Below are positions 1 to 64,000 of a stretch of 64,000 nt of DNA, piece after piece. Position numbers and translations under genes: made by a program. The notes beneath the pieces are model-generated. The model was not told where the DNA came from. It saw only the letters and a list, made by a program, of their open reading frames with translations, and made no database searches. The first letter of the stretch is position 1. Every line of letters begins with the position of its first letter. The DNA is from an uncultured Acidimicrobiales bacterium (GTDB lineage Bacteria > Actinomycetota > Acidimicrobiia > Acidimicrobiales > SZUA-35): NCBI GenBank assembly GCA_938021675.1, contig CALIFY010000052.1:1-64000 (forward strand). The letters are read 5' to 3'.

Positions 1-309
1 CCGGTCCCCGGCCCGACGACGGGAGCTGCCTTTGGATTGGGTGTCAGGCCGACACAGCGGAAGGTTGGTTCCTGTGTTGAGTGCGTTTAGGAAAGAATGT
101 GGTCATCTTCGAGTTAGGTTTTGATGTAACAGCATGATCAACAATTCAACTAAATAGTCAACGACTACCTGGCCGGCATGTTGTGGTTGTCGATACATCT
201 AGATCGCGCGTGACAGTCGTAAAGTGATCATCTATTGTCCTCAGAAGGGACCTCTCTTCGTCGTCGACGAAGTCAGCGCGATTTGAGTTAATGCGAGCTG
301 AGATAAAGG
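1..309. other. Intergenic, AT-rich upstream region
   Basis: No gene is recognised here. Positions about 60-300 are visibly more AT-rich (near 45 percent GC by eye) than the rest of the window. The region presumably carries the promoter of the prolyl-oligopeptidase locus that follows, but no convincing -35/-10 pair could be fixed. The compositional drop just before an accessory-looking locus could mark acquired DNA; that is inference. Confidence 0.4.
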
Positions 310-360
310 GTGTCACCCCATATCGAAACCGCCCAAATAGAAACGGAGAATCTAGTATCC

Positions 361-2418
361 ATGCTGCCCTACCCTCGCGCTCACCGGGAAGAGTACGTGG
401 CCAGGTTTCATGGAAAGAGAGCGGTGGATCAGTACCGTTGGCTTGAGGAGCGGCTGCATCCAAGGACCACCGAATGGGTGGCTGCACAAGACGTGCTTTG
501 TGATGATGTAGTGCGCGATTTAGGTGAAATCGATGCAATGAACAGTCGACTGCGACGCCTTCGGGAAACCGGCGAGGCGGGCGTTCCGATTTGGTGTGGT
601 GATCGTGCCTTCTTCGGTCGGCGTGAGTCAAACTCCCAGCAGGCATGTGTTCTGGTGCGGGAACCAGAAGGGGAGGAGCGAGTTCTCCTCGATCCCGACG
701 TGCTTTTCGCTAACGTCAACGGCTCGATTGTTGACTGGTTCCCAAGTCTTGATGGGAACAGGCTTGCTTACCTCCTTGTCGACGGTGCTGATGAGACCTC
801 CTCCCTATACGTCATTGATGTAGATACTTGTGAGCAACTGGACGGACCAATATCACGGACTGGAACCTCCGATGTCTCTTGGCTTCGCGGCGGGGAAAAG
901 TTCGTATATGTGCGGGAGGAAGGTGCGTCGACTCAAGGGTCGTCCAAGCGTGTACTCCTCCACACGGTTGGCGCCGATCCGGATGTCACCGACGTGGAAA
1001 TAGTTGGCAGCGACTTGAGCGAGGGCAATAGCTACTGGTTCGGAGCCAGCTCTGAAGGGGATTGGCTTACGATTCATGCTTCTTCAGGGACGACCACACA
1101 CACTGATGTGTGGCTTTCGGCCCTCACGTCCACCACCGTCGGGGAGCCCCAACCCGTCCAGCGTGATCTTGAGGCCTGGACACTGGCTTGGGTATCGCAA
1201 AACCAGCTCTACCTTCTCACCGACTATCAGGCGCCCCGGGGTCGGCTGTGTGTCGCCGACCCTCATGCCGTTCAGGTCGGCGATTGGGTTACTGTCGTTC
1301 CCCACGACCGGCAGGCCACCCTCAGCGATGCAGTTGTTCTCGATGACGGCATGATTCTTGCCTCGCACATCGTCGATGCTGGAAGCACCCTTTCCTGGTA
1401 TGGCGACAGCGGTCGTGGCGGCAAGGTCGGCGGATTGCGTCCCGGCACGATTTCGGCTCTGACGGCCCGGAACGACGGGGGACGTCAAGCTTGGATCAGC
1501 TATTCCGACTTCGTAACGCCAGAGATGGTCCTGACCTGGTCGGTCGACGAGCCGGACTCGGTACAGGTCTGGGCCGAGGCCCCCGGGTCGGTCGAACTGC
1601 CCGACATCGACGTGCAGGAACCTTGGTACCAGTCGGTAGACGGCACGCAAGTTCATGCATTCGTGGTTGCACGGACCGATGCACCTCCGGGGCCTCGGCC
1701 GACAGTACTAACCGGCTATGGCGGATTCAGCTCATCCCAAACCCCGGCCTACTCGGCCATGGCTCTGGCCTGGGTCGAAGCCGGCGGGGTGTGGGTCGTG
1801 GCCAATGTCCGGGGTGGATCCGAGTTTGGTGAAGAGTGGCATCAGGCCGGAATCAGAGCCAACAAGCAGCGTTCTTTTGATGACTTTGCTGCCGTTGCCA
1901 CCGGGCTGGTGGCTGATGGGTGGACCACCCAGGGCCGACTCGGCCTGATCGGAGCATCCAACGGGGGACTTCTGGTGGCGGCAACGATCATCCAGAATCC
2001 GGGAATTTGTGCTGCCGTCGTGTGTGCATCGCCGATACTGGACATGATTCGCTACGAGCGCTTTGGTATAGGGCACATCTGGAGCGACGAATACGGTTCA
2101 GCGGAAGTCGCCGAAGAGTTTGAATGGCTCAGCTCGTACTCGCCCTACCACCATGTCGAAAAAGGTGTCGAGTATCCCGCCACGCTCTTTACCGTTTCTG
2201 AATCTGATGAGCGAGTGGATCCGTTACATGCACGGAAAATGTGTGCTGCCATGCAGTACGCCACGAGTTCCAGCCGTCCGATCCTTCTTTGCCGGGACGA
2301 AGAAGGATCTCATGTTGCCAGAACTGTGAGTCAAGATGTGAGGCGATCTGGTGTGCAACTTGGGTTCCTTGCATGGTGTTTGGATCTCATGGAAGGATGC
2401 GCACCGCTTGTCGAGTGA
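361..2418 (+). CDS. Prolyl oligopeptidase family serine peptidase (S9A)
   Basis: Cytosolic Pro-specific serine peptidase of the POP fold: an N-terminal seven-bladed propeller that filters substrates by size, then an alpha/beta-hydrolase domain. The N-terminus has the family pattern (PYPRAHREE, then DQYRWLEE). The nucleophile is Ser533 in GASNGG, with Asp616 in SDERVDP and His651 in EEGSHVAR as likely partners. About 685 residues is the usual POP length. The ATG at 361 is chosen because the family start motif follows directly and GGAG lies upstream. A GTG at 310 in frame would add 17 residues. Unlike a typical housekeeping POP, it is followed 89 bases later by a 21-codon peptide gene and then a transporter. 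POP-type enzymes mature some RiPP precursors (for example FlaP for class III lanthipeptides), so a processing role is plausible. Plain oligopeptide degradation is the alternative. Confidence 0.9.
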   Translation: MLPYPRAHREEYVARFHGKRAVDQYRWLEERLHPRTTEWVAAQDVLCDDVVRDLGEIDAMNSRLRRLRETGEAGVPIWCGDRAFFGRRESNSQQACVLVREPEGEERVLLDPDVLFANVNGSIVDWFPSLDGNRLAYLLVDGADETSSLYVIDVDTCEQLDGPISRTGTSDVSWLRGGEKFVYVREEGASTQGSSKRVLLHTVGADPDVTDVEIVGSDLSEGNSYWFGASSEGDWLTIHASSGTTTHTDVWLSALTSTTVGEPQPVQRDLEAWTLAWVSQNQLYLLTDYQAPRGRLCVADPHAVQVGDWVTVVPHDRQATLSDAVVLDDGMILASHIVDAGSTLSWYGDSGRGGKVGGLRPGTISALTARNDGGRQAWISYSDFVTPEMVLTWSVDEPDSVQVWAEAPGSVELPDIDVQEPWYQSVDGTQVHAFVVARTDAPPGPRPTVLTGYGGFSSSQTPAYSAMALAWVEAGGVWVVANVRGGSEFGEEWHQAGIRANKQRSFDDFAAVATGLVADGWTTQGRLGLIGASNGGLLVAATIIQNPGICAAVVCASPILDMIRYERFGIGHIWSDEYGSAEVAEEFEWLSSYSPYHHVEKGVEYPATLFTVSESDERVDPLHARKMCAAMQYATSSSRPILLCRDEEGSHVARTVSQDVRRSGVQLGFLAWCLDLMEGCAPLVE

Positions 2419-2495
2419 GCAGAATTTCCCGGTGACGTTGGTGACGGAAGCGTCGAGCGAACTTCTCGTTGAGCTATTTCCAAATCGACCGTGTA

Positions 2496-2505
2496 AAGGA
2501 GGTGA
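2496..2505 (+). promoter_or_regulatory. Perfect Shine-Dalgarno of the 21-codon gene
   Basis: AAGGAGGTGA is a full-length complement of the 16S rRNA 3' end and lies at ideal spacing (5 bases from GGAGG to the ATG at 2508). No other start in the window has such a complete site. This is the main reason to treat the short ORF that follows as a real, strongly translated gene. Confidence 0.85.
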
Positions 2506-2507
2506 AA

Positions 2508-2573
2508 ATGAAGAAAAAAGTAACGAACACCCAGAAGACCATTCGGACCACGACTCCGTACGTGGCTAGCTGA
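2508..2573 (+). CDS. 21-residue peptide, candidate RiPP precursor or signal peptide
   Basis: ATG preceded by a perfect ribosome binding site, 21 codons, TGA stop. The peptide begins MKKKVTNTQK, continues with Thr-rich sequence and ends TTTPYVAS. It has seven Thr, five Lys/Arg and one Pro, and no Cys, Asp, Glu or Trp. It is too short and polar for a signal peptide or a membrane toxin. The single Pro lies four residues from the C-terminus, so a Pro-specific endopeptidase such as the gene just upstream would cut before YVAS. It sits between that peptidase and an NTPase-TPR protein, with an MFS exporter beyond, and is followed 11 bases later by a stable hairpin. I do not recognise the family. Alternatives are a leader peptide controlling the downstream genes or a small cationic protein with another role. 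Confidence 0.65.
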   Translation: MKKKVTNTQKTIRTTTPYVAS

Positions 2574-2584
2574 TTTGAAATAGG

Positions 2585-2620
2585 GGGTCAAGGAGCGCAG
2601 GTACCGGCGAGCCTTGACCC
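2585..2620 (+). terminator. Hairpin after the peptide gene (terminator or attenuator)
   Basis: GGGTCAAGG (2585-2593) pairs perfectly with CCTTGACCC (2612-2620). Inside, a short internal loop is followed by CGC/GCG. There is no T-run, so it may be a partial terminator, an attenuator or an mRNA-stabilising structure. Its place between a short abundantly translated gene and the next, larger gene is typical of precursor-peptide operons, where it sets a high precursor-to-enzyme ratio. Confidence 0.55.
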
Positions 2621-2683
2621 TCGGGCGAGTAGATGAAAGCAAAGATGAAAGCCTGTAGCCACGAAACGAGGTCGAGGAGCGCA

Positions 2684-5029
2684 ATGACCAGTACGAATAG
2701 CACCCATCAAAGTAGATCGCGTTGCCGAAGGTCATTGTTTGATGCTCTGGACAACGCCCATGATCTTGCTATCTCGACCAATGGCTACGTGGTGGTGAGC
2801 GGCAAATCCGGCAGCGGAAAGGTGGATACTGTCGCCGCCTGGCTAGAGGAGCGGCACCCATCTCGAGAGGTGATCGTCGAATGTGGAGACAAGGTTACCT
2901 CGGGCTACCTGGCCGGCTTCTTCGGCCTTGTTGAACGGTGTTTGGCCGAGGCCGAACGGGCTTGGCCAGAGATTGTCTCAGAACATCAGCAGTCGTTGAA
3001 ACGGCTCTTCCCGGACCGAGAGTCCGACGCCTTCACCGTTCCAAAGGACCTGACCGGTCTGGCCGTTCGGGAGGAGCGAACCCGTTTCTACCACCACGAG
3101 TACCAGGCCAAGCTCCTCAACGGTCTCCATGAGTTTCTGGCCGCGTACCTTGCCGCCAGTGATTCCCACGTCTCCCTCGTCATCGATAGGGCTGATCAGC
3201 TCTCGCCCACCGGCCGCCGTTTCCTGGAGATCGCGACGCGGCGGGGGCTTCTCGACCAGCACCTGCACCTGATGCTGCTGAGCGACGAGTCCGCCGACAT
3301 TACCTGGCGAGAGCATGGCCAGGAAGTCGTCTTTGACTTGCTGACGATCGAGGAGGCCAGCGACCTGCTAGGCCGCTGGTCGGCCGATCAGCTCACCGAC
3401 CGCATGGTGCGCGAACTCTGGCTTTGTTCAAAGGGCAACGCGGGCATGCTGTCGTCGCTCCTGACCTGTGTCGAAGCCGAAACGGCTTTTGCCTCCTACC
3501 TGACGAGCGAGACCCAGATCGACCTCTACCTGAGCCAGCTCGATCAGAGGTATCGGTTTGACATGCTTGCCGACTACGTTGCAAACCACTGCACCGACGA
3601 CGATCCAGTCGTCATGCGCAACTACGACACCTTCGACGCTGGAACCCGAGAGCGCCTTCACCGAGCGCAACTGCAGACGCTGGCAGATAGCCCCGATGAG
3701 GTGCGGCACCCGGTTCATCATTTGTCGCTCGGCGAAGCGTCAGACCAAGTGGTGGCGTTGGCGCCGATCTCGATCGCCCTTCAGGAGATCGGGCTGTACG
3801 ACACGTGGTTTGATCTATTCTCTCGATTCTGGTCCGACCCGCAGCTCAGGACGTTGCCTGGCGGCGGAGAGCTACACAATCTTGCCTACCTTCGGATGGC
3901 TTTTGTTCTCTATTCGCTTGGGTTGGCACCGACTTCGATTCGGTACCTTGAGTCGTTCTATCAACACTTCCCGCGTAGCCTCTTCACGCCAACGGTTCTG
4001 TATTCGCAGAGTATGGCCCATGGTCGCTACCAGGTGCCGCCCGATCTGGAAGAGGCCGAGAAGTATGCAACGCTCAACCTCGAAAAAATTGATTCGGAGT
4101 TCCTCGACCACCCAAAACATCCCTATATCAAGGTGTTTGCCGAGAACGCGTTGGCTTACATCCGGGCCCGGCAAGGGCGGCTCGATGAGTCGATGGAGCT
4201 ATGCACCCAAGGTTTCGACCGGATGCAGGACATCTACGGAGAGGATCGCTTCGCTCTCCACCAGTCGATCCTGATGTATAACACGGCGCAGATTTACGAG
4301 CTTTCGAGGAACTTCGAAAAGGCTCGGGAGGTGTACAGTCGCACGATCGAACTCGACCCGTACTACGGGGAGTACGCCAATGACATGGCGAATCTCTTAC
4401 AGCACCACGGTCAGACCGACGAGGCAATAGGTTTCTATTCGAAGGCGATTGAGTTGTGTCCGCCGTACTATGAGGCCCACCTGAACCGAGCGCGGCTGTA
4501 CTTCGAAACTGACGAATTTGATCTGGCCGAAGCCGACTACCTGCGGGTCATTGAACTACATCCGTCGGGTATTCAGGCCCACCTTGGTATGTCGGCGCTC
4601 TGTCTCCACCAAGATCGATGTGTTGAGGCAGTCGAGCACGCTGATCGGGCGATCTATCTCGAGCCGGCAAACGCTCAGGCGTGGAACAATCGAGGGCTAG
4701 GTCTCGCCCGACTGGAACGGTCAGCCGACGCGGAAGAGAGTTTCCAGGCTTCGGTCACCCACGATCCCAATCTGGCCGCCGGGTGGAGCAACCTTGCCGA
4801 GCTCTTGTTCTCCAGTGGGAAGCTCGACGACTGCCGGGGTTGTCTCGATGAAGCAATCGAGCTCTCGAACGATCCCGACTACTCCTACAACCGAGCGGTG
4901 TTAAACATCGAGGTGCAACAGTGGGACGACGCCCTGGCCGATGTTACCGAAGCGGAGCGCCGGGGCGGCGACGCTGAGGAGCTGACGGAGCTTCGGGTCA
5001 GGATCTCCGAAGCTATGGCAAGCGCGTGA
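2684..5029 (+). CDS. P-loop NTPase with C-terminal TPR repeats
   Basis: 781-residue cytosolic protein. Residues about 15-260 form an AAA/STAND-like NTPase: Walker A GKSGSGK at 40-46 and Walker B LVIDRAD around 165-170. The middle is helical without a recognised motif. From about residue 430 to 770 there are consecutive TPR units, with signatures such as AREVYSRTIELDP, AIGFYSKAIELCP and AEESFQASVTHDP. No DNA-binding HTH, kinase or peptidase domain is visible. The ATG at 2684 is preferred because GAGGAG lies 4 bases before it; an upstream in-frame ATG at 2633 lacks a site. It follows the 21-codon gene and precedes an exporter. TPR superhelices often bind short peptides, so a receptor, chaperone or maturation platform for the upstream peptide is possible but unproven. 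Confidence 0.8.
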   Translation: MTSTNSTHQSRSRCRRSLFDALDNAHDLAISTNGYVVVSGKSGSGKVDTVAAWLEERHPSREVIVECGDKVTSGYLAGFFGLVERCLAEAERAWPEIVSEHQQSLKRLFPDRESDAFTVPKDLTGLAVREERTRFYHHEYQAKLLNGLHEFLAAYLAASDSHVSLVIDRADQLSPTGRRFLEIATRRGLLDQHLHLMLLSDESADITWREHGQEVVFDLLTIEEASDLLGRWSADQLTDRMVRELWLCSKGNAGMLSSLLTCVEAETAFASYLTSETQIDLYLSQLDQRYRFDMLADYVANHCTDDDPVVMRNYDTFDAGTRERLHRAQLQTLADSPDEVRHPVHHLSLGEASDQVVALAPISIALQEIGLYDTWFDLFSRFWSDPQLRTLPGGGELHNLAYLRMAFVLYSLGLAPTSIRYLESFYQHFPRSLFTPTVLYSQSMAHGRYQVPPDLEEAEKYATLNLEKIDSEFLDHPKHPYIKVFAENALAYIRARQGRLDESMELCTQGFDRMQDIYGEDRFALHQSILMYNTAQIYELSRNFEKAREVYSRTIELDPYYGEYANDMANLLQHHGQTDEAIGFYSKAIELCPPYYEAHLNRARLYFETDEFDLAEADYLRVIELHPSGIQAHLGMSALCLHQDRCVEAVEHADRAIYLEPANAQAWNNRGLGLARLERSADAEESFQASVTHDPNLAAGWSNLAELLFSSGKLDDCRGCLDEAIELSNDPDYSYNRAVLNIEVQQWDDALADVTEAERRGGDAEELTELRVRISEAMASA

Positions 5030-5075
5030 GTCGACCCCTGCTTGCAGACCCGCCCCAAGCTTCTGCGGCAGACTC

Positions 5076-6338
5076 TTGAGGCCGACGGCACCCAAGCTGA
5101 ATCCGGTCCGGCGAATACTCTGGGCCTACGCCATCAGCCACTACGGCAACTGGTTCTTCAGAACCGGCATCATCTACGAGGCCTACACCAGTTCCCGGGG
5201 CTCGACCGCTGTACTCACACTGGCGATAGCGGTTGTGTACTGCCCGATCCTGGTTGGATCTCGGCTACTCACTCCGCTGGTCGATGGTGTAGAGATCAGA
5301 CGTCTGTTGATCGCTCTGGACCTGGTGCGGACTGCGGCGCTCGGTGTTCTGCTGCTCGTGGTCACAATTGGACCGGGTCTCACCAACCTCGCCTCACTCC
5401 TGACCTTGGCTGCGCTCAGCCTGGTAACACCGGTCTTTGCCTCGGCTCAGGTCGCGTTTCTGCGGAGGACGTTGCACGAGGAGGCGATCCAACCGGCGCT
5501 GTCCAAGATCGCGAGAATCGACTGGCTGACATTCGTGCTCGGCACAACGACCGGGCCGTTGTTACTCGAGATATCGACCATTCGTGAGCTGATCGTTTTG
5601 GACAGCATCACGTTCCTTATTTCGGCAGCGTTCCTGGTGGGGCTTGCCGTGGCACCGCCCGGTGGCGGTCAATCCCCGGGGGGCCTGTGGGAGCGCCGGC
5701 TCCCCTTGGGGCAGCAGACGAGACTGCTTTTGTGGTCGGTTTGGCTGCTAAACGTCGGAGCGGGGCTTATCAATGTGTACCCCTTCGTAGTCGTACAGGA
5801 GTTTTTGCAGGCCGGCCCCTACGAGTTGGGCGCTATCAATCTAGGAAACGGCATCGGGGGCATCATCGGCTCAACGCTCGTTGCCAGGTTTGGCGGTCGT
5901 CGGGTCGGGCCGTCGATCGCCTTCGGGGCCGGGGCGGTGGCGGTTTCCCTCTTTGCGATGACCATGACTGGCAATCTCGTGATGGCATTGCTGGCGAGCT
6001 CTTCGATGCTTCTGTCCGGCCAGATCTTTGCCGTTTCGATCCAATCAAAGATGTTGTCCAACGAGCCGGTGGATCGAGCCGCGCTGACATCGGGACGGTT
6101 CATGCTGGCAACATTTACCGGCACAATGACATCAGTCCTAATTTTCCTCGCTGCCACGTCAACGTGGGCGACGACGTCAACGTTTCATGGCTTGCTGGTA
6201 GGCGGTGCCCTCCTCTCGGCAGCATCGCTTGTGATCGTGATAAAGGCCCTAGGCTGGAACGTCAACGGTCGAGTTTCGGGGGGCTGGACCGCTGGTTCCG
6301 GGGCCTTAGACCGGCTCCAACGCATCGGGAAAGAGTAG
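5076..6338 (+). CDS. MFS transporter (EntS/MFS_3-like exporter)
   Basis: 420-residue integral membrane protein with about 12 hydrophobic segments in two halves; the second half begins near QTRLLLWSVWLLNVGAG. The N-terminus (WAYAISHYGNWFFRTG, with LTLAIAVVYCPILVGSRLLTPLVDG further on) is like the MFS_3 efflux subgroup that includes the enterobactin exporter EntS. Start is a TTG 47 bases after the NTPase-TPR gene with no strong ribosome site, so it probably belongs to the same transcript. The likely job is proton-driven export of a small product; in this context that would be the processed short peptide. The substrate cannot be read from the sequence. Confidence 0.8.
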   Translation: MRPTAPKLNPVRRILWAYAISHYGNWFFRTGIIYEAYTSSRGSTAVLTLAIAVVYCPILVGSRLLTPLVDGVEIRRLLIALDLVRTAALGVLLLVVTIGPGLTNLASLLTLAALSLVTPVFASAQVAFLRRTLHEEAIQPALSKIARIDWLTFVLGTTTGPLLLEISTIRELIVLDSITFLISAAFLVGLAVAPPGGGQSPGGLWERRLPLGQQTRLLLWSVWLLNVGAGLINVYPFVVVQEFLQAGPYELGAINLGNGIGGIIGSTLVARFGGRRVGPSIAFGAGAVAVSLFAMTMTGNLVMALLASSSMLLSGQIFAVSIQSKMLSNEPVDRAALTSGRFMLATFTGTMTSVLIFLAATSTWATTSTFHGLLVGGALLSAASLVIVIKALGWNVNGRVSGGWTAGSGALDRLQRIGKE

Positions 6339-6349
6339 GTCCAGTAGCA

Positions 6350-7240
6350 ATGCCATTTCAGCTAGCCGCGCTAGCAGCGGCGGCGATGTGGGCCACCGAT
6401 GGCCTTGTTGCATCCGGCCCAGCGACTCGTCTAGGTGGACCGCGTTTCGCAAGAATACGCATGATTTTTGTGTCGATCATCTTTGCTGCCGTAACCACCG
6501 CAACGGGTCAATGGTTCTTTAGTTCGTCTGCCGTCGCGCTGCTCGCCGTATCTGGGTTGGTTGGAATGCTCGTCGGCGATGCCGCGCTCTTTACCGCCTA
6601 CTCCAAAATCGGACCGCGGCGAACGTCGATGCTCTTCACCACCAATGCACCCATGGCCGCCATCATGGGAATGGTGTTCTTTGGTGAACGTTTCACCGCG
6701 TGGTCTGGCCTCGGCGCCGTAACGACACTAGTCGGCGTGTTCTTGGCGATTCACTACGGATCGTCGGCATCCACGTCGAACGCCTACGAACAGGTGCGAG
6801 GTTCCCTCGCGGCCGGTGTCGGTTGGGGACTGTTGGGCGCCTTCGGCCAGGCCGGTGGCGCCATCCTGGCCAAGCCGGTCGTTGAAGATGTCAGCGCTCT
6901 CGGCGCCGGGACCTGGCGAGCGCTGGTGGCAACGGTCGCACTGTGGGCGCTCGCGCCCCAGATGGATCGTATCGCAGGGTCACAGGACGGCGCAGTGCTT
7001 GCCCAACGAGATGTGGGGCTCTCGCTCGTGAGTGCCGTGGTGTCACAAGTGCTTGGGTTGACCCTGTTGCTCTACGCCTTGGGTCGCGGAGATGCTGGTG
7101 TCGTCACCATCTTGTTGGCGACCACGCCGGTGCTCATCCTCCCGATCCTGTGGCTTGTCACCGATGACCGCCCAGCCATCGGTGCCTGGATCGGTGCACT
7201 CGTAACCGTCGTCGGCGCCGCATTGCTCGTCGGTTGGTAG
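6350..7240 (+). CDS. EamA/DMT family permease
   Basis: 296 residues, ten predicted membrane helices in two EamA repeats (5+5), as in drug/metabolite transporters. It starts 12 bases after the MFS gene, so the two are probably co-transcribed. EamA proteins export amino acids, metabolites and, in Pseudomonas, the opine metallophore pseudopaline (CntI). Its 3' end overlaps the convergent ABC permease gene by 83 bases. It could therefore serve either the upstream peptide locus or the metallophore-type locus on the other strand; the sequence does not decide. Confidence 0.8.
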   Translation: MPFQLAALAAAAMWATDGLVASGPATRLGGPRFARIRMIFVSIIFAAVTTATGQWFFSSSAVALLAVSGLVGMLVGDAALFTAYSKIGPRRTSMLFTTNAPMAAIMGMVFFGERFTAWSGLGAVTTLVGVFLAIHYGSSASTSNAYEQVRGSLAAGVGWGLLGAFGQAGGAILAKPVVEDVSALGAGTWRALVATVALWALAPQMDRIAGSQDGAVLAQRDVGLSLVSAVVSQVLGLTLLLYALGRGDAGVVTILLATTPVLILPILWLVTDDRPAIGAWIGALVTVVGAALLVGW

Positions 7241-8042
7241 GAGCGGTCGGTTGCTCCAAGGCCCGACCGACGCTGGCGACCACATACCCGGTGATGACAA
7301 TGGCGGCGCCCGGCACCAAGGGGACCAGAGGGTGACGTTCCAGTTCGTCGATTCCTCGGGCCAGCATGGCTCCCCACTCGGCGGTCGGGGGTTGGGGCCC
7401 GAGACCGAGGAACGACAAACCGGAGAGCAGGAGCAGTTTCCCCGGGAACCGGAGGAAGGCATGGGCCATCAACGGCCGGGCGGCGTTTGGCAGGAGCGTC
7501 AGGCCGATGAACCGGATCGGCCCGACCCCGGTCACCTGAGCGGCCATGGCGTAGTCGGAGTTGAGCAGACGGCCGGCGATCTCGAACGACAGCCGGGCGA
7601 AGGGGAGCCAGCCGGCGATGATCACCGCGATGAGGAGGGTCATCAGGTTCGTTCCCAGGATCGACACCGCCACTAGTGCCACGACCACCTCCGGTATGGC
7701 TACGAGGGAGTCGGTGACGAGAACGAGGGTTGAGCCGACAGATCCACCCCGCCAGGCGGCGAACGTTCCGACCGCGGTGCCGATCACGGCTGTCGCCACC
7801 AGGGCGACGGTGGCCGCTCCGACGGTGATCAGCCCGCCGGCCACGACCCGACTCAGCAGATCTCGACCGAGTTCGTCGGTCCCGAGCGGGTTGATCATCG
7901 ATGGGCCGGCAAAGCGGTTGGTCAGATCGACAGCGGCTGGGTCGTTGGTGAGTACCCACCAGGCAAGGAAACCGACTCCTACCAGCCCAAGGCCGCAGCT
8001 GATCCGCCGCCGATGCCACAGCCCCATGGCTGACCGCGTCAT
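7158..8042 (-). CDS. Opp/Nik-type ABC importer permease (DppC-like)
   Basis: 294 residues, about six membrane helices, with the BPD_transp_1 core. The N-terminal region carries the DppC/NikC pattern NPLGTDELGRDLLSRVVAGG, and the EAA-like coupling loop lies around AAQVTGVGPIRFIGLTLLPNAARPL. It is last in the operon ATPase - binding protein - DppB - DppC and overlaps the DppB gene by 4 bases (ATGA). The C-terminal tail of about 30 residues is Arg/His-rich and is encoded in the region overlapping the convergent EamA gene, so it is probably not conserved. With its partner it forms the membrane channel for a peptide, nickel or metallophore substrate. Confidence 0.9.
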   Translation of the reverse strand: MTRSAMGLWHRRRISCGLGLVGVGFLAWWVLTNDPAAVDLTNRFAGPSMINPLGTDELGRDLLSRVVAGGLITVGAATVALVATAVIGTAVGTFAAWRGGSVGSTLVLVTDSLVAIPEVVVALVAVSILGTNLMTLLIAVIIAGWLPFARLSFEIAGRLLNSDYAMAAQVTGVGPIRFIGLTLLPNAARPLMAHAFLRFPGKLLLLSGLSFLGLGPQPPTAEWGAMLARGIDELERHPLVPLVPGAAIVITGYVVASVGRALEQPTAPTNRRAMRRRRRLRVHRSRHRWLGGHR

Positions 8043-8974
8043 CGGTCTCGCTCCGGTGGGCTAAAGAGAGCGGAGACACCATCGCTGAGGAGACCGATCG
8101 CGATTCCGATCGTTACTGCCACCAACAAGCCTCCCTGAAACATCGGCACATCGGACGTGGTGACCGCGGTGTGTAGAAGCCGGCCAAGACCGGGAACGCC
8201 GAGTATCACCTCGGCGATAACGGCACCCCCGAGCAAACCGGCGATGAATAGCGATCCAAGGGTGAGAACACCAACCAGCGAGACCCGGGCGGCGTGGATC
8301 CAAATCACTTGACGCCGGCGGAGCCCCTTAGCCATGGCGGTACGGATATACGGTTGCTCCAGGGTGTCGAGCATTTCGCACCGCACGACCTGGGAGAAGA
8401 GCGCGGTGGGGCCGATAGCCAGCGCCAGCACGGGAAGGACGGCGTATTCGGGGCCGCCCCAACCGCTGGTGGGCACGAGGTCGAGCCGGAGCGCAACCAC
8501 ATAGACCAGCACCGGAGTCAGCACGTGGACGGGCACGGCCACCAGTACCCGAGAGACCCCGGTGATGACCCGGTCGGGCCAACGGTTCTCGTTCGAGGCG
8601 GCCACCACGCCGAGGACCGAGGCGATGAGTACAGCCGCGCCAATGGCCCCGGCGACGATCGTGCCCGAGACGACGGTCGCCCGCCAGACCTGGGGGGCCA
8701 CCGGGCTTCGGGACACGTTTGACTCGCCGAAGTCGCCGGTGCTTACGTCGATCAGGTAGTCCCAGTATCGGATGTGGACGGGGTCGTCGAGGCCGAGCTC
8801 GGCCGAAATTGCGGCCAGCGTCTCCTCATCGGGTTCAGCGCTTTCGGACCGGGCCAGCAGCGTGGCCCTTGCTTGGTCGACCCCCTGCAGCTCGGGGAGC
8901 ATGAACGCCAGAAAGGAGAAGGCCAGGAGTACAACGGGTGCGCTGCACACCCGTTGCAGCCTCGACGACCGCAT
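8039..8974 (-). CDS. Opp/Nik-type ABC importer permease (DppB-like)
   Basis: 311 residues from the ATG at 8974, seven bases after the binding-protein stop; an upstream extension of 30 residues is Arg/Pro-rich and not family-like. The family architecture is present: first helix, a periplasmic loop containing ISAELGLDDPVHIRYWDYL and TGDFGES, then the permease core with the coupling loop ending YIRTAMAKGLRRRQVIW. It works with the DppC-like protein and the fused ATPase. Members of this family include NikB and CntB as well as dipeptide permeases, so the substrate class is peptide, Ni or metal chelate. Confidence 0.9.
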   Translation of the reverse strand: MRSSRLQRVCSAPVVLLAFSFLAFMLPELQGVDQARATLLARSESAEPDEETLAAISAELGLDDPVHIRYWDYLIDVSTGDFGESNVSRSPVAPQVWRATVVSGTIVAGAIGAAVLIASVLGVVAASNENRWPDRVITGVSRVLVAVPVHVLTPVLVYVVALRLDLVPTSGWGGPEYAVLPVLALAIGPTALFSQVVRCEMLDTLEQPYIRTAMAKGLRRRQVIWIHAARVSLVGVLTLGSLFIAGLLGGAVIAEVILGVPGLGRLLHTAVTTSDVPMFQGGLLVAVTIGIAIGLLSDGVSALFSPPERDR

Positions 8975-8981
8975 CGTCGCG

Positions 8982-10610
8982 TCAGCTGAGGGAAATCTGG
9001 GGGGTGAGCAGCGTGGTCTCGAACGGGTCGATCGCCAGGCCCTCGACGTCGGACCGGGCGGCATAACGAGCCCGATCGTGGACGAGGGGGAAGCCGATGT
9101 ACTCGTCGGCGAGGACTTGAGCGGCCTGCGCGAAGAGGGTCTGGCGGTCCTCCGATGTTTCGGCCAGGCTCAATTCGGCTACGAGGGCGTCGAAATCGGC
9201 CGAGCAATACCGATTGAGGTTGTAGCCCCCGTCGCAGGTGAAGTCGCTGGTAAAGACCGCGCCGGCATCGGCGATATCGAAGTAGTAGCCGCGGGAACCG
9301 AGGAAGAGATCGTGTTCTCCGTTGAAGACACGCTCTTCCAACGATGTGTACTCGCCGACCTCGACTTCGACGTCGAAACCGACCGCTTCGAGCTGAGCCT
9401 GAACGGCGGTGGCGACATCGCCAAGTTCCGGACGGCTGGCATAGGTCCAGATCGATACCGACCGGCCCTCGGCATCGATGCCATCCATCAGGGCCGACGC
9501 TTGGTCAGCGGCGTCGGTCGGATCGCCCTCGCTCTGAGGGGCCCACTCGTTCTCCTCACCGAAGTAGCCGCCGGCCGGTGCGAACTGGCCTTCGAGTAGC
9601 CCATCGGCAATGGCGACCTCGTCGATGGCCAAGCTCACCGCCTGACGAACGGTTGGATCTGCCATCGGACCGTCGTCGGTATTGGCGTACAACGTTGTCG
9701 TGCGGGGCAGGCTGAACCGGATCAGTTCGATGTCGGGATCGTCGTCGATAGCCTCCAGGTCGGGGATGGCGATGCCGTCGGTGACGTCGATCTCGTCGGC
9801 CCGGATGGCCGAAGCCCGGGACCCGGCATCGGGGAGGAACCGGAAGATGGCGCCATCTAGCTGGGCCGTGCCGCCCCAGTAATCGTCGAATCGCTCGACG
9901 GTCAGCGAGTCAGGCGGTGTGAAATCGGTGACGGCGAACGGGCCGGTACCGACGGGCGACGTCGGTTCGGTCTCGTAGGCGGTCGGGGCCAGGATGCCCA
10001 TCGAGCGGCTCGACAAGCGGAGCGGCAGGATCGGATCCGGGTCGGAGGTGATGATGCGGACGGTCAGATCGTCGACGATCTCGGTCGATAGCTGCAACCC
10101 GTCCAGACTTCGGGGCGGCGAAGCCACCGTGGTGATGTGGTCGATCGCGGTATCGACGGCGCCGGCGTCGAACGCACTGCCGTCATGGAAGTTGACGCCG
10201 GAGCGTAGAACAAACTCCCATGTTGTGTCGTCGACGCGCGTCCACGACTCGGCCAGAGCCGGGACCGGCTCACCGGACGCGTCGGAGCGGACTAGGCCTT
10301 CGAGCACACCGGCCTTCACGAGTATGGAGGCGTCGTCTGATTCGATGGCCAGACCTGCGTCTGGTCCGAACTGCAGCCCGACCCGCAGAACGTTGCCGGC
10401 CTCGTCCTCGGTGGCCGAGTCCTCGGATTCGTCGGTGTCCTCGTCGGCTGTCTCGTCGTCGGTTTCGGACTCGTCGGTTTCAGCCGACGGTGCTTCCGGT
10501 TCGTTGGTTTCGGTGTCCGAGTTGTCCTCGGAGCCGCCACAGGCTGTGGCCAGCAGGGCCACGGTCATAACGGCGATCAACCAGGCCAGTCGCCAGGTGG
10601 TTCGTTGCAT
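8982..10610 (-). CDS. ABC importer substrate-binding lipoprotein (SBP_bac_5)
   Basis: 542-residue extracytoplasmic solute-binding protein of the DppA/NikA/CntA family. Start ATG at 10610. The signal sequence ends in the lipobox LLATAC with lipidated Cys24, followed by an acidic Glu/Asp/Ser/Thr linker to about residue 65. The mature domain has typical family blocks: LVRSDASGEPVPALAESW, FVLRSGVNFHDGSAFDA and, later, VGTGPFAVTDF. It captures substrate outside the membrane and delivers it to the permeases encoded next. Sequence alone cannot separate peptide, nickel and metallophore binding; the nearby nicotianamine-synthase-like gene argues for a metal chelate. Confidence 0.9.
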   Translation of the reverse strand: MQRTTWRLAWLIAVMTVALLATACGGSEDNSDTETNEPEAPSAETDESETDDETADEDTDESEDSATEDEAGNVLRVGLQFGPDAGLAIESDDASILVKAGVLEGLVRSDASGEPVPALAESWTRVDDTTWEFVLRSGVNFHDGSAFDAGAVDTAIDHITTVASPPRSLDGLQLSTEIVDDLTVRIITSDPDPILPLRLSSRSMGILAPTAYETEPTSPVGTGPFAVTDFTPPDSLTVERFDDYWGGTAQLDGAIFRFLPDAGSRASAIRADEIDVTDGIAIPDLEAIDDDPDIELIRFSLPRTTTLYANTDDGPMADPTVRQAVSLAIDEVAIADGLLEGQFAPAGGYFGEENEWAPQSEGDPTDAADQASALMDGIDAEGRSVSIWTYASRPELGDVATAVQAQLEAVGFDVEVEVGEYTSLEERVFNGEHDLFLGSRGYYFDIADAGAVFTSDFTCDGGYNLNRYCSADFDALVAELSLAETSEDRQTLFAQAAQVLADEYIGFPLVHDRARYAARSDVEGLAIDPFETTLLTPQISLS

Positions 10611-10657
10611 GGGTACTACTCCTCTTAGATGGTATTTCACAGGTGATGGGAAAGGAC

Positions 10658-12160
10658 TCAGCGTTGACGGACGGCGCCGTCGGCGACCTCGTAGATCCGG
10701 TCGCTCTGGCGTTCGATCAACGGACGCTCGTGTGAGATCAGCAGGTACGTCGCCCCGGTTGAGTCCTGCAGGTCGTCGAGAATGGTGAGGATCTCGGCTC
10801 GGATGGACCGGTCGAGAGCCGACAGCGGTTCGTCGAGGACGACCACCCGAGGGCGACGGATGAGAGCACGGGCGATGCCCACCCGTTGGCACTGGCCGCC
10901 CGACAGCGTGGTCGGGAAGCGGTGGATCTGAGCTGGGGTGAGGCCGACCTCGATCAGCAGTTCGATGGCCCGGTGCCGGGCTAGCTCCGCCGGTTGGCCG
11001 CCGACTATCAGCGGCTCGGCCACCTGGGCCACCGTTGATCGCCGGGGATTTAGCGAGCCGAAGGGATCTTGGAAGACATACTGGACCAGGCCGGCCTTCT
11101 CGACCCGACCGACCCGCTTCGGTCCGGTGATCGGACGGCCACCTATGTGGACCGATCCTTCGGTCGGTGCGAGGACCCCAGCAATGATCTGTGCCAGCGT
11201 TGTCTTGCCGGCCCCGGAGCGTCCGACCAGACCGACCGTCGAGCCGGGCCCAGCTGAGATTGTGACGTCACGCAGGATCGGGGCCGGCGGTTGGCGGCGC
11301 CATCTGGACCGGTCGTAGGTCTTGGCGACGCCGTCGATCTGGAGCACGGCGTCGTCCACCGACTCTGCGCCTTTGACATTATTGGGGCGCCGTTTGTTTG
11401 CGGAGCGAACGGTGCGCGCCTTGGCCGCCGGTTCGATGGGCTCGGGCGACGAGACGCCGTCGGCGATCGTCGTGACCTCGTCGGCTATTTGCTCGACGAC
11501 TCGACGATCGTGGGTGATCAGAAGCACCCCGAGAGAGTCGCGCTCGATCCGGGCCCGGATGAGATCGAGGATGTGGTTCTGGGTGTCGTCGTCGAGGGCG
11601 GTCGTCGGCTCGTCTGCGATCAAGATCGATGGTCGGTTGCAGAGCGCCATGGCGAGCGCCACCCGTTGACACATTCCTCCTGAGAGTTCGGCTGGACGGG
11701 ATCGGGCGACACGCTCCGGGTCGTCGAGGTCGACGGCAGCCAGTTCCTCGACGGCTAGCGATCTAGCCTCGGACCGCGAGATCGAACGGTGACGACGGAT
11801 CGCTTCTACCACCTGGGTCTCGACCCGGAATGCGGGATGGAGGGATCCGAGCGCGTTCTGCCCGACGTAGCCGATCGAACGACCTCGGATCGAACTCCAC
11901 GACATCTGGTCGAGGGTGAGGAGGTCCTCGTCGACACCCGACAACTGGATCAAACCCGATGTGGTCGTGCTCGGCGGTAGGAGACCGACGGCGGCCAGCG
12001 ACGTCAGCGTTTTGCCGCTCCCGGAATCGCCGGCCAGGCAATGGACGGATTTGGGCTGGACGACGAGCGACACGTCCCTGACTGCGACGTGTCCGCCGAT
12101 CTCGACCCGTAGCCCTTTGACGCTGAGTAGCGGGGGAACCGAGCCCGTCTGCCCGATCAA
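10658..12160 (-). CDS. Fused double ABC ATPase of the importer (DppD-DppF type)
   Basis: 500 residues with two complete ABC cassettes in one chain. The first has Walker A GDSGSGKT and signature LSGGMCQR, the second GRSGAGKT and LSGGQCQRVGIARAL; both have D-E Walker B motifs (ILIADEPTTALDD and VVVLDEPLSALDR). It supplies ATP-driven energy for the permeases downstream. Separate D and F subunits are usual in Opp, Nik and Cnt systems; fusion is a known variant. The start is a TTG overlapping the stop codon of a 38-codon ORF, without its own ribosome site, so translation is probably coupled to that ORF. Confidence 0.9.
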   Translation of the reverse strand: MIGQTGSVPPLLSVKGLRVEIGGHVAVRDVSLVVQPKSVHCLAGDSGSGKTLTSLAAVGLLPPSTTTSGLIQLSGVDEDLLTLDQMSWSSIRGRSIGYVGQNALGSLHPAFRVETQVVEAIRRHRSISRSEARSLAVEELAAVDLDDPERVARSRPAELSGGMCQRVALAMALCNRPSILIADEPTTALDDDTQNHILDLIRARIERDSLGVLLITHDRRVVEQIADEVTTIADGVSSPEPIEPAAKARTVRSANKRRPNNVKGAESVDDAVLQIDGVAKTYDRSRWRRQPPAPILRDVTISAGPGSTVGLVGRSGAGKTTLAQIIAGVLAPTEGSVHIGGRPITGPKRVGRVEKAGLVQYVFQDPFGSLNPRRSTVAQVAEPLIVGGQPAELARHRAIELLIEVGLTPAQIHRFPTTLSGGQCQRVGIARALIRRPRVVVLDEPLSALDRSIRAEILTILDDLQDSTGATYLLISHERPLIERQSDRIYEVADGAVRQR

Positions 12161-12273
12161 CGGGGCAAGAAGGAGATCGATCCCTGGAGCACATCGGCGG
12201 GGACTTGGCGACTGGCGAGAGCGACGAGGCCGGCCTCGCGTCTGCCGTCGGGGTTGGGTGCACGACGTGCCAT
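12157..12273 (-). CDS. Small 38-residue ORF coupled to the ABC operon
   Basis: ATG at 12273, 38 codons, TGA overlapping the TTG start of the ATPase (TTGA). The product starts MARRAPNPDGRREAGLVAL and ends GSISFLPR; it is basic and soluble with no known domain. No Shine-Dalgarno is present. A promoter-like pair on the minus strand, TTGGTA then 17 bases then TATGCT, would start the transcript within a base or two of the ATG, suggesting a leaderless mRNA. The ORF could then be the entry point for ribosomes that go on to the ATPase. It may be a true small protein or only a coupling leader; I do not recognise a family. Confidence 0.45.
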   Translation of the reverse strand: MARRAPNPDGRREAGLVALASRQVPADVLQGSISFLPR

Positions 12274-12289
12274 CTTGAGAGCATAGTGA

Positions 12290-12304
12290 TATTGAGAATC
12301 AATA
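12290..12304 (-). promoter_or_regulatory. Palindromic operator candidate in the ABC importer promoter
   Basis: TATTGAgaaTCAATA is a perfect 6-3-6 palindrome. Read on the minus strand it lies between a -35-like TTGGTA and a -10-like TATGCT, where a bound repressor would block transcription. The shape (TGAgaaTCA core) resembles Fur-superfamily sites rather than the classical DtxR/IdeR box. Fur- and DtxR-type regulators are both encoded in this window. Which protein binds is unknown. Confidence 0.45.
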
Positions 12305-12436
12305 CCAATACTTCACGTCGCACTTCAAACTCCGACACCTCCCAGGGGTTGCCGGCCGTAGCGAGCGCAGCGGTAACCGCAAGTCGTCATTGGGCCTGGA
12401 CTACCATGACCCGACGAACGAAGGGAGCACCCCGCG

Positions 12437-13006
12437 ATGATTGGATTGTTGGGAAGCATGCTGGGCAGTAGTGGGGGCCGGATGGTCGGCGGCATGGTCG
12501 GGGGGCGGACCGGTGCCATGATCGGAGGGATGCTCGGAGCAGTGATCGGTGGTCGCCGGCTCGGCGGCGCCCTCGGCGGTATCAAAGACAAGCTAGGCGG
12601 GGGAGCAGGGCCCGGTCCCTCCCGGCTGTCCGATGGAGGAGGCGACGCCATGGAGGCCGACGAAGCGGAGTTGTTGGTACGGGTGATGGCCAACGCGGCA
12701 AAGGCCGACGGCGTCGTTGACCAATCCGAGATCGACGCCATCGTCGGCGAACTTGGTGATGCCGACGCAGACGAACAGCAATTCCTCCGTCAGGAACTGG
12801 CGCGCCCGGCAACGTCACCGACCGATCTGGCCGCGACGGTCCCCGAGGATCTGCGGGTCGAGGCCTATGTGGTGTCACTGGCGGCGATCGTGATCGACGA
12901 GGCTAGCGAGGTGGAGTACCTTCGCTCGTTCGCCGGGGCCATGGGCATCGATAGTGGGACGCGCACCGAGATCCACGCAGAGCTTGGCGTACCGCCGGTC
13001 GACTGA
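12437..13006 (+). CDS. TerB/DUF533-like protein
   Basis: 189 residues. The first 50 are a glycine-zipper-like stretch with repeated GGMVGGR/GGMLGAVIGG motifs. After a Gly/Pro linker comes an all-helical domain (LLVRVMANAAKADGVVDQSEIDAIV, later VVSLAAIVIDEASEVEYLRSFA) of the DUF533/TerB type, with the conserved acidic residues of its two-helix repeats. GAAGGGAG precedes the ATG. TerB-like domains are linked with metal binding and envelope stress, but no specific role is known. It is divergent from the ABC importer operon and shares its intergenic region. Confidence 0.75.
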   Translation: MIGLLGSMLGSSGGRMVGGMVGGRTGAMIGGMLGAVIGGRRLGGALGGIKDKLGGGAGPGPSRLSDGGGDAMEADEAELLVRVMANAAKADGVVDQSEIDAIVGELGDADADEQQFLRQELARPATSPTDLAATVPEDLRVEAYVVSLAAIVIDEASEVEYLRSFAGAMGIDSGTRTEIHAELGVPPVD

Positions 13007-13104
13007 CCGACCGTTCCCAAGCCAGCGTTCTCAATCGACCGTTCTTCGCAACCGTTACTGGAATTTCGCGGCCTGACCGTCAACTTGTAAGGCCAACGAA
13101 CGTC

Positions 13105-13839
13105 TCAGCCCGGTCTGAACAACTGGTGCAGCACGTCGTTCCAGCGCGCCTCTGTCACCGGGTGTTCGCTAGCCTCGATGCCGCCGTGGTACTTCAGCCG
13201 GTCCTGTAGCAGCGTCACTCGCTGCGGCCCGCCGTCGACCAGTCTGGTGGCGAAGGGTTTGGTCGACCATCGCAACGTCTTGTCATCGCGGAGCCGGTCC
13301 GACGCCGCGGTGAAGTCGCTCATGGCATGAGTAACCCGACGGAAACGGAACTGCGGCACCGGCACGCCATCGTCAAGTCGAGTGAGGGTTAGGCCCTGAG
13401 CGCTGTCGAAAAATTGATACTGTCCGTTTCCGCCATCTTGGACGGTCCGATCGTTCAGACGCAGTGGGGTGATGAAACTCTCCCCGAAGCCGACGTCGAC
13501 CAGATAGGGCTGGTCGAGATCGACCTCCAACGTGACGTGATCGATGACCTCATTGGGGCCATCCAACAACACGGCCGCCGCCAACCGCCGGACGGTGAAC
13601 CCCAGCGACTCCAAGAAGGCAGCGAAGGCACCGTTGAGTTCGAAACACCAGCCGCCCTGGGCCCGCTCGACGATTTTAGGAAGGGACCACTCCACGTCGG
13701 TCCGGACCGGTTCGCCTTGCCACACCGCGATGTTCTCGAAGGGGATCGCAGTCATATGCGATCTCTGCAAGGCGGTGAGCCCAACAAGATCGACGGTTAT
13801 CGGTTCTCCGAAACCGATCCGGTCAAGATAGTCCTGCAC
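13105..13839 (-). CDS. nat: Arylamine N-acetyltransferase
   Basis: 244 residues. Transfers acetyl from acetyl-CoA to arylamines, arylhydrazines or related amines through a Cys-His-Asp triad. The Cys is in GGWCFELNGAF, the His in IDHVTLEVD and the Asp in YLVDVGFGE, each in the family's order. The N-terminal block (LQRSHMTAIPFENIAVWQG) is also characteristic. Length is slightly shorter than the usual 260-280 residues. It stands alone between genes of other function; in some actinobacteria NAT homologues act in secondary or sterol metabolism, but nothing here points to that. Confidence 0.92.
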   Translation of the reverse strand: MQDYLDRIGFGEPITVDLVGLTALQRSHMTAIPFENIAVWQGEPVRTDVEWSLPKIVERAQGGWCFELNGAFAAFLESLGFTVRRLAAAVLLDGPNEVIDHVTLEVDLDQPYLVDVGFGESFITPLRLNDRTVQDGGNGQYQFFDSAQGLTLTRLDDGVPVPQFRFRRVTHAMSDFTAASDRLRDDKTLRWSTKPFATRLVDGGPQRVTLLQDRLKYHGGIEASEHPVTEARWNDVLHQLFRPG

Positions 13840-14013
13840 CAGGTCAGGCTAGCCGTTCGGCACCGCTGGCAAGATGGCCGTGCCGGCCCTGAACCGCTGG
13901 CGGTCATGCACGCCCCGGACGAGAACTACTCGTCGAAGATCCCGTCGAGGCGTGCACCACCCGCGTCATCTCATCTCATCTGATCTCGTCTCACGATGGG
14001 TTGATCGTGAAAT

Positions 14014-14451
14014 TCAGACGCCGATCTCCATCCAATCCGTGCACCGAGTGTCGCCTTGAACGGTTGTAATGCACGCTCTGAACGGGTCATCGTTGGCGTG
14101 GAGCATTCGGGAGTATCCAGCCGACAAGACACCCGGATAGTGGTTGTTTACCGTTCCCATCGCAACCCGCGTAGACGTCGCACGCTGTACATCAATCCAC
14201 ACACGAGAACCATGCTGGCCGATCGCACGTCCCCAGACTGTCCCGCAAGTGGCGGAGAACCTCACCTCTATCTTGTGGGTCGGTTCGCCAAAGTACGTCG
14301 TGCCGTGTGTGGTCTTCCGTGAGTCACACACCGTTGCCGTCGGCCACTCATCGTCGTAGCGGTTGCTGTCGGCGGATGCTGCGGTGGTCCCGGCAGCTCC
14401 GACGGCCAGAACGGCCGACGTTACCAACGTTGCAAGAATGGGAATGTTCAC
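14014..14451 (-). CDS. Secreted DUF2690-like protein
   Basis: 145 residues. A GTG at 14451 with AAGGAGACA upstream is chosen because a clear Sec signal peptide follows (IPILATLVTSAVLAVGAAG, cleavage near ASA). The mature part has paired cysteines and the DUF2690 pattern: ATVCDSR, then EVRFSATCGTVWGRAIGQHGSRVWIDVQR. Small secreted proteins of this family are common in actinobacteria and of unknown function. It follows the MFS gene on the same strand with about 115 bases between, so it is probably separately transcribed. Confidence 0.75.
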   Translation of the reverse strand: MNIPILATLVTSAVLAVGAAGTTAASADSNRYDDEWPTATVCDSRKTTHGTTYFGEPTHKIEVRFSATCGTVWGRAIGQHGSRVWIDVQRATSTRVAMGTVNNHYPGVLSAGYSRMLHANDDPFRACITTVQGDTRCTDWMEIGV

Positions 14452-14567
14452 TGTTGTCTCCTTGGTTGAAGCACCCCAGTTGAGCCCCGTATTGGCAGAC
14501 CACAAACGATTTGTTGGATACGGAGCCCGTAAGAGCGGTTCTGGCCGAATTCGGGTCGCAGGTGCCG

Positions 14568-15821
14568 TCAGATGGCGGGGCCGTCGGCGCGTTCCCGCGC
14601 CGGCAAGCGCAGCGATGCCGCGGTTCCGGTCAAGGCGAAGCCGGCCGACAACAAGAACACGATGGTAAACGAGCCGGTCAGATCGGCCAGCCAACCACCG
14701 ACCTGTGGCGAAAGCATCTGGGCCAATCCGAACGCCAACGTTGCGGCGGCGAATGTCGGTCCATACTCCTCGATCGAAGTATTCTCCACTACGTACAGGG
14801 TGATCATTCCTGGTATGCCAGCGAAGAGCATGCCGAGGAAGGCTGAGCCGACAAGACCGATCTCAAACCATCCGGGAAGAACCACGATTGTGGTCGCGCT
14901 CCAACCGGTGAACGCGCTGGCCAAGGCGAACCGGGGTCCGATGCGTCGACCGAGCGAGATAAATATCGGTCCGCCGACGATGACAGCCAGCCCGAGCAGC
15001 GTGAAGGCCAGCGATGTCTCAGACTCGGTCCAGCCGTTGTCATCCTCCAACTTGGTAGTCAGAAAGGCGATGATCAGCAGATACATGAACCCGAATGAGG
15101 TGTATGCCAGCGTTAGTGGCGCCCAGCCTGGCATCCGCCGGAGCACCGCCATGCCTCCCCGTGCACCGCGTTGGGGTGGGGTCGGTCGGTCCTGGCGATG
15201 GGAGAGAAAAGCAAAGACGATGAGCAGTACCGCCACCGCTATAACGGCTTCGACCAAGTAGACGGTTCGCCACCCGGCGTCGCCGTAGGTCGATCGGGCG
15301 ATCCCGGACAGTTGACCTGAGAACAGGATTCCGGTGCCGATGCCCGAACCCATGAGGCCGACGACGAGACCTCTGCGTTCGGGGGGTAGGGCGTCGGTGG
15401 CGATGATTGGCGCGGGGATCCAGATGCAGGCACCACCAAAACCGGACAGGAATTGACCGATCACGAGAACGCCGGCGCCCGGTGCGAACGCGCTCAACAA
15501 AAGACCGGCCGTGCTGCACACGAACCCGGTCCGCATCACCGTCAGCAACCGAACCCGGGCGGTTACGTATGCGACAACCAAGGTCCCGACCAGGTAGGCG
15601 CCGACATTGGTCGTGCCGATCAGCCCAGCAACGCTGTTCGAGACACCGAGATCGTCACGAATCGCCGGTAACAGTAAGCCAAAGGTAAAGCGGCCGAACG
15701 CTTGAGCTACCGCCGCTGATAGCGCAACGACAACAACCGCCCACCAACCGCTCAAACTACGTCGTCTGTGCTCCACCCCGGAATACGTTGGCGTACCGTA
15801 GCCGAGCCCAGCCGCCGCCAC
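14568..15821 (-). CDS. MFS transporter, candidate metallophore exporter
   Basis: 417 residues, about 12 membrane helices. The first helix region AQAFGRFTFGLLLPAIRDDLGVS is typical of the YbfB/CynX-like branch of MFS. A GTG at 15821 is used, though a second GTG at 15776 is possible and neither has a strong ribosome site. It lies 99 bases downstream of the nicotianamine-synthase-like gene in the same direction. In Staphylococcus the opine metallophore is exported by an MFS protein (CntE), so this gene is the best exporter candidate. Unlinked drug or metabolite transport remains possible. Confidence 0.8.
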   Translation of the reverse strand: MAAAGLGYGTPTYSGVEHRRRSLSGWWAVVVVALSAAVAQAFGRFTFGLLLPAIRDDLGVSNSVAGLIGTTNVGAYLVGTLVVAYVTARVRLLTVMRTGFVCSTAGLLLSAFAPGAGVLVIGQFLSGFGGACIWIPAPIIATDALPPERRGLVVGLMGSGIGTGILFSGQLSGIARSTYGDAGWRTVYLVEAVIAVAVLLIVFAFLSHRQDRPTPPQRGARGGMAVLRRMPGWAPLTLAYTSFGFMYLLIIAFLTTKLEDDNGWTESETSLAFTLLGLAVIVGGPIFISLGRRIGPRFALASAFTGWSATTIVVLPGWFEIGLVGSAFLGMLFAGIPGMITLYVVENTSIEEYGPTFAAATLAFGLAQMLSPQVGGWLADLTGSFTIVFLLSAGFALTGTAASLRLPARERADGPAI

Positions 15822-15920
15822 CTTATTATTATGTCCGGTACTGGTGCGTTCGATTACGTGGGCCTGGCCCCCAAAAGGATCGACCGCCCCTTGGTGGGTG
15901 TCAGCCGATGTCGCCCGTTG

Positions 15921-17039
15921 CTAGTACAGGTCGGTGCAGTTCAGGACCGACTGAGGCGCCGGCGAGACGACGTCCGACGCCAGCACCCCAACGCTTGGGT
16001 GGGGCTCTTCGTCCGTCGGCCAAATCGATCCGAGTGGCGCGACCACGCCGAGGCGGCGTCGTCCGATCGAGTCGGCGAGTGTCGCCGTCTCGACCCGGTC
16101 GTATGCCAAGCGACTGGCCAGACCGGTTGCCGATCGAACGAGCAGACACCGATTGGTGAGCGACATCCCGAGGTGGCTGGCGACTTGAGTGACTACAGGT
16201 TCCGGAAGGAGGCTGGCGACGACCACCACCTCGCTCTGGTCAAGATCGATTTCTGCCGCATCATCGGCGATGACCTCGATCGCATCGGATCGCACCGCTC
16301 CAAAACGGGCCAGCTCGTAAATGAGGTGGGTGGCGAGATCGGCGGTCACGGGGTCGACCTCGACCAATCGCACACTGGCGCCGGTCATCACATGAGCGAG
16401 AAGCCCGGTCAGCGGGAGTGCGCCCGCTCCGCAGAAGGTCAAAGACCTCCAGCCCGAAATGGCGCGCAGTTCGGCGTCGACGAGCGATTGGTAGTTCTCG
16501 ACATAGGGAAACGGTCGAAGTAGATCGATGAGGTAGTCGACCGTAGAGCGGCGCCGTGCGTCCGGGTCTGAACGAGCTAGGCGCTCGATAATTCGTCGAG
16601 CGTAGAACTGCTCCATCAGCGTCTCAGCCTCGCCGGCCGCACTGCGGATTGTGGCCGCTCGTTTGGTCAGTTCGGGGTCTGTATCGATGCGGTGACAGGT
16701 GGCGGCCACCACCGCCCGGTGGAAGACGCCTCGATTGGATGTTGCGGGGGAGTGTTCAGACGAAGCAGCAGATCGCTTGGGTCGTGAACGGGTTGCACCG
16801 TCGCCAAAGTCCAGAGTGATGGTCTGAACGAGCCGGCCCAACAGTTCGTTGACGGTTGGGCCAGGCGAGAGCGCAGTTTGGGAGCCGCGCCTGTGGCGCA
16901 GGAGACGTTCGGCTAGTCCTTCGTAGAGCGATCGTGTCGATGGTGTGGCGGCCGCGACACCAGGAGAACCAAGCGTCGTTCCGATGATCTGCGCTGCGGT
17001 GGTGTCAGCTCGATCCGCTAGGGCGTGCCGTTGGTCCAG
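15921..17039 (-). CDS. Nicotianamine synthase-like enzyme (CntL/NAS family)
   Basis: SAM-dependent aminobutanoyl transferase family that builds nicotianamine or opine-metallophore backbones. Family hallmarks, counted from the CTG at 17039, are LSPGPTVNELLGRLV near residue 57 (plants have LSPSP-VN-LF--LV), FPYVENY around 180, the SAM site CGAGALPLTG near 200 followed by VEVDP, and LLVRSATGLASRLAY near the end. The first conventional start in frame is a TTG at 16841, but it lies after the LSPGPTVNEL block, so the coding region must begin upstream. No ATG, GTG or TTG occurs in frame between 16842 and 17081. A CTG at 17039, or an ATC at 17066 with AGAGGTGAT upstream, are the options. It faces a DtxR regulator gene divergently and is followed by an MFS gene. 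Confidence 0.75.
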   Translation of the reverse strand: MDQRHALADRADTTAAQIIGTTLGSPGVAAATPSTRSLYEGLAERLLRHRRGSQTALSPGPTVNELLGRLVQTITLDFGDGATRSRPKRSAASSEHSPATSNRGVFHRAVVAATCHRIDTDPELTKRAATIRSAAGEAETLMEQFYARRIIERLARSDPDARRRSTVDYLIDLLRPFPYVENYQSLVDAELRAISGWRSLTFCGAGALPLTGLLAHVMTGASVRLVEVDPVTADLATHLIYELARFGAVRSDAIEVIADDAAEIDLDQSEVVVVASLLPEPVVTQVASHLGMSLTNRCLLVRSATGLASRLAYDRVETATLADSIGRRRLGVVAPLGSIWPTDEEPHPSVGVLASDVVSPAPQSVLNCTDLY

Positions 17040-17061
17040 GGGAGTTCGGCGAAACTTACGT

Positions 17062-17074
17062 GTGATATGATCAC
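17062..17074. promoter_or_regulatory. Palindrome in the NAS-like/dtxR divergent promoter
   Basis: GTGATatgATCAC is a 5-3-5 inverted repeat about 65 bases before the regulator ATG and just upstream of, or overlapping, the start of the NAS-like gene. Its location is right for an autoregulatory operator controlling both genes. It does not match the classical IdeR box, so the assignment rests on position and symmetry only. Confidence 0.35.
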
Positions 17075-17138
17075 CTCTTATCTAGGGCAAAGCCGTCGCT
17101 GCGGTGCTGCCGGACAGCAGGATCAAAGGAATCGCGGC

Positions 17139-17822
17139 ATGGCATACGAACCGACCGAGTACCATCCGGCCTTCGAGGAATACAGCGAGACCATTTTTGA
17201 ACTCGAAGAAGACGGCATCGCGGTCATCCAAGCTCGGATAGCTGAGCGGTTGGATGTGTCGCGGCCAGCGGTTTCGGAAATGATAAAACGGATGGGCAAC
17301 GAAGGACTGGTCAAGGTGGCCGACGACGCCACCATCGGCCTGACCTCCGCCGGCCGCTCGCTCGCTCGCACCGTCGTTCGCCGTCATCGCATTGCCGAAC
17401 GGTTCCTTACCGACATTCTGGGGCTCGGGTGGGCTGAGGCCCATCACGAAGCTGGCAAATGGGAGCATGTGATTTCGTCGATCGTCGAAGAAGCCATGAT
17501 GCGGCTGCTCGACGATCCGACGACTTGCCCACACGGGAACCCGATTCCGGGTACTAGCTACAGTCGCCCGGCTTCGGCCCAGGCGCTTGCCGAACTTTCG
17601 GCCGATGACCGGTTCACCGTTGAGCGGATCCCCGAGGAACTCGAATTCGCCGAAGGGCAGCTCGACTACCTCGAAGAAGCGGGCTTGATGCCCGGGCGGA
17701 GCGGAACGGTCTTGGCGATTGGTCCCGACAAGACGGCAACGCTTTCCATCAATGGAAACCCGGTTGGTATCAGCGGATTTGCTGCAAGGCGAATCGTGGT
17801 GCGAGACGTCGTTACGAACTGA
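17139..17822 (+). CDS. DtxR/MntR family metal-dependent repressor
   Basis: 227 residues. The order is a winged HTH (IAERLDVSRPAVSEMIKRMG, residues about 30-50), a dimerisation/metal domain (RRHRIAERFL; AHHEAGKWEHV at about 101-111; CPHGNPIPG) and a C-terminal FeoA/SH3-like domain. The ancillary-site residues of DtxR (His79, Glu83, His98 equivalents) are present, but the primary-site Met10 position is Glu14 and the Cys102 position is Gly106; Glu109 and His110 remain. ATG at 17139 with AAAGGA upstream. It is divergent from the NAS-like gene, so it probably controls metallophore synthesis in response to a divalent metal. The altered ligands mean the effector could be Mn, Zn, Ni or Fe. Confidence 0.88.
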   Translation: MAYEPTEYHPAFEEYSETIFELEEDGIAVIQARIAERLDVSRPAVSEMIKRMGNEGLVKVADDATIGLTSAGRSLARTVVRRHRIAERFLTDILGLGWAEAHHEAGKWEHVISSIVEEAMMRLLDDPTTCPHGNPIPGTSYSRPASAQALAELSADDRFTVERIPEELEFAEGQLDYLEEAGLMPGRSGTVLAIGPDKTATLSINGNPVGISGFAARRIVVRDVVTN

Positions 17823-17910
17823 AACACACCGCGACGATGTTGCGAATTCGGTGAACAGCGAGCAACTCTGACCAGGCATCGGTTGATCGGCGAGTGGCAT
17901 AGTCGATGTA

Positions 17911-17945
17911 TTGGTAGTGCCCACGAGCTTCGTGGGCACTACCAA
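17911..17945. terminator. Bidirectional terminator hairpin
   Basis: TTGGTAGTGCCCACG pairs perfectly over 15 bases with CGTGGGCACTACCAA around a 5-base AGCTT loop. It lies between the convergent ends of the DtxR gene (17822) and the Fea1-like gene (17974), flanked by AT-biased bases, so it can end transcription from both sides. Confidence 0.8.
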
Positions 17946-17973
17946 ACGCACGTCGGGGAGAGACCGACGGGAT

Positions 17974-19173
17974 CTATTCGAGTTCGCCGATGTCTTCCGG
18001 TGAGATCGCCAGTTCATCCCACGCTGGCTGCAACGCGGCGCTCACCTCGGAACCGAACCCATTGGCTCCCGGTTCGTTCTCTAAGGCGAATATGGCGTTC
18101 ACCGCTGCAGCATCGGCCCCAGCGGGTTCAACCAACGCCTCGATGACCCGCCAGAAGGCCAAGCCTTCGGCCTGGTGCTCTTTGGCTGCGTCTGCGTTGT
18201 CCTCACCGAGATCGGTCTCGATCAGGGAGGCATACCGAATGGCGGCCTGGGAGTAGGTGATCACCACATTGCGGACAACCTCGTCCGCAGCAGCGCTAGC
18301 CCCCTCACCGTCTTCTGCCAGGAGGGCATCCCGGCCGGCGATCATGGAGTCCAAGATGGCCTCGTTTGCGAGAGCTGTTTCACCGTCGCCGAGGGTCCCG
18401 AAGTTTTCGGCTCGCTTGTCGGCGGTGGCGTACGGAGCACACCCCGGCTCGCTGCCATGGTAGAACGCCCATCCTTCGTCCCAATTGTGTACCGCCCCTT
18501 CGGCGACGTCGAAATCGCCGTCGGCGGCCTTGTCCAACGCCGACCGTAGTTCGTGGACCACCCAGGCCACCATGATCTGGTTTTGCATGCCCTTCTCCAC
18601 GGCCTGGGCCCGGACGGACTCTGCTTGGCCGTCGAACATGCCGCTGCCAGCAAGGGCGTCACTGACGAAGTCGTCCAAGGGGGTCGGCACGCCGTAGTAG
18701 ACGTCGAGGCCGTGGTTCCGGTCGTCACGGGCGGCGAATCCGCCGATCGAACGGATAGTCCCGTCGCTGTTGACCGAGTTCACCCCATCTCGGTACACAG
18801 CTTCGACGGCGGGGAAGTCGCCGGCGTCTAACAGGTCACCGATACCGCAGAGGTCGGCGACTACCAACCGGTGGGAGTCAACATTGGAGGCGTATTCGTA
18901 GCCGCCGTCTTCCGACGTCGCATCGTCCGGTGCGTCGGTAGCGCCATCGTCAGCAGGGGCCGACGCCGATCCGGAACCGCTGCCAGACGCGGAGCCAGAC
19001 TCACCGCTTGATGCCGAGCCCGATGCGCTCTCGGCGGTGGAATCATCCCCGCCTACGTCGTTTACTCCGGCTCCGTCATCGGTTCCGCACGCGGCACCAA
19101 GTAGCGCCAGCGCGGTACAGGTGGCCACTATCGATTTCCGAACCCGGGGAACGGCTGGCTTCTTCGTTGTCAT
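17974..19173 (-). CDS. Fea1-like low-iron periplasmic lipoprotein
   Basis: 399 residues. Lipoprotein signal ends LLGAAC with Cys29, followed by a Gly/Ser/Ala/Asp-rich linker to about 95. The rest is a helical extracytoplasmic domain with blocks VHNWDEGWAFYHGSEPGC, TADKRAENFGTLGDGE and EHQAEGLAFWRVIEALV. These resemble the Fea1 (low-iron-inducible periplasmic protein) family first known from algae. The GxHxxE signature of EfeO/imelysin is absent, so it is not a second EfeO. It probably binds iron at the cell surface. A promoter with a GCATGC-centred palindrome precedes it. Family assignment is from memory of motifs, hence moderate. Confidence 0.6.
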   Translation of the reverse strand: MTTKKPAVPRVRKSIVATCTALALLGAACGTDDGAGVNDVGGDDSTAESASGSASSGESGSASGSGSGSASAPADDGATDAPDDATSEDGGYEYASNVDSHRLVVADLCGIGDLLDAGDFPAVEAVYRDGVNSVNSDGTIRSIGGFAARDDRNHGLDVYYGVPTPLDDFVSDALAGSGMFDGQAESVRAQAVEKGMQNQIMVAWVVHELRSALDKAADGDFDVAEGAVHNWDEGWAFYHGSEPGCAPYATADKRAENFGTLGDGETALANEAILDSMIAGRDALLAEDGEGASAAADEVVRNVVITYSQAAIRYASLIETDLGEDNADAAKEHQAEGLAFWRVIEALVEPAGADAAAVNAIFALENEPGANGFGSEVSAALQPAWDELAISPEDIGELE

Positions 19174-19198
19174 CTGGTGTCTCCTCGACTCAGGGAAC

Positions 19199-19229
19199 GA
19201 TAGTAAGCATGCCTATCAGTGAATAACAA
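19199..19229 (-). promoter_or_regulatory. Promoter and operator candidate of the Fea1-like gene
   Basis: On the minus strand TTGTTA (19224-19229) and TACTAT (19200-19205) form a -35/-10 pair with an 18-base spacer. The spacer holds TAGGCATGCTTA, an imperfect palindrome around GCATGC, inside a wider GATAG...CTATC symmetry. This resembles the TTAGGCATGCCTAA-like sites of DtxR/MntR repressors. A metal-loaded repressor sitting here would shut off the gene. Confidence 0.5.
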
Positions 19230-20897
19230 CTAGGCTGGTTGATGATTGTTGCCATATGTGTCTCGGTCGGCGTTCAGCTCGCGGTAGACGGCGGGGATGA
19301 CGTTGCGGAGATATGAGCCGAGTTTGATAAAGCTCTCTCCTTCGGTCCGGAAGTGATAGCTGATGGCTACCTCGTGATAGCGGTAGCCCTTTGCCAGAAG
19401 GTCGAGCGTCAACACCTGGGCGTAGTTGAAGTCATGGATTACCTCGGCGTGTGCCGCCGCCCGCGGAGAGAAAGCTCGGTACCCGGACTGACCATCGGAA
19501 ATGCGGCGACGGGCAACGGCCGAAAGTAGCTTGGTGAGCGTGATATTGCCCAGTCTCCGATGGGGCCTCATGTGGTCGATCCGTCCTAGAAATCGGCTTC
19601 CGACCACATAGTCGGCTTCTTGATCGAGAATTGGGCCGACGAGGTTCACCAGTTCCTCCGGGGGGTACTCGCCATCGGCATCGCAAAATGCGATCGCCGC
19701 CGCGCCGCGGGAAACCCCCTCGGCCAGGCCGATACGAACCGCGGCGCCCAACCCTTGGTTTCGGTCGAGCGACATCACGTCGGCTCCAGCGGCTCGGGCC
19801 CGATCCGCCGTACGATCGGTAGAGCCGTCGTCGATGACGAGGACGTCGACCGGTCGGCCGAGTACCTTCTCCGGTACCCGTCGTAGGCAGGACGTGATCG
19901 ATGCTTCCTCATTGAAGGCGGGCATGAACAACAGGACTGGACCGTCCTCGACGTTCTGAATGATCGGCTCGGGCGACCGCTTGGGTACCGCTGCCAAGCG
20001 AAGCCGACCCAACAGCCCGGGGGTGGGAGCGATGAGGGCGATGCCCCCGGCGACTAGCGAGTACGCCGTCTTGAGGGCATGGGCTCCGAGAGCGGCGACG
20101 AGGGCCGCGTCGGCGTCGTAGCCGAGCGACACGTATGCCGCCACCGCTGCTGCTTCGTAGGTCCCAAAACCGCCGGGGGCGATAGCTGCGACCTGGGCGG
20201 CCACGGCCACCGTAGTGACGAGCACCGCTTGAGTCCCGGTGATTTCAAGCCCAGCCCAACGTGCAGCCTGCCAGACGACGACCGCCTCGGCCCCCCAGGC
20301 CGCGATCGACAACGCAAACGCCACCGGACCCGGAAGCCGAACGTCGCCTCGTCTCTTGGCTACCGATGCCAACCACCGCCACCCATAGACGGCGACAACC
20401 GCGATCGCTGCGACCACGAGCCAACCGAACGGGCCGACCAATTGAACAAACGCCGACGGTGCTACCACGATCCCCAAACCGATGACGGCGAGGATGTCGG
20501 CTGCTCGGAGGGTGACAACCGATGCGGTTGCGGTGTCAACCGCGATGCCGGCCCGTTTGGTGATGCTGAGCACTCGCAACGGCTCACCGAGTCGGAAGGG
20601 TAGGACGTGGTTTGCTCCCAAGGTGACGTGGATGGCGCTGAGAGCGTGGCCGAACGGGAGTCGGGGAACGACCAATCGCCAAGCAATGGCCCGAAGGGCG
20701 AATGCCGCGGCGAAAGAGGCGACAGCGATGGCCACCCACTCCGGTTCTTGTTGGGCTTGCGACGCCGCCCGCCCCAAAGCATCGACGTCAACGGTGCCGA
20801 CGATGAAGACCACGGCGGCCACGGTTGCGACGGTGGCCATCAAACGGGCGGGACGACCGGTGAGGGCCGAGCGAACCTTCGATACTACGTTCACCAA
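19230..20897 (-). CDS. Fusion: flippase-like membrane domain plus GT2 glycosyltransferase
   Basis: 555 residues. Residues 1-310 are a polytopic domain of the lysylphosphatidylglycerol-synthase TM region/AglD type (HVLPFRLGEPLRVL; IAPGGFGTYEAAAVAAYVSLG). Residues about 330-540 are a GT2 domain like dolichyl-phosphate mannosyl or polyprenyl-phosphate sugar transferases (LFMPAFNEEASI, VLVIDDGSTDRT, FCDADGEYPPEEL, DGQSGYRAF). It probably makes or uses a lipid-linked sugar for the cell surface. The TTG at 20897 or the adjacent GTG at 20894 is the start; no clear ribosome site. It shares its upstream region with the divergent iron-binding protein gene. Confidence 0.85.
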   Translation of the reverse strand: MVNVVSKVRSALTGRPARLMATVATVAAVVFIVGTVDVDALGRAASQAQQEPEWVAIAVASFAAAFALRAIAWRLVVPRLPFGHALSAIHVTLGANHVLPFRLGEPLRVLSITKRAGIAVDTATASVVTLRAADILAVIGLGIVVAPSAFVQLVGPFGWLVVAAIAVVAVYGWRWLASVAKRRGDVRLPGPVAFALSIAAWGAEAVVVWQAARWAGLEITGTQAVLVTTVAVAAQVAAIAPGGFGTYEAAAVAAYVSLGYDADAALVAALGAHALKTAYSLVAGGIALIAPTPGLLGRLRLAAVPKRSPEPIIQNVEDGPVLLFMPAFNEEASITSCLRRVPEKVLGRPVDVLVIDDGSTDRTADRARAAGADVMSLDRNQGLGAAVRIGLAEGVSRGAAAIAFCDADGEYPPEELVNLVGPILDQEADYVVGSRFLGRIDHMRPHRRLGNITLTKLLSAVARRRISDGQSGYRAFSPRAAAHAEVIHDFNYAQVLTLDLLAKGYRYHEVAISYHFRTEGESFIKLGSYLRNVIPAVYRELNADRDTYGNNHQPA

Positions 20898-20912
20898 CGA
20901 AACCCTATCGGG

Positions 20913-20926
20913 TTAGGTGACCTTTA
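20913..20926 (+). promoter_or_regulatory. Iron-box-like palindrome before fbpA
   Basis: TTAGGTGACCTTTA, with the perfect core AGGTgACCT, sits 34 bases before the fbpA-like ATG, in the divergent intergenic region. It shares the AGGT/ACCT half-sites of DtxR/IdeR operators but with shorter spacing than the 19-base consensus. A plausible iron-regulated site; unproven. Confidence 0.4.
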
Positions 20927-20959
20927 CGAAAAGCCGGGACAGACGATAGCCTCGTACCG

Positions 20960-22048
20960 ATGCACGGCATAACAAAGCTTCCTCTTGGCGTTGGAACACC
21001 GCTGCTGGCCCTGGCGTTGGTCGCGGCGGCGTGTGGGGGTGGCACCACAGACCGCACCCTCGATGGGACGGCGGCCCAGATATATGACGGCCAATGCGCC
21101 AGTAGCGCTGATAGGTCGGTCACCATCTATTCGGGTAGAACGGAGAATCTCATCGAGCCCGTTCTCGAGGCCTTCGCCTGTGAGACCGGGATCGAGGTTG
21201 ACGTCCGCTGGGGGGCATCGACCGACCTTGCGTTGCTGCTGGCCGAAGAGGGGGAACGGTCCCGGGCCGACGTCTTCCTTTCCCGTTCCCCTGGTCCGGT
21301 CGGCTTCCTGGAGAGTGAGGGGCTACTCGGATCCGTCGACGCCGGAGTGCTTGAGCTCGTCGATGAACAGAATCGGTCAGACACCGGGAGCTGGGTTGGA
21401 TTCTCGGGACGGAAGCGTGTGCTCGTCTACAACGTTGACGACGTTTCGACCGACGACCTTCCCGAGTCGGTCTTCGACCTGACCGATGAGCAGTATCGAG
21501 GTCAAGTCGCCATTCCCGCGACCAACGGGTCGTTCGTCGACTGGTTCACGGTGTTCCGAGATCAGGCCGGCACCGATGTCGCCTCGCAATGGCTGGACGA
21601 GATGGTGGCAAACGACGCTCGTTTCTACCCGAACAACCGAGCCATCGTCGAGGCCGCGGGTCGAGGTGAAATCCAACTGGGATTGGTGAACCACTACTAC
21701 AACTTCCAGGAATCGACCGCTGTCGGCGACGAGCACCGGGCCGAAAACCACGACCTTGCTGACGGGGACATCGGTTCACTTCTCATTATCACCGCGGCGA
21801 GCGTGCTCGATACCAGCGAGAATCAGAGCGAAGCTAACGAATTGATCTCGTATCTGCTGTCGGCCCCGGTCCAGCGGTACTTCAGCGAAGAGACCTTTGA
21901 GTATCCGTTGGCGGCAGGGGTTGAACCGGCCGAGATCCTTCCGCCCCTTACCGCCTTGGAAATCGGTTCGGTCGACTTTGATGCACTCGGAGGCGGTTTC
22001 GAGGAGACGACGGCCATCATCGAGGCCAGCGGTATTCTGAACCAGTGA
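20960..22048 (+). CDS. fbpA: Ferric iron ABC transporter binding lipoprotein (FbpA/FutA-like)
   Basis: 362 residues. Lipobox LVAAAC with Cys25, then a SBP_bac_6-type ferric-binding domain opening with VTIYSGRTENLIEPVLEAF. Other family blocks are VDVRWGASTDLALLLAEEG, ADVFLSRSPG and the region with NHYYNFQ, which supplies the paired Tyr that usually bind Fe(III). It captures ferric iron or a simple chelate for the permease encoded next, whose GTG overlaps its stop (GTGA). No ribosome site is evident. An AGGT/ACCT palindrome lies in its promoter. Confidence 0.9.
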   Translation: MHGITKLPLGVGTPLLALALVAAACGGGTTDRTLDGTAAQIYDGQCASSADRSVTIYSGRTENLIEPVLEAFACETGIEVDVRWGASTDLALLLAEEGERSRADVFLSRSPGPVGFLESEGLLGSVDAGVLELVDEQNRSDTGSWVGFSGRKRVLVYNVDDVSTDDLPESVFDLTDEQYRGQVAIPATNGSFVDWFTVFRDQAGTDVASQWLDEMVANDARFYPNNRAIVEAAGRGEIQLGLVNHYYNFQESTAVGDEHRAENHDLADGDIGSLLIITAASVLDTSENQSEANELISYLLSAPVQRYFSEETFEYPLAAGVEPAEILPPLTALEIGSVDFDALGGGFEETTAIIEASGILNQ

Positions 22049-23646
22049 TCCCTCGGGTGGCCCGTCCTGTCTCGTGGCCACTTCGGCTGCTCGGCGTGCT
22101 GGCCACGCTCGCATTCGCCTTCCCCGGGGCCTATCTCGTCTGGCGGAACTTCACCGAGGGCGCCGATCCGGCGGGCCTTCTCCTGTCTCGAAACACCTTG
22201 GGTCCGCTGGCCAGGACGCTACAACTCGCCGCCCTCGTTTCCGTCTCCGCAATGCTGGTGGGTACGTCACTCGCCTGGCTTACCACGAGAACCGACGCAC
22301 CGTTTGCCCGCTTCTGGCGGGTGGTTTTGCCGCTCCCGCTAGTGTTCCCGACCTTCATTGGGGCCGCAGCGCTCATCCGTACCTTCAACCCTGGCGGGAT
22401 GGCCGATGATGTGCTTTCCGGGCTGGGCGTGGATCGAACGCCGGAGCTTCGCGGTTTGGTCGGCGCCTGGTTCGTTCTGTCGTTGTTCACCTACCCCTAC
22501 GTCTATCTGCCAGTTGCCGCCGCCTTCCGGCAGCTCTCGGGTTCGCTCGAGGACAGTGCTCGGGTGCTCGGCGACGGAACGTGGCGAATATTCGTCAGGA
22601 TCTGCTTGCCGCAGGTTGCGTCGGCCATCGCCGCCGGCACCTTGCTCGTCTTCCTCTACACCGTCAGTGACTTCGGGGCGGTTGAGCTCCTTCGCTATGA
22701 CACATTGACTCGCGCCATCAACACCAATCAGTTGGCAAACCCTCCTGTGGCGTTGGCTCTCAGCCTCATCCTGCTGGTGCTGGCGGCGGTGGTGGTGACC
22801 GTTGAGCGCGCCGCCTCACGTCGACTACCGGAGATCGGCCGACACCGGGCTTCGGTCACGGTGACCTACCCCCTCGGTCGGTGGCGTTGGCCGGTGACCG
22901 GGCTGCTGGCGTTGGCTGCCGTTGCCGGGGTTGGCGGTCCGATGATCGCGTTGGTCGATTGGTCGGTGGAAGGGTTGAATCGGGTGGCGACCGGCGGGCG
23001 GGCGTTGACCATCGATGGGGGAGACGTGATCGAAGCGACCGTAGGGACCTTGCAGGTCAGTGTCTTGGCTGCCGTGGCCGCGGTCTTGGCGGTACTACCC
23101 GTGGCGTTCTTGGTCGGCCGACATGGGTCGCGTACCGGTAGCGTGGCCAACGCGGTCATCGTCAGTGCCTTCGCCATCCCCGGGCTACTCATCGCCCTGT
23201 CGCTTCGCTTCTGGACCGCGCAATCGTCGGTGGCCTTCGAGTTGCTTAGCGACACGATGGGATTGCTCATCTTCGCTTACGTGGTGAGATTCGGTTCGCT
23301 GGCCATGGGGGTCACCCTCGTCGCCGTTCGCTCCGTTCCCGCCCGGGTGGGGGATGCTGCCGCAACGCTGGGGGCCGGTGGACTCCGTCGGCTTGTGACC
23401 GTCGACCTCCCCTTGATGGCGCCCGGTCTCGCCGCTGCCGCCGGCCTGGTGTTGCTATCGGTAATGAAGGAGCTACCCATCAGCTTGTTCGTTTCCCCAC
23501 TTGGATACTCAAATCTGGCAACCCGTATCTTCTCATCGTTTCAAGATGCCTTCGTAGCCGAGGCGGGGCTTCTGGCCGTCGTCCTCGTGGTGTTGTCGTT
23601 TCTGTTGTCATGGTTTCTAGTCATCCGGCGAGCCGAGCATCTTTGA
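22045..23646 (+). CDS. fbpB: Ferric iron ABC transporter permease (FbpB/SfuB-like)
   Basis: 533 residues with two permease halves in one polypeptide, about 12 helices, as in FbpB/SfuB. Coupling-loop motifs occur in each half (EDSARVLGDGTWRIFVRICLP and GDAAATLGAGGLRRLVTVDLP). It overlaps fbpA by 4 bases, so the two are translated together. The usual third gene, the ATPase FbpC, is not found next to it or elsewhere in this window, so it must be encoded elsewhere or shared. The following gene overlaps its 3' end by 37 bases. Confidence 0.92.
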   Translation: MIPRVARPVSWPLRLLGVLATLAFAFPGAYLVWRNFTEGADPAGLLLSRNTLGPLARTLQLAALVSVSAMLVGTSLAWLTTRTDAPFARFWRVVLPLPLVFPTFIGAAALIRTFNPGGMADDVLSGLGVDRTPELRGLVGAWFVLSLFTYPYVYLPVAAAFRQLSGSLEDSARVLGDGTWRIFVRICLPQVASAIAAGTLLVFLYTVSDFGAVELLRYDTLTRAINTNQLANPPVALALSLILLVLAAVVVTVERAASRRLPEIGRHRASVTVTYPLGRWRWPVTGLLALAAVAGVGGPMIALVDWSVEGLNRVATGGRALTIDGGDVIEATVGTLQVSVLAAVAAVLAVLPVAFLVGRHGSRTGSVANAVIVSAFAIPGLLIALSLRFWTAQSSVAFELLSDTMGLLIFAYVVRFGSLAMGVTLVAVRSVPARVGDAAATLGAGGLRRLVTVDLPLMAPGLAAAAGLVLLSVMKELPISLFVSPLGYSNLATRIFSSFQDAFVAEAGLLAVVLVVLSFLLSWFLVIRRAEHL

Positions 23647-25046
23647 CCCGGTTGATGGCGGCCGTCGCGGCGATCACCTTTGGCGTGGCCGTGCTGGCCC
23701 TCGATGCACGGGCCACCTATGGCGCCCGGGTGACCGCCGATGAACCTCAGTACCTGCTGACCTCGCTCAGCTTGGCCGAGGACGTCGACCTCGATATCTC
23801 CGACGAGATTGCCACTGAACGGTTCCGCCGGTTTCACGAGGTGTCGCTCAATCCTCAGACGATCGATCTCAACGGATCTGGTCAGAGGATCAGCCCCCAC
23901 GATCCGCTCTTGCCGCTGCTGTTGGCGCCGGCTATGGGCGTCGGCGGTTGGGTGGGTGCCAAGCTCACCCTCGCCGCCTTGGCCGCGATGACCGCGGCGG
24001 CGACGACCTGGTTGGCGGTACGACGATTTGGTGTGTCCAAGGCCACCGCCGGCATGGTGTGTACCGCGCTCTTTGTTGCGCCGCCGTTGACCAGCTATGC
24101 CACCCAGGTGTACCCGGAGATGCCGGCCGCGTTAGCTGTCGTCGTCGGCGTCGCAGCGGTGACTGGGCGGCGCTCGCCGCTGGCACAGGCGGTGGCTGTG
24201 GTGGCGGTGCTGGTGTTGCCGTGGCTGGCGATCAAGTATGTGCCGATAGCGATTGTCCTGGCCGCTGGGTTGCTGCTCCCGATGCTCAGCGCCGGCGACC
24301 AGAAACTCCGAGCCCTCGGTGTTACCACCGTGCTGGGCCTGGCCGGACTGACGTATCTCCTGATCCACCAGCGGGTTTGGGGTGGTTGGACCGTCTACGC
24401 TTCCGGCGACCATTTCGTGGACGGAGAGTTTCAGGTTGTCGGGCGAGATCCCGACTACGTCGGTCGGTCACGCCGTCTTGTTGGCTTGCTCTTTGATCGT
24501 CGATTCGGGCTTGTGGCTTGGGCCCCGGTCTACTTGGGTTTGGTGCCGGCCATCACGATGGCGGTCCGGCGTCGGATGCCGGGATGGCGGGTGGCGGTCG
24601 GGGTGATCGGCGTGGGATGGGCCGTGGCCACCTGGGTAGCGCTCACGATGCACGGGTGGTGGTGGCCAGGCCGTCAAGTCGTGGTCGTGCTCCCGGTCGG
24701 TGTTGCGATGATGGCTGCCGCAGTCGACGGTCGACCCCGACTTCTGTCCGGGTTGTTGACCGCATCGTTACTTGGAACTGCATCGTGGCTCTGGTTGGCA
24801 TTCGAGGCGTCGACCGGCCGGCGGACCCTCATCGTCGACTTTCAAGACACAACGTTTCCCTGGTATCAGGTTTGGTCCCGCGCGTTGCCAGACCACTCGA
24901 CCTTCGGGGTCGGCGACGTGTTACTCACCGGTGCGTGGACGGCAGCGACGATCGGGTTGTCTGTGCTGGCTTGGCGTTCGGCGCGGGACTATCCGTTGAT
25001 AAGTGCTGGTTCGGTCGACGATTCGGCGATGGCCAACGGCGATTGA
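23610..25046 (+). CDS. Polytopic GT-C/PMT-like membrane protein
   Basis: 478 residues, about ten hydrophobic segments. A short N-terminal helix is followed by an extracytoplasmic loop with TADEPQYLLTSLSLAEDVDLDIS, in which the acidic DE pair resembles the first-loop acidic motif of GT-C glycosyltransferases (GT39/GT87-like). The length fits. The likely role is transfer of a sugar from a polyprenyl-phosphate donor to a cell-surface acceptor. It overlaps the iron permease by 37 bases, so the two are co-transcribed despite unrelated functions, and it overlaps the convergent epimerase gene by 58 bases. Confidence 0.65.
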   Translation: MVSSHPASRASLTRLMAAVAAITFGVAVLALDARATYGARVTADEPQYLLTSLSLAEDVDLDISDEIATERFRRFHEVSLNPQTIDLNGSGQRISPHDPLLPLLLAPAMGVGGWVGAKLTLAALAAMTAAATTWLAVRRFGVSKATAGMVCTALFVAPPLTSYATQVYPEMPAALAVVVGVAAVTGRRSPLAQAVAVVAVLVLPWLAIKYVPIAIVLAAGLLLPMLSAGDQKLRALGVTTVLGLAGLTYLLIHQRVWGGWTVYASGDHFVDGEFQVVGRDPDYVGRSRRLVGLLFDRRFGLVAWAPVYLGLVPAITMAVRRRMPGWRVAVGVIGVGWAVATWVALTMHGWWWPGRQVVVVLPVGVAMMAAAVDGRPRLLSGLLTASLLGTASWLWLAFEASTGRRTLIVDFQDTTFPWYQVWSRALPDHSTFGVGDVLLTGAWTAATIGLSVLAWRSARDYPLISAGSVDDSAMANGD

Positions 25047-26056
25047 GGCGATCGCTGATGCCAGGCCCACTGGCGAGCGAGCCCGTCGGTCATGGTCGTC
25101 GCCGGGTGCCAGTTCAACGTTTGTTTGGCCGGGCCGAGGTCGGCCGATGTTAGCTGTGGATCGCCGGGAGCCCGAGATAGCTGCCGAAGCCGTGGGTTTC
25201 GGCCGGTGATCGATGCGATTTCGGTGATCACGTCGTTTAACGATGCGGTGCATCCGCCGCCTATGTCGAATACTGAACCGGCAACGGTTTGGTCGGTTGA
25301 CGTTCCGGCGGCGATGGTGGCGTCGACGACGTCTGCGACGTAGGTGAACTCGCGTTGTTGGCGTCCGTCGCCTCGTTTCTCGAAGCGAGTTCCGGCCGGT
25401 TTGGCGGCGTGGAACAACCGGTGCATCGCCATGTCTGGACGCTGGCGGGGCCCGAACACCGTAAAGTACCGAAGTCGCACGACGTCGAGGCCGCGCTCGC
25501 CATAGACCAGGGCCAGTTGCTCCGCCGCGGCCTTCGAGACCCCGTAGGGGCTTATGGGGTTGAGCGCCAACCGTTGGCCGAGCCGATGTGAATCGAGCGA
25601 ACCCATGAGGTCGCCACTGGCGCCGTCGCCGTATACCGACGAGCTGGAGGCCAGCACGACCCGGCCCACCGAAGCGGCGTGAGCCGCCTCGAAGACGCGT
25701 TGGGTAACGGCGACGTTGGCGTCGCACGTCTGTTGGAAGCCATCACCCCACGAGTCTTGAACTCCGGGGCGTCCTGCGAGGTGGTAGACGACGTCGGCGT
25801 CAGCCACGGTACGGGTCAGATGGGTGCGATTCAGGTCGATGGTTTCCAGGGTGAACTTCGGGTTTCGCATGGCCATCGCCAGGTTCTCTCGCTTTGTTGC
25901 CGGGTCGTACCACGGGTCGAGATTGTCGACGCCGACCACCGTCGCCCCACCGCTGAGCAGGCGGTCGACCAGATGCGAGCCGATGAATCCGGCCGCTCCG
26001 GTGACGACGACCCGCTGCGGTCGTTGGTTGAGATTTCCGATCATCGAGAAGCTCAT
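24989..26056 (-). CDS. NAD-dependent sugar-nucleotide epimerase/dehydratase (SDR)
   Basis: 355 residues. Rossmann motif GAAGFIGSHL at the N-terminus, DNLDPWYDP, then Ser in ASSSSVYGDG and the YGVSK catalytic Tyr/Lys pair. Closest in feel to UDP-glucuronate or UDP-glucose 4-epimerases. The ATG at 26056 is chosen because AGGAGGTGG lies just before it; a GTG at 26065 falls inside that site. It acts in the cytosol to supply sugar nucleotides, fitting the neighbouring glycosyltransferases. The 3' end overlaps the convergent GT-C gene. Confidence 0.88.
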   Translation of the reverse strand: MSFSMIGNLNQRPQRVVVTGAAGFIGSHLVDRLLSGGATVVGVDNLDPWYDPATKRENLAMAMRNPKFTLETIDLNRTHLTRTVADADVVYHLAGRPGVQDSWGDGFQQTCDANVAVTQRVFEAAHAASVGRVVLASSSSVYGDGASGDLMGSLDSHRLGQRLALNPISPYGVSKAAAEQLALVYGERGLDVVRLRYFTVFGPRQRPDMAMHRLFHAAKPAGTRFEKRGDGRQQREFTYVADVVDATIAAGTSTDQTVAGSVFDIGGGCTASLNDVITEIASITGRNPRLRQLSRAPGDPQLTSADLGPAKQTLNWHPATTMTDGLARQWAWHQRSPQSPLAIAESSTEPALING

Positions 26057-26135
26057 TAAGGCCACCTCCTATAGAGCGTCATGCTAGCCATCTGACGAGT
26101 ACGTCTGTCCTGAGCCGCCTGTGGCGGCTGACGAG

Positions 26136-26190
26136 TAGGGTTTTGTCTTAACCAACCCTAATATTTGACACTAACAATAGCGAACTATTG
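26136..26190 (+). promoter_or_regulatory. efeO promoter region with two palindromes
   Basis: TAGGGTT (26136-26142) and AACCCTA (26154-26160) form an inverted repeat. A -35-like TTGACA follows at 26165-26170. A perfect CAATAGcgaaCTATTG palindrome at 26175-26190 overlaps the expected -10 position. Just upstream, AGCCGCCtgtGGCGGCT (26113-26129) is a tight hairpin flanked by TGACGAGTA copies and may terminate transcription from upstream. The arrangement suggests a repressible iron promoter; the CTATTG palindrome is not a classical IdeR site. Confidence 0.5.
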
Positions 26191-26245
26191 GTCTGTGGAA
26201 TAGCTAAGACTTGACCGGTGACCAGCAAACGAGGAGAGACAAACC

Positions 26246-27286
26246 ATGGGTACCAAGGGTGGTCGGCGGCGACTCGGGGCTAGGGCAGCAGTCGTAGTGG
26301 CCGTGTTGGCGCTACTCGCAACGGCGTGCGGTGGCGACGATGGGGTAGACGTCAACTCCGTCGAGGAATCGGATGCCTCAAGTTCGGCCAGTGGTTCTGA
26401 GTCCGGTTCCGCCAGCGGTTCCGAGGCTGACGCAGCCGCCGAAGACGACACCGCAACTGACGAAGAGGGCGACGTCGAGGAGGAGAGCGGTTCGGCATCG
26501 GGTATCTCCGAGGAAGAGGTTGCCCAGACAACCGAGAATCCGCTCATTCAAGATGCTGTTGATGGATACCGCGTCTACGTCCAAGAACAGATCTCCGATA
26601 TGCAGGCCGAAACAAAGGTGTTTGCCGACGCCGTACGTGACGGCGATATCGAGGCCACCAAAGCGGCCTATCCGGTGTCTCGACGGCCGTGGGAACGAAT
26701 TGAACCAATCGCCGGGTTGATCGAAGACATCGATGGGGCGGTCGATGCTCGCGAAGATGACTTCGACGGACCGGAAGACCCGAACTTCACCGGTTGGCAC
26801 AAGATCGAGTGGTACACCTGGGATCAGGGAGACCTGACCGAGGCCGGACCGTTCGCCGACCAGCTCGAAGCAGACCTCCAAACACTTGCCGATACTGCCG
26901 AAACCCTCGATCTAGCGCCAGGCGTCTTGACCGTCGGCGCCCAAGAGCTCATCGAGGAGGTAGCGGCCCCCGACGGGAAACTCTCTGGCGAGGAAGATCG
27001 TTACTCCGGCACCGACCTGTACGACTTCAAGGCGAACGTCGAAGGTTCCGAGGCGCTCGTCGACTTGCTGGCGCCAGTGCTGGAAGAAGCCGATCCAGAA
27101 TTACTTACGGCTGTCGAGTCGAGCTTTGACGAATTGAACGGACAGCTAGAAGTATTCGGCTCCTTTGAAGCTGGCTATGTCCACTACGACGAGGTCACCG
27201 AGGACCAGCGCGGTGAGCTGGCGGCGACCCTTGGCGGGTTGGCCGAGTCGCTCTCCCTGTTGAACGGAGCACTCGGCCTCGAATAG
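26246..27286 (+). CDS. efeO: EfeO-like iron-binding lipoprotein (M75/imelysin)
   Basis: 346 residues. Lipobox LLATAC with Cys28, a long acidic Ser/Glu/Asp linker to about residue 90, then an imelysin-type helical domain with the metal-binding GxHxxE signature (GWHKIEW; His185, Glu188). The DRYSGTDLYDFKANVEGS region is typical of EfeO. Binds ferrous or ferric iron outside the membrane for the EfeUOB importer. ATG has GAGGAGAG upstream. The EfeB-like gene follows at once, but no EfeU permease is seen, so this is a partial efe operon. An N-terminal cupredoxin domain, present in long EfeO forms, is absent. Confidence 0.9.
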   Translation: MGTKGGRRRLGARAAVVVAVLALLATACGGDDGVDVNSVEESDASSSASGSESGSASGSEADAAAEDDTATDEEGDVEEESGSASGISEEEVAQTTENPLIQDAVDGYRVYVQEQISDMQAETKVFADAVRDGDIEATKAAYPVSRRPWERIEPIAGLIEDIDGAVDAREDDFDGPEDPNFTGWHKIEWYTWDQGDLTEAGPFADQLEADLQTLADTAETLDLAPGVLTVGAQELIEEVAAPDGKLSGEEDRYSGTDLYDFKANVEGSEALVDLLAPVLEEADPELLTAVESSFDELNGQLEVFGSFEAGYVHYDEVTEDQRGELAATLGGLAESLSLLNGALGLE

Positions 27287-27314
27287 CACGTCTCGAATAG
27301 CACGTCTCGAATAG
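27278..27314 (+). repeat. 14-base tandem repeat across the efeO stop codon
   Basis: CTCGAATAGCACGT is present twice (27278-27291, 27292-27305) and then CTCGAATAG a third time (27306-27314). The first copy contains the efeO stop TAG. The repeat has extended the efeO-efeB spacer, probably by slippage, and may alter coupling between the two genes. Confidence 0.85.
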
Positions 27315-27332
27315 GACAACGTGGAGGAAACG

Positions 27333-28562
27333 ATGATATCCGAGTCGCGACGCCGGTTCATGAAGTCAGCCGGGGCGCTCGTGGCCGGCGGTGCAGTGGT
27401 TGGGTGTACCGCCGACTCCGGATCTGAGGCGATACCAGATCCGGAGTCCGATGTTGTCGCCGGCTCCGGGCCACCGAACTTCCCCTTTCGCGGCAATCAC
27501 CAGGCCGGGGTGACCGCTCCGGCCGCGTCGTCTGGATTGGTCGCTGGCCTTGATGTTCGAGCCGCCAGCAGCGAAGAGCTTGCCGACGTGCTCGGCACAC
27601 TTGGGCAGTCGATTGAACAACTGGTAAGCGGTGAGCCTTACGAGGATCGTGACGGTGGTTTTCCTCCGCTGGACACCGGAATCCTCGGGACTCCGCCGGT
27701 AGGAACGGGCACATCGGTTGTCGTTGGCTACGGAGCGTCACTCTTCGACGACCGGTTTGGCCTGGCCGGTCAGAAGCCGGCCGAGTTACTGGAGATGCCG
27801 AAGTTCGCAAACGACTTCCTCGTTCAGCCCGAAAGGAGTCACGGCGATCTTTCCATCACCATCAGCTCCGACAGTGGTGAGGCTACCGTTCACGCCTTCC
27901 GCCAGATCATGCGAGAAACGCGCGGTGCCCTCGTCCCCCGTTGGATGAAGGAAGGGTTCAACCAACTCGTGCCGGAGCAGACCCACGGCCGTGCTCCGGC
28001 TCGGAATCTGCTGGGATTCAAGGACGGGACCTCAAACCTCGATACCGACGACGACGAGACGATGGCGGCGTCGGTTTGGGTCGGGCCCGACGATGATCAG
28101 TCACAATGGACTACCGGCGGGACCTACCAAGCGGTGCGGGTCATCCGGATGATGGTCGAATTCTGGGATCGCACTCGGCTGAACGAACAGGAAGGCCTCA
28201 TCGGGCGTCATCGAGCCAGCGGGGCCCCGCTGGGTCTAGATGATGAGACCGATGAGCCGGTCTTCGAGGACCTTGAATCGCATATCGCCAGGGCCAACCC
28301 GCGAAGCTCTGGAAGCGAGAAGAACCTGATTCTTCGGCGTGGGTTCAACTACGCCAGTGGATTTGATGCCAATGATCAGCTTGATCAGGGGCTCATCTTC
28401 GTCAGCTATCAGCGAAGCCTGGAAGATGGATTCATCGCCGTGCAGCGCCGTCTGGATGGCGAGGCTCTCGAGGAATACGTCAGGCCGCTCGGAGGAGGGT
28501 TCTTTTTCGTGCCGCCCCCGCCGGCCGACGGCGCTGCGTTGGGGGAACCGTTGTTCAGCTGA
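27333..28562 (+). CDS. efeB: EfeB-like DyP-type heme peroxidase, Tat-exported
   Basis: 409 residues from the ATG at 27333 (GGAGGAA upstream; a GTG at 27321 lies over that site). The twin-arginine motif SRRRFMK at 5-11 is followed by a short hydrophobic stretch ending in VVGC, possibly a lipobox. The DyP fold signature is FKDGTSN with catalytic Asp231; the proximal heme ligand is likely His317 in SHIARANPR. In EfeUOB systems EfeB acts outside the membrane, exported folded with heme, and has been linked to iron oxidation or heme-iron release. It follows efeO after a 14-base tandem repeat. Confidence 0.92.
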   Translation: MISESRRRFMKSAGALVAGGAVVGCTADSGSEAIPDPESDVVAGSGPPNFPFRGNHQAGVTAPAASSGLVAGLDVRAASSEELADVLGTLGQSIEQLVSGEPYEDRDGGFPPLDTGILGTPPVGTGTSVVVGYGASLFDDRFGLAGQKPAELLEMPKFANDFLVQPERSHGDLSITISSDSGEATVHAFRQIMRETRGALVPRWMKEGFNQLVPEQTHGRAPARNLLGFKDGTSNLDTDDDETMAASVWVGPDDDQSQWTTGGTYQAVRVIRMMVEFWDRTRLNEQEGLIGRHRASGAPLGLDDETDEPVFEDLESHIARANPRSSGSEKNLILRRGFNYASGFDANDQLDQGLIFVSYQRSLEDGFIAVQRRLDGEALEEYVRPLGGGFFFVPPPPADGAALGEPLFS

Positions 28563-28613
28563 CCCCGCCGGTTGCGGCCCAGCGCTGAGTCGTCGGCCGT
28601 TAGACGTGGGTGG

Positions 28614-29456
28614 CTATTGGCCGGCGAGTTCTCGGGCGTGTTGCAGTAATTCGATGACCGCTGCCTGGGCTTGGTCCGCAGCGTCCAGCGGTGTTGGGAA
28701 TGGCACCCTGGCGAGGCGGGACGACTGGTTGACGGTCGTTTGCAGGGTTACCCCATACCGATCGATGCCGACCATAGCGGCCGACTCAGCATCGGGCAGA
28801 TCGGCCAGTACCTGTGCGTAGAGCAGGTTGGCCTCGGAGTGGTCGGCGTTCATATGTTCGACGATGCCATCGGCCGAATCGACGATTGGATCGACGGACG
28901 CCTCGTCGTAGGCGGGTGCTCCCACCCAGCTCATGTGTCCGAAGCCGCCGACGTAGCGGCAGCGTTCGACGGTGAGTCGCCAGAAAGAGAAGTCGGTGAA
29001 ATCGACGTAATAAGAGGCATAGGGATGACGTTCCAGATAGATGGAACGAACATCGACGGGATCATCGATCACGGTCAGTTGACCGACGAGGGTGCAACGG
29101 GCCTGGCTGAGCGGGTCGGCCTGGTCGACGGTAGACGCGCTGACCATCAGGCTTGCTCGGCTGTCCTGTTTGGCATTGACGGTATGTTCTGCCATGTCGG
29201 AGATCAACATCACAGGGGCGCCGTCGGCGTCGGCGGCGTATGACACCAGGCTGCCATATGGGTAGCCGCCTTCAGCCAAGGTCGACAACGTGGCGCGATG
29301 CTGCTGGGCGAGCAAGGTGCGAGCCAATTCAGCGTCGGAGGGAAACGATGACGGATCGCCGGCGATCGGGGGCCCAGCTTCACCGCCACCGTGCTCGTTT
29401 GGTCGATCGTCGTCATGGCCCGAGAGGTCGTCCGTGGGCTCGCTCGTCTCAGTCAC
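28614..29456 (-). CDS. HugZ-like heme iron utilisation protein (PNPOx fold plus DUF2470)
   Basis: 280 residues. A GTG at 29456 is chosen for the GAGGAG before it. After a disordered acidic N-terminus, a split-barrel PNPOx-like domain (LLAQQHRATLSTLAEGGYPYGSLVSYAAD) is followed by a C-terminal DUF2470 domain (IVEHMNADHSEANLLYAQVLADL). This pairing is the HugZ/HutZ architecture, whose members bind or degrade heme to free iron. It is convergent with efeB, fitting the iron-rich neighbourhood. A flavin or F420 role cannot be excluded. Confidence 0.85.
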   Translation of the reverse strand: MTETSEPTDDLSGHDDDRPNEHGGGEAGPPIAGDPSSFPSDAELARTLLAQQHRATLSTLAEGGYPYGSLVSYAADADGAPVMLISDMAEHTVNAKQDSRASLMVSASTVDQADPLSQARCTLVGQLTVIDDPVDVRSIYLERHPYASYYVDFTDFSFWRLTVERCRYVGGFGHMSWVGAPAYDEASVDPIVDSADGIVEHMNADHSEANLLYAQVLADLPDAESAAMVGIDRYGVTLQTTVNQSSRLARVPFPTPLDAADQAQAAVIELLQHARELAGQ

Positions 29457-29606
29457 TCGGTTGACTCCTCTGGTCGATGACCATCTCGCCGGTCCATTGC
29501 GCTCCACAGTCTACGAGTTGCGGTCGCCCCATCCCGACTACGATCTGCATTCGGTACGCGTCTCGGCCGGTCGCCGATGCCGTGGAGTCACTGGAGTATT
29601 GGAGCG

Positions 29607-29999
29607 ATGAGTCACCCAAAGATGTTCGACGATGCAGACCCGGTGCTGGCCAAGCTTCGTGCTATCTGTTTGGCCCTTCCGGGGGCCGATGTAAAAGTGT
29701 CACACGGCCGACCATCGTTTTTTACGAAGAAGATTTTCGCCGGGTACGGCGCCGTCGTAAAAGGCGATCATGACCGTGATCGCTACCGCCAATCGCTGGT
29801 GTTTCTTCCCCATGTCGATGAAGCGCCGGCCTTCGAACAGGACGACCGATTTTTTACCCCGGCGTACTGGGGGCCGTACGGGTGGATCGGCCTCGACCTT
29901 GGTGGCGTCGTCGACTGGCAGGAGGTGTCCGAACTGGTCGAGGATTCCTACCGCGCTACCGCAGCAAAACGGTTGATCGCCGAACTCGACCGCCGGTAA
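29607..29999 (+). CDS. MmcQ/YjbR family protein
   Basis: 130 residues. A compact alpha/beta domain of the MmcQ/YjbR (CyaY-like) superfamily: LRAICLALPGADVKVSHGRPSFF at the N-terminus and AYWGPYGWIGLDLG in the middle. Function in the family is poorly defined; some members bind DNA. The start at 29607 has only a weak GGAG. Lies between divergent and convergent iron-related genes but shows no metal motif. Confidence 0.8.
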   Translation: MSHPKMFDDADPVLAKLRAICLALPGADVKVSHGRPSFFTKKIFAGYGAVVKGDHDRDRYRQSLVFLPHVDEAPAFEQDDRFFTPAYWGPYGWIGLDLGGVVDWQEVSELVEDSYRATAAKRLIAELDRR

Positions 30000-30029
30000 G
30001 CCAGCTCGGCCAACTTCCGACCGGTGTGG

Positions 30030-30473
30030 TCAGGCGATCGTGTAGTCGCGGAGCAGTTTGTTTAGCTCGATCACATGGAACTCTTCGGCGGCGATTTGGG
30101 TTCTGGCGTACTCCTCGATGTAGACCGACTTTCCTTCAGACAACTTGAGGAGGTCGCGGTAGAGATCGAGGGCTCTCCGCTCATGGGCGATCGACTCGTG
30201 GAGGATTTTCTCCAGCGAGTGGTCGTGCGACTCCTCGATGGGGGCGATGCCTTGGTCGGGGTGGCCGCCGAGGCCGGTCAAGAGTTCGCCCGCCTGCTGC
30301 GCGTGGTCGAGCGACTCTGCCGCTTGGGCCCTCATGAAGTCGACCAGAGGTAGCCGATTCGGTCCAGTGATGACGAGGCCGTAGTGGGTGTATCGCACCA
30401 CCCCGGAAAGTTCGGCCTTCACGATGTTGTTCAGTACGGGAACGACCTGTTCACTGTCGACGATCGAATTCAC
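30030..30473 (-). CDS. bfr: Bacterioferritin-like ferritin family protein
   Basis: 147 residues forming a four-helix bundle. Di-iron ligands can be placed in order: Glu in KAELSGVVRY, Glu and His in AAESLDHAQ, Glu in ESIAHERRAL, and Glu and His in AAEEFHVIEL. GTG start at 30473 with GGAGGAC upstream. It stores iron as a ferric core. The heme-binding Met of classical Bfr cannot be placed with confidence, so it may be a heme-free member. Single gene, separate from its neighbours. Confidence 0.85.
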   Translation of the reverse strand: MNSIVDSEQVVPVLNNIVKAELSGVVRYTHYGLVITGPNRLPLVDFMRAQAAESLDHAQQAGELLTGLGGHPDQGIAPIEESHDHSLEKILHESIAHERRALDLYRDLLKLSEGKSVYIEEYARTQIAAEEFHVIELNKLLRDYTIA

Positions 30474-30631
30474 GTTGTCCTCCGGCTAGGGCTTGGTTCA
30501 ACCTATCGCCTGGTCGATTCCGAATACACGATCCGAGCTCAACATCGATTCCGCGTGTACCACCGGGAGGCCAGGCGAGGCCGACGATGTCTGTCTGGTC
30601 GCCATGGTGTTCGTTTCGACGTTCGGTCGTC

Positions 30632-31672
30632 TCAGCTCACTCCGAGGGCATCGGCGATGACCGTCAGGTCGCCTTGGAAACCGTGGTAGGTGTGGTGCGG
30701 ACGGAATCCCATGGCCACGTTGATGTCGAGCATCCACGGGTTTGACTCGGCGTTGATGGTTTCGACTACCTCAAGCTCAGGATGGGCCGCTCGGACTTGT
30801 TGATAGTTGGCGGCTTTGAGCCAGCGGCCGAGTCGATGGCCTCGATGGTCGGCCAGTACTGCCGTATCGTGCTGGCGGGCGAGCTGTGGTCGGTCTTCGT
30901 GCACGAAAATTTCACTCATACCGGCGGCATGGCAGCGCTCATCGATCGCCAGCGATCGGTAGATGCGGTACCCGCCGGCAATTTTCAGCTCATCTATTTG
31001 TTGTCGGGTCTCCACGTCGCGGATGTAGGGGTTGTAGTCGAGGTCATCGAGGGGTGCATCCTTCATAGCTGCGCCGGCCAGCGACCATTGCTCGGCCAGA
31101 TCGGTTGGGCTGTGTCCCTCCCAGCACTCGATTCGGTATCCGGTGGCGGTGGAACTGGCCGAATCGATCCACGTCTCGAGCAGTTGATCGTCTACGTCGG
31201 CAACCGTTGCTCGGGAGCAGCGTTCTTCGTTTCGTTTCGTCATGCCGACCTTGTGGCAGAATGACACCGCGGCGTCATAGCTCACCGAGGTTGACGGGAA
31301 TGCCAGCAGCGACGTTTGGTCGAGCTCGATGAGGTCTGGCACCGCAGCGCGTAACAGCCCGGTGGCGATGCCTTGGCCTCGGAATTTTGGCCGAACCATG
31401 GTCTCGATCTCGGCGACCTGCAGCTCGTCGGTGGGATCCGAGACGGTGGCAGACACAACGATGCCGGCCGGGACTCCGTCGACCGAGGCCAGGTAGTTTC
31501 GGGCGGTTCGGTCCGGTCCAACGTCAAAGATCCAGGTCGACACCTCTCGGGGAGGCATCGGTGGATCGCTTGGATCGAGTTCGGTCAGGACCTCCTGACA
31601 GACCGAAACGAGTCCATCCAACCCGGCGCCGTCGTCCCTCTGTTCGATGCGGCGAATCTCGACTTGGCCCAT
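30632..31672 (-). CDS. GNAT acetyltransferase with two GNAT domains
   Basis: 346 residues. Each half has an acetyl-CoA-binding motif A: VRPKFRGQGIATGLL near residue 92 and ADHRGHRLGRWLKAANY near 290. The tandem-domain layout resembles mycothiol synthase (MshD), and also many uncharacterised actinobacterial GNATs. Substrate unknown. The ATG at 31672 is preferred over the GTG at 31675. Divergent from fur, so the two share about 140 bases of promoter region. Confidence 0.85.
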   Translation of the reverse strand: MGQVEIRRIEQRDDGAGLDGLVSVCQEVLTELDPSDPPMPPREVSTWIFDVGPDRTARNYLASVDGVPAGIVVSATVSDPTDELQVAEIETMVRPKFRGQGIATGLLRAAVPDLIELDQTSLLAFPSTSVSYDAAVSFCHKVGMTKRNEERCSRATVADVDDQLLETWIDSASSTATGYRIECWEGHSPTDLAEQWSLAGAAMKDAPLDDLDYNPYIRDVETRQQIDELKIAGGYRIYRSLAIDERCHAAGMSEIFVHEDRPQLARQHDTAVLADHRGHRLGRWLKAANYQQVRAAHPELEVVETINAESNPWMLDINVAMGFRPHHTYHGFQGDLTVIADALGVS

Positions 31673-31814
31673 CACACCATTCGACCGCGTGCTCGGTGTT
31701 GTGTCGAACGAATTTCCTCGGTGCTTCGACGCTCGCCGACGACATCACCATCGCCCATTTATCAACAAGCAGAAGTAATTGACAATCGATGCAGTTAACG
31801 CTACGTTCGCCTCT

Positions 31815-32249
31815 GTGCGAAACCCTGCCGAGTTAACCGACTCATTTCGCCAACGAGGGCTACGGATCACCCCGCAGCGGGTGGCGGTCTTTGAGGCCCT
31901 GCAGGGTAGCACCGGCCATCCGACCGCGGAGACTATCTATCGGATGGTTTCGGCGGACATGCCATCGATCTCGCTTCGAACGGTGTACCAGACGCTGAAC
32001 GATCTCACCGAGATGGGGGAGATAAAGAGTTTGGATCTGGGGGTCGAGGCAACCCGCTTCGATCCCAACATCGACGACCATCACCACCTTGTCTGCGACG
32101 AGTGTGGTCTTATCGCCGATGTGTACCTCGACGTCTCTGGCCTAGATCTTGATGACCTTGACGGGTTCACCCCGGCCAAGACCAGGGTCTTCGTGTCGGG
32201 TCGGTGTCGAGACTGCACAACGGCCAAGGTTGATGGCATTGCCGGATGA
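31815..32249 (+). CDS. furA: Fur family repressor (FurA/PerR-like)
   Basis: 144 residues from the GTG at 31815. Winged helix DSFRQRGLRITPQRVAVFEAL ... SLRTVYQTLNDLTEMGEI, then the metal/dimer domain with HHHLVCDECG and a second CxxC (CRDC) that together make a structural zinc site; RFDPNIDDHHH supplies regulatory-site ligands. An upstream TTG at 31779 falls within a small ATTGaCAAT palindrome that looks like part of the operator, so the later start is chosen. Located directly before katG, as in mycobacterial furA-katG, where the repressor responds to peroxide and iron and controls itself and the catalase. Confidence 0.9.
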   Translation: MRNPAELTDSFRQRGLRITPQRVAVFEALQGSTGHPTAETIYRMVSADMPSISLRTVYQTLNDLTEMGEIKSLDLGVEATRFDPNIDDHHHLVCDECGLIADVYLDVSGLDLDDLDGFTPAKTRVFVSGRCRDCTTAKVDGIAG

Positions 32250-34571
<2,322 letters not shown>

Positions 34572-34580
34572 TAGTGATCG

Positions 34581-34623
34581 GCGGGGTTGGTTGGTTTGAT
34601 GTCAGAACCAATCGACCCCGCCT
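34581..34623. terminator. Terminator hairpin after katG
   Basis: GGCGGGGTTGGTTGGTT pairs with AACCAATCGACCCCGCC around a 9-base loop: 17 positions with a few mismatches or wobbles. It lies between the convergent ends of katG and the LamG-domain gene, so it can serve both. Confidence 0.8.
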
Positions 34624-34644
34624 TCATTTCGTCCACCTGTTCTA

Positions 34645-36414
34645 CTAGCTGGCGGGATTTGGGCCAGCCTGGAAGTTCTGATCGACCTGATCGGGCGACA
34701 GGGCCACGCCGTACACGGCGACCAGATGTATTGAGCCGAGCCATGGACGATCGAGGGTGGCCTCGTTGCCGACCATGAGTACTTGGTCGGCGTCCCAACT
34801 CGATAGGTCACCGCCGGACGTGCCGGTCGCTGCCGGTTGGCCGTCGACATAGAGACGGGTTTCGCCATCGGCGGCACGGGTGAGTGTCACGTGGGTTAGC
34901 TGATCAGCCACAACAGACCCTGCTGGTGAGTCGAGGCCGGGGAGCCCGTTCTCCGACGTTTCCGTCGATCGGACCCGTGAGGTCCAACGATCGCCCGGGT
35001 CGCCGTCGGAACCACCTTGGGCCAAGGTGACGTTTCTGGCTGCGGTGTCGGTGGAGAGGGTGACGATCCGCGCCGGTCCGCTTTGGCTTGTGTTGGCTGG
35101 TGTCACCCATGCTTCCACGGTCACCTGGTTTGAGGCCGAGACCTGATCGACGATGCCGACCGATGGTCCATCGGCGCGGAGAAGGGTGGGCGAATCGATT
35201 CGCAGTGCGCCATCGGCCCAGGTCACGGCGTTTGGGTCGGTGATGGTTAGCGCCGGGCCGGAGTCGACGGAGTTGGCCGCTGAGGCGCCGGCTCCATCGT
35301 CGAATGAAAACAGGGTGACCAAACCCTCCGTTACCCGGCCGACGGCCGGTGCCGGCGCTTCCGGTGGCGAGTCGACGGTGAGCGAGACGGTCGTCGTCGC
35401 CGGTTGGGCTGCGGTGGGATGACTGGCCACGATCACGATCTCGTGTTGGCCAACGTCGGACTCTTGCGGGGCGACGGCGATGGTGCCCGCCCCGGATCCG
35501 CTTTCGGTCAACGTGGCAAAGCTCGGTCCGTCGCCGTCGATGGCCAAAACGAGATCATCGGACGTAGCCCCCGATGCCGCTACCGCTACCTCGGTTGTCT
35601 CTCCGGCGGTGATCGTGATCGGTTCGATGGCTTCGATCGTGAGGTCGGTCGACACGCCGCTTACCGAAACGGTGGCCATCCACGTATCGCTCCAGCCGGT
35701 GCCATCGGTCACCGTTACCGAGAACGAGTCTTGGGCCGAGTCGCCGGGAGCTATGTCGTCAAAGGCACCGGCCGGTTCATACCGGAAGGTGCCGTTGGGC
35801 TGTACGGTGACGTTCGCCCCTGATGCCAGCTCTACAACCGTGCCAAGACCGTCGACCGACCCCTCGACCTCCGACACCACGAGCGGGCTATCGCTACCAG
35901 CGAGGTCGGCATCGGCCACCACGTTGCCATCGAGAGCGGAGGCGGCCTCGGTTTGAAAGGTATTTGGACCGCTGACCGGGGACGCCGGCTCGACCACGGC
36001 GGTGGTCGGCGGCGGCTCGTCCTGAGGTATGGGATCGGGGCCCGACGTGACGGCGACCGCGATGACAGCGGCCGCCGCAACGGCAGCTACGGTGCCGCCA
36101 ACGGCGACGGCCTGGGTCGATGGGCCCTGGGTAGCCGTCGACGCTGAGCCGGCTCCCGCGGCCAGTTCGGCCCCGGCTGCGACGGCGGCCTCGTGATGTA
36201 ACACGTTTGCCGCTCCATGCCCGAGGGAGCTAGCGGCCTCGTGGCGAAGCGCAGTGACCGCTACTTGGCTACCGATCTGCTCGCTGGCGGCCACCATGGC
36301 CGCACTGGCCGGAGCGGCCATCGAAGCGGCGGCGACTCGTCGTTTGCGTGCGCTCTCGCTTTCTTCGGCCACGAACTCCTCGTCGGCGACGTCGGTGGGA
36401 TGGTGGGTGGTCAT
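34645..36414 (-). CDS. Membrane-anchored surface protein with LamG-like domain
   Basis: 589 residues from an ATG with GGAGAA upstream. Residues 1-110 are a hydrophilic and then Ala-rich cytoplasmic part (ESARKRRVAAASM), followed by one membrane segment (VAVGGTVAAVAAAAVIAVAV) in a type II arrangement. Outside are a VCBS/cadherin-like segment (ANVTVQPNGTFRYEPAGAFDDI), a second beta domain, and a C-terminal concanavalin/LamG fold (VEAWVTPANTSQSGPARIVTLS; TRLYVDGQPAATG; WLGSIHLVAVYGVALSPDQV). LamG domains bind sugars or proteins. No sorting signal is present. It probably displays a binding domain at the cell surface; the ligand is unknown. Confidence 0.75.
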   Translation of the reverse strand: MTTHHPTDVADEEFVAEESESARKRRVAAASMAAPASAAMVAASEQIGSQVAVTALRHEAASSLGHGAANVLHHEAAVAAGAELAAGAGSASTATQGPSTQAVAVGGTVAAVAAAAVIAVAVTSGPDPIPQDEPPPTTAVVEPASPVSGPNTFQTEAASALDGNVVADADLAGSDSPLVVSEVEGSVDGLGTVVELASGANVTVQPNGTFRYEPAGAFDDIAPGDSAQDSFSVTVTDGTGWSDTWMATVSVSGVSTDLTIEAIEPITITAGETTEVAVAASGATSDDLVLAIDGDGPSFATLTESGSGAGTIAVAPQESDVGQHEIVIVASHPTAAQPATTTVSLTVDSPPEAPAPAVGRVTEGLVTLFSFDDGAGASAANSVDSGPALTITDPNAVTWADGALRIDSPTLLRADGPSVGIVDQVSASNQVTVEAWVTPANTSQSGPARIVTLSTDTAARNVTLAQGGSDGDPGDRWTSRVRSTETSENGLPGLDSPAGSVVADQLTHVTLTRAADGETRLYVDGQPAATGTSGGDLSSWDADQVLMVGNEATLDRPWLGSIHLVAVYGVALSPDQVDQNFQAGPNPAS

Positions 36415-36621
36415 AGTTTCTCCGTTCTCCACCTGGAGAGAGAGTGCGCTGGCATGCCAATCGACAGGGTCGGGTGTGGGAGTGGCGGATTGCACGCTGT
36501 CGATGGAGTGGTCGCCGAGGTGGAGGGTCGCATCGCTGCACCGACAACCTTACAGTGACGAAGGTGAGCAAGCCCGGGCAGATCTGGGGAAAAGCCCTAG
36601 TCGACCCTTGCGGAGCACAGC

Positions 36622-38169
36622 ATGTCGGGAACTAACATTGGAATCGACGATCTCGCTGACGCCGAACTGATCGGTGAAGGTGGATTCGCGTCTGTATACG
36701 CCGCGACCGACCGTCGCCTCCACCGCCGAGTAGCGGTGAAGGTGATGCGCAAGAATCTCACCGCCTCAGCGCAGCGGAAGTTCGCCCGCGAATGTGTCGT
36801 CATGGGTCGGCTCTCGAAGCATCCAAACGTCGCCACCGTGTATTCTTCGGGCTATACCGACGACGGGTTGCCCTATCTCGTAATGGAACTCCTTGCCGGC
36901 GGCAGCCTCGCCGAGGCGGTGAAGCGGTCCGGTCCGCTGCCGTGGCGGGATGCCGTCCGCTATCTCATCCCGGTGGCCGAGGCGCTCGATGCGGCCCACC
37001 GAGCCGGCATTGTCCACCGTGACGTAAAGCCAGACAATATTTTGCTCGATGACGGTGTGCCTCACCTGACCGACTTCGGCATCGCCGATCTCCAATGGGT
37101 TGATGCCAACACCACCAGTGAGGTCGTTGCCAGCTGGCATCACAGCCCACCGGAGACGTTCGAAGATGAGCGTGACGAGCGGTCTGATCTGTACTCCTTA
37201 GCGTCGACCCTTTTCACCTTGATCGTTGGCCACGGTCCGTTCTACGACCCTGACCACCGAACGATCTTGTCGTTGATTCATCGGGTTGCCAGCGACCCGC
37301 CGCCGGAACTGCCGACAGAGCTCGGCCCGCCGCAGCTCAACCGGTTCATCGCCTGGGCGATGGCCAAAAACCCCGATCATCGACCGCAGACCGCGGTGGA
37401 GGTGGCGGACGAACTTCGCCAACTGGCCGATCTCAGCGAGGTCGACGTCGACCCGACCAAGATTTCCCGCCCTCAAGAACACTCAGCCGATGCCGCTGGA
37501 CGGGACGTCGCGGTCCGGGCCGAAGACGGCGCCGGCAGCCGGCAGCCTCAACCGAGCGGTGGTCATCGGTCGAGGATGCCGGTTGTGGTGGCCTTGTCGG
37601 TGTTAGCCGTCGTTGGCGCCGTGCTGGTTGTCGGTGCCATGGCCTACTTTGGACGTTCGCCAACCGAAGACGTGTCCGCTCCTCCTGCAGCGCCGGTCAC
37701 CGGCGCTGAACCGGCGACTCCCGTGGGTGAAGCAAACAATCCGTATCCTCTCGGGCAGAGCGTCAACCTCTTCTACGATGATGCCACCAGCGCCTCCGAG
37801 CGACAGTGGAGGATCGAGATTCTCGATTCGCTCGCCGATGACACCGGTGCGACAGCAATCGTTCCGCCGGAGGCCAACCTCCGGTTGGTGACGGCCAGCC
37901 TTCGTGTGACCTACCGCGGTGGGGCCGAGCCCGGTCCGATGTCGCAGATCCAGATTTGGGCCGGCGACGCCGCCGGCCGACGGTTCGAGCCAGTTGCCGA
38001 TGGGTGCGACGCGACGACGGAGCCGTTCGACGTCGACGCTGAGCTATCGATCGGCGAGGCTGTCGAAGGCGAATTCTGCTGGTGGGTTCCGACCGATGCC
38101 CAGGACTCTGTGCTCGTTGCGGTAGCGGCCACGCCGGCCGACGGCCAGCTGTACCTGGCCACCCAATGA
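36622..38169 (+). CDS. Transmembrane Ser/Thr protein kinase (PknB-type)
   Basis: 515 residues. Kinase domain 1-270: glycine loop IGEGGFASVY, Lys40 in VAVKVM, catalytic HRD at 132-134 (IVHRDVKPDNILL), DFG at 151-153 (TDFGIAD). The expected DxDxxR-like activation segment is replaced by ASWHHSPPETFEDERDERSDLYSLA. One membrane helix lies at about 319-343. The extracellular part (about 170 residues, DUF4352-like) lacks PASTA repeats, so the signal sensed is probably not muropeptide. Divergent from the LamG protein gene. Confidence 0.92.
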   Translation: MSGTNIGIDDLADAELIGEGGFASVYAATDRRLHRRVAVKVMRKNLTASAQRKFARECVVMGRLSKHPNVATVYSSGYTDDGLPYLVMELLAGGSLAEAVKRSGPLPWRDAVRYLIPVAEALDAAHRAGIVHRDVKPDNILLDDGVPHLTDFGIADLQWVDANTTSEVVASWHHSPPETFEDERDERSDLYSLASTLFTLIVGHGPFYDPDHRTILSLIHRVASDPPPELPTELGPPQLNRFIAWAMAKNPDHRPQTAVEVADELRQLADLSEVDVDPTKISRPQEHSADAAGRDVAVRAEDGAGSRQPQPSGGHRSRMPVVVALSVLAVVGAVLVVGAMAYFGRSPTEDVSAPPAAPVTGAEPATPVGEANNPYPLGQSVNLFYDDATSASERQWRIEILDSLADDTGATAIVPPEANLRLVTASLRVTYRGGAEPGPMSQIQIWAGDAAGRRFEPVADGCDATTEPFDVDAELSIGEAVEGEFCWWVPTDAQDSVLVAVAATPADGQLYLATQ

Positions 38170-38260
38170 TCGCTCTTTGTTGAGGGCCCTGGGTCGAGGG
38201 CGGTACCACGACTCGGAGCAACGAAGGCGCACTGTGTGGTAGGCCGTCCATACTGGGTTC

Positions 38261-39793
38261 GTGACAACCCCCGAAGTTGAATCGAGTACGACGCCTCCAG
38301 CGGGACAGGTTCCCCTCGACTCTCCAGTTGGACGGACCATCATCGGGGTAACCGTTGCCGGTTCATCTGTCGCCATGCTCACCGCCACGGTGGTCAACGT
38401 TGCGCTCCCCACGATCGCGGTCGACCTCAACGTCAGTTCGAGCCAGCAGCAGTGGATCATCAACGCCTACCTGCTGTCGATCGCGTCGCTCATCCTCGTC
38501 GGTGGCACGCTCGGCGATCGCTACGGCCGTCTCCGGATCTATAGGGTCGGAGTGGTGTGGTTCGCTGTCGCATCGTTGGCCTGCGCCGCCGCGCCCTCGG
38601 TCAACCTTCTGATCGCCGCCCGCTTGCTCCAAGGGGTCGGGGCCGCGCTGTTGACACCCGGTTCTCTGGCCATAATCGAGTCGACGTTACAACCCGACGA
38701 CCGGGGTCGAGGTGTGGGTCGGTGGTCGGGGCTCAGCGGGGTCGCCGGCGCGATCGGACCCCTGGTCGGCGGCGTCTTGGTCGTCTTTTCGTGGCGATGG
38801 GTGTTCCTACTGAACCTTCCGGTCGCCGTCGCCGTTCTGGTTTTTTCGGGGCGGGTTCCCGAATCGTCAGACCCGTCGGCCAAGGGGGTCAAACTCGACG
38901 TGGTCGGTGCGGTGTTGACCGCCGTTTCCCTAGGTGCGGCGTCTTACGGCCTCATTCAGGGTCCGGTCGGTGGGTTCGGTTTCATCGACATCGCGGCGAT
39001 CGCCGTCGCCGTTGCCGCCGTCGCCGGTCTGGCCTGGAATGAACCGCGCCGCGAACACCCGATAGTTCCATTCGACCTGTTCAATAGTCGACCGTTCGCT
39101 GTAGCCAACGCGGTTACCTTCCTCGTCTATGGCGGCATGGGTGTGGTCTTCTTTCTGCTTTCGGTTCAGCTCCAAGTTTCGCTTGGTTGGCCGCCGATCG
39201 CCGCTGGCGCGGCGTTGCTTCCGGTGACCCTTCTGATGCTGGCCCTGTCTTCGCAAGCTGGAGCGTTGGCCCAACGGGTCGGGCCGAGGTGGCCGCTTAC
39301 GGTTGGAACCGGTCTGATCGCCGGCGGAATGTTCGTGCTCGCTGGGGTCGAGGCGGGAGACCGGTACCTCACCGGCGTACTTCCGGGTGTTGTCATTTTC
39401 GGCATCGGTTTGGTTGGAAGCGTCGCCCCTGTCACCGCCACGGCGCTTGGTGCCGTGCCCGACGATCGTGCTGGCGCCGCCTCCGGCATTAACAACGCAG
39501 TGTCGCGAACCGGCCAACTTCTGACGATCGCCGCCGTACCTCCGCTGGTCGGGCTCGGTGGGGACGATCTCAGCGACGCTGTGCGGCTCACCGCCGGGTA
39601 CGGCGACGCTATGTATGTCGGAGCGGTACTCGTAGCGTTTGGCGCGGTGGTCGCCGCGGTGTTTCTACGATCGGTGCCGGACGAAGGTTCGTCTTCGACC
39701 GCCGCACGGTTGGAGCTCGATCACCCCGAGGTGGTGTGTGGCCGTCGATTCCATTGCGGGGTGGAGAGCCCAAATCCGGTAGGGAGCAGGTGA
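38261..39793 (+). CDS. MFS multidrug transporter, DHA2 (EmrB/QacA) family
   Basis: 510 residues, about 14 membrane helices. Motifs: VVNVALPTIAVDLNVSSSQQQWIINAYLL in helix 1-2, GGTLGDRYGRLRIYRVG (motif A), LLQGVGAALLTPGSLAII (motif C). Proton-driven efflux of hydrophobic compounds. GTG start. No regulator or biosynthetic gene flanks it. The C-terminal 40 residues are soluble and not conserved. Confidence 0.92.
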   Translation: MTTPEVESSTTPPAGQVPLDSPVGRTIIGVTVAGSSVAMLTATVVNVALPTIAVDLNVSSSQQQWIINAYLLSIASLILVGGTLGDRYGRLRIYRVGVVWFAVASLACAAAPSVNLLIAARLLQGVGAALLTPGSLAIIESTLQPDDRGRGVGRWSGLSGVAGAIGPLVGGVLVVFSWRWVFLLNLPVAVAVLVFSGRVPESSDPSAKGVKLDVVGAVLTAVSLGAASYGLIQGPVGGFGFIDIAAIAVAVAAVAGLAWNEPRREHPIVPFDLFNSRPFAVANAVTFLVYGGMGVVFFLLSVQLQVSLGWPPIAAGAALLPVTLLMLALSSQAGALAQRVGPRWPLTVGTGLIAGGMFVLAGVEAGDRYLTGVLPGVVIFGIGLVGSVAPVTATALGAVPDDRAGAASGINNAVSRTGQLLTIAAVPPLVGLGGDDLSDAVRLTAGYGDAMYVGAVLVAFGAVVAAVFLRSVPDEGSSSTAARLELDHPEVVCGRRFHCGVESPNPVGSR

Positions 39794-39863
39794 AACTGCG
39801 CGTCGTCGGCCCGCGCTAGCGTGGTGCCGATGGCGGCTAGACGGGCTACGAAACGAGGGTGCG

Positions 39864-40310
39864 ATGAGTGACGCAATTGGTTTGGATGAGGTCAAGACGT
39901 TCGCTTCCGAACTAAGCCCGTGGGCCCACCTCGCCACCGTGGGCGCAGACAACCAGCCCGATGTCGTACCGGTCCACCCGTGTTGGGAAGGCGAAACTCT
40001 GTGGGCCATGCTCGGCATAAACTCGGTCAAGGCCCGCAACGTCGTAGCGAATCCACATGTGGCGTTGCACTGGCAGGTGACCGAGGTCGGCGACGGTGTC
40101 GAGTTGTGGGGGTCGGCTGAGGTGTTCGATGACGTCGAGACCAAACGCCGGCTTTGGGATGGCGTGTTCGACTACGATTTGAACGCCTTTGCTCCCGGGG
40201 GTCCCGACGACTCGCCGGAAACCGCCTTCCTGGCTATCCACCCAACCCGGGCGCTCGTGCTGAAGCAATACGGCATGGGTGGGATGCTGCGTTGGTCAGC
40301 CGAGGGCTGA
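39864..40310 (+). CDS. PPOX-class (PNPOx-like) flavin or F420 binding protein
   Basis: 148 residues with a split beta-barrel: LSPWAHLATVGADNQPDVVPVHPCWEGETLWAMLGINSVKARNV is the characteristic N-terminal half. Likely an F420- or FMN-dependent oxidoreductase of the actinobacterial PPOX family. GAGGGTG precedes the ATG. Substrate unknown. Confidence 0.85.
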   Translation: MSDAIGLDEVKTFASELSPWAHLATVGADNQPDVVPVHPCWEGETLWAMLGINSVKARNVVANPHVALHWQVTEVGDGVELWGSAEVFDDVETKRRLWDGVFDYDLNAFAPGGPDDSPETAFLAIHPTRALVLKQYGMGGMLRWSAEG

Positions 40311-40421
40311 GGTCCTGCCTCTCGAACCGCTGGCGACCGGATGTACTGCGTCCGGTTCAGCCCGTTCTGGCCGGTATCGAAGAATTGAGCTCCGACTCGG
40401 CTACGACGTAGCCTCGCGGCT

Positions 40422-41651
40422 ATGCCATCGCCACTGGATGAGATCCGGGTAGTCGAGATCGCCAGCTTCGCGGCAGCACCGACCGCGGCGGCCATCATGG
40501 CCGATCTCGGAGCCGATGTCATAAAGGTTGAGGCCATGGGTGGCGATCCGATCCGTGGGTTGTTGAAGCAGGCCAAGCTCCCCGAAGGCGAATACAACCC
40601 GGACCATCCCTTTCAGTTCATCAATAGAGGCAAACGTTCGATCGAGCTCAACCTCGATGATCGGTCGGGGGTAGAGGTTGCTCATCGGCTGGTGGCGGTA
40701 GCCGACGTCGTCATACTCAATCTCTTGCCCGGTCGCCGAAAACGATTCCAACTCGACGTTGACACCATTCACGGCATCAAGCCCGATCTCGTCATCGGGT
40801 TGTTGACCGGGTATGGCGAGCAAGGCGAGGAGATCGATCGGCCCGGTTACGACGTCACCGCCTTTTTTGCCCGGTCGGGGCTGATTGGCGGCATGATTCC
40901 GCCAGACGGGTATCCGCCCCGTCCTCGCCCCGCCCAAGGTGACCACACGGCATCGATAGCGTTGTTCGGTGGGATCATGGCTGGATTGCGGATGCGGGAT
41001 ACGACCGGCGGCGGCCAGGTGGTCGAGACTTCGTTGCTCAGGACGGCGGCTTTTACCATCGCCGCCGACCTTGCGACGGCGGTGATCGATGGCCGGCCAG
41101 TTTTGGATCGCCCGAGGGAGCAGGCCCTGTCCCCGATGATCGAGGCCTTCTGCTGCGCTGACCGACGATGGATCCAGTTCACCATGCCGGACCGGGGTGA
41201 TGCCTGGGTTCGGTTCTGTCGCGCTCTGCAACGTCCCGACCTGATCGATGACGAACGGTACGCCACCGGCCGGCTTCGTCACCGCAACATGTCTCCGCTG
41301 ATCGAAACCATCGGTGAGATTATCGGAGAGCAACCGTACGACCACTGGGAGCCTCGGCTCGACGATGAACGGTGCATCTGGGCTCCAATACATAACGCAG
41401 CCACTGCAGCCACCGACGCACAGGTGAGAGCGGCCGGCGTTTTCGAGCCGATCGATCACCCGGAGGCCGGCCGGTTTGACACCGTCGGCGCACCGTTTCG
41501 TTTCCCCGGTAACGACGAGGTTGGGGCCAAAGGGCCAGCGCCGAACCGGGGACAGCATTCGGCCGAGATCTTGTCGGAGTTGTTGGGCTACAGCGACCAA
41601 GAGATTGCGGCGCTGGCAACATCAGGTGTGGTTCCCGGCCCCCACGGTTGA
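40422..41651 (+). CDS. CaiB/BaiF family III CoA-transferase homologue
   Basis: 409 residues. Family features: VVEIASFAAAPTAAAIMADLGADVIKVEAMGGDPIR at the N-terminus, FINRGKRSIELNLDD, and the G/Q-rich block GGGQVVETSLLRTAAF. In formyl-CoA transferase this block contains the catalytic Asp (MQD); here the aligned residue appears to be Arg. Members move CoA between organic acids or racemise acyl-CoAs; this one may have altered chemistry. Monocistronic, with a small hairpin in the downstream gap. Confidence 0.88.
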   Translation: MPSPLDEIRVVEIASFAAAPTAAAIMADLGADVIKVEAMGGDPIRGLLKQAKLPEGEYNPDHPFQFINRGKRSIELNLDDRSGVEVAHRLVAVADVVILNLLPGRRKRFQLDVDTIHGIKPDLVIGLLTGYGEQGEEIDRPGYDVTAFFARSGLIGGMIPPDGYPPRPRPAQGDHTASIALFGGIMAGLRMRDTTGGGQVVETSLLRTAAFTIAADLATAVIDGRPVLDRPREQALSPMIEAFCCADRRWIQFTMPDRGDAWVRFCRALQRPDLIDDERYATGRLRHRNMSPLIETIGEIIGEQPYDHWEPRLDDERCIWAPIHNAATAATDAQVRAAGVFEPIDHPEAGRFDTVGAPFRFPGNDEVGAKGPAPNRGQHSAEILSELLGYSDQEIAALATSGVVPGPHG

Positions 41652-41715
41652 GATCAGCGATGGCGTGAAGTGATGAGGTCGGCCCGAGGCCGGATTTGGT
41701 GTCTGTCGTGATCAT

Positions 41716-41735
41716 GGTCACCGTGAAGGGTGACC
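41716..41735. terminator. Short hairpin between CoA-transferase and glucosidase genes
   Basis: GGTCACCgtgaagGGTGACC: a perfect 7-base stem with a 6-base loop. It could be a weak terminator for the CoA-transferase gene or an operator for the glucosidase gene 86 bases further on. No T-run follows. Confidence 0.35.
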
Positions 41736-41820
41736 GCAGTCGGCTACGGTCCGTGCCGGGAAACGGTGACGACGGACGATCGCTCCTGAGCACGTGACCA
41801 CATACACGAGGAGGAGCGTC

Positions 41821-43455
41821 ATGGCGACAGGTACCAGGGATGTTGGTGAGGGGCGCTGGTGGCGGCACGCCGTCGTGTACCAGGTGTATCTGCGTTCGTT
41901 CGCCGATGGCACCGGCGATGGCACCGGCGACATCGCTGGCTTGCGTAGTAGGTTGCCCTATCTCAGTCAGCTCGGGGTTGACGCATTGTGGCTCAACCCG
42001 TGGTACCCATCGCCTCTGCGCGATGGCGGCTATGACGTGTCCGACTACCGCAACATCGATCCGCGCTTCGGGACTCTCGACGATGCCGATGCTCTGATCG
42101 AGGAGGCTCACGACCTTGGGATACGTGTCATCACCGACCTCGTGCCAAACCACACCTCTGATCAGCACGCCTGGTTTCAGGAAGCTCTCGCCGGCGGGCC
42201 AGGGCATCCGGCCCGAGATCGGTATTGGTTTCGACCAGGTTCGGGTCCCGATGGCGATGAACCACCGAACGACTGGATGGCGGTATTCGGTGGTTCGGCA
42301 TGGGAGCGGGTCCCGGACGGAGAGTGGTATCTTCACCTCTTCGACCCCAGTCAACCCGACCTCAACTGGGATCACCCAGAGGTGCGGGACGACTTCGATG
42401 GGGTACTCCGGTTTTGGTTGGACCGCGGTGTCGATGGGTTTCGGGTCGATGTGGCCCATGGTCTGGTAAAAGACCCTGAGTTGCCTGAGTTGGGTGAAGT
42501 CGGCAAACTTCTCGATGCCAAGTCAGCGGCCGATCATCCGTTCTGGGACCGCGACGGAGTGCACGAGATTATCCGTCGTTGGCGGCGGATAATCGACGAC
42601 TACGAGGATCGGATGATGGTGGCCGAAGCTTGGGTGCCGGCTCACCGAGTGCCGAAATATCTTCGCCCCGATGAATACCACCAGTCATTCAACTTCGACT
42701 TGTTGACCGCCGACTGGGACGCGGCGGCGTTTGCCGACGTGATCGAACGCTCGGTCGTCGCCGCAAACGAGGTTGGGGCCACCTCTACATGGACATTGTC
42801 CAACCACGATGTCATGCGCCATGCGACCCGCTACGGGCTGCCGGTCGGAACCGACTGGCGAAAGTGGCCGATCGATGGCCCTCATGAGGAACTCGATGTC
42901 GAGCTCGGAACGCAGCGGGCCCGGGCCGCGGCGTTGGTCACCTTGTCGTTGCCCGGCTCGGTGTATCTCTATCAGGGGGAAGAACTCGGGTTGCCGGAGG
43001 CGTGGGACCTGCCGACCAGCGTGCTCGAAGATCCGACCTGGGAACGGTCTGCTCACACCGAGAAAGGACGAGACGGGTGCCGGGTGCCGATCCCGTGGAC
43101 GCCCGAGGGGTCGTCGTTCGGATTTGGAACCGGAACGTCGTGGCTCCCACAACCGGCTCGATTCGGTTCGCTGTCGGTGGCGGCCCAGGCCGACCAGGCC
43201 GATTCGACGCTCGAACTGTATAGGCGGGCGGTAGCTCTCCGAGACGAATGGTTCGGTTCGGCCGCGGGGGACGAGTTGTCGATGGTCGATCTCGGTGTCG
43301 ATGTGTTGGCCTTCCGGCGAGCCGATGCGATGTGCATCGCCAACATGGGCCAAGCGGCGGTCGCCCTTCCGGACGGTCGGGTGGTGTTGGCGTCGGTCCC
43401 CGGCGTGGACGGTGAGCTTCCGGCCAACACAGCAGCCTGGATCGCGCTGGGGTGA
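41821..43455 (+). CDS. GH13 alpha-glucosidase / alpha-amylase family enzyme
   Basis: 544 residues, start ATG after GAGGAGGAG. TIM-barrel motifs: DLVPNHTSDQHAWFQ (region I), GFRVDVAHGL with nucleophile Asp (II), MMVAEAW with acid/base Glu (III) and LSNHDVMRH with the transition-state Asp (IV). The overall pattern WWRHAVVYQVYLRSFADGTGDGTGDIAGL is that of oligo-1,6-glucosidases and alpha-glucosidases of subfamilies 17/30-like type. No signal peptide: a cytosolic enzyme releasing glucose from short alpha-glucans or sucrose-like sugars. No sugar transporter is adjacent. Confidence 0.93.
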   Translation: MATGTRDVGEGRWWRHAVVYQVYLRSFADGTGDGTGDIAGLRSRLPYLSQLGVDALWLNPWYPSPLRDGGYDVSDYRNIDPRFGTLDDADALIEEAHDLGIRVITDLVPNHTSDQHAWFQEALAGGPGHPARDRYWFRPGSGPDGDEPPNDWMAVFGGSAWERVPDGEWYLHLFDPSQPDLNWDHPEVRDDFDGVLRFWLDRGVDGFRVDVAHGLVKDPELPELGEVGKLLDAKSAADHPFWDRDGVHEIIRRWRRIIDDYEDRMMVAEAWVPAHRVPKYLRPDEYHQSFNFDLLTADWDAAAFADVIERSVVAANEVGATSTWTLSNHDVMRHATRYGLPVGTDWRKWPIDGPHEELDVELGTQRARAAALVTLSLPGSVYLYQGEELGLPEAWDLPTSVLEDPTWERSAHTEKGRDGCRVPIPWTPEGSSFGFGTGTSWLPQPARFGSLSVAAQADQADSTLELYRRAVALRDEWFGSAAGDELSMVDLGVDVLAFRRADAMCIANMGQAAVALPDGRVVLASVPGVDGELPANTAAWIALG

Positions 43456-43489
43456 CGGCTCTGGCTGACGGCGTTTCCGGACGGCAGTT

Positions 43490-43532
43490 CAGCGTGATGA
43501 ACCTGCCAGCGCGATGAACCTGTCAGCGTGAT
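43490..43532 (+). repeat. 17-base imperfect tandem repeat
   Basis: CAGCGTGATGAACCTGC (43490-43506), CAGCGCGATGAACCTGT (43507-43523) and a partial CAGCGTGAT (43524-43532). It lies between the glucosidase stop and the next gene, about 70 bases before its start. It may be a regulatory array or slippage product. Confidence 0.8.
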
Positions 43533-43604
43533 AATGCACCGCGGCCTCCGTCTGTGAATCGTGCGGCAGTTAGCCGCGTAGGTCCATCGGAGGAATCACC
43601 GAGC

Positions 43605-44075
43605 ATGAACTTGTCGAGTAGCGCTAAGAAGACGCTTCGCTTTGCCGTGGCGGGCCTTTTGGTAATGGGCGGCATCGCCACAATGTCGTTGGGTGCCGGC
43701 CCAGCTGCCGCCGAGGAGGGTCGTGTATGCAGTGGAACAGTGCTCAACACTTCGTTGGAATTCACCGGTAACCCACACGGCGGTTGGGGTCGACCAAAAT
43801 TCGTGACGTGCAACAATGGCGACAATTGGCTCGAGTACGTTCCTATTCAGTTCGCGCCCCCCGGGCCATACGGTTCATCTGCCGAGTGTTCCACCGCAAC
43901 AGTCGCCGGAGGCCTTGATACTCCATACGCCATAAACCACCCAAGCCAAGATGGGGACGCGATTGTATTTATCGAGTTATGTTACGACGGAACTCACAAC
44001 GTTACGTACGTTTCGACAAATGACGTGGCGGTCGACCCAGCTTGCCCTGGGGCACAAGATTTCTGTACTCCATAA
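43605..44075 (+). CDS. Small secreted cysteine-containing protein
   Basis: 156 residues. ATG chosen for CGGAGGAAT upstream and the Sec signal peptide that follows (KKTLRFAVAGLLVMGGIATMSLGA, cleavage near AAA). The mature protein of about 120 residues has six cysteines, probably forming disulfides, and aromatic-rich segments (HGGWGRPKFVTC, NWLEYVPIQFAPPGPYG). No family recognised. Less GC-rich than its neighbours towards the 3' end. Confidence 0.65.
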   Translation: MNLSSSAKKTLRFAVAGLLVMGGIATMSLGAGPAAAEEGRVCSGTVLNTSLEFTGNPHGGWGRPKFVTCNNGDNWLEYVPIQFAPPGPYGSSAECSTATVAGGLDTPYAINHPSQDGDAIVFIELCYDGTHNVTYVSTNDVAVDPACPGAQDFCTP

Positions 44076-44112
44076 CGTTGGTTTAGATACCCCGTTTGAT
44101 GGATATCGCTAT

Positions 44113-45096
44113 CTATAGGTCGAGCCCCCGGCGAGGAAGGCCAGCGGCTTCATAGCAGCGGTCGATAACGGACATCTGGCGTTCGCCATCCTGGCCGTCG
44201 GTGGCCAGGGGTGCGCCATCGGTGACGGCGGCGAGGAAGGCGTCCAGTTGGTACGCGTATGAGGGTCGACGATCGAGCCGCTCAACTGATCTTTCGCCCC
44301 CGACCTCAAGCTGGATTTCGTGGCCAAGCTGAGGAGCAAGCGGACCGTCTACGTGTAGGGTGCCGTCGTCTCCCGTCACGGTGAATTCAGCCTGGAGCTC
44401 GGTCTGCGGGCGCATGTCGCCAGAGATGGTCGCTTGAATACCGGAAGGAAATCTGAAGTCAGCTGTCAAATAGGTGTCAACGTGCTCCGGGCCGACCTCG
44501 GCCGTTGCCGATACCACATCCGGCTCTTCTCCGGTTAAGTGGCGTATCCAGGAGATCGGATAGCAGCCGATGTCCATCGTGACGCCACCACCGGTCGCAT
44601 AGATCAGCCGAATATTGTCAGGATCAGGTATCGGGACGTGGAACGTCGCATCGATTGTTTGAACCGTACCTAGGGCGCCGCTTTGCACGACGGCTTTGGC
44701 CCGCTCGAACACGGGGTGGTAACGGTAATGGAATGCGTCGAGAAGCACCCGATCTGCGTTGTGAGCGGCTGCCGCCATCTCCGCTGCCTCATCGGCGTTC
44801 GAGGCCAAAGATTTTTCGCACAACACGTGCTTGCCGGCCTGAAGCGCCGTCATCGTCCACTCATGATGATGCGAGATCGGAAGAGGGATGTAGACGGCGT
44901 CTATCTCCGGGTCGTTGACCACGTCAAGGTAGTTGTCGTGAACGACGGGAATGTTGTGCCACCGAGCGAAGCCCTCGGCCCGATCGCGATCGCGTGCAGC
45001 GATGCAGTGGACCGCAGCCTGCGGTTCATCGTTGCACGGAGCGAGGAGGGCGCGAGGTGTGATGTTGGCTGTGCCGAGAGTTCCGAACTTGAGCAT
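44113..45096 (-). CDS. Gfo/Idh/MocA family NAD(P)-dependent oxidoreductase
   Basis: 327 residues. N-terminal Rossmann fold (FGTLGTANITPRALLAPC), the motif HVLCEKSLASNADEA with the conserved Glu-Lys of the active site, and a C-terminal alpha/beta domain. Members oxidise or reduce sugars and inositols, or form the dehydrogenase half of sugar modification pathways. Closest in feel to trans-1,2-dihydrobenzenediol / xylose dehydrogenase-like members. No operon partners. Confidence 0.9.
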   Translation of the reverse strand: MLKFGTLGTANITPRALLAPCNDEPQAAVHCIAARDRDRAEGFARWHNIPVVHDNYLDVVNDPEIDAVYIPLPISHHHEWTMTALQAGKHVLCEKSLASNADEAAEMAAAAHNADRVLLDAFHYRYHPVFERAKAVVQSGALGTVQTIDATFHVPIPDPDNIRLIYATGGGVTMDIGCYPISWIRHLTGEEPDVVSATAEVGPEHVDTYLTADFRFPSGIQATISGDMRPQTELQAEFTVTGDDGTLHVDGPLAPQLGHEIQLEVGGERSVERLDRRPSYAYQLDAFLAAVTDGAPLATDGQDGERQMSVIDRCYEAAGLPRRGLDL

Positions 45097-45143
45097 TGCA
45101 CCGACCGTAGCCGAACCTTGGCCGGCGGTTGAAACGAACCGGG

Positions 45144-45638
45144 TTAGCGAGCCCGATCTCCGGTCATCAGGTCGGTGTCATCGTTGGCGATGAGGTCTGC
45201 CACGGTGCGCCGGTGGCTGGTATGGAGCGCCAACTGGGATTCGGCTCGGGTGACGCCGGGAATGGCGGTGATGATTTGAAGGACCTCGTGGAGGTGGTCG
45301 TTCGATCGGGTCACGATCCGGCACAGCAGATCGCCCATTCCTGTGACGGTATGGATCTCCAGTACTTCTCGAACGGCGGACAATGTCTCGATGATCATGT
45401 CGTGGTCGCCCTGAGAAATCTCCAGGGTGCAAAACGCCGTGACCCCCAGGCCGGCCACGGCCGGGTCGATATCGGGCCCGTATCCGGTGATCGCTCCGAT
45501 GCGTTCCAGGCGGTCGAGACGGCTGTACGCCGTGCCTCTGGCCACGCCGGCCCGTCTGGCAATCTCGGTTAGCGAAGATCGACCAGCGCGCAAGGCGCTA
45601 ATCAACGCTCGATCGACTTGGTCAAGAACCGACGCCAT
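45144..45638 (-). CDS. Lrp/AsnC family regulator
   Basis: 164 residues from an ATG at 45638. N-terminal HTH (LDQVDRALISALRAGRSSLTEIARRAGVARGTAYSRLDRL) and C-terminal RAM ligand domain (VTGMGDLLCRIVTRSNDHLHEVLQII). Such regulators bind amino acids or related acids. It is divergent from the HPPD-like gene, which it probably controls; that suggests an aromatic or branched amino-acid-derived effector. Confidence 0.9.
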   Translation of the reverse strand: MASVLDQVDRALISALRAGRSSLTEIARRAGVARGTAYSRLDRLERIGAITGYGPDIDPAVAGLGVTAFCTLEISQGDHDMIIETLSAVREVLEIHTVTGMGDLLCRIVTRSNDHLHEVLQIITAIPGVTRAESQLALHTSHRRTVADLIANDDTDLMTGDRAR

Positions 45639-45761
45639 CTTGTTCAGCCTCCGTCCAAGTGACATGCCGACTATCTGACAAACTGTACAGCGCTTCGAAG
45701 TCTTTTGATGAAACTGATCAACGCTCTTGATAGATCTGATCGAAACGCTGAAGATGGACGC

Positions 45762-46451
45762 ATGCGACCAAGCCTCAAGAAAGTAGATCACATCACCTAT
45801 GCGTGCGCCAAAGGTTCGATCGAGCAGTGGGCGTGGTTCCATATCGAGGTCGAGGGCGGTCGCCTGATCAACCGGATCGACGACGTACGCCCCGGAGATA
45901 CCGAATCCAGCATGAAGATCTGGTGCATCGACTACGGCGACTTTGGCGTTGCCCTGATCGAGGGCATCGACCGCACCGAGCGGTCGCAGGTCACCAAATT
46001 CGTCGAGCGGCATGGGGACCATGCTGTCCAGCACGTGGCCTTCGACACCGGAGATCTTGACGGGTTCGTGCGTCACCTCAAAGCCATGGGGGGAACGCCT
46101 CGGGGAGAGGTGCTCGTCCGCAACGACGGGTTCGGCATGCTCAAACAAATGTTCGCCCGGGGGTATGCAGGAGGAGATGCGGCGGAGGCCAGCTTCCCCG
46201 AATATGTGCAACGCCCATCAGCCCATGACGCCGAAATCACAGCCGCCACCGGCGCCAAACACACTGCGACCACCGGCGCCAAACACACTGCCGACAGCAC
46301 CGTGGCGATCACTTTTGCCGAAGAAACAGGCAAAGGGTTTTACGACCAGATCGAAGATGCCGTCGCGGCCGGAGATGAAACACCCTTCTTCGACTTCACA
46401 AAGATGCCGAACGACTGGACGGTTCCCGAGCCGCAGCCGCTCAACGGTTGA
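45762..46451 (+). CDS. Single-domain 4-hydroxyphenylpyruvate dioxygenase-like VOC protein
   Basis: 229 residues. Matches the C-terminal catalytic half of HPPD: KVDHITYAC (first His ligand), DHAVQHVAFDTGDL (second His) and ASFPEYVQRP (Glu ligand), giving a complete Fe(II) facial triad. The N-terminal VOC half of normal HPPD (350-400 residues) is missing. A tandem 24-base duplication lies after the triad, followed by a Phe/Asp-rich tail (FFDFTKMPNDW). Likely an alpha-keto-acid dioxygenase or related enzyme. Divergent from the Lrp-type regulator. Start at 45762 is tentative; an earlier ATG at 45708 is possible. Confidence 0.75.
   Translation: MRPSLKKVDHITYACAKGSIEQWAWFHIEVEGGRLINRIDDVRPGDTESSMKIWCIDYGDFGVALIEGIDRTERSQVTKFVERHGDHAVQHVAFDTGDLDGFVRHLKAMGGTPRGEVLVRNDGFGMLKQMFARGYAGGDAAEASFPEYVQRPSAHDAEITAATGAKHTATTGAKHTADSTVAITFAEETGKGFYDQIEDAVAAGDETPFFDFTKMPNDWTVPEPQPLNG
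46248..46291 (+). repeat. 24-base tandem duplication inside the HPPD-like gene
   Basis: ACCGGCGCCAAACACACTGC occurs at 46248-46267 and 46272-46291, a period of 24 bases, so the reading frame is kept and TTGAKHTA-like octapeptides are repeated. It lies in a linker beyond the metal ligands and is probably neutral. Confidence 0.9.
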
Positions 46452-46558
46452 CAGCACTCCATGGCAAGGATCCCTCCGTGGGGTAACCGTTGGCGTAAGT
46501 CGACTCGACACCCTGGTGCGCCGCGGTGGTCATCTCAACGGGTAACCAGTCGTCGTCG

Positions 46559-47503
46559 ATGCGGGAGGAACGGCCGGCGTCTGCCGTAATCTCTTTGGTT
46601 GTGGAGTCGTCGAGCCGGGCAGCCAGTAGCTACGCCGAACGCGTCAACGTGGTGATGGACTACGTTCGCCAGCATCTCGATCGCAATTTGACGTTGGCCG
46701 AGCTGGCGCGTGTCGCCAGCTTCTCGCCGTATCACTTCCACCGGATCTTTAAGGGCCAGACGGGAGAGACGATCGCTTCGTTTACCCGCAGGGCGCGCCT
46801 CGAGCGTGCTGTTGCCCTGATGCGAAGTACCCCGACACGCGATCTTGGTTCGGTTGGGGTCGAGGTCGGGTTCGCCACACCGTCTGAGTTCTCTCGGGTC
46901 TTTCGATCGGTGTATGGACGAAGTCCCAGTACCTGGGATCGGCGATCACGGCTCGACGGTGCGGTTGATCTGACCGACGAGGTCGCAGCAGAAGAGGCGG
47001 GGATCTCTTGGCCCGATGGTTCGGGCCCGAAAGCTCGGTTGATGGCGCGGCCAGCGTGCCGGGTGGCGTACCTACGGGTCCGTGACCCTTGGCAAGACGA
47101 CCGGCTGACCGAAGGCTACGACCAGCTATTGACGTGGGTTCGACAACGAATGATCGAACCAACCGATCAACAGCTGCTCGGCTTGAGCTGGGAGAGCGGC
47201 AAGGTGACTCCACTCGATCTGCTCGTCTACGACCTCGGGATCACAGTGCCGGAAGACGTTACCGCCGAGGGGACGATTGGGGTCCATCATCTTCCGGCCG
47301 CGCTGGCAGTCGAAGTGCACTGCACCAGCCTGCGGTCGACGGCCATTGCCTGGGAGTTTCTCTACGGGGAGTGGCTTCCAAAATCTGGATATGAACCGTT
47401 GGACCGGCCGGCGGTCAAGTGGTTTCGGCGCGCTCCCGACAGGTTGGACTCGGCGGCCTGGGATGTCGACTGTTCGATTGCGGTTCGCAAAGGCTACGTC
47501 TAA
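46559..47503 (+). CDS. AraC family regulator with GyrI-like domain
   Basis: About 314 residues. N-terminal AraC/XylS double HTH (VVMDYVRQHLDRNLTLAELARVASFSPYHFHRIFKG and VGVEVGFATPSEFSRVFRSVYGRSPSTW), then a C-terminal GyrI-like small-molecule-binding domain (ACRVAYLRVRDPWQDDRL ... LLGLSWESGKVTP). Similar to SbmC/Rob-type regulators of multidrug response. The start is uncertain: an in-frame earlier codon at 46526 exists, and neither has a strong ribosome site. Confidence 0.88.
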   Translation: MREERPASAVISLVVESSSRAASSYAERVNVVMDYVRQHLDRNLTLAELARVASFSPYHFHRIFKGQTGETIASFTRRARLERAVALMRSTPTRDLGSVGVEVGFATPSEFSRVFRSVYGRSPSTWDRRSRLDGAVDLTDEVAAEEAGISWPDGSGPKARLMARPACRVAYLRVRDPWQDDRLTEGYDQLLTWVRQRMIEPTDQQLLGLSWESGKVTPLDLLVYDLGITVPEDVTAEGTIGVHHLPAALAVEVHCTSLRSTAIAWEFLYGEWLPKSGYEPLDRPAVKWFRRAPDRLDSAAWDVDCSIAVRKGYV

Positions 47504-47578
47504 GCCGACCGTCGGCTGTTTTTTCAGTCCGCAAGGAATCAACAGTGCAGGGGGAGTAGGTGGTGTTATTCATTACCC

Positions 47579-47962
47579 ATGAGCCAACAACACACTGAAG
47601 AAGTCTCGTCGACCAATGCCACCTTGATCCGAAACTACCTCGAGGTCACCACACCGGGAAGCTTGCAACTCGACCGGATTTCGTCGTTCCTCGCCGATGA
47701 CGTGACCATCGACGATCCCCTGATGTCAATGTCCGGCGCCGACGCATACATCGCCGCCCTGAGCCAGACGCCGACCGATGGCGGCATGCGATCGACCGTG
47801 CAGGACGTAGTGGCCGATGGCGATGTCGTCGCCGCCCGAGTGTTGTTCGAGGCCGGCGATCTTCAAGTTCAGTTCGCCCAATGGTTTTGGGTTGAGAATG
47901 ACGTTATCTCCAAAATCCAGGTGGTCTATGACCCTCGGCCGTTTCTTGAACAATCGGCCTGA
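47579..47962 (+). CDS. SnoaL-like (NTF2 fold) protein
   Basis: 127 residues with an NTF2-like cone fold: RNYLEVTTPGSLQLDRISSFLADDVTIDDPLMSMSGADAYIAAL, then VVAARVLFEAGDLQVQFAQWFWVENDVISKIQVVYDPRPF. Members act as small isomerases, hydrolases or ligand binders. No genetic partner indicates the substrate. Confidence 0.82.
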   Translation: MSQQHTEEVSSTNATLIRNYLEVTTPGSLQLDRISSFLADDVTIDDPLMSMSGADAYIAALSQTPTDGGMRSTVQDVVADGDVVAARVLFEAGDLQVQFAQWFWVENDVISKIQVVYDPRPFLEQSA

Positions 47963-48085
47963 CGCCGCCCGCTGATTCGGGCGTTCTGGCCAGAACGCGG
48001 AGAGCGGTCTCGGGACACGGTCGACCGTGGCGAGGCCGGGCCAGAATACGGGCGTCGTTGCCATGGACAACTAGACTCTCGCCTC

Positions 48086-49138
48086 ATGAAACTGGGGATG
48101 AACATCAACTACGTTGGCGATTTCGCCGCATCGGTCGATCGGGTCGTCGAGCTCGAACACGCCGGGCTCGATGTTGTGTGGGTCGCTGAGGCGTACAGCG
48201 TCGATGCGGTAAGCCAGCTTGGGTACTTGGCGGCCAAGACCAACCGGGTTGAGATCGGGTCGGGGATTCTCAATGTCTTTTCCCGGTCTGCAGCTGCCAT
48301 TGGTCAGACCGCAGCCGGGCTCGACATGGTGTCGAATGGCCGATTCATTCTCGGTCTCGGTGCCAGTGGGCCCCAGGTCATCGAAGGGTTCCACGGCATA
48401 CCGTACGAGAAGCCGATGTCTCGAATCACCGAATACATCGACGTAGTTCGGATGACGCTGCGGCGAGAGCCGCTGGAGTATGAGGGCAAAACGGTCACCA
48501 TCCCGCTGCCCGAAGGGGAAGGGACGGGGCTCGGTAAACCGCTGAAGCTCATCAATCATCCGGTGCGAAGCGAGATCCCCATCTGGTGGGCGTCTCTGAT
48601 GCCGCGTTCGGTTCGGGCCACCGCTCGATCGGCCGACGGCTGGCTTCCGGTGTTCTTCGTTCCTGGAGAGTTCCAACGGGTTTGGGGTGAAGACCTTCGG
48701 GTCGGTACGGCCGAGCGAGACCCGAACCTCGGTCCTCTCGACATCGGGGCCGGAGCACTGGTTGCCATCGGCGAGCAGTTCATCGGCGATGAGGCGGAAC
48801 GGGTTCTCGACGTTGGCCGACCGTTCACCGCTTTGTATTGGGGAGGTATGGGCGCCCGGGACAAGAACTTCTATAACACGATCGCCCAGAAGTACGGTTA
48901 CGAGAAGGAGGCCGCCGAGATCCAAGATCTTTATCTGAGTGGCAACAAGGATGATGCCGCCGCTGCTGTGCCCCGCGACTTCCTCGATCGATCGAGTCTG
49001 GTCGGCCCACCCTCGCTGGTGAAGGAACGTCTCGGTATGTGGCGGGAGGCCGGCGTGACCGTTCTTAACGTCAACGTCGCTCCCGGTGAAGATGCGGTCC
49101 GAACGCTTGAAAACCTCCGGCAATTGCTCGACGACTGA
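48086..49138 (+). CDS. LLM-class F420-dependent oxidoreductase
   Basis: 350 residues, luciferase-like TIM barrel: MKLGMNINYVGDFAASVDRVVELEHAGLDVVWVAEAY, EIGSGILNVFSRSAAAIGQTAAGLDMVSNGRFILGLG and GVTVLNVNV. The pattern ILNVFSRSAA with GRFILGLGASGPQV is typical of actinobacterial F420-dependent members. Catalyses hydride transfer between F420H2 and an unknown substrate. Confidence 0.92.
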   Translation: MKLGMNINYVGDFAASVDRVVELEHAGLDVVWVAEAYSVDAVSQLGYLAAKTNRVEIGSGILNVFSRSAAAIGQTAAGLDMVSNGRFILGLGASGPQVIEGFHGIPYEKPMSRITEYIDVVRMTLRREPLEYEGKTVTIPLPEGEGTGLGKPLKLINHPVRSEIPIWWASLMPRSVRATARSADGWLPVFFVPGEFQRVWGEDLRVGTAERDPNLGPLDIGAGALVAIGEQFIGDEAERVLDVGRPFTALYWGGMGARDKNFYNTIAQKYGYEKEAAEIQDLYLSGNKDDAAAAVPRDFLDRSSLVGPPSLVKERLGMWREAGVTVLNVNVAPGEDAVRTLENLRQLLDD

Positions 49139-49198
49139 TGAGCGGTGGTCGGCCCACCTTGTGGCTAGCCCGGTCGGTCCTTACCGCCCGTTCTCTGC

Positions 49199-50443
49199 CT
49201 ATGGAAGGACGTGGACCGGCGTGCCGTCCGGTATCTCGGCCGGAAGATACTCGGCGATGTGCATGGGAACCCGGACGCAGCCGTGGCTCGCGGGACCGAG
49301 CGGGACCGACTCGGATCCATGGAACGCGATGCCGCCGTTAAAATAGAGCGGGTTGTAGAGCCGCCCGATGTCCAGGCTCGATTCACGCCAACCGTTGATT
49401 CGTCGTTCGACGTGGAAATCGCCGAGCGGAGTGATCGAACTTCCGCTGTACTCCTCGTTCTCCCATGCGATGCCGCTGCCGGTCGATACGTGGCTGACAA
49501 GGGTTGGCGTCTTGGCACCGGGGTCGTAGATCTTGACCAGCTGCTCTGACAGATCGACCTCGACCCAGCGCTGGTCATGATCACGCTCCGGCGTCCCGAT
49601 CTTGCCATCCGATAGCTGTTGCCATGCATACTCGTCGAGCGGTCCCCAGTTGCCGTCGACGGGAACGCCGGCCAGTTTTTCCAACGCCCACACCGCCTCG
49701 ACCGTCTTCGTTCCGTATCCGCCGTCGGTCGTTCCTGGGTCGAACGGGCCGCTGGCAAGTCGTTTCTGAAGTGTCTCGACACCGGCGTTGTCGTCGCCGG
49801 CGGACAACGACAAGCCGTCATATTCGAAGCTGGCGAGCTCGACGATGGTCTCCTCATCGGCCTCGCCCGATTGGTTGAGCCCGGTCAGCGTTTGGAATGC
49901 CCTGACCGATCGCTCGGTGCCGTCGCCGTAGTCACCGTCGGCGGTGCCGGGACCGAATCCGAGCTCGGCGAGGCGTTCCTGCAGAATGAGGACATCGTTC
50001 CCATCGTCGCCGGGCCCGACCGCTACCAGTCGGCCGTCGTCGACTGGAGCCAGCGCCTGCTCGTCGTCCGAAGCGTTCGGCGCCGCTTGTTCATCGTCGG
50101 GGGCATCGACTTCGTTTGCGCTGTCTTCGGCCGCCCGAGTCAACGAAGTCGGTTCGTCAACGCCGCCGTCGGCCGTTGCATCGTCGCTCGGCTCCTGCTC
50201 GGATCGTCCGGGGGTACCTCCACGGGCGTCGTCGCTGGACCCAACCGAGTCGCCGGTCGCCGAGTCCGACGATCCGGTATCGGCGGTAGGCCTATCGGTG
50301 GTCGGTGTGGTCGCCGGTACCGCGGTCGTTGCCGAGGTTGCCGACTGGTCAGGGATCGGCGCCGTCTCGAGTTGAGCGCTCGTGCACGCCGCGGCTGGCA
50401 GCGTCATCGCAAAAAGCACGGAACAGCAAAAAGCACGGTACAT
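49199..50443 (-). CDS. L,D-transpeptidase lipoprotein with two peptidoglycan-binding domains
   Basis: 414 residues from an ATG with GGAG upstream. Signal with lipobox-like AAAC (LPAAACTSA), a long Ser/Thr/Asp/Glu disordered linker to about 145, two PG_binding_1 repeats (LILQERLAELGFGPGTADGDYG; TLQKRLASGPFDPGTTDGGYG), then the YkuD catalytic domain with Cys in ASHGCVRVPM and the upstream His in AFHGSES. Forms 3-3 crosslinks in peptidoglycan outside the membrane. Confidence 0.93.
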   Translation of the reverse strand: MYRAFCCSVLFAMTLPAAACTSAQLETAPIPDQSATSATTAVPATTPTTDRPTADTGSSDSATGDSVGSSDDARGGTPGRSEQEPSDDATADGGVDEPTSLTRAAEDSANEVDAPDDEQAAPNASDDEQALAPVDDGRLVAVGPGDDGNDVLILQERLAELGFGPGTADGDYGDGTERSVRAFQTLTGLNQSGEADEETIVELASFEYDGLSLSAGDDNAGVETLQKRLASGPFDPGTTDGGYGTKTVEAVWALEKLAGVPVDGNWGPLDEYAWQQLSDGKIGTPERDHDQRWVEVDLSEQLVKIYDPGAKTPTLVSHVSTGSGIAWENEEYSGSSITPLGDFHVERRINGWRESSLDIGRLYNPLYFNGGIAFHGSESVPLGPASHGCVRVPMHIAEYLPAEIPDGTPVHVLP

Positions 50444-50650
50444 AAGTCGTCTCCGCCCCACGTCGACCCTCCTCGTTGCGCCCTCTAGTGACAAAGACGT
50501 GTGAAGGAGGCAAACCGTTCCCTCCGGTATGTGGCAATACCGTTACGGCCTCGACCCAGTCCGACGCTCGACGAGCGTTGTGGTGCCGATGGCCTAGTCG
50601 CTTCAATCGCACTACCTCCCATCGGGCACGACTCGGGTGGTGTTGTTTAC

Positions 50651-50690
50651 TGTCACACCTGCGGTGTTGTGAGATGTCGCACCTGCGGTG
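50651..50690 (+). promoter_or_regulatory. Paired CACCTGCGGTG elements before the NiCoT operon
   Basis: TGTCACACCTGCGGTG (50651-50666) and TGTCGCACCTGCGGTG (50675-50690) are direct repeats spaced 24 bases, and each contains the palindrome CACCtgcGGTG. They end 18 bases before the ATG of the next gene. Two identical dyads a little over two helical turns apart suit a cooperatively binding regulator, possibly metal-responsive, as the second gene is a nickel/cobalt permease. Regulator unknown. Confidence 0.5.
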
Positions 50691-50707
50691 GCCTATAGGG
50701 TGACGGG

Positions 50708-51265
50708 ATGAGCGAGAATCTCCGGACCTTCGTGAAGGCTCTGTACGGTTTTGATGCTGTCGTGTCTCGGGTTCCGGCCACGGCATGGTCGAACGAGTCA
50801 CCGTGCGAAGGTTGGACCGCGACCGATGTGGTGGCACACAACATCGGGATGAATCACATGATCACCGGGTTCACCAACGCCGTCGATGCCGTCGGCCCTG
50901 CCCATGACGCGGTGATCGACGCGCCAACCGCGTGGGGTGAGTCGCTCGATACGGTGTTGGCCGCCATCGATTCGAAAGGGGCGCTCCAGGTGGAAGCCAG
51001 CACCCCATGGGGTGACATGCCGGTCGATACGTTTCTCGGCTTTGCCTGGGTCGATCCTCTTACCCACACCTGGGACCTGGCCTGCGCCACCGGGCAGGAC
51101 GCAGCACTCGATTCATTGTTGTGTGGGCGAGGTCTGGCCCAGTTGGAGCGGGCCGGTGATTCGCTCCGCGGTTCCGGCGCGTTCGGGCCGGCGGTTGAGG
51201 TGGCCGACGATGCGTCGGTCGTCGATCGCTTTATCGCCATCACCGGTCGCGACCCGGTCCGCTGA
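50708..51265 (+). CDS. DinB/TIGR03086 family protein
   Basis: 185 residues, helical bundle of the mycothiol-dependent enzyme superfamily: PATAWSNESPCEGWTATDVVAHNIGMNHM contains the conserved His, and DPLTHTWDLACATGQD is the second family block. Members include metal-dependent mycothiol transferases and uncharacterised proteins. It is 4 bases upstream of the nickel/cobalt permease gene, so they form an operon. Confidence 0.85.
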   Translation: MSENLRTFVKALYGFDAVVSRVPATAWSNESPCEGWTATDVVAHNIGMNHMITGFTNAVDAVGPAHDAVIDAPTAWGESLDTVLAAIDSKGALQVEASTPWGDMPVDTFLGFAWVDPLTHTWDLACATGQDAALDSLLCGRGLAQLERAGDSLRGSGAFGPAVEVADDASVVDRFIAITGRDPVR

Positions 51266-51269
51266 AACG

Positions 51270-52280
51270 GTGAGCGTAAGTTTTGCTCTGACCGCCCTGG
51301 TGCTCGGCATACGGCACGGCATCGATTGGGATCACATCGCGGCCATCGCCGATCTAACCAGCACGGCCGAGAACCGTCGCAAAGGATTCGTTCTTTCGTT
51401 GCTCTACGCGGTGGGTCACGGCGTCGTCGTCCTCGTCCTCGGAATGTTGGCCATCTTGCTCGGCGCGGTCATCCCGGAGTGGCTTGAGGAATGGATGGGG
51501 TACGTGGTCGGCGGCACGTTGATCGCCCTCGGGCTTTGGATCGTGGTCGACCTCATCCGACGAGGCCGTGACTTTCGGCTGCGAAGCCGGTGGATGCTGA
51601 TTCTCGATGGAACCTTTGCTGGGTTCAGAGCCGTCCGGTCCAAAAACGGACATCGCGTCGTGGCCCTCGAACATGAACATGAACATGAACATGAGGCTGG
51701 TGAAGGTCTGGCCCACGGCGAACACCCGGCTCATGATCACGCCCACATCGACGATGGTGCCGCCGATCCGCTAATCGATACGTCGGACATCGAAGCGATT
51801 GCCCCTCAGAGTCGAGCGTCCGGTGAACGGTGGGCAGCTAGCACGGGGATCGCTCGACGAATCCGGACGGCGTTGGCCAGTCACCGCTCGACGTATCGGC
51901 ACTCGCATCGACATCATCACGAACTCCATCTCCCGTCCGAAAGCACGGCATCGCCAACCGGTCGTTCCGGCAATGCGATGGCGGCCGGTGTTGGCATGCT
52001 CCACGGCGTCGGTGTCGAGAGCCCAACCCAGATCGCCATCTTCGTCGCCTCGACATCGTTGGTCGGCGTCCAGGCCGGGATGTTGTTGCTGGTCGCCTGG
52101 GTCGCCGGATTGATCGTGGCCAACTCGGTGATCGCCGTTCTGGCCGGGTTTGGCGTGCTCAACGCAGAACGCAACTTCGTGGTCTATGTGGCCGTCGCGT
52201 TGTTCGTCGCCGCCGGCAGTGTTGTCATGGGCGTACTGCTCTTGTTGGGCATTGATGCACTTCCCAGCTTGTCGCCCTGA
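51270..52280 (+). CDS. Nickel/cobalt permease (NiCoT/NicO-type) with His-rich loop
   Basis: 336 residues from the GTG at 51270, four bases after the preceding stop. Helix II carries the HX4DH signature essential for Ni/Co recognition (RHGIDWDHIAAIAD; His16, Asp21, His22). The large middle loop is unusually rich in histidine (ALEHEHEHEHEAGEG, GEHPAHDHAHIDDG, YRHSHRHHHELH), probably a metal-binding reservoir. About six to eight membrane helices in all. It transports Ni or Co across the cytoplasmic membrane; direction (uptake or NicO/RcnA-like efflux) is not settled, and His-rich loops are commoner in the latter. Confidence 0.88.
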   Translation: MSVSFALTALVLGIRHGIDWDHIAAIADLTSTAENRRKGFVLSLLYAVGHGVVVLVLGMLAILLGAVIPEWLEEWMGYVVGGTLIALGLWIVVDLIRRGRDFRLRSRWMLILDGTFAGFRAVRSKNGHRVVALEHEHEHEHEAGEGLAHGEHPAHDHAHIDDGAADPLIDTSDIEAIAPQSRASGERWAASTGIARRIRTALASHRSTYRHSHRHHHELHLPSESTASPTGRSGNAMAAGVGMLHGVGVESPTQIAIFVASTSLVGVQAGMLLLVAWVAGLIVANSVIAVLAGFGVLNAERNFVVYVAVALFVAAGSVVMGVLLLLGIDALPSLSP

Positions 52281-52361
52281 TCCGATATGCCGCAGCCCGT
52301 GGCTGGTGGGGTCTATAGTCTCGGCCGCAAGTGACTAGGGCTACTAACACAGGGATTTGAA

Positions 52362-52556
52362 ATGGCAAATGACTCACAAGGCAACTTCTGGCTCGGTGCA
52401 GCGGCAGGCTTTTTCCTCGGCTGTATCGGCATCGTTCTTTGCTTGGTGCTCGGAGGTTCCGAGACAAAGCGCGGTGCCTGGATCGGCTTCGGAGCGGCCG
52501 TCCTTCTCGGTATTTTGTTCGCCGTACTCGGCATCGTTGCCGGGGGAAGCAACTGA
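52362..52556 (+). CDS. Small two-helix membrane protein
   Basis: 64 residues. Two hydrophobic segments (FWLGAAAGFFLGCIGIVLC and AWIGFGAAVLLGILFAVLG) with a short charged turn GGSETKRG. Resembles many actinobacterial small hypothetical membrane proteins. No function assigned. A long hairpin follows. Confidence 0.7.
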   Translation: MANDSQGNFWLGAAAGFFLGCIGIVLCLVLGGSETKRGAWIGFGAAVLLGILFAVLGIVAGGSN

Positions 52557-52571
52557 ACTGAACGTGTGATT

Positions 52572-52651
52572 ACTCGACGCAGCGGGACTGCGGTGGTTTG
52601 TTGCTGCCGCAGACCCGCGGCGTGGGGTCATTGCCGCTGGCGGCGTCGAGT
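52572..52651. terminator. Large nested hairpin between convergent genes
   Basis: Inner stem GCGGGaCTGCGG (52582-52593) with CCGCAGaCCCGC (52607-52618), one mismatch, 13-base loop. Outer arms ACTCGACGC (52572-52580) and GCGTCGAGT (52643-52651) pair perfectly. It separates the small membrane protein from the convergent TPR gene and probably terminates both. Confidence 0.7.
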
Positions 52652-54066
52652 CATTGCCGGCTTGTGGTAAGTATCGCATCGGCACGAGCGGTCGCCGCCG
52701 CTGCTCGGTCGTCTGCGCCGGTTGCGGCCAGGACATTCGCGTAGCGCCGCCAGGTCGGTTCATGATCGGGCCAACGGCCCGTTCGGGCGGCCAGTAACTG
52801 TCTGGCCATTTGGTTGTCGCCGGCCCGCCGTACCATATCGACGATCTCCATCTCGAACAGGTCCCGCTGCGCATGGCTGCCCCCGATCGGGGCCAGCTCG
52901 TCACGGAGCGGTAGCACGATGGCCGCGGCCTCGATCTGTCGGCCCGCGGCATCGTGGAGCAGGCCGTGTCCCAATGGGATGGCTATGTCTAGGTCGGCTG
53001 TATCGATTGCCGGTTCCCGAGTAAGTCGAGCGGTGCGATGCTCCGTGAGCGACGCCAAATATCGCTCCAGCTCATCGAGGCGGCCGGTCCGGGCCAGAGC
53101 AAGGCAACAGTGAACGTCGGTGAAGGTGAGTACGTGATCGCCGGTCCGATCGACAGCATGTTGGCCGAGCTCACCCCAACGGTCGCCGACGTCCACACCG
53201 GCCAGTTCCAACCGGGCCAGCAGCGACACTCTGTTTTGGATGTCGAGATAGAAGTCGGTGCTGGACGGGACGATCCGCTCGTCGTAGAGGGCGAGGACTT
53301 GGTCGTGTAGCCCAGCTCCGTAGGGAAACAGTGCGGCGTGCCACCAGAGGTGCCCACGAAACGGGTTTTTCGTGGCCCACAGGTCACCGTGGGCGGCCAC
53401 CGTCAACTCGTCAAAAAACTCGACTCCGGCCTTGTGGTCGCCGAGCATCTCCAACGAATGAGCGACGGCGTGAATAGACCACAGGTCTTCCCGGTTCCGG
53501 TCGACGGCCAGCCGTCCGATCCGTCCCGCTTCCTCATAGCGTCCGCATTCGTTGAGGGCGAATGCCTGCATTCCGATCACGTGGTCGAAGCCGGGGGTCG
53601 CCTCGTCCCAGAATGGCCGAACGCCATCGACGGTCGAGCGGAGCGCGGTGGCTCGGCCGGTCCAGAACGTTGTGTAATGGTGTAGTTTGAGAGCGAGCAG
53701 GTCCAGCGGCTCGTCGGCCAGGATTCGGTCCCACTGTTGTGCGGCACCTCTCAGATCTCCAGCGGCCCAGGCCGTGAGCGCGGTGACGTGGCCTCGCTCC
53801 CGCCCGGTCATCGACCGGCCGTTCAACAACGCGGTGGCCATGGCCGACACGCTCCGTTGGGTTCCAGAGGCTTCGACCATCAGCATCATCGCGCCCCGGA
53901 GCACCGAGGCCATGACCAGGTCGGGGTGATCGGCCACGACCTGCTTGAGCACGGGCCCAGCGGCCAGCTCGTAATCGAGGAACTGTGACAGCGCGTCATC
54001 GTAGGCGGAGGCACCGCCGGGGTCGGCGCCCGTCATCGGCAAATCTCGGATGTCGGTGATCGTCAC
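52651..54066 (-). CDS. TTC38-like tetratricopeptide protein
   Basis: 471 residues, helical throughout. Long alpha-alpha repeats of the TTC38 type: LLALKLHHYTTFWTGRATALRSTVDGVRPFW, HVIGMQAFALNECGRYEEAGRIGRLAV and SIHAVAHSLEMLGDHKAGVEFFDEL, with GHLWWHAALFPYGAGLHDQVLALYD. Soluble scaffold of unknown role. GTG start. Downstream of the sulfotransferase-like gene in the same direction by about 40 bases, so perhaps part of that operon. Confidence 0.8.
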   Translation of the reverse strand: MTITDIRDLPMTGADPGGASAYDDALSQFLDYELAAGPVLKQVVADHPDLVMASVLRGAMMLMVEASGTQRSVSAMATALLNGRSMTGRERGHVTALTAWAAGDLRGAAQQWDRILADEPLDLLALKLHHYTTFWTGRATALRSTVDGVRPFWDEATPGFDHVIGMQAFALNECGRYEEAGRIGRLAVDRNREDLWSIHAVAHSLEMLGDHKAGVEFFDELTVAAHGDLWATKNPFRGHLWWHAALFPYGAGLHDQVLALYDERIVPSSTDFYLDIQNRVSLLARLELAGVDVGDRWGELGQHAVDRTGDHVLTFTDVHCCLALARTGRLDELERYLASLTEHRTARLTREPAIDTADLDIAIPLGHGLLHDAAGRQIEAAAIVLPLRDELAPIGGSHAQRDLFEMEIVDMVRRAGDNQMARQLLAARTGRWPDHEPTWRRYANVLAATGADDRAAAATARADAILTTSRQ

Positions 54067-54105
54067 CCGGCCATCATGGTGGTGTCACCGGACGACGGCA
54101 ACCGC

Positions 54106-54834
54106 TCAGCCGATCCGAAAGGGAAGGAGTCGTCGATACATCGCCTCAGCCTCGTCGAGCACCGGGGCGAGGCTCGGTGCGAGCACATCGTCCTTCGCTC
54201 GCCATGGGTCCCATCCGGTCGATCGGTGAACTCCGTCGTACCAATACGGGGCCCACACGCCATCCTCCGGTTTCGGGCCGGCCGGCCACGACAGCATCGC
54301 GTCATCGAACCTGAGGCTGAGGCGCTCGCAGAGTTCGCTGAGGACGCCTCGAGGGTCTGTCAGTAAGAGCTTCGCGTCGATCACGGTTGGCCGACCGCCG
54401 CCGGCGACGACGGCATCGGCCAGTGCGACGAGTTCGACGAAACCGGTGTCGTCGATGGTGGCGTCCGGCAGATTTTTCTGCAGTGACGTCAGCATTTCCC
54501 ACGGATCGCGAGTCAACAGAACAGTATCAAAACCGTCGAGCACGACACGGTGGTCTAACCCGACGAGATGCTTCGCCATCTGCTTGAAGAAGACGACTTC
54601 GCTGTCGTACGAGCCGAACATGACCTCTCGAATGACGGACGCGCCGTCGGGCGATTGGGAGGCCAGAACTTCCGCCGCTCCCGGGTGGTCTCGGCCCGTC
54701 TGGTGGAGGTAGTGGGCGTAGAGCGGTTCGTCGACGACCGTTGTGTCGGCCCGTTCCCGCCACGAGTACATCAACGCGGTCGACAGGTTTCGGGGACTTG
54801 ACCACATATTGATTCGGCGGACTCGATCGCCCAT
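54106..54834 (-). CDS. Sulfotransferase-like P-loop protein
   Basis: 242 residues. N-terminal phosphosulfate-binding-like loop RINMWSSPRNLSTALMYSWRER, later VLLTRDPWEMLTSLQKN (3'-phosphate-binding-like Arg and Ser). Such domains transfer sulfuryl from PAPS; a kinase-like role is possible in distant members. It begins 5 bases after the stop of the class IV aminotransferase. In plants the same two domains are found as one polypeptide (branched-chain aminotransferase-like proteins), suggesting joint action. Confidence 0.75.
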   Translation of the reverse strand: MGDRVRRINMWSSPRNLSTALMYSWRERADTTVVDEPLYAHYLHQTGRDHPGAAEVLASQSPDGASVIREVMFGSYDSEVVFFKQMAKHLVGLDHRVVLDGFDTVLLTRDPWEMLTSLQKNLPDATIDDTGFVELVALADAVVAGGGRPTVIDAKLLLTDPRGVLSELCERLSLRFDDAMLSWPAGPKPEDGVWAPYWYDGVHRSTGWDPWRAKDDVLAPSLAPVLDEAEAMYRRLLPFRIG

Positions 54835-54839
54835 GGGGG

Positions 54840-55763
54840 TTACCGTGACTGGACCACGTCGGCCGCCACCGCCTGGTGGTATCGATCTCGCAGGTGGATG
54901 GTCAAAGGCCCGGCCCCGTTTCCGGTCCCGATGGTTCGGCCATCGACGGACCGCACCGGGGTCAACCCGCCGAACGTCCCGGTCACGAAGGCCTCCGCCG
55001 CGGCGTACACGTCGGTGAGGGTGTATGGCTTTTCGGCGATTGGGGTGCCGTCGACCGCGGCCTGTTCAAGAATGACTGCCCGGGTAATCCCTTGAAGGTT
55101 GTAGTGGCCGGTCGAGGTCCACAGTTCACCGCGCTTGGTGACGATGAAGAAATTGGTTGCGTTGCAGGTGGCGACCGCTCCGGTCGGGTCGAGCATCAAC
55201 GCTTCGTCAGCTCCGGCTTCGACGGCCTGAATCAACGCGATGACTTCATGGAGTTTCGAGTGGCAGTTGAGCCGTTGGTCGAGTGTGTCCGGTGGTGGTC
55301 GTCGGACCGTGGCGGTGAACAGCGAAATTCCTTGGTCGGTCACTGCGGGGTCGGCTCGTTTGTGTTCAGCGATAATGACGACATTGGGGCCACCGACCAC
55401 ATTCGACGGATGTTGGGATGGCGTTGACTTGTCGCCTCGGGTGACCATCAGCCGGACGTGGACCTGGTCGAACATGTTGTTTGCTTCGACCGTGGACCGT
55501 AGCGCCCGCACTAGCTCGGATCTTGGTGGGAGGTCGAGACTGATCGCCTTGGCCCCAGCTTCGAGCCGATCGAGATGTCGGTCGAGGAACACCAACGTCC
55601 CGTTGGAGAGTCGGATCCCTTCCCATACCCCATCCCCGACGAGAAAACCACTGTCGAAGACCGAAATTTTGGCCTCGGCCCGGGGAATGAGCTCACCGTT
55701 GATGTGGATGAGGATCGTGGCGTTTCGGCCGTCGGGAACGGCAGCGTGGGTGCTGGCAACCAT
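54840..55763 (-). CDS. Class IV PLP aminotransferase (BCAT / D-amino acid type)
   Basis: 307 residues. ISVFDSGFLVGDGVWEGIRLSNG at the N-terminus, PLP-binding Lys in NCHSKLHEVIALIQAVEAGADEALML, and the GITRAVIL block that anchors the PLP phosphate. Transaminates branched-chain or D-amino acids, or is an aminodeoxychorismate lyase-like member. Its ATG overlaps the stop of the preceding L,D-transpeptidase gene, and the sulfotransferase-like gene follows closely. Confidence 0.9.
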   Translation of the reverse strand: MVASTHAAVPDGRNATILIHINGELIPRAEAKISVFDSGFLVGDGVWEGIRLSNGTLVFLDRHLDRLEAGAKAISLDLPPRSELVRALRSTVEANNMFDQVHVRLMVTRGDKSTPSQHPSNVVGGPNVVIIAEHKRADPAVTDQGISLFTATVRRPPPDTLDQRLNCHSKLHEVIALIQAVEAGADEALMLDPTGAVATCNATNFFIVTKRGELWTSTGHYNLQGITRAVILEQAAVDGTPIAEKPYTLTDVYAAAEAFVTGTFGGLTPVRSVDGRTIGTGNGAGPLTIHLRDRYHQAVAADVVQSR

Positions 55764-56764
55764 CAGACACCGTCAACTTTGGGGCCGGCGGTGTCGTCCG
55801 CGCCATCGAGGATCGAGACGGGGGTGCCGAGAGGCAAGAACTGCACCATCTCCTCTATGGTTGGATTGGCCACCCGAATGCAGCCGTGGCTTACGTCTTG
55901 CCCGATGAGCGCTGGCTGATTCGTACCGTGGATTCCTATCACTCCCTCACCTCCGTTGAAGGAGTCTAGGGTCTCGCTGAACCCCGAGAGACCGTAGGCG
56001 TACGGTCCATAGACGCTGTCGGGGTCGGTGGAACGCAGAAGTTCGATGAGGTAAAAGTCGCCGATCGGTGTCGGCGTCGCACCGGTCCCAATCGCCACCG
56101 TGGTTGTCGAATGAACGCGTCCTCGATGGAAAATCGTCAGCTCGTGGGCCGAGGTGTCAACCGTAATGCGATACGGATTCTGGGTCAGGTCGACGTCGGC
56201 CCGCTCCACCCAACCCGTCGTACCATTCGGTCGGACCGGAAGTTGGACCTCCAACCAATCACCGCTGCGTTGGCCGGTAGCCAGGAATACCAGTGGGCCG
56301 CCCCGGTCGGTTGGATTGGTGAACGAAGCGACCGGTTGCGCCGCCTCGTCTGGTCTTGTTCTCGGCTCGATGTCGTCGACGGTGGCGTGGGCTACCGTCG
56401 TGCTCTCTTCGGTGACGGTCAGCTCCTCGTCGACGATGGAGAAGCCTGTTTTGGCTGCCGATGTTGAGCCGGATCGAGCGGCGGCACGCCCGCGTTGGCC
56501 CAGGATTTCCAGGTCAGCCTGGCCCCGAAAGGATGGATTCACGGCGAGTTCAGCGGTGGCATGGGGGTCGTTTGGATCGGTCAGTGTCTGGCCGGGCTGA
56601 TGGTGAAACGGTCCGACGATGGTGGCAACCACGGCCGTCGCCGCTCCGGTTATTCCCCAGAAGACGAGGGCTGATGACACCAGGAGCTGGCTAGATCGAG
56701 CTCCGGGATGTGTCTGACCTTGTGCCGATATCGCCCTACGGCCGTGTTTCGGCCCGGCTCGCAT
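55763..56764 (-). CDS. Membrane-anchored L,D-transpeptidase
   Basis: About 333 residues from the ATG at 56764 (a TTG at 56806 would add 14). A single membrane segment near the N-terminus (SSALVFWGITGAATAVVATIV), an SH3-like region (GDWLEVQLPVRPNGTTGWVE), then the YkuD domain: ELTIFHRGRVHSTTTVAIG, IGIHGTNQPALIG with His, and catalytic Cys in SHGCIRVANP. Crosslinks peptidoglycan. It overlaps the aminotransferase gene at its 3' end, so the three genes 56764 to 54106 form an operon. Confidence 0.92.
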   Translation of the reverse strand: MRAGPKHGRRAISAQGQTHPGARSSQLLVSSALVFWGITGAATAVVATIVGPFHHQPGQTLTDPNDPHATAELAVNPSFRGQADLEILGQRGRAAARSGSTSAAKTGFSIVDEELTVTEESTTVAHATVDDIEPRTRPDEAAQPVASFTNPTDRGGPLVFLATGQRSGDWLEVQLPVRPNGTTGWVERADVDLTQNPYRITVDTSAHELTIFHRGRVHSTTTVAIGTGATPTPIGDFYLIELLRSTDPDSVYGPYAYGLSGFSETLDSFNGGEGVIGIHGTNQPALIGQDVSHGCIRVANPTIEEMVQFLPLGTPVSILDGADDTAGPKVDGV

Positions 56765-57010
56765 GCCGTGGCGAGACGAGGAAGGAGCCTGTCGCACCTC
56801 ACGCAAGTTAGTCGCTCAATGCCCTCCTGCCTACAGCTGATGCAATCGGCATCGCTGCGAAACGACCGGTGTCACCGCTCACGAGGGTTCCCCGACGGCC
56901 GATATGCCGCTCACGTTCTCGCTTGGGCAGCCGATACCAGGAGAGTGGCTGACAACGGGTATGGATCGAATGCGGTGTTGGTGCCGCGCTATCGGCGGGT
57001 TGGGCTCCGA

Positions 57011-57127
57011 ATGAGCTGCTGGCCATGCGAGGTGGCGTGGACCGGACCCGTCGAGTCCGATTGTTGGGTGTGCGGCGGACCAGGCGTTCCCGGCCCGCCG
57101 CCGTCTATCTATCCAGACGTCGACTGA
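57011..57127 (+). CDS. Possible mini zinc-ribbon protein
   Basis: 38 codons starting MSCWPCEVAW and containing DCWVCGG: two CxxC knuckles spaced as in small zinc ribbons, ending Pro-rich. Short Cys-pair proteins of this kind occur in actinobacteria. No strong ribosome site. The open frame continues upstream but that part is Arg-rich and unlikely. The 205 bases before it (56806-57010) show no other feature. Confidence 0.4.
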   Translation: MSCWPCEVAWTGPVESDCWVCGGPGVPGPPPSIYPDVD

Positions 57128-57162
57128 CCTGAGGCGCTGATTTACTCTGGCGTCGACCGATC

Positions 57163-58014
57163 CTAGCCGTCGCTCCGACCGCCGATATCGTGCTCGGTCG
57201 ACGCGGTCGCCGGCACCCAGGGGGCTGGTTCTCGATGGCGAAACGCGGCGATTCCAGCCTGGGCCTCCTCGGATCGAAAGAGCTGACGAGACAGGTCCGT
57301 CGTCCAGTCGAATGCCGTTTCGCTGTCCAATTCGTTCACTCGGTACACGAGATCCTTCGCCGCCGCCAGAGCTGCTGGTCCTCCACGGATGATCATGTCG
57401 GCGAAGGCGTTCACCTGGTCATCGAGTTCGTCGGCCGGAACAGCCCGATTGATCAGCCCGATCTCCACCGCCCGCCGGGGGGTGAATCGTTCACCGGTCA
57501 AGAACAGCTCCGCCGCGTCGGCCTGCCGGATCTTCGGTAGACAGACGACCGATATCACAGCGGGGGCCACACCGAGCCGTACTTCGGTGAAACCGATCTT
57601 GGCGTCGTCGCGCATAATCGAGATATCGCAGGCGGCAACGAGTCCAACGCCGCCGCCCATGGCGTGGCCATCGATCCGACCGATGATCGGTTTTGGTGCT
57701 GCGCGCATCATTTTGAACACATCGACGAAGGTTCGATGCTCCTGCCCTCCCGGCGTCGATGCCGAATCGGCGACTCCGGGGGTGTCCGACTTGAGGTCTG
57801 CGCCGGCGCAGAATGTGTTGCCGGTGTTGGTCAACGAGATGAGCCGCGCTCCGTCGTCGCCGTTCGCTCGTTCGAGCAGTTCCGCCAAACCCTCGACCAG
57901 GGCTGCAGACAGCGCGTTCTTGCGCTCCTCCATGTTGAGGGTGATCGTCGCGACGCCGTCTGCGACGTCATAGCGAAGCGACTGCTGGGCGGAGGGGGAA
58001 TCCGTGGTCGGCAT
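57163..58014 (-). CDS. Enoyl-CoA hydratase/isomerase family protein
   Basis: 283 residues from an ATG at 58014. Crotonase fold: MEERKNALSAALVEGL, oxyanion-hole block FCAGADLKS, AMGGGVGLVAACDISI, and the second catalytic Glu in IGFTEVRLGVAPAV. The first catalytic Glu usually found in GGG(F/A)E is Gly here, so activity may be isomerase-, carboxylase- or hydrolase-like rather than hydratase. Probable role in acyl-CoA degradation. Confidence 0.9.
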   Translation of the reverse strand: MPTTDSPSAQQSLRYDVADGVATITLNMEERKNALSAALVEGLAELLERANGDDGARLISLTNTGNTFCAGADLKSDTPGVADSASTPGGQEHRTFVDVFKMMRAAPKPIIGRIDGHAMGGGVGLVAACDISIMRDDAKIGFTEVRLGVAPAVISVVCLPKIRQADAAELFLTGERFTPRRAVEIGLINRAVPADELDDQVNAFADMIIRGGPAALAAAKDLVYRVNELDSETAFDWTTDLSRQLFRSEEAQAGIAAFRHREPAPWVPATASTEHDIGGRSDG

Positions 58015-58080
58015 CGGCCCAGCTTGGTTGGGTCCGACCCCGAATGGCAAGCACTTGTTGAGGAACTACGGTTGGCTGCC

Positions 58081-58752
58081 ATGGACCTCACCCCCGAAGA
58101 GATCAGGGTGCTGGCTTGCCTGATCGAAAAGTCGCACACAACGCCCGACCAGTATCCGCTGTCGAGCAACGCGCTGCGTGCTGCCTGCAACCAGAAGACC
58201 AGCCGTGAACCGGTTGTCGACTATTCGCTTCAGCTGGTCGACAGCACACTCCAGCTGTTGCGAGATGGAGGCTGGGCCCGCAGTGTTCGCAGCACCGGTG
58301 ACCGGGCGTTCAAGCACAAGCACGTGATCGACGAGAAGCTCGGACTCGATACGCCTGGTCAAGCGGTCTTTGCCGTGCTTGCCCTTCGCGGTGCTCAGTC
58401 GGCCGGCGAGCTCCGAACCCGGACCGAACGGTACGTCGAGTTCGCCACCTCTGGCGACGTCGATTCCCTTCTCGACCGGCTGGCTGATCGAGATCCACCG
58501 CTGGTCCGCAATATCGGCCGGGGCGCCGGTCAGAGTCACGACCGTTGGGTACAGCTCGTCTGTGAGGAAGAAGCCGAACCTGCTGAGGTCGAGGCCGGCC
58601 GCGCTCCGGCCCCGATCACCGGCGATCGGCAACTTCAACCCAACGAGCTGGAACGTCGCGTCGCATCGCTGGAGCGGCGGCTTGCTGCGTTGGAGGCGGA
58701 GCTTGGGTTCGACTCCGTCGATCCGGGGGTTCCTGCCGGCGAAGAAGCCTAA
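58081..58752 (+). CDS. YceH/DUF480 family winged-helix protein
   Basis: 223 residues with two winged-helix domains: LTPEEIRVLACLIEKSHTTPDQYPLSSNALRAACNQKTSREPVVDYS is the family hallmark, then GQAVFAVLALRGAQSAGELRTRTERY. A C-terminal coiled coil follows (ELERRVASLERRLAALEAEL). Conserved in many bacteria, function unknown. Divergent from the enoyl-CoA hydratase gene. Confidence 0.92.
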   Translation: MDLTPEEIRVLACLIEKSHTTPDQYPLSSNALRAACNQKTSREPVVDYSLQLVDSTLQLLRDGGWARSVRSTGDRAFKHKHVIDEKLGLDTPGQAVFAVLALRGAQSAGELRTRTERYVEFATSGDVDSLLDRLADRDPPLVRNIGRGAGQSHDRWVQLVCEEEAEPAEVEAGRAPAPITGDRQLQPNELERRVASLERRLAALEAELGFDSVDPGVPAGEEA

Positions 58753-58843
58753 GAGAACCGTAAGGACCCCTTGTTGACGGTGCCCGATGGTTGATGCTTA
58801 TGTTCGTGGTGTCAGTTGTCTTGCGCTTCCAAGGTGGGTTTCT

Positions 58844-59329
58844 ATGCGTATCGATGGCGCTACACGACGTTGGTGGATTGCGGTAGCCGGTGCTCTTGTC
58901 GCCGCCGCGCTGCTCACGTTGAGTTCGTCAGCATCATCTGCCGATTTGGCGGACGATGCACTGCCAGACTTCTTCGACGAGGATGCGGGAACCCAGCACT
59001 ACGGGAGATACTTCATTTGTGGGTCCCGAGAATTGACCGCCGAGGTATACGTCGGCAAGGTCGGAGAGAGCCGGTTTCTCGAAACGGCCTTCGTTTCTGA
59101 GGGGCGACGTATTCGTGAATCGACGAACGCCCGAACACTGATCCAAGAGCCATATTCGGTTCAATACGTCACCGACAAGTTCGCGTCGATGAAGACGTCG
59201 AGCACGGGCCCATCTGCGCTACCGCTCGATGCTGTCGCCATCCCGTGGGATACCGGCCATCTATCCGTCGTCATCGAGGCAGGGTCCGCCGGTCCCTGTG
59301 AGACGTCCATCCCGTTGGGAAATGGGTAG
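58844..59329 (+). CDS. Secreted protein of unknown function
   Basis: 161 residues. Signal peptide RWWIAVAGALVAAALLTLSSSA. Mature part with two Cys (YFICGSRELTAEVYVGKVG; AGPCETSIPLG) that may bridge, and beta-rich sequence. AAGGTGG lies before the ATG. No family recognised. Confidence 0.6.
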   Translation: MRIDGATRRWWIAVAGALVAAALLTLSSSASSADLADDALPDFFDEDAGTQHYGRYFICGSRELTAEVYVGKVGESRFLETAFVSEGRRIRESTNARTLIQEPYSVQYVTDKFASMKTSSTGPSALPLDAVAIPWDTGHLSVVIEAGSAGPCETSIPLGNG

Positions 59330-59417
59330 GGCTTCCTCGGGTAGCGAAACCCCTTGACCGGCGATATGACGCCGTCGACATGTACGTTGAGGTGCAGAAA
59401 CGGCTAGCGTCGAATCG

Positions 59418-59987
59418 ATGACGAGCGGTGCGCGGTCGCTGGGCGGCCGACGGTGCCCGGCGCGTTGCCCTGGCGGGACGATCGGGAAACTGGCCCATGT
59501 CGGGCTTGTACTGGCGCTGATTCTTTCCGCCTGTGGCGCCGGTGGGGTCGAAGCCTCCGACTTTTCTGGAACCCGGGATGACGAAGGAAACATCGTGGAG
59601 GCAAGCCAGTTGGCTGTCAGCCTTGTTCGCGTCGGGGACTGTTTCGACGGCGATGCCGACAACCGGACCACCGAGCAGGCGCCAGAGGTCTCGCTATTGC
59701 AAGCCGTGCCCTGCGCCCAGCCTCACGACAACGAGGTGTATCACGTCGCCGATTTGACCGAGGCGACATTCCCCGGGACCGATGAAATAACACGAGCGGT
59801 GTTCGAGGCGTGCCTCGACCGATTCGAGCCGTTCGTCGGCATCACCTACGAACGGTCGGTGTTCGACATCGCATATATGTATCCATCAGAAATGACGTGG
59901 GCCGCCGGCGATCGCGGTTTCGCCTGCGCAGTATTTGATGCCACCGGCCAGAAGGCCGAGGGATCGGCCCAAGGTTCCTCTCGCTGA
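59418..59987 (+). CDS. Septum_form-domain lipoprotein
   Basis: 189 residues. Lipobox region LALILSAC after a long N-terminus, then one Septum_form domain: VSLVRVGDCFDGD, LQAVPCAQPHDNEVYHV, FEACLDRFEPFVGITYERSVF and WAAGDRGFACAVFD, with the four cysteines that form two disulfides. These domains are typical of actinobacterial cell-surface proteins linked with septation. The start is uncertain because the N-terminus is long and basic. Confidence 0.8.
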   Translation: MTSGARSLGGRRCPARCPGGTIGKLAHVGLVLALILSACGAGGVEASDFSGTRDDEGNIVEASQLAVSLVRVGDCFDGDADNRTTEQAPEVSLLQAVPCAQPHDNEVYHVADLTEATFPGTDEITRAVFEACLDRFEPFVGITYERSVFDIAYMYPSEMTWAAGDRGFACAVFDATGQKAEGSAQGSSR

Positions 59988-60085
59988 CCCCTACATGGAC
60001 ATCCTGAGACCCGGTTGCTGGTGGGCCTGGACAACAACAGACGGTGGCGTTATTTGGGTCCGGACTGGCCTACCATCCGACGTGG

Positions 60086-60856
60086 ATGACTTGTACCGCC
60101 CTCATCGTCGCCGGAGGTTCTCGACCGGACCCGTTGGTTGTGGCGGCCCTCCCGACGGTCGATTTTTGTGTCGCCGCCGATGGCGGGGCCGACAATGCCC
60201 GACAGGTCGGAATCGCCATCGATGCTGTCGTTGGAGATATGGACTCGATCTCTCACACCGAGTTGGCCATCCTGGAGAACTCCGACGTGGAGATCGCCCG
60301 CCACCCTGCGGTAAAAGACCGGACCGACCTTGAGTTGGCGTTTGATCGAGCGTTGGAGGTCCAGCCCGACCGCCTACTGGTAATCGGGTTCGGGGGCGGT
60401 CGAGTCGATCACGAGCTGGCCAGCATGGCCCTGTTGGCCTCGCCGGCATTCGGTGATGTACTGGTCGACGGTCTCGTCGGCTCGGCCCGGTTGGCCGTGG
60501 TCCGGCGGCCACGCACCATCGAAGGCGTCGTCGGGGAAACCATCTCGCTGATACCGATGCTCGGTCCCGTCGGGGGCGTGACCACTGAGGGATTGGAATT
60601 CCCGCTTGAGGGATCGCAACTCGACGCTGCCACAAGTCGCGGTGTGAGCAACCGGTTCGTCGCGCCAACAGCCACGGTGTCGGTGTCGACCGGTGTCGTC
60701 CTGGCGGTTCAGCCATACGCCCTCAAGGACCGAGGTATCGGCAGCTTCGGCGGACAGAACGGGCATGGCGTCCACGATTCCGGCATCGGTCATGGCCGGC
60801 TCGGTGACGACGGTGGATCGCAAGACTACGAAGGCGGGAAAGATCGGGGCGGTTGA
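60086..60856 (+). CDS. Thiamine pyrophosphokinase-like protein
   Basis: 256 residues. FCVAADGGADNARQVGIAIDAVVGDMDSIS is the TPK catalytic motif (GGA, GDxDS), and DRTDLELAFDRAL with VIGFGGGRVDHELA completes the active site. Converts thiamine and ATP to thiamine diphosphate. The last 45 residues are Gly/His/Asp-rich (GQNGHGVHDSGIGHGRL) and unlike the family. No TPP riboswitch was seen upstream. Its stop overlaps the ATG of the LCP gene. Confidence 0.9.
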   Translation: MTCTALIVAGGSRPDPLVVAALPTVDFCVAADGGADNARQVGIAIDAVVGDMDSISHTELAILENSDVEIARHPAVKDRTDLELAFDRALEVQPDRLLVIGFGGGRVDHELASMALLASPAFGDVLVDGLVGSARLAVVRRPRTIEGVVGETISLIPMLGPVGGVTTEGLEFPLEGSQLDAATSRGVSNRFVAPTATVSVSTGVVLAVQPYALKDRGIGSFGGQNGHGVHDSGIGHGRLGDDGGSQDYEGGKDRGG

Positions 60857-62412
60857 TGGCCGATGCCTCGAACGGGGGCTCTCCGAAGCTCCGCCGCACC
60901 TGGGGTCAACGGCTCGTGATCGCCACCAATCTGGTGCTGATCGCCGTCAGCCTTGGCGTTGCTGCGCTTCTCGACTACGGCTACGGCCGAGCGGCGGCAA
61001 TAAACCGAGTGGCTCTCGACCGAAGCCTGACGGCTGTACCTGGCGATCTTGAGCCGGGGGAGCGGGTCCTCAACATCTTGCTGGTCGGTTCCGACAGCTC
61101 GGCGACCTTAGATGAGGACGACCCGATTCAAGTTGGCCGTCAGGGCGAGCGATTCGGCGATGTGATCATCATCGCCCATTTGGACGAGCGGTCGGGAGAC
61201 ATTGCCCTGTTGTCGTTGCCCCGAGATCTGTGGGTCACCGTGGCCGGTAACGACCGTCAGTCGAAAATTAATCGCGCCTTCGAAATCGGCGGTCCGGCGG
61301 TCCTCATCGAGACGATTGAGGACGAGTTCGATATTCCAATTCATCACTACGTGAACGTCGACTTTGCCGGGTTTCAAGGCCTCGTGTCGGCGGTGGGGTC
61401 GGTCGAGGTCTATTTCGAGACGCCAGCGCGGGATTGGAACGTCAACGCCCAACCCGAGCCGCGGAGCCAGACCGGATTCCTCATGGCCGAACCTGGGTGT
61501 CAATCGCTCGATCCGGAGCGGGCACTGGCCTACGTCAGGTCCCGCTACTACCAAACCCAAAATGATGCCGGAGAGTGGGTCACCGACCCGACGGCCGACC
61601 TCGGCCGAATTCGCCGCCAGCAAGATTTCCTTCGCCGGTTGATTCAGCGAGCGATCGCCATGGGAGCCCGCAACCCGTTCGTGTTGTCGGACTTGATCGA
61701 TACCGGTCTTGAGAACGTCGCCATCGACCAGCGTCTCACCCCGCAGATTCTGGTCGACGTCGGTGGCACTTACCGCTCGTTCGACCCAGACCAGCTGCAG
61801 ACCTACAGCTTTCCTGCCGCCGATAGTCGGGTTGGCGAGAGGCAGGTGCTCCAGCCCCTAGACCGTGAGGCGGCGCCGTTGATCAAGCTTTTCCAGGGGG
61901 CCCCGTTTGGCGATCCTTCTACGATTGGGGTGCGGGTGGTTTCTCTGCCCGACGATGAACTCGGCCGAAAGAGTTCTGAGGGTGTCGGCAGCCGATCCCG
62001 CTCGACGACGAGCCAGGTGTTCGATCCGTCGGCCATACTCCGCCAGGCCGGATTCGATCCTGAGGAGGTTGAGCGATCGGACCTGCCGGACGGGGTGACC
62101 GTGCAACATGGCCCAGACGGGCGGCATGCCGCCGAGGCGGTGGCTGAAACCATTCGGGCGGGAGCCGGTGGGGGTGGAGTCGAAATCGAGCAGGTCGGCG
62201 GCCTGTCCGGTCGGTCGATCGAGGTGGTGATTGGTAACCAAACGGTTGAGGAGCCCCAAGAGGCCCCGGCGGAGACGCCGGTCCCGGACCGGAATGACCA
62301 AACGACGGCTGCGCCAGACGAGACGGTGCCTCTGGCGACCGCTGAACCCGCTCCGGAGGTGGCTGCCCGCCCGTCCGTGCCAGCCGATGGCGCCGCTCAG
62401 TGTTCCAACTGA
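60856..62412 (+). CDS. LytR-CpsA-Psr (LCP) family cell-wall ligase
   Basis: 518 residues. Type II membrane anchor near residue 25 (LVIATNLVLIAVSLGVAALLDYG), LCP domain with LLVGSDSSATLDED, GERFGDVIIIAHLDERSGDIALLSLPRDLWV, and RALAYVRSRYYQTQNDAGEW. A C-terminal LytR_C domain (AAEAVAETIRAGAGGGGVEIEQV) and a Pro/Glu/Ala-rich tail follow. It attaches teichoic-acid-like or arabinogalactan-like polymers to peptidoglycan, consistent with the sugar-nucleotide genes that follow. Confidence 0.93.
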   Translation: MADASNGGSPKLRRTWGQRLVIATNLVLIAVSLGVAALLDYGYGRAAAINRVALDRSLTAVPGDLEPGERVLNILLVGSDSSATLDEDDPIQVGRQGERFGDVIIIAHLDERSGDIALLSLPRDLWVTVAGNDRQSKINRAFEIGGPAVLIETIEDEFDIPIHHYVNVDFAGFQGLVSAVGSVEVYFETPARDWNVNAQPEPRSQTGFLMAEPGCQSLDPERALAYVRSRYYQTQNDAGEWVTDPTADLGRIRRQQDFLRRLIQRAIAMGARNPFVLSDLIDTGLENVAIDQRLTPQILVDVGGTYRSFDPDQLQTYSFPAADSRVGERQVLQPLDREAAPLIKLFQGAPFGDPSTIGVRVVSLPDDELGRKSSEGVGSRSRSTTSQVFDPSAILRQAGFDPEEVERSDLPDGVTVQHGPDGRHAAEAVAETIRAGAGGGGVEIEQVGGLSGRSIEVVIGNQTVEEPQEAPAETPVPDRNDQTTAAPDETVPLATAEPAPEVAARPSVPADGAAQCSN

Positions 62413-62515
62413 GCCGATTCTCTCGTCGACGGAAACAATTTGACCTGTTCGCTCGGACGGCCGAAGACGATACGGTCGTGGGCGGGAAGGGCACCATTAA
62501 GTCTGAGGAGGACGT

Positions 62516-63811
62516 GTGGCTTCGATTGCAATAATCGGAACTGGCTATGTTGGTCTAACCACTGGAGCTTGTTTCTCACATCTCGGCCACGATGTGGTGT
62601 GCGCCGACATTGACGCCGACAAGGTTCGCCGTCTTTCCCAGGGCGAGATACCCATTGTGGAGAAGGGCCTCGACCGGTTGGTCGACGAAGGGCTTCGGTC
62701 CGGCAATCTCAGCTTTGTCGTTGGAGCGGCTGAAGCGTCGAAACAGGCCGAGTTTCACTATCTCTGTGTGCCGACCCCCCAAGGGACCGACGGCGCCGCC
62801 GATTTGAGTTACCTCGAGGCTGCGGCGGCCGAGATCGGCCCGGTAATTCCCGACGACAGCGTGGTTGTCAACAAGTCGACTGTCCCAGTCGGTTCCACCA
62901 GAGTGGTGGCCCGAGTCTTGGGCCGCTCCGATGTTGCGGTTGTGTCCAATCCCGAGTTTCTTCGGGAAGGTACCGCGGTTGCCGACTTCCTCCAGCCCGA
63001 CCGGGTCGTCATCGGGTCTCAAGACCAAGAAGCAGCGATCCGCGTCGCTGCGCTCTATTCGCGGATAGCGGCCCCCATTATGGTGACCGATCCGGTGTCG
63101 GCCGAGACGATCAAGTATGCGTCGAACGCGTTCCTGGCCTCGAAGCTGAGCTTTGTCAACGCGATGGCCACCCTGTGCGAGGCGGTAGGCGCCGACGTGA
63201 ACGACGTCGTGCTTGGGATGGGTTACGACTCACGTATCGGTCGGGAATTCCTTCGTCCTGGTCCAGGGTGGGGGGGAAGCTGCTTCCCGAAAGACACGAA
63301 AGCACTGGCCAAAATCGCCGAGGACGCCGGCTACAACTTCCGATTCCTCGATGAGGTGCTCCTCATCAACGACGAGCAATTCGATCGCACCGCTCAGAAG
63401 GTCATCGATTCGGTGGAAAGCAACTTGGTCGATACCCATGTGGCGGCGCTCGGCTTGACCTTCAAGGCCGGAACCGACGACCTCCGGGACTCGCCGGCCA
63501 TCGAGGTGCTCCAGCGTGTACGCGATGCCGGGATCCAGGTGAAAGCGTTCGACCCTGCAGTCTTGCCCGGCGAGAACCGGTTGGCCACGGTGCAGCCAGG
63601 ACTCGATATCGAGGTGGTGTCCGACCCGTACGCTGCTGCCGAGGGGGCCGCATCGTTGGTGATACTCACCGAATGGGACGAGTTCTCGTGGCTCGACTTC
63701 GACAAACTAGCGGAGATTATGACAGGTAAGAACATCGTTGACGCCCGGAACCTACTCGATCCTACGATTCCCCGGCGGCGCGGTTTCAACTACCGCGGCA
63801 TCGGTCGCTGA
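62516..63811 (+). CDS. ugd: UDP-glucose/GDP-mannose 6-dehydrogenase
   Basis: 431 residues, GTG start with GAGGAGGA upstream. Rossmann motif IGTGYVGLTTGACFSHLGH, PTPQGTDGAADLS, and the catalytic Cys256 in GGSCFPKDTKAL; the C-terminal block has LGLTFKAGTDDLRDSPAIEV. Oxidises UDP-glucose (or a related sugar nucleotide) to the uronate in two NAD-dependent steps. The next gene is an SDR enzyme that would use the product. Confidence 0.95.
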   Translation: MASIAIIGTGYVGLTTGACFSHLGHDVVCADIDADKVRRLSQGEIPIVEKGLDRLVDEGLRSGNLSFVVGAAEASKQAEFHYLCVPTPQGTDGAADLSYLEAAAAEIGPVIPDDSVVVNKSTVPVGSTRVVARVLGRSDVAVVSNPEFLREGTAVADFLQPDRVVIGSQDQEAAIRVAALYSRIAAPIMVTDPVSAETIKYASNAFLASKLSFVNAMATLCEAVGADVNDVVLGMGYDSRIGREFLRPGPGWGGSCFPKDTKALAKIAEDAGYNFRFLDEVLLINDEQFDRTAQKVIDSVESNLVDTHVAALGLTFKAGTDDLRDSPAIEVLQRVRDAGIQVKAFDPAVLPGENRLATVQPGLDIEVVSDPYAAAEGAASLVILTEWDEFSWLDFDKLAEIMTGKNIVDARNLLDPTIPRRRGFNYRGIGR

Positions 63812-63814
63812 TCG

Positions 63815-64000
63815 ATGGCAAGAGTCGTTGTTACCGGCGGAGCAGGATTTCTCGGTTCGCATTTGTGCGACCGCTTACTCGACCGGGGGGACGAGGTGGT
63901 GTGCCTCGACAACCTGGTCACCGGATTAAACGCCAACGTCGAACATCGTTTCGGTGAGCCTCGTTTTTCGTTTAGCCGCCAGGATGTGTCGAACCATATT
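63815..64000 (+). CDS. SDR sugar-nucleotide enzyme, 5' part only
   Basis: First 62 codons of a gene cut by the window end. [21 protein letters not shown] is an NAD-binding Rossmann start, followed by [15 protein letters not shown], as in UDP-glucuronate decarboxylases (UXS) and dTDP-glucose dehydratases. It starts 4 bases after ugd. UXS would convert the Ugd product UDP-glucuronate to UDP-xylose, a common pairing; the identification is tentative from this short segment. Confidence 0.8.

Follow-up and report, generated by a model that had tools for sequence, protein, structure and literature searches.

A sulfotransferase that is consistently accompanied by a lysine-less class IV aminotransferase-fold protein in several bacterial phyla

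What could a sulfotransferase and an aminotransferase-fold protein do together when their genes lie side by side? The question is raised by a stretch of 64,000 nucleotides from an uncultured Acidimicrobiales bacterium (contig CALIFY010000052.1), hereafter termed the window. The gene for a class IV aminotransferase-fold protein (AT) is followed there by a sulfotransferase gene (ST), the AT stop codon and the ST start codon being five bases apart (54835–54839; Table 1). This arrangement, described in the original prediction, agrees with the open reading frames and with Pfam, where AT passes PF01063 Aminotran_4 (140.6 bits, cut-off 28.5) and ST passes PF19798 Sulfotransfer_5 (145.1 bits, cut-off 23.2). 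ST is a stand-alone reading frame whose nearest genes encode YkuD, AT and a TPR-like protein; the stop codon of the YkuD gene shares one base with the AT start codon (TGATG). Judged by eye, the window also has a second L,D-transpeptidase-like gene at 49199–50494 and a reading frame at 50937–52280 with nickel/cobalt transporter-like motifs and a His-rich loop.

Table 1. Coordinates of the genes and residues discussed (positions in the window) and of three plasmid operons (positions in the respective locus).
Feature	Position	Strand	Remarks
AT, class IV aminotransferase-fold protein	54840–55763	−	307 aa, ATG start; Asn-type, lysine-less; PF01063
ST, sulfotransferase	54106–54834	−	242 aa, ATG start; PF19798
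YkuD L,D-transpeptidase gene	55763–56806		Directly upstream of AT; Pfam
TPR-like gene	52651–54066		Begins 39 bases past ST
AT Asn166 codon, Schiff-base lysine column	55266–55268	−	PDB alignments and family alignment
AT Thr199 and Cys200 codons	55164–55169	−	Family alignment; Thr199 is the pyridine N1 Glu site
ST Arg15, first loop (PRNLST)	54790–54792	−	R in 43/43 alignment rows
ST Glu36, candidate catalytic base	54727–54729	−	E in 43/43 rows
ST Lys84, candidate catalytic lysine (putative role)	54583–54585	−	K in 43/43 rows
ST Arg109 to Ser117, 3'-phosphate-binding motif (R-x7-S)	54484–54510	−	R and S in 43/43 rows
Asn-type AT operons on plasmids	L142: 4250–11697; L145: 5924–12509; L146: 5249–12473		ABC transporter, ClC chloride channel, ProC

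AT belongs to fold type IV, with Foldseek TM scores of 0.88–0.92 to 7z79 and 0.83–0.90 to archaeal branched-chain aminotransferases. Its nearest solved structures (50–51% identity, same fold) are 7z79, an aminotransferase-like protein of Variovorax paradoxus, and the mutant 9j32; unlike the window pair, these entries, compared here by structure and sequence, name no sulfotransferase in their titles. IlvE, D-amino acid transaminase and aminodeoxychorismate lyase share the fold type, PF01063 and the phosphate-cup positions with AT. In NCBIfam, none of the 19 models that AT touched gave a score above its curated cut-off, and the identity of AT as IlvE was rejected (best model 223 bits against a cut-off of 363; ilvE_I 178.9 against 245.55). 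Another gene of the same genome (L002) passes ilvE_II (289.2 against 250.05) and retains the lysine in a KGGANY motif, so the window AT is not the sole candidate for the branched-chain aminotransferase job.

Canonical class IV enzymes carry a Schiff-base lysine, whereas the window AT does not. In the PDB alignments this column is occupied by Lys in 5cm0, 5e25 and 5mqz (IKSLNYL) and by Asn in 7z79 and in AT (Asn166); 9j32 is the N174K mutant of 7z79 and hence has Lys there. Over 200 aligned rows, some of which represent one gene fetched twice, the column holds Asn in 159, His in 14 and Lys in 27. At the Thr199 column, where the Glu of canonical members presumably contacts the pyridine N1, the Asn rows have Thr (150) or Ser (9), the His rows Glu (14), and the Lys rows Glu (26) or Asp (1). 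The Tyr at +4 is also replaced in the Asn type, which together with the loss of the N1 Glu counts against standard PLP chemistry. The Asn type retains Arg51, Thr227 and Thr/Ser263, which we take to be the phosphate cup. The absence of the catalytic lysine makes ordinary transamination unlikely; thus, the fold and family part of the earlier aminotransferase assignment stands and the activity that the name implies probably does not. These genes are often annotated as 'aminotransferase class IV', a label naming an activity that the sequence speaks against.

The Asn and His rows have further residues in common. Both share Trp47 (Phe in 27/27 Lys rows), His102 (Tyr in 25/27 Lys rows) and Asn201, which the Lys rows do not have; Glu133 and Asp162 are almost invariant in the Asn and His rows, unlike in the Lys rows. 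Judged from these columns, the two clades have a common remodelled site that their Lys-type relatives do not share. One of the AT retrievals used the patterns AGADEALM and ATCN[AS]T[NH]F, keeping 80 of 578 relatives; since the latter pattern contains ATCN, the conservation of T199-C200-N201 is biased in that retrieval, and N166 lies outside both patterns. Other retrievals show variants of the ATCN region, e.g. NTTNACNF. In a 67-row tree of the quick kind, whose Lys-type rows are all from Actinomycetota, the Asn, His and Lys states each fall on one side of a branch with support of 99–100, and the split is unchanged after removal of the motif columns. The pyridine-nitrogen contact column follows the same division, Thr or Ser accompanying Asn, and Glu accompanying His. 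The loss of the lysine is, by this phylogeny, a family trait and not a peculiarity of the window AT.

The second protein is more readily assigned. Its model has a mean pLDDT of 96.4, and the first 15 Foldseek matches, as well as the first ten VIA-align rows (Z 15.5 to 13.0), are all sulfotransferases; NCBIfam gave no match for ST. The closest folds are tyrosylprotein sulfotransferases (Z 15.5 to 14.4) and the sulfotransferase domains of olefin synthase and CurM (15.1 and 15.0). The same two domains (4gox, 4gbm) are the best matches of the ST profile against the PDB (E 1.2e-7 and 1.7e-7), over profile positions 82–189 of 236 only, and no other match combines a passing stretch with E < 0.001; the next are designed repeat proteins (1.3e-4) that lack a passing stretch. 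Shikimate kinase appears at rank 16 of the Foldseek matches (E 6.9e-4), just ahead of another sulfotransferase. A kinase reading of ST was rejected on this ranking, and the kinase activity that had been proposed as an option for this protein finds no support.

The 4gox and 4gbm domains share with ST both the fold and the 3'-phosphate motif. ST Arg109–Ser117 aligns with LVRHPYAVIESF of 4gox, and the Arg and Ser are also aligned in 4gbm. We take R-x7-S to be the 3'-phosphate motif of ST and an Arg/Lys to mark its 5' loop, Arg15 presumably occupying the position of the 5'-phosphosulfate-loop Lys/Arg of sulfotransferase structures; Glu36 is a candidate catalytic base by analogy with TPST2. An APS kinase is encoded in the window's genome and in 23/23 Actinomycetota genomes that have both AT and ST, compared with 148/323 of the others (171/346 overall; Fisher p = 4e-8, with kinship ignored and 13 of the 23 genomes sharing one family code). 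From its fold, the R-x7-S motif and the APS kinase, ST is probably a PAPS-dependent sulfotransferase. As an illustration, Sulfotransfer_5 paralogues were seen 1.7–6.4 kb from an APS kinase gene in 13 genomes picked by eye; genomes with such a second paralogue include G231, G241, G251, G260 and G394. The ST of a Dolichospermum plasmid (entry L139) is also near cysC.

How regularly do the two proteins occur together? In the sample of the window's order, the pair-type ST was defined by at least 139 bits with the single window sequence (the next row has 86) and was found in 20/148 genomes. In the phylum sample it was defined by at least 286 bits with a profile (next 170), which separates 23/346 Actinomycetota from a lower class of matches (39 genomes had ST matches, 16 of them of the lower class only). 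The AT was counted there at 294 bits or more (23 genomes) and excluded at 263 or less; all 24 AT loci of the lower-scoring class that were read have Lys. The order and phylum samples share only the window's own genome among their ST-positive lists. The pair-type ST was further found in 32/349 Pseudomonadota and 26/198 Bacteroidota, so that the pair is not rare in other bacteria.

In the genomes read here the ST depends on the AT: the pair-type ST is always accompanied by a Lys-less AT-fold protein. This holds for 100/100 genomes from four samples (20 + 22 + 32 + 26), or 97/97 without the three sampling centres G000, G476 and G477, which have the AT by construction. The AT and ST genome lists are identical in the 346 Actinomycetota (23 and 23, from eight family codes, 13 genomes being in one, kinship ignored). 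All 11 AT-bearing genomes among 190 Pseudomonadota, which by their handles appear to be a subset of the 349, are ST-bearing in the larger sample. On the level of loci, 52 of 61 ST loci have an AT, Lys-less in every case (45 Asn, 7 His), and nine have no AT nearby; five of the 52 were reached via AT loci, and the ST search alone gives 47/47 Lys-less. No Lys-type AT was seen beside a pair-type ST in the loci read. In the order sample the AT is on the same locus as the ST in 19/20 genomes, and the remaining genome (G077) has it on another contig (L114). In all, eight genomes have the AT far from the ST or on another contig (G077, G693, G807, G714, G571, G696, G671 and G726). Such near-perfect co-occurrence in several phyla makes the pair a small testable unit of uncharacterised metabolism.

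The Asn-type pairs are mostly in the order AT-ST, usually separated by anything from a few bases to several tens. His-type pairs are in the order ST-AT (7/7 in each of two locus sets, plus G998), as are two Asn-type pairs (L168, L170), and three Asn-type pairs are on opposite strands. The order in L129 is AT-ST by match coordinates, a long overlapping frame mimicking ST-AT. Plant branched-chain-aminotransferase-like fusion proteins presumably join the same two domains, arranged as in the His clade (ST-AT); none of the 61 ST loci that were scored encodes an AT-ST fusion. Should the plant fusion prove related, the bacterial pair would be a pointer to the function of the plant protein. The joint function that the original prediction read from adjacency and fusion is strongly supported by the coinciding presence lists, the two gene orders, the opposite-strand pairs and the co-occurrence without linkage.

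The STs linked to Asn- and His-type partners intermingle in a 47-row tree of the quick kind, with at least four forced changes for Asn and two for His; members of one ST family thus pair with both AT types. The correlation of AT and ST distances is weak (r = 0.27, n = 32; maximum of 999 permutations 0.19) and reaches 0.41 among 19 Asn pairs. Clustering of the neighbours over 80 loci and a wider set gave mostly lineage-specific genes, and no other gene recurs next to the pair in most of these loci. The broadest other cluster (about 261 aa) occurs in 16 loci at scattered positions. Ten cluster representatives belong to housekeeping or transport families, one having no family; the neighbours identified include argininosuccinate synthase, malic enzyme, MsrA, PfkB, AccA, DnaB, LptF/G, EamA and an AI-2E transporter. 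Since the neighbours are lineage-specific, the genomic context gives no pathway hint.

The dependence may not be mutual. Among 80 AT loci on genome contigs, 72 have an ST within 3 kb. As to the other eight, a pair-type ST is encoded elsewhere in three genomes, and two loci end at a contig edge; of the remaining five genomes, one has only a 140-bit, paralogue-level ST match and the other four gave no match at E 1e-30, which makes 5/80 AT loci in genomes with no pair-type ST, the completeness of these genomes being unstated. The AT was also found in 23 plasmid records, none of which was matched by tblastn with the window ST in the plasmid sequence itself, and no ST was seen in the seven plasmid AT regions read. 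The same search gave one plasmid record with a distant ST near cysC, and no AT is annotated in the region read of that record. Viral contigs scanned with a His-type AT gave no relative. Genomes and plasmids that have the AT and no detected ST indicate that the AT can perhaps work alone; the ST needs the AT, whereas the AT may not always need the ST.

We consider it fairly safe that ST and AT share a small substrate and take part in a single reaction sequence other than ordinary transamination. A sulfate leaving group would offer one way to connect them, an idea that comes from the best ST profile matches, olefin synthase and CurM, which sulfonate a hydroxyl before elimination. According to two articles, these domains use PAPS to sulfonate a beta-hydroxyl, and a thioesterase-linked decarboxylative loss follows (PMC3903477, PMC6274090). 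They are parts of polyketide synthases and work together with a thioesterase, whereas the window ST stands alone beside the AT. In the proposed sequence, ST would O-sulfonate a substrate resembling an amino acid or a keto acid at a hydroxyl and so convert this group into a leaving group; the Lys-less AT, binding PLP or PMP with no internal aldimine, would then expel the sulfate by elimination or dehydration. The His-type AT could use its His as a base, as in ColD and E1, and the Asn-type AT would rely on its reorganised site.

ColD and E1 are PMP-dependent dehydratases of fold type I in which the Lys is replaced by a His that acts as the base; their substrates are sugar nucleotides, their chemistry is elimination, and no sulfotransferase is known to be involved. 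Their His-for-Lys replacement matches the His clade of the AT, whereas the window's own clade has Asn. Classification of AT as a ColD/E1-type enzyme was rejected, AT being of fold IV with Asn166 and the His occurring only in a related clade.

The explanation as a whole, in which the dependence of ST on AT and a shared reaction are combined with the sulfate leaving group as the speculative part, is offered tentatively. The specific claim of a widespread two-protein enzyme, whose ST installs a sulfate leaving group and whose lysine-free PLP/PMP-fold partner (Asn or His) expels it, we rate as rather unlikely. If true, it would describe PLP-fold chemistry beyond what is known of class IV transaminases and lyases, carried out by an enzyme pair of several bacterial phyla, and of plants too should the plant fusion be equivalent. 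The function of the pair would account for a PLP-fold protein that dispenses with its lysine in two ways. Literature searches found no paper on the AT-ST pair, on At5g27410 or At3g05190, or on the Variovorax paradoxus structure 7z79, and the word 'sulfotransferase' does not occur in the available part of PMC9309667.

The chief rival to the leaving-group model is a non-catalytic AT-fold subunit, which would bind or present the acceptor, or sense PLP or an amino acid, and leave ST as the sole enzyme. Such a role would suit a protein that lacks the lysine in 173/173 Asn and His rows, has the N1 Glu and Tyr altered in the Asn type, and is present whenever the pair-type ST is; the AT model is also less certain around the active site (mean pLDDT 62 for residues 31–40 and 67 for 161–170). 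Nevertheless, conservation of the site is strong, with 83 columns reaching at least 97% in an alignment of 102 rows chosen for their similarity, the phosphate cup is retained, and a mere-subunit role hardly explains the AT without detectable ST in some genomes and plasmids. We regard this rival as possible and doubtful.

The same alignment bears on another alternative, that AT is still an ordinary PLP enzyme, either a slow lysine-free transaminase or a user of Lys170, and that ST sulfonates its product. Lys170, four residues past Asn166, is present in 102/102 of the similarity-picked rows, the fold and phosphate cup are intact, and the operons of some relatives also encode ProC and an ABC transporter of the basic-amino-acid type. 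However, 7z79 and the Ser-subtype members carry an Arg at residue 170, and members of the His clade carry a Leu, so there is no family-wide lysine at this place, and the genome has another branched-chain aminotransferase that retains its lysine. This makes an ordinary PLP enzyme distinctly unlikely.

Tyrosylprotein sulfotransferases are among the nearest folds of ST, and ST might accordingly modify the AT protein itself by TPST-like protein sulfation; we hold this to be very improbable, as the olefin synthase and CurM domains are equally close by fold and are the sole sequence-profile matches. A frozen operon with no functional coupling, as the usual AT-ST arrangement at short distance might suggest, is scarcely credible given both gene orders, opposite strands, coinciding presence lists, the lack of another recurrent neighbour and co-occurrence that survives broken linkage in 8/8 unlinked genomes.

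Some groups of the Asn-type AT are distinct in sequence or context. In Agrobacterium, Paracoccus and Thioclava the AT is accompanied by an ABC transporter of the lysine/arginine/ornithine type, by a ClC channel and by ProC, and the plasmid AT operons may hint at import of an amino acid and release of an anion. A subtype with a displaced cysteine, reading NTTNACNF in place of ATCNATNF, was observed in L140, L143 and L230–L237; its AT does not adjoin the ST in L230, L231 and L233–L237. The Ser-subtype ATs of plasmids group with two ST-linked ATs (L158 and L168).
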